From contig WGAR01000005.1 in the NCBI GenBank assembly GCA_015494725.1, positions 1-45,446 of the forward strand: DNA of 45,446 bases. The letters are read 5' to 3'. Positions 1-45,446 of the stretch are shown here, piece after piece. A program made the translations under genes and the position numbers. The notes under the pieces are model-generated. The model was given only the letters and a program-made list of their open reading frames with translations, was not told the origin of the DNA and made no database searches. This stretch comes from Thermodesulfobacteriaceae bacterium. GTDB lineage: Bacteria; Desulfobacterota; Thermodesulfobacteria; Thermodesulfobacteriales; Thermodesulfobacteriaceae. Each line of letters starts with the position of its first letter. The first letter of the stretch is position 1.

Positions 1-1108
1 CATGGGCCTTGTAACGCTTGGTCTCAAGCCAGTCAAAGAGCTCCTTGACGCCGTACCAGGAACCATCCCCGAAAAGGATCTTCTTTCTCACCTCCTCCGG
101 AAGCTCTTCCCAGGGTCGCTCAAGGGGGATGCCTTTTTCCCGGCAGTAAGCGAAAAGATCCTCCCGCACCTCCCAGGCTAAGGGCATCTCCAGCACGCTT
201 ATGGCCCCCTCAGAGAGGGACTTTCTTTTATCGGGGATCACGAGATCCCAGTCTATGTCCAGGATCCGGCCGAATCCCCGGCACTCCGGACAGGCCCCAA
301 GCGGGCTGTTAAAGGAAAAGAGGTTCGGGGTGCGCCGGGGGACGGAGAGCCCGCAGTAGGGACAGCGCTCGGCGGAGGCGAAGCGTTCCTCCCTTCCGTA
401 GGGAAGATGCACCCGCACCTCGCCGGCCATGGAAAGCCCCTTCTCCAAGGCCTCCGAAAGACGCGAAAGGGCCTCGGGGGTGATCCGTAGCCGGTCGAGC
501 ACCACCTCCACCTCGGAGGGGAGACTCTCCAGCTCCTCAAGATCGCAGACCCTATCGCCGATAAAGGCCCGGAAGTATCCGGCCTGAAGGAGCCCCCGGC
601 GCAGAAGCTCCGGGTCCCTTTGCGCACGCACCGGGGCGGTGATCACCGCAGGCTCCCCGGGATAGTTCCGGAGGAGGGTCCGAGCCGCGGAAAGCGGATC
701 TGCCGGAAGGATGGGCCGCCCGCAGCCCGCGCACCGGGCCTCCGCGGCCCGGAACCAGAGCATCTTCGCAAAATGGGTGATCTCCGAAAGGGTCCCCACC
801 GTGGAGCGGGAGCTTTTCACCGGATTCACCTGGGAGACGGCAATGGCCGGGGGGATGTTCTCTATGGATTCCACCCGGGGCCGGGGAAGGCGCTCGAAGT
901 ACTGACGTACGTAGGTGGAGAAGGTCTCAAGGTAACGTCTCTGGCCCTCGGCAAAAAGGGTGTCAAAGACTAAGCTGGACTTCCCGGAGCCCGAGACCCC
1001 GGTTACCGCGATCACCCGGTAGAGAGCCAAACTTAGATCAAAACCCTTGAGGTTGTGTTCGCGGCAATTTTTGAGTAGGATATGTCGCATATACGGGTCG
1101 GGGGTCAT
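1..1108 (-). CDS. uvrA: Excinuclease ABC subunit A, N-terminal part (runs off the left edge)
   Basis: Minus-strand translation reads MTPDPYMRHILLKNCREHNLKGFDLSLALYRVIAVTGVSGSGKSSLVFDTLFAEGQRRYLETFSTYVRQYFERLPRP..., with the UvrA Walker A region and a CxxC zinc site (CAGCGRP). Alternative start at 1090. Confidence 0.95.
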   Translation of the reverse strand, partial: MTPDPYMRHILLKNCREHNLKGFDLSLALYRVIAVTGVSGSGKSSLVFDTLFAEGQRRYLETFSTYVRQYFERLPRPRVESIENIPPAIAVSQVNPVKSSRSTVGTLSEITHFAKMLWFRAAEARCAGCGRPILPADPLSAARTLLRNYPGEPAVITAPVRAQRDPELLRRGLLQAGYFRAFIGDRVCDLEELESLPSEVEVVLDRLRITPEALSRLSEALEKGLSMAGEVRVHLPYGREERFASAERCPYCGLSVPRRTPNLFSFNSPLGACPECRGFGRILDIDWDLVIPDKRKSLSEGAISVLEMPLAWEVREDLFAYCREKGIPLERPWEELPEEVRKKILFGDGSWYGVKELFDWLETKRYKAH

Positions 1109-1156
1109 TTTTTCCGGCGGTTTTAAAGAATACAGAATTCTGGGGTTTTTGCACGC

Positions 1157-2683
1157 GTGAAGGAAGAACTCAAACGTGTAGAGGCCTTCCTCAAGGATCG
1201 GGAACTCTCCCTGCCCTCCCCGCCGGCCCTTATCCCGCGTCTGATCCAGGCGGTCAAATACGAAGACTATCAGGCCCTGGCGGAGACGGTTCGTCTGGAT
1301 CCGGGGCTTTCGGCCCGGATCCTGGGGCTCGCCAACTCTCCTCTTTACCATGCCGGGGACCCCATCACCTCGCTGGAGGTGGCCATCTCCCTTCTGGGTA
1401 CCGAGGTGATCAAGAATCTAGCCCTTTCTTTTGTGGTGGCCCGGGCCTTTCGAAATCCTGTCCCACCGGAGGGGCTCTTCGATCTGGATCTTTTCTGGAA
1501 AAGGGCGGTGGCCACGGCCCTTGCGGCCCGGCTTCTGGCCCGCACCAAAAAGATGGAGGAAGATCACCTCTTCTCCGCCGGGCTTCTGGCTGACCTCGGC
1601 GTGCTCATCCTTTACGTGCTTCTGCGGGGAGAATATCTCCGGATCCTGGAGGAAAAGGAAGTAACCTCGCGTCCCTTACACCAGGTGGAGGGGGAATTAC
1701 TGGGGTTTCACCATGCCCCGGTGGGGGCCTGGGTCCTGCGAAGCTGGGAGCTACCGGAACATATCTATCAGGATATTCTGTATCACCATTCCTGGGAGGA
1801 TGCCCCTCCGGAGTTCAGGGAACATGCCTATCTGCTGGACCTGGCCCTTTCGGTAAGCGGGGTTTATTTCAGCCGTCAGCAGACCGAACATTATCGCCGG
1901 GTTAAGGAGGAACTGGCCCGGTATCTGGGGTTTTCGGAGAAAGAGACCCTGCATCTAATGGACCAGATGGCCCGGGAGTGCCAGGAGGTCTTTTCCTTCT
2001 TTGATCTTTCCGCCCGGGGCCTCACCTCCTATTCCGAGCTGATCCGGGAGGCTTACGAGGAGCTGGAACGATCCAGTCTGGACTGTGCCCTGATCCTCCA
2101 GCGGCTGAAGGAGGAGAAGGCCCGGGCCGAGGATCTGGCCCGGCGTCTCAAGGAGGCCAACGAAAAACTGCGTCGCCTGAGTATCACCGACGGCCTTACC
2201 GGCCTGTACAACCATCGCTACTTTCAGGAGAGGCTGCGGGAGGAATTCGAGCGGGCCCGGCGCTATCGCCGGTCCCTTTCCCTGATCCTGCTGGATCTGG
2301 ACCATTTCAAACGGGTCAACGACCGCTACGGACATCTGGTGGGAGACCAGGTGCTGCGCGGCGTGGCCCAGGTCATCCAGCGCAACATCCGCAAAAGCGA
2401 TATCCCGGCCCGCTACGGCGGAGAGGAATTCGCCATCATCGCCCCGGAGACGGATCTCCAGGGAGCCAGCACCCTGGGGGAAAGGATCCGGGAGGAGGTG
2501 GCCCGGCAGGAATTCTCTTATGGGGATCAGAAATTCTCCATCACCGTAAGCCTGGGGGTGGCCAACATCTTTCCCGCCGCCTCGGATAAAACCCCGCGTG
2601 ATCTCATCGAGGCCGCGGACAAGGCCCTTTATTACTCCAAAACCCAGGGCCGGAATAGGCTAACCGCGGTTATTGTCCGCTAG
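1157..2683 (+). CDS. HDOD domain-GGDEF diguanylate cyclase
   Basis: N-terminal HDOD-like region (ALAETVRLDPGLSARILGLANSPLY); C-terminal GGDEF domain with intact GGEEF (ARYGGEEFAII) and an upstream RxxD (RKSD) matching an I-site. Confidence 0.9.
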   Translation: MKEELKRVEAFLKDRELSLPSPPALIPRLIQAVKYEDYQALAETVRLDPGLSARILGLANSPLYHAGDPITSLEVAISLLGTEVIKNLALSFVVARAFRNPVPPEGLFDLDLFWKRAVATALAARLLARTKKMEEDHLFSAGLLADLGVLILYVLLRGEYLRILEEKEVTSRPLHQVEGELLGFHHAPVGAWVLRSWELPEHIYQDILYHHSWEDAPPEFREHAYLLDLALSVSGVYFSRQQTEHYRRVKEELARYLGFSEKETLHLMDQMARECQEVFSFFDLSARGLTSYSELIREAYEELERSSLDCALILQRLKEEKARAEDLARRLKEANEKLRRLSITDGLTGLYNHRYFQERLREEFERARRYRRSLSLILLDLDHFKRVNDRYGHLVGDQVLRGVAQVIQRNIRKSDIPARYGGEEFAIIAPETDLQGASTLGERIREEVARQEFSYGDQKFSITVSLGVANIFPAASDKTPRDLIEAADKALYYSKTQGRNRLTAVIVR

Positions 2684-2710
2684 TTGGCGCAGTATTACTG
2701 AAAATCAATT

Positions 2711-2739
2711 TTGACCTTTTTTTTCACCTTTGATATCTT
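2711..2739 (+). promoter_or_regulatory. Putative sigma70-type promoter for the MCP gene
   Basis: TTGACC-N17-TATCTT in an AT-rich intergenic region upstream of 2789. Confidence 0.4.
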
Positions 2740-2776
2740 TTCAAATCATTGTTCATATAGGTAAATCTAAATTCAT

Positions 2777-4354
2777 TTGCGGGAGGGAATGATGCGATTC
2801 GGGCTGGTGGCGCGGATGGGGTTAGTCTTTACGCTTATCGTGGCGCTGAATCTGGTCTCCCTGGGGGTCTTTTTCTGGGCCAAACGTTCCTACGATCAAA
2901 CCTCCCTTAAGCGTCAGGAATATGTGGACGATTTAAGCGATCTTCAGGATATAAAGTACCAGTTCACCCGCTGGAAGGTGAACATCCTCTCCGGCATGTT
3001 CAACCTCTCCCCCTTCGTCTTTTCCACCAAGAAACTCGAGGCCGATATTCGAGACCTGACCCCTCACGACGAAAAGGAGCGGGTCTTTGTTCGGCAGCTT
3101 CAGCAGAAATATCTCCAGATGAAGAAGGTCTCGGACAAGGTCCTGGGCATCCTGGCCCGGGCGGATCAATGGGAGGACGAAGACGAGCTGCGGGACACCC
3201 TTCTGGATCTTTATAACGGAGAAGTGAGTCCCCTCACCAAGGGCATTTACCGTTTTCTGGACCGGGAAATAGAGTCCATTCAGAAGCTGCTGAACGTTTT
3301 CGAGGTGGAGGCGGAGCGGAAGTTACGTCTGGTCCATATCGTGCAGCTGGTTTTCACCCTGTTGACCCTGCTTACGCTGGTGGTCTTTGCCCTTTATCTG
3401 CATCGTAAACTCCGGCAGGGTTTTGCCACCCTGGACGAGGCTCTGGACTCCATGGCCCGGGGAGATTTCACCTATCAGGCCCGGGTACGGGGCGGGGACG
3501 AGATCGCGGTAATGCTCACCAAGCTTAATCGGGTCATTCAGGATCTCCGTCCGGTGATTGAAAAACTACGCGAGGTCTCGGCCCGACTGGAGACCGACGC
3601 CCGGGAGATGAAAAGCTCGGCTGAGGCGGGCATTTCCATCAACGAACATACCAAGGCCCGGGCCGAGGATATGAAGCGCGGGGCCGAAGAGATCCTCTCC
3701 CATACCGAAGCCGAGGCCCGCTCCATCAACGAGATCTCCTCGGCCATCCAGGAGATCAGCCAGAACACCACCAAGGCCAACACCATCACCAGCGAGGCCG
3801 TGGAGAAGGCCCGTCTGGCCCAGGGAATCATCCACAAAGTGGGCGAGGTCTCCCGGGAAATCGAATCCGTGATCCAGCTCATTACCGGGGTGGCGGAGCA
3901 GACCAAGTTCCTGGCGCTCAATGCCACCATCGAGGCGGCCCGGGCCGGGGAGGCCGGAAAGGGGTTTGCCGTGGTGGCCAACGAGGTCAAGGAACTGGCC
4001 CGTCAGACCGCCGAGGCCACCGGGGAGATCACGGAGAAGGTGCGCTCCATGCAGGCCGAAGCCTCTCAGGCGGTCCAGGCCACGGACGAGATCGTAAAGG
4101 TCATCGAAGAGATCAACCAGATCGCTTCGGCCATAGCCGCCGCCATAGAGGAACAGACCGCGGTGATCGCCCAGATTGCCGAACAGGTGGAGGCCACCCG
4201 GGGCAGTGCCCAGACCCTCTCCGAAGAGGCCCGGGAAGCCTTTGAGGCCGCCATCCAGGCCCTGGATAGCGCCCGCCGGAACCTGGAACAGGCCCAGACC
4301 CTTTCCAGACTCTCCCAGGAACTGGCCTCCCTGGCCGCCCAGTTCCGGGTATAA
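2777..4354 (+). CDS. Methyl-accepting chemotaxis protein
   Basis: Two TM segments, HAMP-like region and the conserved MCP signalling hairpin ([47 protein letters not shown]-like). ATG at 2789 or 2792 is also possible. Confidence 0.93.
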
Positions 4355-4464
4355 ATCTTCACGGGCACTCGGAGCCCGGGGCCTTTCCGGAAAGCTTCCG
4401 CTAAACCTCCCTTGGCATAGGGAAAGAAAGGATCCCTTCTCTGGATAAAAGTAGATTTTATAAC

Positions 4465-4493
4465 TTGACAATATCTTAAATATCTCTTAAACT
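4465..4493 (+). promoter_or_regulatory. Putative promoter of the rubredoxin/ferritin cluster
   Basis: TTGACA-N17-TAAACT, ending 36 nt before the ATG at 4529. Confidence 0.45.
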
Positions 4494-4528
4494 TGAAAAA
4501 GAGACAAAATTGCATTTGGAGGTCAAGC

Positions 4529-4729
4529 ATGAATTTGGAAGGAGCCTGGATCTGTTCCACCAGCAATTGTGGCTACATGTATGTACCGGCCAAGGGGGAC
4601 CGGAAGGGGAAAATCCCTCCGGGGACCTCTTTCGAGGAGCTTCCCGAGGAGTGGCGGTGTCCGGTTTGTGGGGCCAGCAAAAAGGCCTTTCGGCCGATGG
4701 GCGAGCTGGAGAAAGGAGGTGAGAGGTAA
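4529..4729 (+). CDS. Rubredoxin with CX4C first metal-binding loop
   Basis: [57 protein letters not shown]: rubredoxin fold signature ([22 protein letters not shown]), first motif CSTSNCG. Confidence 0.9.
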
Positions 4730-5034
4730 TGCGTATCCAAATCGAGGGTCAGGTGGTTTATTTTCGACCGGAAAATGAACGCGAGGCCAGGGAGCTGGAC
4801 CGTCTCTGGAAGGTGCTCACGGTCTGCGAAGGGGAGAACCGCAAGATCCAGCCCATGGGCATCTATACCCCCGGCGCCACCGAAGCCGCACAATTCTTTA
4901 TCGAGGGGGTGAAGCCTGCGGTGAGCCCGGAAAAAACCATACGTTACGTGTGCATGATCTGCAACCGCATGGAGGAACATCCGGCAGGAAAGGCCCCTAT
5001 CTGCTGCGGACAGCCCATGATTCCCATGGATTAG
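4729..5034 (+). CDS. Uncharacterised protein with C-terminal Cys-rich (CxxC...CCGQPM) motif
   Basis: ATG overlaps the rubredoxin stop; C-terminus RYVCMICNRMEEHPAGKAPICCGQPMIPMD resembles a desulforedoxin/rubredoxin-like metal site. Confidence 0.7.
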   Translation: MRIQIEGQVVYFRPENEREARELDRLWKVLTVCEGENRKIQPMGIYTPGATEAAQFFIEGVKPAVSPEKTIRYVCMICNRMEEHPAGKAPICCGQPMIPMD

Positions 5035-5157
5035 ACGAAGTCTGAACTCCGGCTTTACCCACCGGACGCAGGAAAAAGATTAAGGCAGGAGATTGCCCGA
5101 GGCGGGAAAGTATGCCATAAACTTTACCAGGAGTTCAAAAAAAGAAGGAGGGTTCCC

Positions 5158-5676
5158 ATGCTTTCCGAAAAGATGGAGGCCGCACTCAACGAACAGATCA
5201 AGTGGGAGTTTTATTCCGCCTATCTCTACCTTTCCATGGCCGCTTACTTCGAAGATCTGGGGCTGGAGGGCTTCTCCCACTGGATGAAGGCCCAGGCCGC
5301 CGAAGAGACCATGCATGCCATGAAGTTCTATCGGTTCGTGCATGAACGCGGGGGGAGGGTGCGTCTCCAGGAGATCCCCAAGCCCCCGGAGGAGTGGGAT
5401 TCACCGCTGGCCTGCCTGGAATACGCCTTAAACCACGAGCAGGAGGTCAGCCGGCGGATCAACGCCCTTATGTCCGCCGCCAAGGAGGAAGGGGATCACG
5501 CCACCGAGATCTTCCTTCAGTGGTTCGTTTCCGAACAGGTGGAGGAAGAGGATTCCTTCGGCCGCCTGGTCAACCAGATGAAACTGGTTAAGGATTCGCC
5601 GCAGGGACTCTTTCACCTGGATCGGGAACTGGCCACCCGGCCCCTGGACCTCAACCTCATGGCCCAGGAGGCCTAA
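5158..5676 (+). CDS. Non-heme ferritin
   Basis: MLSEKMEAALNEQIKWEFYSAYLYLSMAAYFEDLGLEGFSHWMKAQAAEETMHAMKFYRFVHERGG matches FtnA-type ferritins, with ferroxidase Glu/His residues. Confidence 0.95.
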   Translation: MLSEKMEAALNEQIKWEFYSAYLYLSMAAYFEDLGLEGFSHWMKAQAAEETMHAMKFYRFVHERGGRVRLQEIPKPPEEWDSPLACLEYALNHEQEVSRRINALMSAAKEEGDHATEIFLQWFVSEQVEEEDSFGRLVNQMKLVKDSPQGLFHLDRELATRPLDLNLMAQEA

Positions 5677-6362
5677 TCCAGGGCCTCCCGCAGGAGGTCC
5701 CGCAGACACAGGGCCAGAAGTCTCCTTTCCACCCGGGAGAGGTCTTCCAGAAAGGCCTCTCCCGCCCGATGGAAGTAATTATAGGCCACCACCGCCGGAA
5801 TGGCCGCAAAGAGCCCCATGGCCGTGGCGATCAGGGCCTCGGCGATCCCCGGGGCCACGGTGGCCAGACTGGCGCTCCCCTTAAGCCCGATACGGTGAAA
5901 GGCAGCCATAATCCCCCAGACCGTACCGAAAAGTCCGATGAAAGGGGCGGTATTCCCCACCGTGGCCAGGAAACCCAGGTAGCTCGGAAATTCCCGGGTG
6001 CGTTTTTCCCGTAAATAGGCCCATTCCGTAAGAAGCACCTCCCGCAGCCCGGCATACCAGGCCCCCCGCAATTCCGGACTCCGGGGGGGCGCAAAATCCC
6101 TTTTCAGGCGCTGATAGACCCGGAGATAATCGGTGATGATCTCCCGAAAGAGTCCGGCCGGAATCTCCTCCAGAAGGGAGGAAAAGCGCACCTCGTCCCG
6201 GCGGAAGGCCTCCTCCAGGGCGGAAAGCCCCCGCCGGGCCTCGCGCACGGCCTTCCATTTGGCCAGAATCACCGCCCAGGTGAAGACCGAGAGCCCAAAA
6301 AGGATCAGCAGGGTAAACTTTCCCATCCAGCCCAGGTTCACCAGGAGATACCAGATATTCAT
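5673..6362 (-). CDS. MotA/TolQ/ExbB proton-channel family protein
   Basis: From MNIWYLLVNLGWMGKFTLLILFGLSVFTWAVILAKW; conserved TVGNTAPFIGLFGTVWGIMAAFHRIG...ATVAPGIAEALIATAMGLFAAIPAVVAYN. Confidence 0.92.
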   Translation of the reverse strand: MNIWYLLVNLGWMGKFTLLILFGLSVFTWAVILAKWKAVREARRGLSALEEAFRRDEVRFSSLLEEIPAGLFREIITDYLRVYQRLKRDFAPPRSPELRGAWYAGLREVLLTEWAYLREKRTREFPSYLGFLATVGNTAPFIGLFGTVWGIMAAFHRIGLKGSASLATVAPGIAEALIATAMGLFAAIPAVVAYNYFHRAGEAFLEDLSRVERRLLALCLRDLLREALD

Positions 6363-6366
6363 GGAC

Positions 6367-7188
6367 TCACCCCCAGAAAAGTTCCGGCCCCGGAGAAATC
6401 CCGGTCCTGCGGGCCAGCTCGTAAATGGCCCGGCGCCCTTCCTCTCCCAGGTCCAGGGTGTACACATTTACATAAGTACGCAGGTGGGCCTCGATCACCT
6501 CCCGGGAAAGATCCTGGGCATAGCGCCGGATGAAGGGCAGGAGTTCCTCAAAGCGGGATCGGGCCTGAAAAAAGGCCTTGCGCAGGGCTGAGAGCAGGGC
6601 CTGCCCCCATTCCCGGGGCAGATCCTCCCGCACGAAAATCCCTCCCAGCGGAAGGGGCAGACCGGTCTCCTTCTCCCACCATTCTCCCAGATCCAGCACC
6701 GGATAGAGGCCCCTTTCTCGAAAGGAGAAACGTTCCTCGTGGATGAGCACCCCGGCTTCGGCCTCCCCGGAAAGAAGGCGGGGAATAATCCGGGAATAGA
6801 GACAGAACTCCTTTTTCCGGGCCCCCGGGAAAGCCAGCCGAAAGAGGAGATGCGCCGTGGTGTGTTCGCCGGGCAGGAGCACTCGGACTCCCGGAACCTC
6901 CTCCCGGGCAAGGGGCCTGCGGGCCACCAGAATGGGGCCGCACCCCCTTCCCAGGGCCGCCCCCACCGGAAAGATCCGATACCGGGGAAACACCTCCGCC
7001 AGGAGGGCGAAGGAAAGCTTGATCACCGGAACCGTGCCGACGAGGGCCAGACGATTGAGGTTCTCTATATCCTCAAAGCGAAACACCGGCTCAAAGGGCA
7101 GGGCTATCCAGCCCAGAGCCAGGGGCCCGAAGAGAAAGGTGTCGTTCGGACAGGGAGAAATGGCTAGGTGAAGACGCGGGACAGACAA
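6367..7188 (-). CDS. mqnD: 1,4-dihydroxy-6-naphthoate synthase (futalosine menaquinone pathway)
   Basis: MqnD-type start LHLAISPCPNDTFLFGPLALGWI and DIENLNRLAL...VIKLSFA; adjacent to mqnB. Confidence 0.88.
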   Translation of the reverse strand: MSVPRLHLAISPCPNDTFLFGPLALGWIALPFEPVFRFEDIENLNRLALVGTVPVIKLSFALLAEVFPRYRIFPVGAALGRGCGPILVARRPLAREEVPGVRVLLPGEHTTAHLLFRLAFPGARKKEFCLYSRIIPRLLSGEAEAGVLIHEERFSFRERGLYPVLDLGEWWEKETGLPLPLGGIFVREDLPREWGQALLSALRKAFFQARSRFEELLPFIRRYAQDLSREVIEAHLRTYVNVYTLDLGEEGRRAIYELARRTGISPGPELFWG

Positions 7189-7772
7189 CGCAGGGCCTCC
7201 TGCAGGGTCTCAAGGGCCTTCCGGGTATCCCAGGGGGCCTCCGGTTTTTCCAGCAGGTTGCTCACGGCCCGCAGTTCCACCAGGGGCACCCCGGCCTTTC
7301 GGGCCGCCCGGGCCACGGCAAACCCTTCCATGTTCTCGGCCAGGGCCGCATAGCGATGCCCGAGGAGACGGGCCCGCTCCGGATCGCGCGAGGTACAGCA
7401 TACCGTAACCAGCGGACCGTAAGCCGCCTCCAGGCCTTCTTCGAAAAGACAGGCCTGGATCTTTTCCAGCCAGGGACCCCGGAGGGAGACCCGAAACTCC
7501 ACCGGCGGCTCGAACTCCGGAGGCACCGGGAAACACAGCCCCAGGTCCCCGAAGATCTCCTCGGTGGCCAGGACCAGATCCCCGAGGGAAAGAGCGGTGG
7601 CCGGATAGGCCCCGGCCAGGCCGCAGAGCAGGATCAACGAGGGCTGCCGTGCCCTTAACACCTCCGAGGTGCGGAGAGCCGCCTCCACCGGGCCCACTCC
7701 GATGACCTCCAGCGCCGGAAACGCCTCCCGCAGAGGCGCCGCTTCCTGTTCCGTGGGCACCAGAACCAGCAT
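7164..7772 (-). CDS. mqnB: Futalosine hydrolase
   Basis: [18 protein letters not shown]... nucleoside phosphorylase/MTAN-like fold with ENMEGFAVARAARKAGVPLVELRAVSN; overlaps mqnD. Confidence 0.87.
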   Translation of the reverse strand: MLVLVPTEQEAAPLREAFPALEVIGVGPVEAALRTSEVLRARQPSLILLCGLAGAYPATALSLGDLVLATEEIFGDLGLCFPVPPEFEPPVEFRVSLRGPWLEKIQACLFEEGLEAAYGPLVTVCCTSRDPERARLLGHRYAALAENMEGFAVARAARKAGVPLVELRAVSNLLEKPEAPWDTRKALETLQEALRCLSRVFT

Positions 7773-8551
7773 CAATCCTCCTGGCGGCGGAAGGTCTCGA
7801 TCCTCAACGCACGGCCGGTTTCCGGGTCCAGTTCCAGAAATACCCCCTCCACCTTGACCGGCCCTTTCTTGGGCACCTCGAGTTTGCGCGGAACCTGGGT
7901 AAGGTACATCTCCAGGGCCTGGTCCCGATGCATACCGATCACCCCGTCCCGCAGTCCGCACATCCCGGCATCCGAGAGATAGGCCGTGCCCCCGGGAAGG
8001 ATCCGTTCATCGGCGGTCTGCACATGGGTATGGGTCCCGATCAGGGCCGAAACCTTTCCGTCCAGATACCACCCCAGGGCGATCTTCTCCGAGGTGGCCT
8101 CGGCGTGAAAATCCACCAGGATACAGGGCGTCTCCTCCCGGAGTTTCCGGGCCAGTTCTTCCCCGGTACGAAAGGGACAGCGAAGGGGCCGCATGAAGAC
8201 CCGCCCCTCCAGGTTCACTATCCCCAGTTTCCGCCCCTCCTTTTCCAGGATTGCCCATCCCCGCCCCGGAGCCCCTTCCGGGTAATTGGCCGGACGCAAG
8301 ACCCTCTCCGCCTGAGAGAGATAAGGCAGGAACTCCCGCTTCCAGATATGATTCCCGGAGGTCAGAAGATCCAGCCCCAGGGAGAAGAGTTCCTGGGCGA
8401 TCTTTTCCGTAAGACCGTAACCCCCGGCGGCGTTTTCGGCGTTGGCCAGAATAAAGTCCGGCTGATACTCCTGCCGTAACCCCGGCAGGAAGGCCCGTAC
8501 GGCCCGACGTCCGGGATTCCCCACGATGTCTCCGAGAAAGAGGACCCTCAT
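7772..8551 (-). CDS. YmdB-family metallophosphoesterase
   Basis: [48 protein letters not shown]...[10 protein letters not shown]... typical TIGR00282/YmdB; next to rny. Confidence 0.93.
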
Positions 8552-10143
8552 TTGGCGTACTCCACCGCCCGGGTCTCCCGGATGACCGTAACCTTGATCA
8601 CCCCGGGGAACTTGACTTCCTCCTCGATCTTGCGGGCGATGTCCCGGGCCAGCAACACCGCCTCCTCGTCCGAGACCTTGCCGCTGTCCACAATTACCCG
8701 GACCTCGCGGCCGGCCTGAATGGCGTACGCCTTCTGCACCCCCTTGAAGCTGTGTGCGATGTTCTCCAGCTCCTGAAGGCGTTTGATATAGGTCTCCAGG
8801 AGCTCGCGCCGGGCTCCCGGACGGGCCCCGGAGACGGCGTCCGCAGCCTGCACCAGGATGGCCAGCACCGACTGGGCTGGCACGTCCTCGTGGTGCGCGG
8901 CGATGGCGTTTACGATCTCCTCGTCCTCTCCGTACTTGCGGGCCAGATCCGCTCCGATGAGGGCGTGCGGCCCCTCCTGCTCGAAGTCCACGGCCTTCCC
9001 GATATCGTGAAGGAGCCCGGCCCGCTTGGCCTTCTTCACATCCAGCCCCAGCTCCCCGGCCATGACCCCGCAGATGAAGGCCACCTCTATGGAATGCTGC
9101 AATACGTTCTGGGTATAACTGGTGCGGAATTTAAGTTTTCCGAGGAGTTTGATCAATTCGGGGTGAAGCCCGTAAACTCCCACATCGAAGGCCGCCTTCT
9201 CCCCGGTCTCCTTGATGGTGCTCTCCATTTCTTCTTCCACCTTTTTAACCACCTCTTCAATCCGGGCCGGATGGATACGACCGTCGGCCACCAGGCGTTC
9301 CATAGCCAGCCGGGCAATCTCCCGCCGAATGGGATTGAAACAGGAAAGCACCACCACCTCCGGGGTATCGTCGATGAGGACCGTGACCCCGGTGGCAGCC
9401 TCAAAGGCCCGGATATTCCGACCCTCGCGCCCGATGATCCGACCCTTCATCTCCTCACTGGGAAGGGGGACCACCGAGACCGTCTTTTCGGTTACGAATT
9501 CCGCGGCGCAGCGGGCAATGGCCAGGGAAAGAATCTCCTGGGCCTTGCGCTTGGCCTCCTCCTTGGTTTCGGCCTCCACCCGCATAAGCACCCGGGCGGC
9601 CTCCTCTCGTACCTCCTCCTCCACCCGGGAAAGGAGGAGATTCCGGGCCTCTTCCTCACTGAGATGGGCCACCTCCTCCAGCCGCTTCTTCTCCTCCTCT
9701 ACCAGCCGCTGCAACTCCTCCCGCTGGCGGGCCAGTTCCTCCCGGGTCTTATCCACCTCGGAGAGTTTGGCCCGCAGATCCTCAGCCATGCTCCGGAGCT
9801 CTCCCTCGCGACGGGAAAGTTCCTTTTCTTTTTCGTTGATCTGGGTGGCCCGTTTCTCCAGATCCCGGAGTTTCTGACGAAGCTCCTGTTCCTGAGCCTC
9901 CCTCTGCCGCTGAAGCTCCTTTTCCAGTTCTTCTTTTTTCCGGAAGAGCTCCTCTTTGGCCCGTATCCGGGCCTCCTGGACCACGGTCTCCGCTTCCCGA
10001 CGGGCCCGTTCCAGGATCAGCCGGGCCTCCTCCTCGGCCCGTTTCTTATCCTCAAACTCTTCCTTCCGGCGCAAACGATAGCCGACCAGAAAACCGATCA
10101 CCGCCCCGACGATCAGCGCCAACAAAACCGCCAGGATCTTCAT
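8548..10143 (-). CDS. rny: Ribonuclease Y
   Basis: N-terminal TM, long coiled coil, KH domain ([45 protein letters not shown]) and HD domain ([10 protein letters not shown]). Confidence 0.97.
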
Positions 10144-10204
10144 GCTGAACCTCCCCTTTATTTCTTCCGCCGGGGGAGGAAGGAAAGGAGGGCCTCAAAA
10201 TAAT

Positions 10205-10386
10205 GGCCCGGGGTGCCGTGTCAGCCGCCCCGCTTCGAGGACCTGGGTCCTACCTTAGGGAGCCATCCGCCCCTTCGGCTTCTCCGGCGGTCAAGGCCGG
10301 AGCATGCACCAGGACGGAGAGGGCTCCCTCTGCGGGTACGGTGTTGCCTCGGCGGGCGCTATAGCCGATCACGCACACCCCAGGCA
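10205..10386 (-). ncRNA. ssrS: 6S RNA
   Basis: Minus-strand RNA has a terminal helix CCTGGGGTG/CACCCCGGG, an internal helix AGGGAGCC/GGCTCCCT and the characteristic apical segment GGTGCATGCTCCGGC...GCCGGAGAAGCC (cf. GAGCATGCTCGG...CCGAGAAGCC of E. coli 6S). Downstream of zapA, as in many proteobacteria. Ends approximate. Confidence 0.9.
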
Positions 10387-10665
10387 TTTGAGCTCTCTCT
10401 CTATGGTTTCACTCAATCTTACCGCTTCTCTCCCTATCTTCTCCGAAAGGAGTCGGTGCTCCCGCCTAAGCCTTACCAGCTCCGCCGTGATCTCCAGCAA
10501 AAGCACCACCGCCTGCTTCAAGGGGGACAACTGCCGGCGGTTTTTGATCCGTCTCTTACGATCCTCCAGATAGGCCAATATTTCTTCTATTTCCTCTTCC
10601 GGGAGATCGGCCCGGAAGGTAAAGCGGTTTCCCGCAAATTCAAATTCAATAAGCCTTTCGGTCAA
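10369..10665 (-). CDS. zapA: Cell division protein ZapA
   Basis: MTERLIEFEFAGNRFTFRADLPEEEIEEILAYLEDRKRRI... short ZapA-like coiled-coil protein; synteny with 6S RNA. Confidence 0.85.
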   Translation of the reverse strand: MTERLIEFEFAGNRFTFRADLPEEEIEEILAYLEDRKRRIKNRRQLSPLKQAVVLLLEITAELVRLRREHRLLSEKIGREAVRLSETIERELKCLGCA

Positions 10666-10668
10666 ACT

Positions 10669-10908
10669 TTATGCGCCCCCTTCGGAGAACTGGGAGAGCC
10701 TTTCAATCAGGTGTCCGATCCTTTCCCTGACAGCCCTCCTTTCTTCCTCCCGGCGGTTCAACTCTTCCTGAAGCCGAGCCAACTCGGCCTCTTTTTCCTG
10801 CAACTTCAAAAGCAACTCCTCCCTCTCCGCCTTTAAACGCCCCAGCACCTGAAGAAGCATCTCTATCTTTTCTTCGAGGACCCTTAGATCCTGCACATCC
10901 ATCTCCAT
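10669..10908 (-). CDS. ZapB-like coiled-coil protein
   Basis: MEMDVQDLRVLEEKIEMLLQVLGRLKAEREELLLKLQEKEAELARLQEELNRREEER; directly upstream of zapA. Start chosen by RBS GGAGGGAGG. Confidence 0.65.
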   Translation of the reverse strand: MEMDVQDLRVLEEKIEMLLQVLGRLKAEREELLLKLQEKEAELARLQEELNRREEERRAVRERIGHLIERLSQFSEGGA

Positions 10909-10950
10909 CTCGACCTCCCTCCTCAAGCTTATGAGGGTTTGGGGGATCGG

Positions 10951-12393
10951 TCAAGGGGCGGGGCGTTCGATCACCGCCTGAAGGAGAATCTTCAAGGGTT
11001 TCCCCGGAGAAAGGGTAAGGTGCCAGGTGGCCCGTCCCTGAGGAGAAAGTTCGTTCCAGGGCGGATCGGCGGTAACCGAGACCCGGATCTCCTTCTTCCG
11101 GCTGACCGGAACCCGCTCGTAAACCGTAAGGGGCAGGCCCTGCGGATGGGCGCTTTTTATCTCTATCTCCCAGCGCAGGGTGCGTCTTAAGTGTTTTTTC
11201 ACCACCCCCACCCGTTCTTCGTAATCCCGCAGGATCCTCCGCCGGACCTCCACCCAGGGGTCCTCGGAAAGATAGAGGTCTAACTTGCGTCCGGGCCTCA
11301 GGTCCGGAAGTTTTCTTTCCGGAAGCTCCCTTCCGGAGAGAAAGATCCGGGCCGGACCTCCGGGAAGATAGACCTCGGGACGAAGGGTTACCGCCAGATA
11401 GGCCCGGGGAAGACTATAGGCCGGGACCTCGACCCGCACCCGAGCCGGAAACTCCCGCCTTTCAAGAAGCACAAAGCGGGGGAGGCCCGGGGAAAGGGCG
11501 GGAAGAGGGACACGATAGAGTCTCCCCTCCAGGAGGGGCTCTGCGGAAGGAGCCCCTCCCTTTACCGCACCGGGGGCCTTTAGGGCGAGGATCCCTATGG
11601 GGGGAGTATCCACATACCAGGGCCTGAAGGGCGGGGGCTCATAAAGGGCCGGCCCCCTGGGGCGAACCTCGTAGCGCAGACGGAGTTCCGGAAGCGAGCG
11701 GCCCAGACGCTGGGTAAGCCATAACCCCAGCCGGAACTCCACCCGGGACTTTTCCGGCCAGACGAAGACCCGACGCTCCTCCCGATACTCCAGTCCCGAA
11801 AGGGGGTAACGCAGTTTCAGGGTATAGGTGGAAGGGGCCCTTTCGCAGCGGAAGACCGGTGAAAGAAGGGTCTCCTCCTTTAGGGCGAGCCTTTCCTCCA
11901 GGGCAAGCAGCCGTTTTTTGAGTGCGGCCCGTTTCCGTTCCAGTTCCGCCTCCCGGGTCTTTATCTCCTCAAGCTTAAGCCCCAGCCGCTTAAGGGCCGA
12001 AAGGGGGTCCCTCGCGAGATCCCGGGGGCTTAACCCCAAAAGCCATTTCTCTTCCAGGGAAAGCACCTCCTCTTCCCTGGAAATCTCGGAAAGTTCGGCC
12101 CTTGTCCGGTGGATCTCCTCGGCCACCGGCCCCTGAGGGCTCGCAAAACCCTGCGGGATAAAGCTCACCAGACATCCCTCCGGGGCCTCAAGTACGGTAA
12201 TATTCCCGGGGTTGATCCGCCCGGGAAAAGGAAGCCTCGCCTCACGGACCTCATCGGCGGAAAGGGAGATCTCCTCCGTAAGATAGGTCCCTTCCGGGGC
12301 AAGGGAAAGCTCAAGGGGCCGGCGGGTCAACCCCCGAGCCGGGGCTTCGACCAGAAAGAAAAGAACCAGAATGAGCGCAAGCCGTCTCATCAT
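10951..12393 (-). CDS. Secreted DUF4139/DUF4140 (MuiA-like) domain protein
   Basis: Signal peptide MMRRLALILVLFFLVEAPARG, N-terminal DUF4140-like beta region, coiled coil, C-terminal region with WEIEIKSAHPQGLPLTVYERVPVSRKKEIRVS (DUF4139-like). Confidence 0.72.
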   Translation of the reverse strand: MMRRLALILVLFFLVEAPARGLTRRPLELSLAPEGTYLTEEISLSADEVREARLPFPGRINPGNITVLEAPEGCLVSFIPQGFASPQGPVAEEIHRTRAELSEISREEEVLSLEEKWLLGLSPRDLARDPLSALKRLGLKLEEIKTREAELERKRAALKKRLLALEERLALKEETLLSPVFRCERAPSTYTLKLRYPLSGLEYREERRVFVWPEKSRVEFRLGLWLTQRLGRSLPELRLRYEVRPRGPALYEPPPFRPWYVDTPPIGILALKAPGAVKGGAPSAEPLLEGRLYRVPLPALSPGLPRFVLLERREFPARVRVEVPAYSLPRAYLAVTLRPEVYLPGGPARIFLSGRELPERKLPDLRPGRKLDLYLSEDPWVEVRRRILRDYEERVGVVKKHLRRTLRWEIEIKSAHPQGLPLTVYERVPVSRKKEIRVSVTADPPWNELSPQGRATWHLTLSPGKPLKILLQAVIERPAP

Positions 12394-12467
12394 CCCCTCC
12401 TTTAATCCCCTCTCCACCGGAGGGAGGCTTGAAGTTATGTTAGCATATTTCCGGGAGAGGATCTTCC

Positions 12468-12743
12468 ATGGCCCGCATAAGGAAGGAAGAGGCCCTGCGC
12501 TGGCTTTCCGAAAGGCTCTCCGGGCTCTCCCCCGGCGAGTGCCTGGATTTCCTCTGCAAGAAGCGCAACCGCCTGGTGCGGGTGGTACGCACGGAGGAAG
12601 GTTTCCGCCTGGAGGAAAGGGGCTTTTTCCGCAAGGACTTTGAGGCCGAAGGCGAAAAAGAGGTGCTCAAGCTCTGCGAGAGGCTCTTTTCCCGGGAATT
12701 TCCGAGAAGTCATATCCTCTGGGCCCACCGGAGGCGAGCTTAA
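12468..12743 (+). CDS. Hypothetical protein
   Basis: ORF MARIRKEEALRWLSERLSGLSPGECLDFLCKKRNRLVRVVRTEEGFRLEERGFFRKDF..., collinear with dut; no family recognised. Confidence 0.6.
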   Translation: MARIRKEEALRWLSERLSGLSPGECLDFLCKKRNRLVRVVRTEEGFRLEERGFFRKDFEAEGEKEVLKLCERLFSREFPRSHILWAHRRRA

Positions 12744-12783
12744 AACCGTTGTTTTGCCGCCCGGTCTCCGGTATAAAGGGAAT

Positions 12784-13227
12784 ATGAAACTTAAGGTCTG
12801 GCGCAGGGACCCCCGGGCCCGGCTTCCGGAAAAGGCCTCAAACGGCGCGGTGGGCTTTGACCTTTTTGCCCTTGAAGACCAGGAGATCCCCCCGGGAGAA
12901 CCCACCTTCATTCGCACCGGGCTGGTCATAAAGACCGAAAGACCCTACGCCCTTTTTGTCTTCCCCCGCTCAAGTCTTTTCCGCAAGAAAGGCCTCCTCT
13001 TTCCCCATTCGGCAGGGATCATCGACTTTGACTACTGCGGAGAGGATGACGAACTCAAGATCCTGGTCTTAAACCCGGGCTCCGAGCCGGTTAAGGTCTC
13101 GGCCGGGGAGCGCCTGGCCCAGATGGTGCTCCTTTGCGTGGCCGAAGGGGTAGAACTTGAGGAGGTACCGGGCCCCCCTTGTGAGGACTCCCGCGGGGGT
13201 TTCGGAAGCACCGGAGGTTACCAATGA
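12784..13227 (+). CDS. dut: dUTPase
   Basis: MKLKVWRRDPRARLPEKASNGAVGFDLFA...FVFPRSSLFRKKGLLFPHSAGIIDFDYCGEDDELKILVLNPG...GERLAQMVL...RGGFGSTG; dUTPase motifs 1-5. Confidence 0.92.
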   Translation: MKLKVWRRDPRARLPEKASNGAVGFDLFALEDQEIPPGEPTFIRTGLVIKTERPYALFVFPRSSLFRKKGLLFPHSAGIIDFDYCGEDDELKILVLNPGSEPVKVSAGERLAQMVLLCVAEGVELEEVPGPPCEDSRGGFGSTGGYQ

Positions 13228-14180
13228 CCGATCCACGCCAAGCCTGGTCCGAACTTCGCCGCAACTTCCTGCTTCAGCTTTACCGGGATCTTGGCGGGGA
13301 GGCCTTCCGCCGCACCCTGTTTCTGAGCTTCCTCGGGGCCCGGATCTGTTACGCCGAAAGCCCTCCGCTTTCCCTCTTTGCCGAGGAACGCTTCCGGGAC
13401 CCGGAAAAACTTAGGAGCTTTTTCCTGCGTCTTAAGGCCTCGGGACACGCCAGCGTCTTCGCCCACTCTCCCTTAACCGTAAGGCCTAAAGAACTTTCCG
13501 CGGATCTCCTTTCCGCCCTTTACAAGGCCTGGTACGACCCCGCAACCGGGGCCCTCCAGCTCAATCTGCGCCATTTCGCCGAAAGCCTGACCGACGAGGA
13601 ATTCGCGGCCCTTATCGCCGCAGGAATTGAGGACCGAAGCTTTACCGAGTTTCCCGCCCTCCGCTGGGAGGGCTGGCCCTTAAAGAGGGTCTATGTGGGG
13701 CCGCTTTCCGGGCTCCTTCCCCGGTTCGAGCGGCCGGAGCCGGAGGAGGGCCTCTTTTCCCTCCCGGCGGTCACCGTAATACAGCTTCCCGCAGAGGAAC
13801 CCTTCGGGTGGCTTGCGGTGATCGTGGAGGGGTTTTCCCGGCTCTTTTCTCATCAGTTCGTGCGCCACACCTGGCTCAACTTCAACCAGCGCTCCCACCG
13901 CTACACCTCGGTGGATCAGTTCGTGCTTCCTCCCGCCTTTGAGGACCATCGGGAGGTCTATGCCGCAGAGATCCGGCGGGCCATGGAGGCCTATCGCCGG
14001 CTGGTTGCGTCCGGCCTTCGCAAGGAGGACGCCCGCTTTATCACCCCCCAGGGGGCGGCCACCACGGTGCTGGCCACCGGGCCGCTTTTCGTCTGGCGCG
14101 ATTTCGTGGAGAAACGGGCCCATCCCAAGGCTCAGTGGGAGATCCGGCACCTGGCCGAGACCCTGCGGGAGGTCCTTTGA
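13224..14180 (+). CDS. thyX: FAD-dependent (flavin) thymidylate synthase with variant ThyX motif
   Basis: FSHQFVRHTWLNFNQRSHRYTSVDQFVLPP corresponds to ThyX RHRX7S (here RHT-X7-S); coupled to dut. Confidence 0.88.
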   Translation: MTDPRQAWSELRRNFLLQLYRDLGGEAFRRTLFLSFLGARICYAESPPLSLFAEERFRDPEKLRSFFLRLKASGHASVFAHSPLTVRPKELSADLLSALYKAWYDPATGALQLNLRHFAESLTDEEFAALIAAGIEDRSFTEFPALRWEGWPLKRVYVGPLSGLLPRFERPEPEEGLFSLPAVTVIQLPAEEPFGWLAVIVEGFSRLFSHQFVRHTWLNFNQRSHRYTSVDQFVLPPAFEDHREVYAAEIRRAMEAYRRLVASGLRKEDARFITPQGAATTVLATGPLFVWRDFVEKRAHPKAQWEIRHLAETLREVL

Positions 14181-14181
14181 G

Positions 14182-14754
14182 ATGGCCCATCGCTTCGATC
14201 CCAGGGAGAAACACAAACTGGAATCCCCGGAGCGCCGCAGACACCTTCCCCCGGAAAGGGTCCTGGAGCTTCTGGAACTTAAGCCTGGGGAAACCCTGCT
14301 TGATCTCGGCTGCGGCACGGGCTATTTCGCCCTTCCCGCCGCTGAAAGGGTGGGGCCCTCGGGACGGGTGTTCGCCGTGGATGTAGAGGAGGAGATGCTC
14401 GCCGAGGTGCGGAAGAAGGCCTCAGGAATCCCTCAGATAGAACTTATCCGCTCCGAGACCTATCGGGTTCCTTTGCCTCAGGCCGTGGCCGAGGCCGCCC
14501 TTCTTGCCTTTGTGCTTCACGAGGTGGAGGACCCGGTGCGGCTCCTTGGCGAGGTCCGGAGGCTCCTTAAACCCGGCGGACGGCTCCTGGTCCTAGAATG
14601 GCAAAAGAAAGAGACTCCCATGGGGCCTCCGGTTTCCGAACGCTTAACCGAGGAGGAAACCCGCGCTTTCCTTAAGGAGGCGGGCTTTGCGGCCCTAGAG
14701 ACCTCCCCCTTCGGCGACTGGTTTTATACCGCCCGGGGGTTCAAGCCCGCATGA
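14182..14754 (+). CDS. Class I SAM-dependent methyltransferase
   Basis: LLELKPGETLLDLGCGTGYFALPAAERVGPSGRVFAVDVEEEMLAEV. Confidence 0.88.
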   Translation: MAHRFDPREKHKLESPERRRHLPPERVLELLELKPGETLLDLGCGTGYFALPAAERVGPSGRVFAVDVEEEMLAEVRKKASGIPQIELIRSETYRVPLPQAVAEAALLAFVLHEVEDPVRLLGEVRRLLKPGGRLLVLEWQKKETPMGPPVSERLTEEETRAFLKEAGFAALETSPFGDWFYTARGFKPA

Positions 14755-15407
14755 GAGGGATTCCCCAGGTCTTCGATCAGCTGGCCCGGGACTATGACCA
14801 CTGGTACGAGAAACCCTTCGGGCGTTCGGTCTATGCGCTGGAGCTTTCCGCCTTAAGGAGGGTATGCCGCGACTTCCGGCAGGCCCTGGAGGTGGGGGTG
14901 GGAACCGGGCGTTTCGCTAAGCCCCTGGGAATACCCTACGGGGCAGACCCTTCCCGGGAGATGCTAAAGCTGGCCCGTAAGAGGGGGCTCACCGTGGTTC
15001 AGGCCGCAGGGGAACATCTTCCCTTTCTCACGGGAAGCTTCGATCTGGTTCTCCTCATGGTCACCCTCTGTTTTGTGGATTACCCGGAGGACGTGCTCCG
15101 GGAGGCCTATCGCGTGCTCAGTCCCGGTGGACGCCTGGTGCTGGGCCTCATCCTCCGGGAAAGCCCCTGGGCCGCCTTCTACCAGGAAAAAGGACGCCGC
15201 GGACACCCCCTCTACCAGAGAGCCCGTTTCTATTCCCTGCCCGAACTGAGAGAGATGCTCTCCCGCACCGGGTTCGAGGAGAAAAAGATCCTGAGCACCC
15301 TCTTTGAGCCTCCCCAAACCGAAAGACCCATCACCAACCCGGAGATCCGCCAAGGCTTCCACCCCCAGGCCGGATTCTTCATCCTCCTGGCCCTCAAATC
15401 CTCCTGA
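14751..15407 (+). CDS. Class I SAM-dependent methyltransferase
   Basis: ALEVGVGTGRFAKPLGIPYGADPSREMLKLARKRGLTVVQAAGEHLPFLTGSFDLVLLMVTLCFVDYPEDVLREAYRVLSPGGRLVLGL. Confidence 0.9.
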   Translation: MRGIPQVFDQLARDYDHWYEKPFGRSVYALELSALRRVCRDFRQALEVGVGTGRFAKPLGIPYGADPSREMLKLARKRGLTVVQAAGEHLPFLTGSFDLVLLMVTLCFVDYPEDVLREAYRVLSPGGRLVLGLILRESPWAAFYQEKGRRGHPLYQRARFYSLPELREMLSRTGFEEKKILSTLFEPPQTERPITNPEIRQGFHPQAGFFILLALKSS

Positions 15408-15459
15408 ACTTTTATCGAATTGACCAATCAATGCTTAGGGTTTTATCTTTAAAAACTTT

Positions 15460-15488
15460 TTGACAATCTCTATGGTTCCGCTTAAAAG
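15460..15488 (+). promoter_or_regulatory. Putative promoter of the molybdoenzyme gene
   Basis: TTGACA-N17-TAAAAG followed by RBS gagggagg and ATG 15519. Confidence 0.45.
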
Positions 15489-15518
15489 TTCCGATAATTC
15501 CGGAAAGCCGAGGGAGGG

Positions 15519-18500
15519 ATGCCCGGGAGGAGGGATTTTCTCAAGCTGGTGGGTTTTTCCCTGGCCGCGGGGTTTTCCGGCTGGGGAAAGGAGGCCTGGA
15601 CTGCGGTGGGGCTTGAGTTTGAGCCCCGAAAGTGCATGGGGTGTCAGGCCTGTGTGCTGGCCTGTGCCGAAACCCGGGGGCTTCCCCCGGAGGAGCGTCT
15701 TTTGGAGATCCGGATCGAAGAGACCGGCCGTTTCCCGGCCCCGGGGGTGCGTTTCCGGCGCCGGGATCTGGCCTGTGATCTGTGCGCCGGGCGCACCTGG
15801 CCTCCGCCCTGCACCCGGGTCTGCCCCACCGGGGCCCTCCGCTGGAAGGGCCCGCGCCTTTCGAGAAAAGAGACCGGTCGCGTGGTGTACACCGTCTGCC
15901 TGGCCTGTAACGCCCGCTGCGGTCTGAGGGTAAGGGTAAAACAGGGAAATCATCTTTCCTTCGAGGGGAACCCCTACCATCCCTATAACCGGGCCGGGGA
16001 ACCCCTGCCCTACACCACCCCGGTGCGGGAGAGCCTCTCCGTTCCCGCGGCCACCTGCGGCAAACCCCAGTGCGATCCGGATTATCTGCGAAACCCCTAT
16101 CGTGTCCTGCTCCCGCTTAAACGAAACGGCCCCCGGGGCTCGGGGCGGTTCGTGCCCATCTCCTGGGATCAGCTCATCCGGGAGATCGCCGAGGGCGGAA
16201 AACTCTTTGCCCATCTCGGAGACGAGCGCCGCTATCCGGGGCTTAGGGATGTGCTCTCCGACGAGCCCATCGACCCCGGGGCCCCGGAGCTTGGCCCCAG
16301 GCGCAACCAGTTGGTGTGGATTACCGGTCGCTCCCAGGCCGGACGCAAGCACTTCATTGACCGGTTCGTGAAACAGGCCGTGGGTTCGGTCAATCGTATC
16401 GGGCACACGGATATCTGCGGGCTGGGGTTCCGCATGGGGAACTACATCCTCACCGACGGGGCCGAGGTGGAGATGAAGGCCGATGTCCAGCGGGTGCGCT
16501 ATCTCCTCCTTTTCGGGGCCAATATCTTTGCCGCCGGGCAGCCCGGGCCCACCACCCTGGGGGCCATCCTGGCCCGGCGGGCAGCCTGGGGCGAAGTCCG
16601 GGTGGTGATCGTGGACCCCCGGGGCCACGAGGGGCTCTCCATCGCGCACGAGTGGCTTCCCGTGCGTCCCGGGGAGGACGGGGCGCTCGCCCTGGGAATG
16701 CTCCGGGTGATGCTGGAGGAGGATCTCTACGACCGGGCCTTCCTGGAACTACCCTCGGAGGAAGCGGCCCGGGCTGCAGGGCGCAACACCTTCACCAACG
16801 CCACCCACCTGGTGGTGGTGGAAAAGGAACATCCTCTTTACGGACGCATCCTCCGGGTGAGGGACCTTTCGGGTCTTTCGGGTCCGGAGGAGGACCCGGT
16901 GGTGGTCTCCGGGGGCGCGCTGGCCCCGGCCTCAGGTGCTCGCCGGGCGGAGCTTTTGTGGGAGGGCCGGGTTCGGCTTTCCGAAGGCTCCCGGGTCCGG
17001 GTGAAAACCGCCTTTTCCCTCTTCCGGGAGGCGGTCCTCGCACACCCGCTGAAGTATTACGCCGAACGCTCCGGGATCCCCGCCGAGAAGATCCGCCGGA
17101 TCACCCGGGAGTTTGCCGCCTTTGCTCCGGCCTCCGCGGCGCACGCCTATCACGGCGGGGGAAACTATCCGGGCGGGGCCTACGCCAGCTACGCCATCGC
17201 CCTTCTCAACGTGCTGGCGGGAAACGTGAACCGCCGGGGAGGATACCTTCCCCGTGGGGCTGCGGCCGGCGACTGGCGCCGGGGAATCTACGACCTTACC
17301 CGCTTCCCCGGAGCCCTTAAACCCCGCGGGGTCAAGATCTCGCGGGAGAAGGCCGCCTACGAGAAAACCTCGGAATTCCGGCGGAAGGGATACCCGGCCC
17401 GTCTGCCCTGGTTCCCCTTCACCAAAGGGGGACTTTCGGTCTCCGCCCTGGAGGGGATAGCCGCGGGGTACCCTTATCCGATAAAGATCCTCTTCACCTA
17501 CTTCTTTAACCCGGTCTATAGCGTCCCGGGCGGGAAACGTTTCGAGGAGGTTCTGGCGGATCCGGAACGGGTGCCGCTTCATGTCTCCATCGATGTCACC
17601 GTAAACGAGACCAATGTCTATGCCGACTACATCGTCCCGGATGTGACCTATCTCGAAGGCCACTACGGTTTTCTCACCCCGCACGCCCCGGGGGGACACT
17701 TCACCGCGGTGCGCACCCCGGTGGTGGAACCGCTCACCGGCCGCACCCGGGATGGAAGGCCCTTCTCCCTGGAGACCTTTCTCATCGATCTGGCCTGCCA
17801 CCTGGGGCTTCCGGGCTTCGGGGAATCGGCCATACCGGACCGCCGGGGCCGGCTCCATCCCCTGCGGGAGGCCGAGGATTTCTACCTGCGGGGCATGGCC
17901 AACCTTGCGGAAAACGCCGGGCTTCCCGAGGCCCCGGCGGAGGAGGTGGCTTTCGTGGAAAGAAACTATCCCGTGGCCCGAAAGAAGGATCTCCTTCCCG
18001 GGCGGGAGTGGCGCCGGGTGGTCACCCTGCTCGCCCGGGGCGGGGTCTTCCGCAGCGAGGAGGAACTCTTCGACTCCCGGGGGAATTTCCGGGGGAAGGT
18101 GAAGAAACTCCATCTCTGGAACGAAGGCCTGGCCGCCTCCGGCTCCGGACTCTCGCCGGAAAGGTTCCACGGCACGGTGTGCTACCCGGGAAAACGCCCC
18201 TTCTGGGGAGAGGACCCGGAGGATCTTCCCTTCCTCCTGATCACCCACAAGCTCGCCCTCCACACCCAGTCGCGCACCATCTGCTATCGCCGGGCCCTGG
18301 CCCTCTGCCCGGAACCCCCGCTTCTCCTCCATCCCGAAGAGGCCCGGAAACTGGGAATTTCCTCCGGGGATCGGGTCCGCATCCGCTCCCGGGCCCTCCC
18401 CGAGGGAGCGGTGGCGCGGGTGGAGGTCTCGGAAAGGGTGCGTCCGGGCTGCGTGGTCCTTCCCCATCATTACGGACACTGGCAGCACGGGGCGGGAAGG

Positions 18501-18686
18501 CTCTTCGTCGCCGGGGCAGAAAGGGTCTTTCTCGGCGGAAAGGAGGTGGCCCGGGGTGAGGAGGTGAGACCCGACCCTTCCCGGGCCCGGGGCCTGGCCC
18601 CCAATCTCCTTTTCGGGGTAAGGCTCGACCTGCTCGGCGGCATCCCGGACTTTAGCCTGGAACGGGTAAAACTGGAAAAGGTTTAA
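15519..18686 (+). CDS. Tat-exported molybdopterin oxidoreductase (TtrA/PhsA-ArrA-like) with fused N-terminal two-[4Fe-4S] ferredoxin domain
   Basis: Tat signal GRRDFLKLVGFSLAAG; Fe-S motifs CMGCQACVLAC and CDLCAGRTWPPPCTRVCPTGAL; Moco-protein Fe-S motif VCLACNARCGLRV; candidate Mo-ligand GHTDICGLGFRMGNY; TtrA-like ILFTYFFNPVYSVPGG...NVYADYIVPDVTYLEGHYGF. Confidence 0.88.
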   Translation: MPGRRDFLKLVGFSLAAGFSGWGKEAWTAVGLEFEPRKCMGCQACVLACAETRGLPPEERLLEIRIEETGRFPAPGVRFRRRDLACDLCAGRTWPPPCTRVCPTGALRWKGPRLSRKETGRVVYTVCLACNARCGLRVRVKQGNHLSFEGNPYHPYNRAGEPLPYTTPVRESLSVPAATCGKPQCDPDYLRNPYRVLLPLKRNGPRGSGRFVPISWDQLIREIAEGGKLFAHLGDERRYPGLRDVLSDEPIDPGAPELGPRRNQLVWITGRSQAGRKHFIDRFVKQAVGSVNRIGHTDICGLGFRMGNYILTDGAEVEMKADVQRVRYLLLFGANIFAAGQPGPTTLGAILARRAAWGEVRVVIVDPRGHEGLSIAHEWLPVRPGEDGALALGMLRVMLEEDLYDRAFLELPSEEAARAAGRNTFTNATHLVVVEKEHPLYGRILRVRDLSGLSGPEEDPVVVSGGALAPASGARRAELLWEGRVRLSEGSRVRVKTAFSLFREAVLAHPLKYYAERSGIPAEKIRRITREFAAFAPASAAHAYHGGGNYPGGAYASYAIALLNVLAGNVNRRGGYLPRGAAAGDWRRGIYDLTRFPGALKPRGVKISREKAAYEKTSEFRRKGYPARLPWFPFTKGGLSVSALEGIAAGYPYPIKILFTYFFNPVYSVPGGKRFEEVLADPERVPLHVSIDVTVNETNVYADYIVPDVTYLEGHYGFLTPHAPGGHFTAVRTPVVEPLTGRTRDGRPFSLETFLIDLACHLGLPGFGESAIPDRRGRLHPLREAEDFYLRGMANLAENAGLPEAPAEEVAFVERNYPVARKKDLLPGREWRRVVTLLARGGVFRSEEELFDSRGNFRGKVKKLHLWNEGLAASGSGLSPERFHGTVCYPGKRPFWGEDPEDLPFLLITHKLALHTQSRTICYRRALALCPEPPLLLHPEEARKLGISSGDRVRIRSRALPEGAVARVEVSERVRPGCVVLPHHYGHWQHGAGRLFVAGAERVFLGGKEVARGEEVRPDPSRARGLAPNLLFGVRLDLLGGIPDFSLERVKLEKV

Positions 18687-18698
18687 GGAGGAAGGGCC

Positions 18699-19721
18699 TT
18701 GCTTAAAAGGATCTCGGTTCTCGTCCTTTTGCTGGTGCTGGTTCTCCCCGGGTTTTCCCGGGCGGAGGATACCGTTTCCGGAAGGCTTATCTGGCGCGTA
18801 AGGATTCATCCCCGCGAGAAGGCCTCCAGGGCCCGGCTCTGGCTCCCCTATCCCCCCACCACCCCGGTTCAGCGGGTAACCGATCTTCGTCTGCGGGGAA
18901 ACTACCGCCGGCACGGGTTTTACACCGATCCCCGCGGAAACCTCATCCTTTACTTTGAATGGGACCTCACCCGCACCCGTCGCCCGGAGCTTGAGGTCTC
19001 CTATGGGGTCCTGCGGCGGGAGGTGGTGCGCCGGGATCCTCCGCCGGCCCTTCCCGCTTACGACCCTGCGGTATTCGGCCCCTATCTTTCGGCCAATCGC
19101 TACCTTACCCTGAACGAGAGGGTGCGGGCTCTGGCCGAAAGAATTACCGCCGGGAGGAAGACCGTTCCGGAGAAGGCCCGGGCCATCTACGACTGGATCG
19201 TGGAAAATATGCGGCGCGATCCCAGAGTAAAAGGCTGCGGCCGGGGCATCGTCTGCGAGGTCCTCAGGCGGAGGTGCGGAAAGTGTGCGGACCTCAACTC
19301 GGTCTTCGTGGCGCTCTCCCGGGCGGCGGGGATTCCGGCCCGGGAGGTCTTCGGCCTGAGACTCGGGCGTAAGCCCGGCGAGACCCTCACCGGGGCCCAG
19401 CACTGCTGGGCGGAGTTCTTTGTGCCGGGTTACGGCTGGGTGCCGGCGGATCCGGCGGATGTGCTTAAAGCCGCCCTGGTGAAAGGCCTTCCCCCCACCG
19501 CACCGGAACTTAAGTCCCTGCGAGAATACTACTTCGGGGCCGTGGATGCCTATCGTCTGGCCTTCACCCACGGAAGGGATCTTATTTTAAACCCCCCACA
19601 GGAAGGCCCACCCATCAATTACTTCGTCTATCCCTACCTTGAGATCGACGGACGACCGGTGGATCCCTTCCTGGGGAGGGAGCTGGACTTCAAGATCCGG
19701 TGGGAAAAACCCCGAAGCTAG
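18699..19721 (+). CDS. Exported transglutaminase-like protein
   Basis: Signal peptide; core motifs KARAIYDWIVENMRRDP...RRRCGKCADLNSVFVALSRAAGIPAREVFG...GAQHCWAEFFVPGYGWVPADPAD (Cys-His-Asp). TTG start with RBS aaggagg. Confidence 0.88.
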   Translation: MLKRISVLVLLLVLVLPGFSRAEDTVSGRLIWRVRIHPREKASRARLWLPYPPTTPVQRVTDLRLRGNYRRHGFYTDPRGNLILYFEWDLTRTRRPELEVSYGVLRREVVRRDPPPALPAYDPAVFGPYLSANRYLTLNERVRALAERITAGRKTVPEKARAIYDWIVENMRRDPRVKGCGRGIVCEVLRRRCGKCADLNSVFVALSRAAGIPAREVFGLRLGRKPGETLTGAQHCWAEFFVPGYGWVPADPADVLKAALVKGLPPTAPELKSLREYYFGAVDAYRLAFTHGRDLILNPPQEGPPINYFVYPYLEIDGRPVDPFLGRELDFKIRWEKPRS

Positions 19722-20575
19722 GGCACCACCAGAATCGCCGTCTTCTCGGAATGTCCGATTACCTTGGCCGTGATACTCCCCATAAAGAATCTTTTCAGCC
19801 CGGTCTTACCGTAGGCCCCCATGATGATCAGGTCGGCCTTTTCGTCCTGGGCGATGCGCACGATAACCTCTGCCGGATTCCCCACCACCGGAAGGATCTC
19901 CAGCTTTACTCGGGAGGGCAATTCCTCTTCTTCCGCCAGGACCTTGAAGGCCTGAAGGATGGTACTGGCCAGAGGTAGCTCCTCCTCCCGGTGAGCCACG
20001 CTCACCCCTACCAGTTTCTTGACATAGGTACAGCGCTTGGCCATATTGATGGCTTCCTTTTCGGCCCTTTTGGCATGATAGGAGCCATCGGTAGCCACCA
20101 GCAGGGTCTCGCCGCGAACCTCGGCCTCCCGGGGAACCACCATCACCTTACAGGGAGCATAGCCGATAACCTTTTGCGCCACACTTCCCATGAGAAGTTT
20201 TTCCAGCCCTCCGTGCCCCCTCTTTCCCAGGATGATCAAATCCGCCTGCCGTTTGCGGGCTTCCTCCACGATGACCTTCCAGGCCTCGGGAAGCTCGTGG
20301 ATGATAATCTCGGCCTCTCCGCCTTCCTTCTCCACCATGTTTTTGATCTCTTCCAGAAAAGCCCGGTGTTCCTCGGGAATCCCTTTTATGGCCTCTAAGA
20401 GCGCCTCGGGAATCTCGGGGTAATATTCCCGTACATAAAGAATGTAAAGCTTGGCCTTACATTCCAGCACAAAGCTCACCGCCTGCTGCACCGCACCCCG
20501 ACATTCCTCGGAGGCATCCACCGCCAAAAGTACGGTCTTTATGTCACCCATTAAATGCGTTTTGGCCTCTTCCAT
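19718..20575 (-). CDS. Tandem universal stress protein (two UspA domains)
   Basis: Two UspA domains, each ending in the ATP-binding motif (GKRGHGGLEKLLMGSVAQKVIGYAPCKVMVVP; GAYGKTGLKRFFMGSITAKVIGHSEKTAILVVP). Confidence 0.95.
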   Translation of the reverse strand: MEEAKTHLMGDIKTVLLAVDASEECRGAVQQAVSFVLECKAKLYILYVREYYPEIPEALLEAIKGIPEEHRAFLEEIKNMVEKEGGEAEIIIHELPEAWKVIVEEARKRQADLIILGKRGHGGLEKLLMGSVAQKVIGYAPCKVMVVPREAEVRGETLLVATDGSYHAKRAEKEAINMAKRCTYVKKLVGVSVAHREEELPLASTILQAFKVLAEEEELPSRVKLEILPVVGNPAEVIVRIAQDEKADLIIMGAYGKTGLKRFFMGSITAKVIGHSEKTAILVVP

Positions 20576-20795
20576 CCAAAACACCTCCTAAATTTGACGT
20601 TCTATTACTTTTTTAACTTATACGCTTGTGGCTAGTCAAGCAAAAAACCAAATATTTTCAGAGACTTTGAAGTCTTTATTCTATAAAAAGAGCGCTTAAA
20701 ATATCTTTTTGGGAATAATCGGCCTTTTTGTGCGCGGATATCCTTTGGAGTCCCGTTTAAAAGTCTTGTCGAAGGACGTAAGATAGGATTTCCGG

Positions 20796-21332
20796 ATGGA
20801 TAGGATCCTGTGGATCTTTCTGGGGATAGCCGGGCTGCTCATCCTTTTAAAGCTCGCCTATGCCCTCTCCACGGCCCTGGTGCTTCCCCGCACCCGCGGG
20901 GCCATGTTCGTGGCCACTTCCCGAAGGATGATCCAGGCCATCCTGGAGGAGCTTTCGCTTTCACCCTCGTCCCGGGTGGTGGACCTGGGCTGCGGCGACG
21001 GGCGATTCCTGCGGGCGGTATGGCAACGCTACCGGGTGCGGGCCGTGGGCTACGAGATCAACCCCTTCGCCTGGGCCCTTTCCCGGATCTTAAACGCCCT
21101 TTTTCGCGTGCCGGCGGAGGTGCGCTTCGGTGATTTCATGCAGGCCGATCTTTCCGGCTATGATCTCATCTTCTGCTATCTCTTCCCGGATGTGTTGCCC
21201 CGGCTTGAGGAAAAGATCCGGCGCGAGGCCCGCCCCGGAACCCTCATCGTGAGCGCCAATTTTCCTTTTCCGGGTCTTAAGCCGGAAAAGATCCTCCGCC
21301 TGGAGGATCCCATCTATTTCTATCGTCTCTAA
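20796..21332 (+). CDS. Membrane-anchored class I methyltransferase
   Basis: N-terminal TM (ILWIFLGIAGLLILLKLAYAL) and SRVVDLGCGDGRFLRAVWQRYRVRAVGYEINPFAWALS. Confidence 0.85.
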   Translation: MDRILWIFLGIAGLLILLKLAYALSTALVLPRTRGAMFVATSRRMIQAILEELSLSPSSRVVDLGCGDGRFLRAVWQRYRVRAVGYEINPFAWALSRILNALFRVPAEVRFGDFMQADLSGYDLIFCYLFPDVLPRLEEKIRREARPGTLIVSANFPFPGLKPEKILRLEDPIYFYRL

Positions 21333-21335
21333 CCC

Positions 21336-22712
21336 TCAGATCCCGGTGGGGAACTTGGGAAGATGCCTTAAGGCCTCCCGGATCTTTTCCTCGGGATACT
21401 CGTAATCTTCGAGTCTTCCTTCGAGATAGGCCTCATAGGCCGCAAGGTCAAAGTGCCCGTGCCCGCTGAAGTTAAAGACGATGACCCTCTCCTCTCCGGT
21501 CTCCCGGCAGCGCAGGGCTTCGTCCACTGCCGCGCGGATGGCATGGCTGGTCTCCGGGGCCGGGATGATCCCCTCGGTGCGGGCAAAAAGCACCGCGGCC
21601 TCGAAACAGGCGGTCTGGGGATAGGCCCGGGGTTTGACGATTCCGGCCTTTACCAGCTGACAGACCAGCGGGGCGTCGCCGTGATAACGCAGGCCCCCGG
21701 CATGGATACCCGGAGGCTCAAAGGTATGCCCCAGGGTGTACATGAGAAGAAGCGGGGTGAGACCGGCAGTGTCCCCGTAATCGTAAGTATAAACACCCTT
21801 GGTGAGCGTAGGGCAGCTCGCCGGCTCCACGGCGATGACCTCCGCGGAAAGACGTCCTTCCAGAATCTCCCCGATAAAGGGAAACGTAAATCCTCCGAAG
21901 TTGCTCCCCCCGCCCACACAGGCGATAAGAATGTCGGGCTTCTCTTCCAGCAGGGCGAGCTGTTTCTGAGTCTCAAGCCCGATCACCGTCTGGTGCAGCA
22001 GGACGTGATTGAGCACGCTCCCCAGGGCGTAATTAGTGTCCTCGTGAGTGGCGGCATCCTCCACAGCCTCGGAGATGGCAATCCCCAGGCTCCCCGGGGT
22101 CTCGGGATTTTCGGCCCGGATGCGACGGCCGGCCTCGGTGCGCTCCGTGGGCGAAGGGAAGACCTGCGCTCCCCAGAGGTGCATCAGGGTGCGCCGATAG
22201 GGTTTCTGTTCATAGCTCACCCGCACCATATAGACCGTGCATTCCAGGTCAAAAAGCCGGCAGGCCAAGGAAAGGGCGCTTCCCCACTGTCCGGCCCCGG
22301 TTTCGGTAGCCAGCCTTCGAATGCCCTCTTTCTTGTTGTAATAGGCCTGGGCCACCGCGGTATTGGGTTTGTGGCTTCCCGGAGGGCTTACGCTTTCGTC
22401 CTTGTAATAGATGCGGGCCGGGGTCTTTAAGGCCTCCTCCAGGGCCCGGGCCCTCCTCAAAGGGGTGGGACGCCAGAGACGATAAACCCTCCGCACCTCC
22501 TCCGGGATCTCAATCCAGGGCTCCTGGCTCATCTCCTGTTCCATAAGGGCCCGGGGAAAGATCCGCAGAAGATCCTCCGGGTTTACGGGCCTTCCGGTGC
22601 GCGGATCAAGCGGCGGGGCCGGAGGCTCCGGAAGCCGGGGAATAATATTGAACCAGGCCTCGGGAAGCTCCTTTTCCGGAAGTAAAACCTTATTTTCCGG
22701 GGACATGTGCAC
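21336..22712 (-). CDS. trpB2: Tryptophan synthase beta subunit, TrpB2 type
   Basis: [50 protein letters not shown]...[11 protein letters not shown]...[12 protein letters not shown]; long TrpB2-type N-terminus. Confidence 0.93.
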
Positions 22713-22770
22713 CCTCCGGGAAAGATCTCTGGAGGGTTAGCTTAGCAGACCGCCCGGCGAAAAGCAAAAG

Positions 22771-23152
22771 GGGAAGGGGCGGTCATAAGCCGGGTTCTGT
22801 AGCCCCGCGGGGCTTTCGCCCCTGCGGGGTGGCGGCCATTCCTCTGGGCGGCCGGTTGCCCGGCCGCTCAAGCGGCCTACCCGGGGGCATCGGGCGGGCC
22901 ACCCTCAAACGCCCCCCTATGCGGCCTTTCTCCGGGCGGGGTTTGCCGTGCCTCCCTCCCTTGCGGGAGGGAGCGGTGGGCTCTTACCCCACCGTTTCAC
23001 CCTTACCCCGGAAGCACCCGGGGCGGTCTGTTTTCTGTGGCACTTTCCAGGGGTTACCCCCTCCGGGTGTTACCCGGCGCCCTGCCCTGCGGAGCCCGGA
23101 CTTTCCTCCGGAGGCTCCACCTCCTCCGGCGGCCGCCGACCGCCCCTTCCCT
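22771..23152 (-). ncRNA. rnpB: RNase P RNA, bacterial type A
   Basis: Minus strand begins GGGAAGGGGCGGTCGGCGGCCGCC...GAGGAAAGTCCGGGCTCCGCAGGGCAGGG and ends ACAGAACCCGGCTTATGACCGCCCCTTCCC; ends pair. Ends approximate. Confidence 0.97.
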
Positions 23153-23162
23153 TAATCCAAAA

Positions 23163-24281
23163 TTAAGGACTTCCTCCCTCCCTTTCAAGCCGGGCCTGGT
23201 GATATTCCCCGAGAAGCTCGTCTATAAGCTCCTGCACCGAAACGATACGATCCACCCGCCAGGCGTTGGCCCCGGCGAAAACGAAACCGGCCTCCAGGTT
23301 CCCCCGCTGGGCATTGATCAGGGCGGCGGCGATACAGTAGGGACTCTTCCGGTAATCGCAACTCCGCAGACAGTGATACATGCACCGGTAGGGCCGCTTC
23401 TCTCCGGCTTCCACCTTGCGCAGGAAAGACCCCCGCAGGGCCCTTCCGGGAAGACCCACCGGACTCCTGATGATGGTAAGGTCCTCCTTACCGGCCCTGA
23501 GAAAGGCCTCCTTGAAGGCCGGAGAGGCATCACACTCATGGGTGGCCACGAAACGGGTACCCATCTGGACCCCGGAGGCCCCGATCTGGTGAAGATAACG
23601 GTAAAGGTCGTAGCCGGTGTAGATCCCCCCGGCGGCAATTACAGGTATGGCCTTTCCGGCCCGGTCCTCAAAGGGCTTGAGGGCCTCGATCACCCGGGGA
23701 ACCAGAACCTCCAGGCGGGACTCCGGGACCTCCAGCTCCTTAACGGAGAAACCCAGGTGTCCTCCGGCCTGCGGGCCTTCCACCACCACGGCGTCCGGCA
23801 CACAGCCGTATTTTTTCCACCAGCGCTGGGCCACGAGTTTGGCGGCTCGGGGGGAGGACACAATGGGGGCCAGCTTGGTGCGTGAACCCTCGGGCCGAAG
23901 TTCGGGAAGATTAAGGGGCAACCCGGCCCCGGAGAAGATGATGTCCGCTCCGGCCTCGCAGGCCGCCTGCACCAGGGGTTCAAAATCCGTGAGGGCCACC
24001 ATGATGTTTACGCCGATGATCCCCTCCGGGGCCTTCTCCCTGGCAAGCGCAATCTGGCGCTTGAGCCCCCGGATGTTGGCCCGGGTGGGATCCCGGAAAA
24101 ATTCCGTCTCCCCCTCGTAAAAACCCACCAGGGCCGCGGAGATGACCCCGATGCCTCCGGCCCGGGCCACCGCCGAGGCCAGACCGGCCAGCGAAATCCC
24201 TACCCCCATCCCTCCCTGAACGATGGGGACCGGAGCGGTCAAATCACCGATCCGCAAAGGAGGAATTCCGTTCACCGACAT
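23163..24281 (-). CDS. Nitronate monooxygenase / NAD(P)H-dependent flavin oxidoreductase (FabK/NMO-like)
   Basis: PPLRIGDLTAPVPIVQGGMGVGISLAGLASAVARAGGIGVISA...PVIAAGGIYTGYDLYRYLHQIGASGVQMGTRFVATHE. Confidence 0.92.
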   Translation of the reverse strand: MSVNGIPPLRIGDLTAPVPIVQGGMGVGISLAGLASAVARAGGIGVISAALVGFYEGETEFFRDPTRANIRGLKRQIALAREKAPEGIIGVNIMVALTDFEPLVQAACEAGADIIFSGAGLPLNLPELRPEGSRTKLAPIVSSPRAAKLVAQRWWKKYGCVPDAVVVEGPQAGGHLGFSVKELEVPESRLEVLVPRVIEALKPFEDRAGKAIPVIAAGGIYTGYDLYRYLHQIGASGVQMGTRFVATHECDASPAFKEAFLRAGKEDLTIIRSPVGLPGRALRGSFLRKVEAGEKRPYRCMYHCLRSCDYRKSPYCIAAALINAQRGNLEAGFVFAGANAWRVDRIVSVQELIDELLGEYHQARLEREGGSP

Positions 24282-24369
24282 AGCCTTTCCCTTCTCCCAA
24301 AAGTGACCGTAAATCTAACATGAGCCCTTACCGCTGCAAACTCTCTAAACCTTGGCTATAATTAAAAAG

Positions 24370-24675
24370 ATGGCCCGACTCTGCACACTCAAGGACTGGC
24401 TGGAGGCCTTTGAACGAAAACAGCAGGATGATCTGCGCTTCTTCCGGGAGGTTCTCTCCCGAGGGGAGGTGATCTCCGGTCTTTCCCGGGAACTGCGCCG
24501 ACGCCTGCGGGAGCGCCAGGCCTATTCCTCCTTCTTTAAACGTCTCTCCTGGCACCATCTTTCGGCGGAGGAACTTTCCTGGTGCGAAAAAAAGATGGAA
24601 GAGATCCTGCGACGGGAGGACGAACTCCGCCGGCTGCTGGATCGTCTCCTCAGCTGGCTGGAGCAAACCCCCTAG
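24370..24675 (+). CDS. Hypothetical charged protein, possibly translated from a leaderless mRNA
   Basis: MARLCTLKDWLEAFERKQQDDLRFFREVLSRGEVISGLSRELRRRLRE...; TATAAT at 24357-24362 just upstream of the ATG. Confidence 0.55.
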   Translation: MARLCTLKDWLEAFERKQQDDLRFFREVLSRGEVISGLSRELRRRLRERQAYSSFFKRLSWHHLSAEELSWCEKKMEEILRREDELRRLLDRLLSWLEQTP

Positions 24676-26213
24676 AGCAGGACCTTTCCGGTCATCTCCC
24701 CCGGGATCTCCAGCCCCATGAGATAGAGACCGGTGGGGGCTATGTCCGCAAGGATTCCCTCCTTTAAGCGGGACCCCTTGAAACGGTCGTCCACCAGATA
24801 AAAGGGCACCGGATTGGAGGTGTGCGCGGTATGGGGGTGTCCGGATTCATCGGCCATGACCTCGCAGTTTCCGTGATCCGCGGTCACGATAACCGGGCCT
24901 CCGTGCGTCTCCCGAAAGACCCGGATCACCCGTCCCACGCATTCGTCCACCACCCGCACCGCCTTGATGGCCGCCGAAAGCACCCCGGTGTGTCCCACCA
25001 TGTCGCCGTTAGCGAAGTTGAGCACCACCAGCCCGTAACGTTTTTCCCTCAGACGGCGTTCCAGTTCGGCGGTAACCTCATAGGCACTCATCTCCGGCTT
25101 GAGGTCGTAGGTGGGCACGTCCCGGGGGGAGGGAATCAGTTTTCTTTCCTCACCGGGAAAGGTCTTCTCGTCGCCTCCGTTGAAGAAATAGGTCACGTGG
25201 GCGTATTTTTCGGTCTCAGCGATGCGCAACTGGATCAATCCGGCCCGACTGACCTCCTCCCCGAAGATCCGGTGCAATTTTTCCGGAGGAAAGGCCACGG
25301 GAAGATGGAAGTGTTCATCATAGAGGGTGAAGCAAACGAAGTACGCCAGCTGAGGCCATTTTTCCCGGGTAAATTCCTTAAAATCCGGCTCGGTAAGGGC
25401 TCGGGTGAGCTGACGGGCCCGGTCGGCCCGAAAGTTGAAAAAGACCACCGTATCCCCGTCCTCTACGGTGGCCACCGGATGACCCTCCTCGGTTATCACC
25501 GTGGGTTGAATGAACTCATCGGTTTCCCCCCGGGCAAAGGCCTCACGCACCGCGGTGAGAGGATCCGGAGCGGTCAGACCCCGCCCCATCACTATGGCTT
25601 CATAGGCCCGACGGGTGCGATCCCAGCGTCGATCCCGATCCATGGCGTAATAACGTCCGGATACCGTAGCCACCCTGCCGCAGGAAAGCTCGTCCATCTT
25701 CTGTAAAAGGGCCTGCATAAAACGATCCGCCACATCCGGGGCGGTATCCCTTCCGTCGGTGAAGGCATGTACAAAGACCCGATCGGAAAGCCCCTCCCGG
25801 GCGTAAAGTTCCAGCAGGGCAAAGAGATGTTCGATATGGGAATGCACCCCGCCATCGGAAACCAGACCCATAAGGTGGATCCGTCCTCCGGATCGTCTGA
25901 CCTCCTCGGCCACCCTCAGGAGTTCGGGATTTTTAAAGAAGGTGCCTTCGCGAATGGCCCGATTGATGCGGGTAAGATCCTGATAGACAATGCGCCCGGC
26001 CCCGATATTGAGGTGCCCCACCTCGGAGTTTCCCATCTGGCCCTCGGGAAGCCCGACGGCCTCGCCCGAGGCCCGCAGCAGGGTAAAGGGATATTCCGCC
26101 TTCAGGGCATCCAGATGAGGGGTGCCGGCCAGCCGAACCGCATTGGCCCGCTCCTCCTCTCGCCAGCCCCATCCATCCATGATAATTAAAAGTAAAGGCT
26201 TAATCTCGGACAA
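24672..26213 (-). CDS. gpmI: 2,3-bisphosphoglycerate-independent phosphoglycerate mutase
   Basis: KPLLLIIMDGWGWREEERANAVRLAGTPHLDAL...GQMGNSEVGHLNIGAGRIVYQDLTRIN...TADHGNCE. Confidence 0.97.
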   Translation of the reverse strand: MSEIKPLLLIIMDGWGWREEERANAVRLAGTPHLDALKAEYPFTLLRASGEAVGLPEGQMGNSEVGHLNIGAGRIVYQDLTRINRAIREGTFFKNPELLRVAEEVRRSGGRIHLMGLVSDGGVHSHIEHLFALLELYAREGLSDRVFVHAFTDGRDTAPDVADRFMQALLQKMDELSCGRVATVSGRYYAMDRDRRWDRTRRAYEAIVMGRGLTAPDPLTAVREAFARGETDEFIQPTVITEEGHPVATVEDGDTVVFFNFRADRARQLTRALTEPDFKEFTREKWPQLAYFVCFTLYDEHFHLPVAFPPEKLHRIFGEEVSRAGLIQLRIAETEKYAHVTYFFNGGDEKTFPGEERKLIPSPRDVPTYDLKPEMSAYEVTAELERRLREKRYGLVVLNFANGDMVGHTGVLSAAIKAVRVVDECVGRVIRVFRETHGGPVIVTADHGNCEVMADESGHPHTAHTSNPVPFYLVDDRFKGSRLKEGILADIAPTGLYLMGLEIPGEMTGKVLL

Positions 26214-26580
26214 GGTTTTCCTCCTTCCGAAGATCCTCCGGCTCTATCCGCGGGGCTTCGACCCAGAGACCCTCCAGATCATAGACCTGACGCACCGGCT
26301 CGTAGAAGAGATGCACCACGGCATCGCCGTAATCCATGACCACCCAGTGCCCCTGGGTGAGCCCCTCCACCCCGGAGGGAGGTATTCCCAGCCGCGCGGT
26401 CTCGGATTCCAGAAAATCGGCCAGACCCTGAACGTGACGGGCCGAACGTGCACTGGCAATAAGGATAAAATCAGTATAGGAAGATCGACCCCGAACATCC
26501 AGTACCACCAGATCCTCACCCTTCTTCTCCCGGATCAGACGGATCAGCAGACGCACCAGCTCCAGAGAATCAAAGGCCAT
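26200..26580 (-). CDS. rsfS: Ribosomal silencing factor RsfS
   Basis: KGEDLVVLDVRGRSSYTDFILIASARSARHVQGLAD...GHWVVMDYGDAVVHLFYEPVRQVYDLEGLW. Confidence 0.93.
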   Translation of the reverse strand: MAFDSLELVRLLIRLIREKKGEDLVVLDVRGRSSYTDFILIASARSARHVQGLADFLESETARLGIPPSGVEGLTQGHWVVMDYGDAVVHLFYEPVRQVYDLEGLWVEAPRIEPEDLRKEENLVRD

Positions 26581-26784
26581 CTACAGACGACCCTCCGTGA
26601 CCAGACGGGCAAAATGCTCGAAACTGCGGTCGTAGGTGCGTTCGGCCTCCGGAGGAAAACAGCAGCCCGGAAGCTGCCGCATGGAAAGATGATACTTCAG
26701 ACATTCACAACATATCCCCTTCTTCGGACAGGGTTCGTAGGTGCAGTTGCAACGTTTAAGATTGGATTCCCTCTTGCATTCCAT
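26581..26784 (-). CDS. Small Cys-rich protein (DUF6485-like)
   Basis: MECKRESNLKRCNCTYEPCPKKGICCECLKYHLSMRQLPGCCFPPEAERTYDRSFEHFARL. Confidence 0.7.
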   Translation of the reverse strand: MECKRESNLKRCNCTYEPCPKKGICCECLKYHLSMRQLPGCCFPPEAERTYDRSFEHFARLVTEGRL

Positions 26785-26799
26785 GGTCTCCCTCCTTCC

Positions 26800-31490
<4,691 letters not shown>

Positions 31491-31588
31491 TTCTTTAAAC
31501 TCCTTAAAAGAATTCTTTAATAAGGGGCCGGTATTGCACCGGGTAAGCGTAACCCCTGAGGAGGACGCTCTTTATACTCCTTGCCGGA

Positions 31589-31678
31589 GGTGGAAGATGC
31601 GGTGGAAAAAGGGGTGGATAAACCCGGAGCCGGATTTCCACCGGGTTTTCCACCGGGGTTTGAGTTATAAAATCCACC
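31589..31678. promoter_or_regulatory. Candidate oriC / DnaA-box cluster
   Basis: Six 9-mers ending TCCACC: minus strand tcttccacc (31589-31597), ttttccacc (31601-31609), ttatccacc (31613-31621); plus strand atttccacc (31634-31642), ttttccacc (31646-31654), aaatccacc (31670-31678); between divergent dnaN and uvrD, with an AT-rich patch at 31490-31526. Confidence 0.5.
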
Positions 31679-31798
31679 GGGGGTTTCTTCCCCCTTCGGT
31701 TATGCGCAAGGAATCGGGTATCCATTTTTCAGGTCGTAATGATCTTAAAAGGGCCTGGTTTAAAAGATCTTTCCCGGGGATTATACTACAGAGCACCT

Positions 31799-33910
31799 AT
31801 GAGGGGAAGGCGCATCGAATATCTGAAGGACCTCAATCCGGCCCAGCTGGAGGCGGTACGGACCCTTTTCGGCCCGGTCCTGGTTATTGCCGGGGCCGGC
31901 TCCGGCAAGACCCGGACTCTGGTCTATCGGGTGGCCCGACTGGTGGAGGAAGGGGTTCCCCCGGAGCGCATCCTCCTCCTGACCTTCACCCGTAAAGCCG
32001 CCCGGGAGATGTTGCGCCGGGCCTCGCTTATCCTGGACGCCTCCTGTGAGCGGGTGGCCGGGGGTACCTTCCATTCCCTTTCCCATCAGATGCTTCGCCG
32101 CTACGGTCATCTCCTGGGTTATGGTTCCAATTTTACCGTACTCGACCGCGGAGACGCCGAGGATGCCATAAACCTCCTGCGCGGAGCCCTGGGGCTGGCG
32201 GAAAAGGGACGCCGATTTCCCAAAAAAGATACCCTGGCCTCCATCTTCAGTAAGTCGGTAAATCAGGGACGCACCCTGGAGGAAATCCTGGAGAAGGAAT
32301 ATCCCCATCTTCTGGAGCATCTGCCGGACATCCAGAGGCTCTTTTCCGAATACCAGCGCTACAAGAGGGAACATCAGCTCATGGATTACGACGATCTTCT
32401 CCTCAACTGGTACCGTGTCCTCCTGGAACATCCCGGGGTGAGAAGGGAGATCTCCCGGGAATTTGAGTTCATCATGGTGGATGAGTACCAGGACACCAAT
32501 CATCTTCAGGCCGAGATCGTGCGTCTCATGTCCGAGGGCCATGGTAATGTAATGGTGGTGGGGGACGATTCCCAGAGCATATACGCCTTTCGAGGGGCAA
32601 ACTTTCGAAATATCCTGCAGTTTCCCCGCCTCTTTCCCGGGGCCAAGATCATCAAGCTCGAAGAGAACTATCGCAGCACCCAGCCCATCCTGGATCTGGC
32701 CAACGCCGTGATCGCCCGGGCCCGGGAGAAATACACCAAGTGCCTTTTCACCCGTAAATCCGGGGGAAGAAAACCGGTGGTCTATCGGGCCCGGGATGAG
32801 GCCGATCAGAGTCGTTTCGTGGCCGAACGTATCCTGGAACTGAGAGAAGAGGGTATCCCCCTTTCGGAGATGGCCGTGCTCTTCCGGGCGGCCTTCCATT
32901 CCTTTGATCTGGAGCTCGAACTGGCCAAAAGGGATATCCCCTTTGTGAAGTACGGGGGTCTAAAACTCATCGAAGCGGCTCATATCAAAGACATCGTGGC
33001 CCATCTTCGGATCATCCTCAATCCCTACGATCTCCTCTCCTGGCACCGGGTGCTGCTGCTTCTGGAGGGGGTAGGGCCGCGCACCGCCGAAAAGATCATG
33101 AACCACCTTCGCCAGAGTACCGATCCGGTGGAAACCCTGGCCCGTTTCCCCTCCCGCCCCTCCTTCCGGGAAGGCCTGGAGGCTCTCTACCGGGTCTTGC
33201 GCGATCTAAGGGATATTCCCTCGGTGGAAGAAAAACTGGAACGACTTTACCGCTATTACACCCCGGTGCTGGAACGGGTCTATCACGACGATTATCCCAA
33301 ACGCGAACGGGACCTGGAGAGCCTGCTCACCCTTTCCCATAAGTACCGGGATCTGTCCGAGTTTCTGGCGGATCTGGCCTTAGAGCCCCCGGAATCCTCG
33401 GTGGCGGACCTGGAACCGGAAAACGAGACCGAGGACCATCTGGTGCTCTCCACCATCCATTCCGCCAAAGGGCTGGAATGGCACACCGTGTTCGTGATCG
33501 CGCTTTCCGAGGGGAGGTTTCCCTCGGCCTATGCCGTTTCCTCGGAAGAGGAACTGGAGGAGGAAAGAAGACTCTTTTATGTAGCGGTTACCCGGGCCCG
33601 GGAAAACCTCTATCTCACCCATCCGGTAACCGGATACGTGCCGGGCGAGGGGCGGGTAATCCTCAAACCCTCCCGTTTTCTGGAGGAACTGCCCTCTCAT
33701 CTTTACGAGATCTATCGGGAACCCCGGGAAGAAGCCTCCGACGAGGAGGTGCCGGAGGGGGCCTTTCGTCCGGGGGATGTGGTCTGGCATCCGCGTTTCG
33801 GAGAGGGAGAGATCCGCGATGTCCTGAGTCAGGACAAGGTTAGAGTCTATTTTCTGGGGCACGGGGAAAAGACCCTGCACCTTAAATTTGCTCGACTGGA
33901 AAGGATTTGA
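31799..33910 (+). CDS. UvrD/PcrA-type ATP-dependent DNA helicase
   Basis: LNPAQLEAVRTLFGPVLVIAGAGSGKTRTLVYRVARLVEEGVPPERILLLTFTRKAAREML...VDEYQDTNHLQ...GDDSQSIYAFRGA...STIHSAKGLEW...YVAVTRARENLYL. Confidence 0.96.
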   Translation: MRGRRIEYLKDLNPAQLEAVRTLFGPVLVIAGAGSGKTRTLVYRVARLVEEGVPPERILLLTFTRKAAREMLRRASLILDASCERVAGGTFHSLSHQMLRRYGHLLGYGSNFTVLDRGDAEDAINLLRGALGLAEKGRRFPKKDTLASIFSKSVNQGRTLEEILEKEYPHLLEHLPDIQRLFSEYQRYKREHQLMDYDDLLLNWYRVLLEHPGVRREISREFEFIMVDEYQDTNHLQAEIVRLMSEGHGNVMVVGDDSQSIYAFRGANFRNILQFPRLFPGAKIIKLEENYRSTQPILDLANAVIARAREKYTKCLFTRKSGGRKPVVYRARDEADQSRFVAERILELREEGIPLSEMAVLFRAAFHSFDLELELAKRDIPFVKYGGLKLIEAAHIKDIVAHLRIILNPYDLLSWHRVLLLLEGVGPRTAEKIMNHLRQSTDPVETLARFPSRPSFREGLEALYRVLRDLRDIPSVEEKLERLYRYYTPVLERVYHDDYPKRERDLESLLTLSHKYRDLSEFLADLALEPPESSVADLEPENETEDHLVLSTIHSAKGLEWHTVFVIALSEGRFPSAYAVSSEEELEEERRLFYVAVTRARENLYLTHPVTGYVPGEGRVILKPSRFLEELPSHLYEIYREPREEASDEEVPEGAFRPGDVVWHPRFGEGEIRDVLSQDKVRVYFLGHGEKTLHLKFARLERI

Positions 33911-34692
33911 GGTTGTCCACGGAAAGGATTCTGCAGGTAAAGGGTCTTCGTTACCGGTATCCGGAGGGACAGGAGGCCCTGAGAGGGGTGGATCTTGAGA
34001 TCCTGGAAGGGGAAACCCTGGTCATCGTAGGGCCCAACGGGGCCGGGAAATCCACCCTTCTCCTCTGTATGGCCGGGCTCTATCCCGCCGAGGGCACGGT
34101 GCTTTACCGGGGAGAACCCCTGAGGGGATTGCGGGATCCCCGGCGCCTGGAAATAGGTTTTCTCTTTCAGAACCCGGACGATCAACTCTTTTCCCTTACC
34201 GTCTTTGAGGATGTGGCCTTCGGACCCCGGCAGATGGGTCTTCCCGAGGAGGAGGTGGCCCGTCGGGTCCGGGAGGCCCTGGAACGGGTAGGGCTTTCCG
34301 GGTTTGAAGACCGAAGCCCGCATCATCTGAGTTTCGGAGAAAAGCGCCGGGTGGCCCTGGCCACCGTGCTTTCCATGCAACCCCGGGTGCTCCTTCTGGA
34401 TGAACCCACCAGTAACCTGGACCCGCGTTCCCGCCGACGTTTCGTGGAGCTGATGCGAGACCTCGGTCAGACCAAGATCCTGGCCACACACGATCTGGAG
34501 GCTGCCTATGAGGTGGCCGACCGGGTGATCCTCTTTTATCAGGGACGGGTGGTGTATCAGGGTCCGCCCGAAGAGGTCCTCTTTGATCGGGACCTTCTGG
34601 AACGCTACGGTCTGGAACTTCCCTTTTTCGTTCAATTCCTTCAGGAGACGGGAAATGCCCGAAAAGATCCTCCTTCCCGCCTATCTCCGTGA
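33907..34692 (+). CDS. Energy-coupling/cobalt-type ABC transporter ATP-binding protein
   Basis: VIVGPNGAGKSTLLLCMAGLYPAEG...GFLFQNPDDQLFSLTVFEDVAFGPRQMGL...HLSFGEKRRVALATVLSMQPRVLLLDEPTSNLDP (CbiO/EcfA-like). TTG start uncertain (33907 or 33913). Confidence 0.9.
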   Translation: MRLSTERILQVKGLRYRYPEGQEALRGVDLEILEGETLVIVGPNGAGKSTLLLCMAGLYPAEGTVLYRGEPLRGLRDPRRLEIGFLFQNPDDQLFSLTVFEDVAFGPRQMGLPEEEVARRVREALERVGLSGFEDRSPHHLSFGEKRRVALATVLSMQPRVLLLDEPTSNLDPRSRRRFVELMRDLGQTKILATHDLEAAYEVADRVILFYQGRVVYQGPPEEVLFDRDLLERYGLELPFFVQFLQETGNARKDPPSRLSP

Positions 34693-35503
34693 GACCCTTT
34701 ACCGCAAAAACATTCAGGTACGGGGTATCCGGGAGCTACCCCAGGACCTGCGCGACGAGATCTTGAGCGGCAGAAAGACCGTGCTGGTCTTCTCTTCGGG
34801 CAAGGTCTTTCCGGCTCAGGTGATCAAGGCCGTGGATAAGGCCGCGCTCATCCGTTTCACCGGACCGGTACCCCCGGTAAAACCTCCCGAGAATATCCTG
34901 CTGGTGGTGTCCTCTCCCACCACCCGTTACGTGTTCCAGGCCCTGGTGCGCGCCGTGGAAAAGGGGATCTTTCAGGTCCAGTTCCTGGAGCCCCGGGTGG
35001 AGGAACGCCTGGTTCCTCCGGGGGAGAGAGCGGTCTTTTTCACCCCCCTTACCCTTTCCCTTTTCGAGCCCCTCCTTTCCGGAAGATATTTTCTCCTGCG
35101 CGATACCAACCTCTCTCCGGAAGGGGTTAGGGACCTGGAGCAGGGCTATGTCTATGACCTCATCATTGACGATACGGACAACGTGGTGGATGAATTCGAG
35201 AGACTCATGTCCTCTCCGGGGAAGATCTTTACCCTGAGGGACATTTCGCGGGGCGGGGCCTGTATCTATATGAATCGGGTCTTCTCCCCGGAGAAAGAGG
35301 CCTTTCCCCTTTATCTGCGGGGCACCCTGGAGGGCCGGGGCCGGACCTTCAATTTCGGTCTGCTGGGGATTACCCGGAGGGTGCGCATCGAAGGAAACCG
35401 CACCTATTTCCATATCATGTGGGTACAGCGGCTGCGCCCTTTCGTTTTCGAATTTATGCTAGGACTCTTTTCCGAAACTCCTCCCAGCCCAGACGCTCGA
35501 TGA
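34655..35503 (+). CDS. PilZ-like domain protein
   Basis: C-terminal FTLRDISRGGACIYMNRVF matches the PilZ DxSxxG segment; YcgR-like N-terminal beta region; no clear RxxxR. Confidence 0.55.
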   Translation: MPEKILLPAYLRETLYRKNIQVRGIRELPQDLRDEILSGRKTVLVFSSGKVFPAQVIKAVDKAALIRFTGPVPPVKPPENILLVVSSPTTRYVFQALVRAVEKGIFQVQFLEPRVEERLVPPGERAVFFTPLTLSLFEPLLSGRYFLLRDTNLSPEGVRDLEQGYVYDLIIDDTDNVVDEFERLMSSPGKIFTLRDISRGGACIYMNRVFSPEKEAFPLYLRGTLEGRGRTFNFGLLGITRRVRIEGNRTYFHIMWVQRLRPFVFEFMLGLFSETPPSPDAR

Positions 35504-36266
35504 TGGCCCCCAGTCTCTCTCCGCGCCGATTCTCTTCCCGATAGATGCGGAGCACCCTCTCCAGGATCCGGAGCACTTCCTCCTCCCGGGCCAGGGGCAA
35601 TATCTCGGTGGCCAGGCGGGGGCGGCGTCCCAGTTTTCCCCCCACCAGGATGCGATAGCCCCGTTCCCCCTCCCGTAGGGCCCCGGTGGGACAGATCCGG
35701 GTACAGGCCCCGCAGGCCACACAGCGCGTCTCTTCCACCACCGGACCGGCCTCGGTCAGACGCAGGGCTTCCTCCTCGCAAACCTCCAGACAGGATTCAC
35801 AGAAACTGCATAGACCCGGCTCCACCTCCAGCCGTATGCGACCGTGGACCCCGAAATCGGCGATATGGATGCGGGAGCAGGCGTTGGGACATTCGGAAAA
35901 GGCCACCCGGAACTGATGATGGTGTTTGAGGGGTCCCCCGACCTTTTCCCTCAGGAAGGAGGTTAGATCGGCCTTCCGCAGGAGATCCTCCACCCGGCGG
36001 AGCAGAGGGGCCGAGTCGGTGAGGGCGTTTTTACATCCGGCTCCGCCGAAACAGGTTTCCACCGCGTATCCCTCCCGGGTTTCCGCGGCCTTGTCCCTTA
36101 ATTCCTCCCGGGCCTTAAGGAAATCGGCCGCGGTGATGAGGGTCTTTCCCTGCGAGGCGGCCCAGTCCTCCACCGCCTGGCGCACCCTTTTCCTTACCCA
36201 GAAGGGCACGCGCTTCAACCAGGCCTCGGCCTCCGGCGTCCATTCCATACCGGCCTCTCCTCCCAA
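35454..36266 (-). CDS. Siroheme/[4Fe-4S] sulfite reductase-like protein with PCP_red-type N-terminus and dicluster ferredoxin domain
   Basis: N-terminal WTPEAEAWLKRVPFWVRKRVRQAVEDWAASQGKTLITAADFLKARE (PCP_red-like); siroheme-Fe4S4 motif CFGGAGC (CX5C) ... CPNAC (CX3C); two ferredoxin motifs CSFCESCLEVC and CVACGACTRICPTGAL. Confidence 0.82.
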   Translation of the reverse strand: MGGEAGMEWTPEAEAWLKRVPFWVRKRVRQAVEDWAASQGKTLITAADFLKAREELRDKAAETREGYAVETCFGGAGCKNALTDSAPLLRRVEDLLRKADLTSFLREKVGGPLKHHHQFRVAFSECPNACSRIHIADFGVHGRIRLEVEPGLCSFCESCLEVCEEEALRLTEAGPVVEETRCVACGACTRICPTGALREGERGYRILVGGKLGRRPRLATEILPLAREEEVLRILERVLRIYREENRRGERLGAIIERLGWEEFRKRVLA

Positions 36267-36269
36267 GGT

Positions 36270-36998
36270 TTATAGTTCTTCCTCCCGGATTATCTCCCCC
36301 CGGGAACTGATCACCAGGGTGCGGATGGGGAGATCCGTGCCCGCGACCCTGCGGGCCTCGGTCAGGATCCTGGCCATTCCCCGACAGCAGGGAACCTCCA
36401 TGATGGCCAGGGTTACGCTACGGGGTTGGGCCTGGCGGAGGATCTCGCTCAGGCGGGCCACGTATTCCTCGGCCGGATCAAATTTGGGACACCCGATGAG
36501 GATCTTTTTCCCCGGGAGCAGCCGGGTGTGCAGGGCGGGATAGGCCACAGGCACGCAGTCCGCCGCCACCAGGAGATCCGCCCCCCGGAGGAAGGGAGCG
36601 GTGGGGGGAATCAGCCGGATCTGAACCGGCCACTGGGTCAGGGCCGAGGGAATATCCCCGGGCACCACCTGGCCGGAAGCGGCGGAAAACTCCTGCACCT
36701 GGCTGCCCGGGCATCCGCAGGCGAGACCCATAGGGGGAGACTCCCCCCGGAGGCGTTGCAGATGTTCCTCCACCGCCCGGTGATCAAAGGGTTCGGCCTC
36801 CCGTTCCACGATGCGTAGCGCTCCCCGGGGACATTCCCCGATACAGGCCCCCAGTCCATCACACAGCTTTTCCGCCACCAGGCGAGCCTTGCCGTCTATG
36901 ATCTGGATGGCTCCCTCCTCACAGGCGGTCACACACTGACCGCAACCGTCACAGAGTTCCTCGTCTATTTCGATGATCTTACGCAGGGTTTTGGGCAT
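36270..36998 (-). CDS. 4Fe-4S dicluster ferredoxin-like protein with C-terminal domain of unknown function
   Basis: CDGCGQCVTACEEGAIQI and CDGLGACIGECPRGALRI (one Cys of the second motif replaced). Confidence 0.85.
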   Translation of the reverse strand: MPKTLRKIIEIDEELCDGCGQCVTACEEGAIQIIDGKARLVAEKLCDGLGACIGECPRGALRIVEREAEPFDHRAVEEHLQRLRGESPPMGLACGCPGSQVQEFSAASGQVVPGDIPSALTQWPVQIRLIPPTAPFLRGADLLVAADCVPVAYPALHTRLLPGKKILIGCPKFDPAEEYVARLSEILRQAQPRSVTLAIMEVPCCRGMARILTEARRVAGTDLPIRTLVISSRGEIIREEEL

Positions 36999-37527
36999 GG
37001 TCTTCCTCCTTTATAAAATCTTCCGGTGCGGGCTCGGGCGGAAGTTCCTGCAGGAATTCCAGGATCTCCCGCCGCAGGGTTTCCGGGACATTGGCCCGGG
37101 AAAGGATCTCCTCCCTTTCCTCCTCTTCCAGCGGAAAGAGATAGGCAGCCAGGAGAGAGATCCCCGGGGAGGTTCGGCGTACCCGGAGCAGGGCCTCCAC
37201 CTGCTGAACCAGATTGAGGATCCTTTCCAGCCGGGCGAAATCCTCGGCCAGGATCTTTTTAAGGGCCAGACCTATCCGCTCCCGCAGGAGTTCCTTTCGC
37301 TGCGCCAGGAGTTCCGGGGGCAGGTTGCCCAGACATTGCTCCGCATACTTGCAGTAGGCGGCACAGCTAAAGTCCATACGGGGATTGGGTACCTGACGAC
37401 CGCAGGAGGGACACCGGCGACTGGTGTCGTCCTTGAAGAATTCCAGCTCCCGCCCGCAGAACGGACACGGAACCTCGAAGATGGCATCTTCCTTCCAGTA
37501 ACGGGTGTCCTGACCGGGACAGCGCAT
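36979..37527 (-). CDS. Uncharacterised zinc-ribbon protein
   Basis: VPCPFCGRELEFFKDDTSRRCPSCGRQVPNPRMDFSCAAYCKYAEQCLG: two CxxC knuckles plus further Cys; overlaps the ferredoxin gene. Confidence 0.75.
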   Translation of the reverse strand: MRCPGQDTRYWKEDAIFEVPCPFCGRELEFFKDDTSRRCPSCGRQVPNPRMDFSCAAYCKYAEQCLGNLPPELLAQRKELLRERIGLALKKILAEDFARLERILNLVQQVEALLRVRRTSPGISLLAAYLFPLEEEEREEILSRANVPETLRREILEFLQELPPEPAPEDFIKEEDHAQNPA

Positions 37528-37606
37528 CCTCTTACCTCCTCGGGCCCGTCCTTCGGACCCCGGTTTTTCCTCTCAACCCTAATCTAAAACCCGCGGGCGC
37601 TGCGGT

Positions 37607-37624
37607 CCTTGATTCAGATCAAGG
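37607..37624. promoter_or_regulatory. FNR-family binding site (perfect TTGAT-N4-ATCAA)
   Basis: CCTTGATTCAGATCAAGG, perfect 7-bp arms, in the divergent intergenic region between the 37527 (minus) operon and queH. Confidence 0.65.
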
Positions 37625-37662
37625 GTCTTCTCCCCGGATCTTTCCGGGTTAAATTTTAGGAC

Positions 37663-38223
37663 GTGAGGACCAGGAGATTGTTGCTGCATACCTGCTGCGG
37701 CCCCTGCACCCTTTATCCCCTGCGGGTCCTCCGGGAGGAGGGCCTGGAGCCGGTGGGGTTCTTTTTCAATCCCAATATCCATCCCTACCGGGAGTTCCGC
37801 AAACGCATGGGGGCCCTGAGGGAGGTGGCGGAACGGCGCCATCTGGAGGTCATCTGGCACCGGGACTACGGTTTGAGGAACTTCCTGCGGGAGGTGGTCT
37901 TCCGGGAGGAAGACCGCTGCGAGGTCTGTTATTACCTGCGCCTGCGGGAGACCGCCGCCCTGGCCCGAAAGGAGGGATACCCGGTTTTCAGCACCACCCT
38001 CCTTTACAGCCCCTTTCAGCAGCACGAACTGATCCGGGACATAGGGGAAACCCTGGCTCGACGTTTCGGCTTGAGCTTTCTCTATCACGATTTTCGGGAG
38101 GGCTACGGCGAAGGCCAGAAGGAGGCCCGGGAGATGGGAATCTACCGCCAGCCGTACTGCGGGTGTATCTTCAGCGAGGAGGAACGCTACGACAAAAAAC
38201 TTCGCCGAAGGAGGAGGGCATGA
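37663..38223 (+). CDS. queH: Epoxyqueuosine reductase QueH
   Basis: LLLHTCCGPCTLYPLRVLREEGLEPVGFFFNPNIHPYREFRKR...RCEVCYYLRLRETA...FSTTLLYSPFQQHELI...YRQPYCGCIFSEEERY. GTG start. Confidence 0.93.
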   Translation: MRTRRLLLHTCCGPCTLYPLRVLREEGLEPVGFFFNPNIHPYREFRKRMGALREVAERRHLEVIWHRDYGLRNFLREVVFREEDRCEVCYYLRLRETAALARKEGYPVFSTTLLYSPFQQHELIRDIGETLARRFGLSFLYHDFREGYGEGQKEAREMGIYRQPYCGCIFSEEERYDKKLRRRRRA

Positions 38224-38441
38224 ATCCCCTGGCGGAAATGGGAAAGATGCTCATCCTTTTCGGAATCTTTCTCATCCTGGCCGGAGCCCTGACCCTCTTC
38301 CTTCCCAAACTCAGCCAGCTTCCCCGTCTTCCCGGCGACATCCTCATTCGCAAAGGGAACTTTACCTTCTACTTTCCGCTGGTTACCTGTCTGATCCTGA
38401 GCCTGCTCCTGACCCTGATCCTGAACATCCTGCGACGTTAG
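38220..38441 (+). CDS. DUF2905 family membrane protein
   Basis: MGKMLILFGIFLILAGALTLFLPKLSQLPRLPGDILIRKGNFTFYFPLVTCLILSLLLTLILNIL. Confidence 0.88.
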   Translation: MNPLAEMGKMLILFGIFLILAGALTLFLPKLSQLPRLPGDILIRKGNFTFYFPLVTCLILSLLLTLILNILRR

Positions 38442-38462
38442 ATCGAACCGGGACCCGGCTTA

Positions 38463-38492
38463 TTGACAGGGAACCCTTTCCTGAATTTTAAT
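38463..38492 (+). promoter_or_regulatory. Putative promoter of the TGA-containing cytochrome gene
   Basis: TTGACA-N18-TTTAAT, 37 nt upstream of ATG 38530. Confidence 0.45.
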
Positions 38493-38529
38493 GGGAGGAG
38501 GGGATGATCAGGGCCGGAGGTCTATAAAT

Positions 38530-39765
38530 ATGAGAAAAACCCTAGCCCTCGGAGCCTTAGTTTTCTGTTTTTTGGGGCTGATATTCCCTCTTCAGGCCTT
38601 AGCCCAAAAACTCATTTTTCCTAAGGATAAATTAATAGATAATTTTGATGAATTCGTGCAGACCTTCAGTTCCCGGCGGTGTCAGGCCTGTCATCCCCGG
38701 GTCTATCACCAGTGGGAGCAGTCCTATCATGCCCGTTCCCTGGTGGATTCCATCAAGCGCATGGCCAGTTTTTTCGCGGTGGGGATACCCAAGGAATGGC
38801 AGAAGCCCCTGAACAAAAAGGAGATGCTCAAGTGTTTCGATTGTCATCTACCGCAGATCCGCTATGCCACGGATCGTCTGGCCCTGGAGATAGTGGGCAT
38901 GCTCATAGAGGCGCAGAAGGCCCGGGAATCCGGGGACAAGGTCCGTTTCCAGAAGGCTTACTCCCGGCTCTCCCGTCTCAATATCACCTGTTATGCCTGT
39001 CATAACATTGTGGTGTATCGGGCCTCTCCGGGCCTGTTCGGGAAACCCGATCCCCAGACCATTTACACCTCCACTCCGAAGAAGATAAAGGCCCCCCATG
39101 CCACGGCCTTTGCCCCCACCCTGAAGACCGCGGCCTTTTGTGCCTGGTGCCATGGGATCTACGTGGCCTCAGACGGCGAAAAGACCATGTGTAATACCCT
39201 CTCCCAGAGCTATTATCATGGCTATATCGCTCTCGGAGGGCGGAAGAGCTGTCAGGAATGTCATATGTATCCTCCGGGGCGGGGGCATCGGTTCCCCGGA
39301 GCTCACGACCTGGACATGCTGCGGGAGGGGCTGGGTCTGGATGCGGAGATCCGGGGGTTCCGCTACGGGGTGGAGGAATGGGTCCCGGCGGTGGACGTGG
39401 AGGTCACCCTGATCAACCGGGCCGGGCACCGGATACCGGATGGGTGATTCTGGTCCGGCAAGGTGGTCCTGGAGGTGACCGCCAAAGATCCGTCCACCGG
39501 AAAGGTCTGGTACCGGGCCAAGCGGGAATACTTCGAGGTGGGTCTGGATATCCAGGGGCGGATGCGTTACGGGGCCTGGCAGATCAAGGAGATCCTGGAT
39601 CTCTCCCTGCCTCCGCGACTCTCCCGTCCGGAACGTTTCCTCTTTACCCTGCCCCCGGACACCCGGGAGGTGGAAGTAGGGGTGACCCTGTACTACTGTC
39701 TCAAGGACCATCAGTGTACCCCGGTGCGCCAGACGGTTAGACGCCTTCGTTATCCCCGCCTGTGA
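38530..39765 (+). CDS. Five-heme c-type cytochrome with in-frame TGA (candidate selenocysteine); ExtKL-like
   Basis: Signal peptide; CQACH, CFDCH, CYACH, CAWCH, CQECH; TGA at 39445-39447 after ...LINRAGHRIPDG, then the same frame open for FWSGKVVLEVTAKDPSTGKVWYRAKREYFEVGLDIQGRMRYGAWQIKEILDLSLPP... to 39765. Confidence 0.7.
39462..39483 (+). promoter_or_regulatory. Candidate bacterial SECIS hairpin
   Basis: GGUGGUC-CUGGAGGU-GACCGCC: 7-bp stem (one G-U), 8-nt loop with GG/GGU, loop starting 21 nt after the UGA. Confidence 0.45.
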
Positions 39766-41090
39766 TGCCCGGCCGGCCCGGGAGGCTTTACGTAGCGGGT
39801 TTCGGGGATGAGTTCCGGTTCCCCGCAATGGAATCCCTGCGCGTAGGAGATTCCGTAACGGGTAAGTTCCCGCAGGATGCGTTCCTCCTCCACCTGTTCG
39901 GCTACCAGCTTAAAACCCTGTAACAGGGCGCAGTCGGAAAGGAACCCCAGGACCCGGCGATCGAACTCGTTGGTGATCAATCCCCGGATGCACCCACCGT
40001 CCACCTTAACCATATCCCAGGGAATGTCCCGTAGAAAGGAAAGATGCACTCCTTCGCTTCCGAATTTGTCCAGGCTCAGGGAGAAGCCTTCGCCCTTTAA
40101 GAAATGCAGTTTGGGGAAGAGGCTTAAGGGAGGGACGGTGCTTTGGGGATGGATTTCCAGGATGATATCCTGGGGATAGAGATCCAGCTCGCGAATCCAG
40201 GAGAGGAGATCCTGGCCCAGATCTCCCAGGATGTATTGCGGGGAGATATTTACGGCCACCCGACCTATTTCCGGGGTATTTTTGAGGAGGACCAGGGCCT
40301 TATAAAGGATCTGCCGGTCCAGGTCTTCGAAGAGTCCCAGGCCCTCCACCGAGGGAAGGAAGGTTCCGGCGGAGACGGTTCCCTCTTCGGAGATGAAACG
40401 GGCCAGGACTTCGTGAAAGACTACCTTTCCGGTGCGGATATTTAAGGCCGGCTGAAGGGCCACGGCCAGTTCTCCCCGCACGATGGCCCGAAAGATCTTC
40501 TGTTCCAGGCTTTTCTGTTCCGGACTCTCGCTACCCAGGATGACCAGAGGTTCCCGGGCCAGACGGGCCTTGGGCAGGAGCTTGAGGGTCTGGTGCAGGA
40601 GTTCCGCGGAGGGGGAGCCGCCGCACAGCACCCGGGTGATCAGGGTGGTGCGCACCGGAAAGGTCAGTTTCCCGTCGTCATAGACCAGATCCTCCACCAG
40701 TTCCTGGATGCGCTGGGCGATACGGGCCCCTTCTCCGGTCCGTTTTATGGGGGTGGCGATCCAGAAGATGTTCCGGGAGGTGGTTCCCAGCAGATCATAA
40801 ACCCGGAGGTGCTTTTTGAGGTGTTCAGCCAGAAAACTCAGGATCTTCTGCACCCCGAAGACCCCGAAGACCCCCTCCACCGCCTCCAGGCCCTGGATCT
40901 CCAGGAGGGTCAGGGCCAGAAAATACCCCTCCCGCAGACACCGGGACATCTCCGCGTTCAGGGCCCGCAGGAAGCCCCTTTCGTTGAAAAAACCGGTAAT
41001 CGGGTCTATAAGAAGGAGTTCCCGGGTGCGGGCGAGTTCCTCCTCGCACTCGGCCAGGCGTTTTTTCAGGAATCCCTGATCTTCGGGCAT
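39750..41090 (-). CDS. Degenerate GGDEF-EAL domain protein
   Basis: LLLIDPITGFFNERGF...; GGDEF site replaced by TSRNIFW; EAL-like ALQPALNIRTGKVVFHEVLARF, VNISPQY, LSLDKFG, VAEQVEEERILRELTRYGISYAQGFHCGEP. Confidence 0.85.
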   Translation of the reverse strand: MPEDQGFLKKRLAECEEELARTRELLLIDPITGFFNERGFLRALNAEMSRCLREGYFLALTLLEIQGLEAVEGVFGVFGVQKILSFLAEHLKKHLRVYDLLGTTSRNIFWIATPIKRTGEGARIAQRIQELVEDLVYDDGKLTFPVRTTLITRVLCGGSPSAELLHQTLKLLPKARLAREPLVILGSESPEQKSLEQKIFRAIVRGELAVALQPALNIRTGKVVFHEVLARFISEEGTVSAGTFLPSVEGLGLFEDLDRQILYKALVLLKNTPEIGRVAVNISPQYILGDLGQDLLSWIRELDLYPQDIILEIHPQSTVPPLSLFPKLHFLKGEGFSLSLDKFGSEGVHLSFLRDIPWDMVKVDGGCIRGLITNEFDRRVLGFLSDCALLQGFKLVAEQVEEERILRELTRYGISYAQGFHCGEPELIPETRYVKPPGPAGHHRRG

Positions 41091-41129
41091 GATATACCTT
41101 TGAGTTTAGCAAAAATCAGGGGGCCGCGC

Positions 41130-42275
41130 ATGCGGATCAAGACCCGCCCCGAGGACTTTGTGGTGTACGAGGTGGCGGACATCCATCCCGAGGGGGAGGG
41201 GGAATATGCCCTCTATCGACTCTGGAAGAGGGATCTTACCACCTGGGACGTTCTGGGGGAGATCGCCCGGCGTTTGCGTCTGCGCCAGGATCTTATCGGT
41301 TACGGGGGGCTCAAAGACCGCCATGCCGTGGCCTATCAATTCGTGACCATTCCCCGGGGTCCCCGGAGGGATCTTCAGGGTCGGGGCTGGCGGCTGGAAT
41401 ATCTGGGCCAGGTCTCCTCCCCCATGAACAAGGCGCGGTTACGGGGCAATCTCTTCGAGATCATCGTGCGGGAGGTGGATCGGTCCGAGGAGGAACTGGC
41501 CCGGGAAGCGGAAGCGGTGACCCGGTACGGTATCCCCAATTATTTCGATGAACAGCGTTTCGGTTCGGTACGCCACGGCCGGGGCTTTGCCGCCCGTGAG
41601 GCCGTGTGCGGCAATTACGAAAGGGCCCTCTATCTTCTTCTGGTGGAGGGCTCGCAATACGAATACCAGCGTACCGCATCCTTCCGGGAATGTCTGCGTC
41701 GGCACTGGCCCCGGGTGGCTCCCTGCCTGGATCTGGCCCCCAGTCCCTGGGAAAGACGACTTCTGGAGTTTCTCTCCTCCCACCGCCCCAGCAAACGCAC
41801 CTTCAAAAGGGCCTTCGCCCTGGTGGATAGCGAATATCTTCTCCTGCTGGCCCAGGCCTATCAGGCCTATCTCTGGAACGAGATCCTGAAGCTCTATCTG
41901 CTCCGCAGGGGGCTGGTGCACTTTCGGTTACCCTATCTTCTGGGGGAACTCTATTTTTATCGGGAGCTTCCCCCGGAGGAAAGCGAGCTTTTTACCCTCA
42001 AACTTCCCCTTCCCAGTCCCCGACTTCGTCTTTCCGAAAGGTGGCGGGATCTCTATCAGGAGGTGCTGCGCCGGGAGGGGATCGAGGACCTTTCCCGTCT
42101 GAGGACCCTGGTGCGGGGGCTGGTCTTTAAGACCTATCCGCGCGAGGCGGTGGTCTTTCCCCGGGAGATGAGCTTCCGTTTCGAGGATCCTCGCACCGTG
42201 CGTTTGCGGTTTTTCCTCCCCCGGGGTTCTTACGCCACCCTGGTGCTCAAACGCCTTTTTCGAGCCGGGACCTAG
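41130..42275 (+). CDS. truD: tRNA pseudouridine(13) synthase TruD
   Basis: MRIKTRPEDFVVYEVADIHPEGEGEYALYRLWKRDLTTWDVLGEIARRL...IGYGGLKDRHAVAYQFVTIP...GIPNYFDEQRFGSVRHGRGF. Confidence 0.95.
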   Translation: MRIKTRPEDFVVYEVADIHPEGEGEYALYRLWKRDLTTWDVLGEIARRLRLRQDLIGYGGLKDRHAVAYQFVTIPRGPRRDLQGRGWRLEYLGQVSSPMNKARLRGNLFEIIVREVDRSEEELAREAEAVTRYGIPNYFDEQRFGSVRHGRGFAAREAVCGNYERALYLLLVEGSQYEYQRTASFRECLRRHWPRVAPCLDLAPSPWERRLLEFLSSHRPSKRTFKRAFALVDSEYLLLLAQAYQAYLWNEILKLYLLRRGLVHFRLPYLLGELYFYRELPPEESELFTLKLPLPSPRLRLSERWRDLYQEVLRREGIEDLSRLRTLVRGLVFKTYPREAVVFPREMSFRFEDPRTVRLRFFLPRGSYATLVLKRLFRAGT

Positions 42276-42778
42276 GACTTCTTTTCCAGAGGAGCCCCGC
42301 ACTGCATACAGAAACGCGCGGTGATGGGGTTTTCGACCCCGCAGTCCGGACAGGTCTGTTTTCGGCGGGGTTTTTGCGGGCCCTTTTCCCGACTTTGACC
42401 GGAGATGCGGGCCTCGTAATCCAGGATGGCTTCCTTTAAGGCCTTGGCTCCCAGCACCGAGCAATGCCATTTCTGTTTGGGGAGTCCGCCCAGTTCCCGG
42501 GCGATGTCTTCGTTGCGGAGGGCCTTGGCCTCCTCCAGGGTTCGGCCCTTGGCCATTTCGCTGACCACACTGGCCACGGCAATGGCCGCCACGCACCCGA
42601 AGGTCTTGTACTTCACATCCACGATGCGTCCATCCCGTACCTTGATGTAAAAGGTCATCATATCTCCGCAGGCGGGATTACCCACCTCGCCCACTCCATC
42701 GGCATCCTCCAGAGTTCCGATATTGCGGGGATGGGTGAAGTGTTCCAGGACTTTTTCCGTATATTTTTCCGTAAACAT
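42272..42778 (-). CDS. IscU/NifU-type Fe-S scaffold with C-terminal zinc ribbon
   Basis: MFTEKYTEKVLEHFTHPRNIGTLEDADGVGEVGNPACGDMMTFYIKV...KTFGCVAAIAVAS...HCSVLGAKALKEAI, then CPDCGVENPITARFCMQCGAPL. Confidence 0.93.
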   Translation of the reverse strand: MFTEKYTEKVLEHFTHPRNIGTLEDADGVGEVGNPACGDMMTFYIKVRDGRIVDVKYKTFGCVAAIAVASVVSEMAKGRTLEEAKALRNEDIARELGGLPKQKWHCSVLGAKALKEAILDYEARISGQSREKGPQKPRRKQTCPDCGVENPITARFCMQCGAPLEKKS

Positions 42779-42797
42779 AGACTTCCTCCTTGAGTCA

Positions 42798-43964
42798 TTA
42801 TTCTTTCCAGATCGGGCTCATGGCCCGCAAGCGGGCCACGGCCTGAGGCAGGACCTCGAGGACCCGTTCGATCTCCTCCTCGGTGTTCCATTCCTCCAGG
42901 GTAAGGACCAGGGATCCCTGGGCCACCACCTCGGGAAGACCGATGGCCCGGAGCACGGGCGAGGTCTTCAGGGCCTTGGAGGCGCAGGCGGAGCCGGTAT
43001 TTCCGTAGATTCCGTATGCAGCCAGGGTAAAGACCAGGGCCTCGCCCTCGATGCCCTCGAAACAGAAGCTGGCGTGTCCCGGGAGTCTTCTCTCCGGATC
43101 GCCGGTATAGTGGGTTCGGGGGACCCGGGAGAGGATCCCTTCCACCAGACGATCGCGCAACCTCCGGAGGTAGGGTCCCTTGCGGGGGAGGCGTTCCTTC
43201 AGGATCCGGGCCGCCACCCCCAGCCCGATGATTCCGGGTACGTTTTCTGTTCCGGCCCGCCAGCCTCTTTCCTGGATTCCCCCGTGAATAAGGGGCATGA
43301 TCCGGAGCCCTTTGCGAAGATAGAGGGCTCCCACCCCCTTGGGTGCTCCCAGACTGATCCCGGAAAGGGAGAGCAGATCCACGCCCAGTTCCTTTACCTG
43401 GACCGGGATCTGGCCCACCGAGGCCACGGCGTCGGTATGGAAGAAGGAACCGTTGGCGTGGGCGATCTCGGCCAGGGTGCGGATGTCCTGGATGGTGCCG
43501 ATTTCGTTGCTGGCGTGCGCTACCGAGACCAGGATCGTGTCCGGGGTGAGCATCTTTTGCAGGGTTTCGGGGTTTACGCGCCCCTTCGAATCCACCGGGA
43601 TAAGGGCCATTTCGAAGCCCAGTCTTTCCAGGAAGCGGGCGCTATTGAGAACGGAGTGATGTTCGATGGCCGAGACCAGGATACGCCGGCCTTTTTTGCT
43701 GTGGGCCAGGGCCAGCCCCTTGATGGCCAGGTTATTGGCCTCGGCCCCGCAGGAGGTGAAGATGATCTCTCCGGCTTCGGCTCCGATGAGATCCGCCACC
43801 CGGGCCCGGGCCTCCTCGATCCTTTCCCGGATCTCGCCCCCCAGGTCGTAAACCGCGGAGGGATTCCAGAACCATTCCCGGAAATAGGGCTGGATGGCCT
43901 CCCATACCTCCGGGAGAACCGGGGTGGCTGCGGCATGGTCCAGATAAATGATTTTTTCCTTCAT
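42798..43964 (-). CDS. NifS/IscS-family protein lacking the PLP-binding lysine
   Basis: IIYLDHAAATPVLPEV...SAIEHHSVLNS...FFHTDAVASVGQIPV...LLSLSGISLGAPKGVGALYLRKG...GIQERGWRAGTENVPGI...GNTGSACASKALKTSPVL. Family clear, but SGHKxxGPKG reads SGISLGAPKG. Confidence 0.92.
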   Translation of the reverse strand: MKEKIIYLDHAAATPVLPEVWEAIQPYFREWFWNPSAVYDLGGEIRERIEEARARVADLIGAEAGEIIFTSCGAEANNLAIKGLALAHSKKGRRILVSAIEHHSVLNSARFLERLGFEMALIPVDSKGRVNPETLQKMLTPDTILVSVAHASNEIGTIQDIRTLAEIAHANGSFFHTDAVASVGQIPVQVKELGVDLLSLSGISLGAPKGVGALYLRKGLRIMPLIHGGIQERGWRAGTENVPGIIGLGVAARILKERLPRKGPYLRRLRDRLVEGILSRVPRTHYTGDPERRLPGHASFCFEGIEGEALVFTLAAYGIYGNTGSACASKALKTSPVLRAIGLPEVVAQGSLVLTLEEWNTEEEIERVLEVLPQAVARLRAMSPIWKE

Positions 43965-44239
43965 CGTTTTAACTCCGGATGTTTTTCGGTGTCCCGAACC
44001 TTTTTGATATAAAAACGGAAGAACCCCTCATCCTCCTTGAGCCCCAGGAATTCCTGACCTTTCTTGGCGCACCAGGCCGGGATATCCTCCAGGGCCCCGT
44101 CGTAATCGGTAAGGATCTCCAGGATCTGGCCCACCTCCAGTTCCTTCAAGAACTCCTCGGGCTCCAGCAGATGCATGGGACACATGCGATAAACCAGGTC
44201 CACCGTGACATCGGCCTGCATCTTCTCTACGAACTTCAT
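43961..44239 (-). CDS. TusA/SirA-like sulfurtransferase
   Basis: MKFVEKMQADVTVDLVYRMCPMHLLEPEEFLKELEVGQILEILTDYDGALEDIPAWCAKKGQEFLGLKEDEGFFRFYIKKVRD; TusA-type CPxP-like CPMH and C-terminal pattern; ATGA overlap with iscS. Confidence 0.82.
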   Translation of the reverse strand: MKFVEKMQADVTVDLVYRMCPMHLLEPEEFLKELEVGQILEILTDYDGALEDIPAWCAKKGQEFLGLKEDEGFFRFYIKKVRDTEKHPELKR

Positions 44240-44271
44240 GGCCCTCACCTTACTCTAGTATTCTAGTAGGG

Positions 44272-44300
44272 AAAATAACCCCCTTAATTCCTATTGTCAA
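44272..44300 (-). promoter_or_regulatory. Promoter of the tusA-iscS-iscU operon
   Basis: Minus strand TTGACA (44300-44295)-N17-TATTTT (44277-44272), followed by CTAGAATACTAG. Confidence 0.55.
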
Positions 44301-44358
44301 GATAGGAAATAGAGAAAAGGAATTTTTCCGCAGGCCGGGGCATGGTAAGCTAGGGACC

Positions 44359-45327
44359 GTGCTGGTGGTAAGGCTTCCCAACTGGTTGGGGGATGCGGTG
44401 ATGGCCACGCCGGTCCTCTCGGCTCTGGCCCGGAGGGAGGAATTTTTCCTGCTGGGGCGGGGGTTTCTGGAGCCGCTTCTGGCCTCCTTCCCCGGGGTGA
44501 GGGGTTTCATTCCGCTGGAAAACGGAAGATGGGGGGTCCTTCGAACCGCGCGGAAACTTCGGGCTTACGGGTTCCGGAGGGGGCTCCTCCTGCCCAATTC
44601 CTTCTCCTCGGCCCTGATCTTTTTCCTGGCCGGGATACCGGAACGGGTGGGCTATGCCACCGACGGGAGATCCCTGCTGTTGACCCGGCGGATCCCCCGT
44701 CCCGATGTATCCCTGCATCAGAGGGATTACTATCTGGAGCTTCTGTCTCGCTGGGGGGAGGAGGTAGAGGAGCGGGACCTGAAGCTGGTGCTTTCCCGGA
44801 GGTCCCGGGATCGGGCCGCCCGCTTCCTGCGGGGGTTAACTTTTCCCCTGGCGGTGCTGGCCCCGGGGGCCGCCTACGGTCCGGCCAAACGCTGGCCCCC
44901 GGAGCGTTTTCGGGCCCTGGCCGCCGAACTTTGCCGGCGCGGGTTCTCCGTGGTCCTGCTCGGAGGGGCCCAGGAGGCCCCCGCCGGGGAAGAACTGGCC
45001 CGGGATCTCCCCCGGGTCCTTAACCTCTGCGGGAAGACCGACCTGGCCGAAGCCGCCGCGGTGATCGAACGGGCCGCGGTCTTCGTGTCCAACGATTCCG
45101 GGCTCATGCACGTGGCGGCGGCCCTGCGCAGACCCCAGGTGGCCCTCTTCGGCTCCACCGATCTCCGGACCACCGCACCCCTTAATCCCCGCGCGGTGGT
45201 GATCCGCAAAGACCTCCCCTGTAGTCCCTGTCTTAAAAGGACCTGCCCCCAAGGGCACTATCTCTGCCTCCGGGGGATCTCCGTGGAGGAGGTCCTCCTG
45301 GCCGCACTGGAGGTGGCGGAATGCTGA
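44359..45327 (+). CDS. waaF: LPS heptosyltransferase (glycosyltransferase family 9)
   Basis: MLVVRLPNWLGDAVMATPVLSAL...VLAPGAAYGPAKRWPPERFRALA...VSNDSGLMHVAAALRRPQVALFGSTD. GTG start; followed by gmhB. Confidence 0.92.
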   Translation: MLVVRLPNWLGDAVMATPVLSALARREEFFLLGRGFLEPLLASFPGVRGFIPLENGRWGVLRTARKLRAYGFRRGLLLPNSFSSALIFFLAGIPERVGYATDGRSLLLTRRIPRPDVSLHQRDYYLELLSRWGEEVEERDLKLVLSRRSRDRAARFLRGLTFPLAVLAPGAAYGPAKRWPPERFRALAAELCRRGFSVVLLGGAQEAPAGEELARDLPRVLNLCGKTDLAEAAAVIERAAVFVSNDSGLMHVAAALRRPQVALFGSTDLRTTAPLNPRAVVIRKDLPCSPCLKRTCPQGHYLCLRGISVEEVLLAALEVAEC

Positions 45328-45446
45328 AACGACCGGTGGTCTTCCTGGACCGGGACGGGACCATAAACGAAGAGGTGGGCTATCTCAATCATATCTCCCG
45401 CTTGCGGCTTATCCCCGGGGCGGCCGAAGGCATAAGACGTCTTCGG
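45321..45446 (+). CDS. gmhB: D-glycero-D-manno-heptose 1,7-bisphosphate phosphatase (partial, runs off right edge)
   Basis: MLKRPVVFLDRDGTINEEVGYLNHISRLRLIPGAAEGIRRLR; HAD motif DRDGTIN. Confidence 0.88.
   Translation, partial: MLKRPVVFLDRDGTINEEVGYLNHISRLRLIPGAAEGIRRLR

Follow-up and report, generated by a model that had tools for sequence, protein, structure and literature searches.

A probable selenocysteine-containing pentaheme c-type cytochrome of the ExtKL/MccSep family in a Thermodesulfobacteriaceae bacterium

The ExtKL protein of Geobacter sulfurreducens (GSU2937-2936) has been proposed to be a five-heme selenoprotein (PMC5877670; PMC6148476), and ExtKL is included in the prokaryotic selenoprotein family list of 2026 (PMC13188914). 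Geobacter extKL sits within extHIJKLMNOPQS (PMC5877670). A role in selenite/tellurite reduction has been suggested only for Geobacter (PMC5877670), and the extI mutant data from Geobacter are about a gene neighbouring extKL. The location in the ext cluster is a feature of the Geobacter prototype and is not part of the NCBI family model, NCBIfam NF040886 (“multiheme c-type cytochrome (seleno)protein ExtKL”, cyt_C_like_Sec), which has a curated cut-off of 250 bits.

Crystal structures from the family are available as PDB 9wt8, 9wt9, 9wta, 9wtb and 9wtc (“Multiheme cytochrome c selenoprotein (MccSep)”), the U325A mutant among them. MccSep was solved as one chain of 450 residues, and residue 325 of the wild-type chain is given as X (Sec). 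In cable bacteria, the sPHC pentaheme cytochromes are described as structural homologues of ExtKL located away from porin genes, with a two-gene structure in one strain; the accessible part of that paper does not mention Sec (PMC11976967). An Electrothrix locus (L033) has TGA at the Sec column. The host biology of the cable-bacteria proteins differs from that of the gene studied here. Cytochrome c552 from Thermochromatium tepidum (5ze8) is a distant pentaheme relative.

The gene across the in-frame TGA

We analyzed a 45,446-nucleotide stretch of DNA (hereafter, the window) from a Thermodesulfobacteriaceae bacterium. The first-pass annotation had proposed that positions 38530-39765 of the forward strand encode one five-CxxCH cytochrome with a signal-like N-terminus, interrupted by an in-frame TGA, and had brought up the name ExtKL. 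The read-through frame starts at ATG 38530, passes the TGA at 39445-39447 (codon 306) and continues through 105 open codons to the terminal TGA at 39763-39765. The read-through protein matched NF040886 with 410.6 bits over residues 9-396. This full-length match is far beyond chance; it agrees with the name ExtKL (PMC5877670; PMC6148476) and, together with the conservation of the TGA described below, with a single gene rather than two. As had also been pointed out, the ORF listing cuts the gene into two parts, 38491-39447 and 39463-39765. The features of the gene are as follows.

38516-38520, + strand: GGAGG, probable ribosome-binding site 9 nt upstream of the ATG (direct reading).
38530-39765, + strand: probable ExtKL/MccSep-family pentaheme c-type cytochrome selenoprotein, 411 amino acids, with Sec as residue 306 (NF040886 match, alignment and structural model).
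38530-38607, + strand: hydrophobic N-terminal segment MRKTLALGALVFCFLGLIFPLQALAQ, probable Sec signal peptide (sequence; helix 2-24 in the model).
38680-39264, + strand: five CxxCH heme c motifs, residues 51-55, 102-106, 154-158, 204-208 and 241-245 (invariant in 49 sequences).
39190-39192, + strand: Cys221, an invariant non-heme cysteine (49/49 sequences).
39424-39444, + strand: codons of G299-H-R-I-P-D-G305, of which G299, H300, P303, D304 and G305 are invariant.
39445-39447, + strand: TGA codon, probably read as selenocysteine (U306) (71/72 loci; Cys in other copies; Sec of MccSep aligned).
39448-39762, + strand: C-terminal portion of the non-heme, beta-rich domain, evolving under purifying selection (dN/dS against a close relative; strands in the model).
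39462-39483, + strand: probable SECIS hairpin GGUGGUCCUGGAGGUGACCGCC, with a conserved core at 39463-39482, a stem, a bulged U and a GGA apical loop (conservation and folding).

Like ExtKL of G. sulfurreducens, the window protein is a pentaheme cytochrome with a probable signal peptide, and the in-frame TGA is in the same column. In contrast to the Geobacter-type proteins (PDG-U-P-T/S), with which it has approximately 30% identity, it falls in a separate clade, and its gene has neither extHIJ nor extMNOPQS neighbors. MccSep belongs to the same family over residues 4-377 and its Sec325 aligns with residue 306 of the window protein; however, its motif U-P-T-P-N-R places it in the other clade, again with approximately 30% identity. 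Cytochrome c552 has the C-terminal region in common and a Cys aligned with C221, but possesses Ala at the position aligned with Sec306. Because a Sec-containing member of the family has already been solved structurally, the gene is less novel than the first-pass annotation supposed.

Conservation of the Sec column and the SECIS-like hairpin

The first-pass annotation had asked for an alignment of orthologues at the TGA column. In a first-fetched set of 72 homologous loci from Thermodesulfobacteriota and Nitrospirota, the aligned column was TGA in 71 and GTT in the remaining one; the assembly of a close relative (L002) has the same TGA as the window gene, and so does the orthologue in Thermosulfurimonas dismutans (L003). 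A Cys codon, TGT, was found at this column in other copies, namely those of L094, L095 and L099 and one copy in L100. Two of these (L094, G327:C21; L095, G289:C11) are second ExtKL copies in genomes that also have a TGA copy. Mapped on a maximum-likelihood tree built from 52 sequences, Cys arose at least three independent times, even when only strongly supported branches were counted. In a protein that is otherwise conserved, Sec/Cys exchange at a single column is the standard comparative signature of selenocysteine. One locus (L036) was omitted from the protein alignment because its stretch contains a second stop. We also suspected TAA-coded Sec from an in-frame TAA in the second copies of G327 and G289, and this idea was rejected since their Sec column is Cys (TGT); in the G289 copy, one TAA is premature, near residue 82.

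The tree divides the family into two deep clades, which carry the motifs U-L/F-W-S-G-K and U-P-T/S in the alignments. The former, strongly supported as separate, comprises the window gene, other Thermodesulfobacteriota and Nitrospirota, and the latter is the MccSep type. The branch of the window gene is approximately 10 times longer than that of its sister L004 (0.51 versus 0.047), a local acceleration with the TGA and SECIS intact.

Substitutions between the window gene and its nearest relative after the TGA are mostly synonymous (dN 0.013, dS 0.137). Against L002, in which the protein is 96% identical, dN/dS was approximately 0.03 before the TGA and approximately 0.09 after it. Therefore, the part downstream of the TGA is translated and constrained.

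Directly 3′ of the TGA, where the first-pass annotation had expected a SECIS, we found a SECIS-like hairpin. Its 20-nt core, GUGGUCCUGGAxGUGACCGC, occupies positions 19-38 (with the first base of the TGA as position 1) and is near-identical across the TGA genes. Codons 312, 313, 314, 316 and 317 are identical at synonymous sites in 64/65, 67/67, 67/69, 67/67 and 64/66 sequences, respectively. The normalized synonymous entropy of these five codons is 0 to 0.10, whereas all 206 other scored codons are higher (mean 0.89), and the 8-codon windows with the lowest synonymous entropy in the gene are all at or beside this site. Nearly every TGA sequence forms the hairpin core; in the Cys copies, both the core and its nucleotide sequence are lost. 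The core stem pairs are kept in 62 to 67 of 67 sequences; the outermost (18-39) and innermost (26-30) pairs are often not kept. With so little sequence variation, the stem shows weak covariation, and the signal is one of conservation. No SECIS model in an Rfam search matched the hairpin, and single-sequence folding of the hairpin region was not significant (z −1.3 to +0.7). Therefore, the case for the SECIS is a comparative one.

Selenocysteine machinery and alternative readings

A search of the genome for sel genes was another check that had been proposed. The window's own genome encodes selA (C140, 614 bits), selB (C110, 372 bits) and selD (C168, 366 bits); however, a gene for tRNA-Sec(UCA), selC, was not found in this assembly, which is 86% complete. 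All 11 relatives searched possess tRNA-Sec(UCA) at 73 to 85 bits, including G309, a single-contig genome of the same genus, and G396, the genome of L002. The simplest reading of the missing selC is an assembly gap. The DNA flanking the selC of G396 had no match in the window's assembly. The only match above threshold in the tRNA-Sec search of the own genome was considered as a candidate selC and rejected: it is a SelC-like tRNA-Cys with anticodon GCA (G000:C153:4222-4313; L082 1499-1593, minus strand), with a long acceptor stem and a long variable arm. Its GCA counterparts are present in G396, G384, G309 and G248, and this selC* tRNA-Cys class has already been described from Thermodesulfobacteria (PMC7609411). 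The selD gene (G000:C168:4687-5619, L090) is itself interrupted by a single in-frame TGA, which makes SelD a probable selenoprotein in this organism. A search of the window's own genome for NF041027, a family of outer-membrane barrel selenoproteins, found no member.

The TGA might be a real stop or an artefact, that is, a nonsense mutation, a pseudogene or a base error, as the first-pass annotation had itself considered. The frame is intact apart from this one stop, and the gene's tree branch is longer than those of its neighbors, as would fit such an event. However, the TGA is shared with the close relative L002 and at least 69 further loci, purifying selection persists past it and the SECIS is conserved. 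We give this reading practically no chance; from the sequence comparison, the conserved TGA and SECIS already refute it. Decoding of the UGA as cysteine by the SelC-like tRNA-Cys, instead of as Sec, is also very improbable. This tRNA is present in the genome, and a form of the class with anticodon UCA is known in other bacteria (PMC7609411). However, both here and in those relatives whose tRNA was read, it has the anticodon GCA, which reads UGU/UGC; moreover, a proper tRNA-Sec(UCA) occurs in relatives alongside their GCA tRNA, and selA and selD are present.

The gene could instead encode separate ExtK and ExtL proteins, with GTG 39463 as a second start, in keeping with the split made by ORF callers and with the older Geobacter annotation (PMC6148476). 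Against this, GTG 39463 belongs to the SECIS stem, the Cys copies are continuous genes through the site, both parts form a single, high-confidence unit in the AlphaFold model and the solved MccSep is a single chain. Two separate proteins are therefore highly unlikely, and a minor truncated product arising through inefficient read-through is possible. The TGA shared by orthologues, the Cys in other copies, the SECIS-like hairpin and the presence of selA, selB and selD all agree with the proposal that the TGA is read as Sec. Thus, the window gene very probably encodes a selenoprotein of the ExtKL/MccSep family, as far as comparative sequence evidence can tell.

Genomic setting and possible function

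The neighbors of the cytochrome gene at 37663-38223 and 38163-38441 encode a Cys-rich protein with Cys motifs and a small membrane protein, respectively; a GGDEF/EAL protein (39750-41090, minus strand) and TruD are also encoded nearby. A search for conserved neighbors over 42 loci found no gene family that recurs beside the ExtKL gene. In the window's lineage, the cytochrome gene is stand-alone, outside any ext conduit operon. Some distant ExtKL genes (L132, L135) lie, as judged by eye, near ArsR-like regulator, permease-like, rhodanese-like and DoxX-like ORFs, a setting unlike the ext cluster. Approximately 2.5 kb from the cytochrome gene, the window encodes in a row a NifU-like scaffold, a NifS-like cysteine desulfurase and a TusA/YedF-like protein (42272-44248, minus strand), which could act in sulfur or selenium delivery. 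At 35454-36266 (minus strand), there is a DsrA/DsrB/AsrC-like ferredoxin-containing protein with a protochlorophyllide-reductase-like N-terminus, adjoined by a ferredoxin-domain protein (36270-36998).

In the AlphaFold model of the window protein (mean pLDDT 91), the heme region is helical and gives way at approximately residue 268 to a beta-rich domain. In this C-terminal domain, U306 closes the invariant motif G-H-x-x-P-D-G-U. Outside the heme motifs, the candidate ligand or redox residues invariant in 49 sequences are H67, H253, H300, C221 and residue 306 (Sec or Cys). With only three invariant non-motif His residues for five hemes, at least one heme may be five-coordinate or otherwise ligated. 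Sec306 may be a heme ligand or a catalytic nucleophile beside a heme. Co-variation of Cys221 with Sec was considered and dropped, because C221 is also kept in the Cys copies and in a copy that has neither Sec nor Cys.

From the probable signal peptide, the protein is predicted to be periplasmic. We infer that it is a cytochrome of the periplasm that transfers electrons or reduces oxyanions and has a reactive Sec. The N-terminal part binds five hemes and the beta-rich C-terminal domain bears the Sec; after export, electrons would travel along the hemes to the Sec-containing site, which would reduce or bind a soluble substrate such as a chalcogen oxyanion (e.g. selenite), a reactive sulfur species or another small oxidant. 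Confidence in the substrate part of this explanation, which we regard as the best, is low. It is also conceivable, although we hold this with low confidence, that the proteins of the U-L/F-W-S-G-K clade, found in Thermodesulfobacteriota (Desulfobulbia-type lineages among them) and Nitrospirota, are periplasmic enzymes that stand alone and differ in function, in which Sec306, possibly with the invariant Cys221, would form a catalytic or heme-ligating site acting on sulfur/selenium species outside an ext conduit.

The ExtKL/MccSep kind of protein is itself already known and crystallized; the contribution of this locus is comparative support, the SECIS and the stand-alone deep clade. The comparisons firmly support the presence, in thermophilic Thermodesulfobacteriota, of a multiheme cytochrome that contains Sec. 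Because the SECIS is very tight across two phyla, it is usable to find and annotate split ExtKL copies. A second deep ExtKL clade without the Geobacter operon is marked out, and the new MccSep structures make the role of Sec beside five hemes testable.
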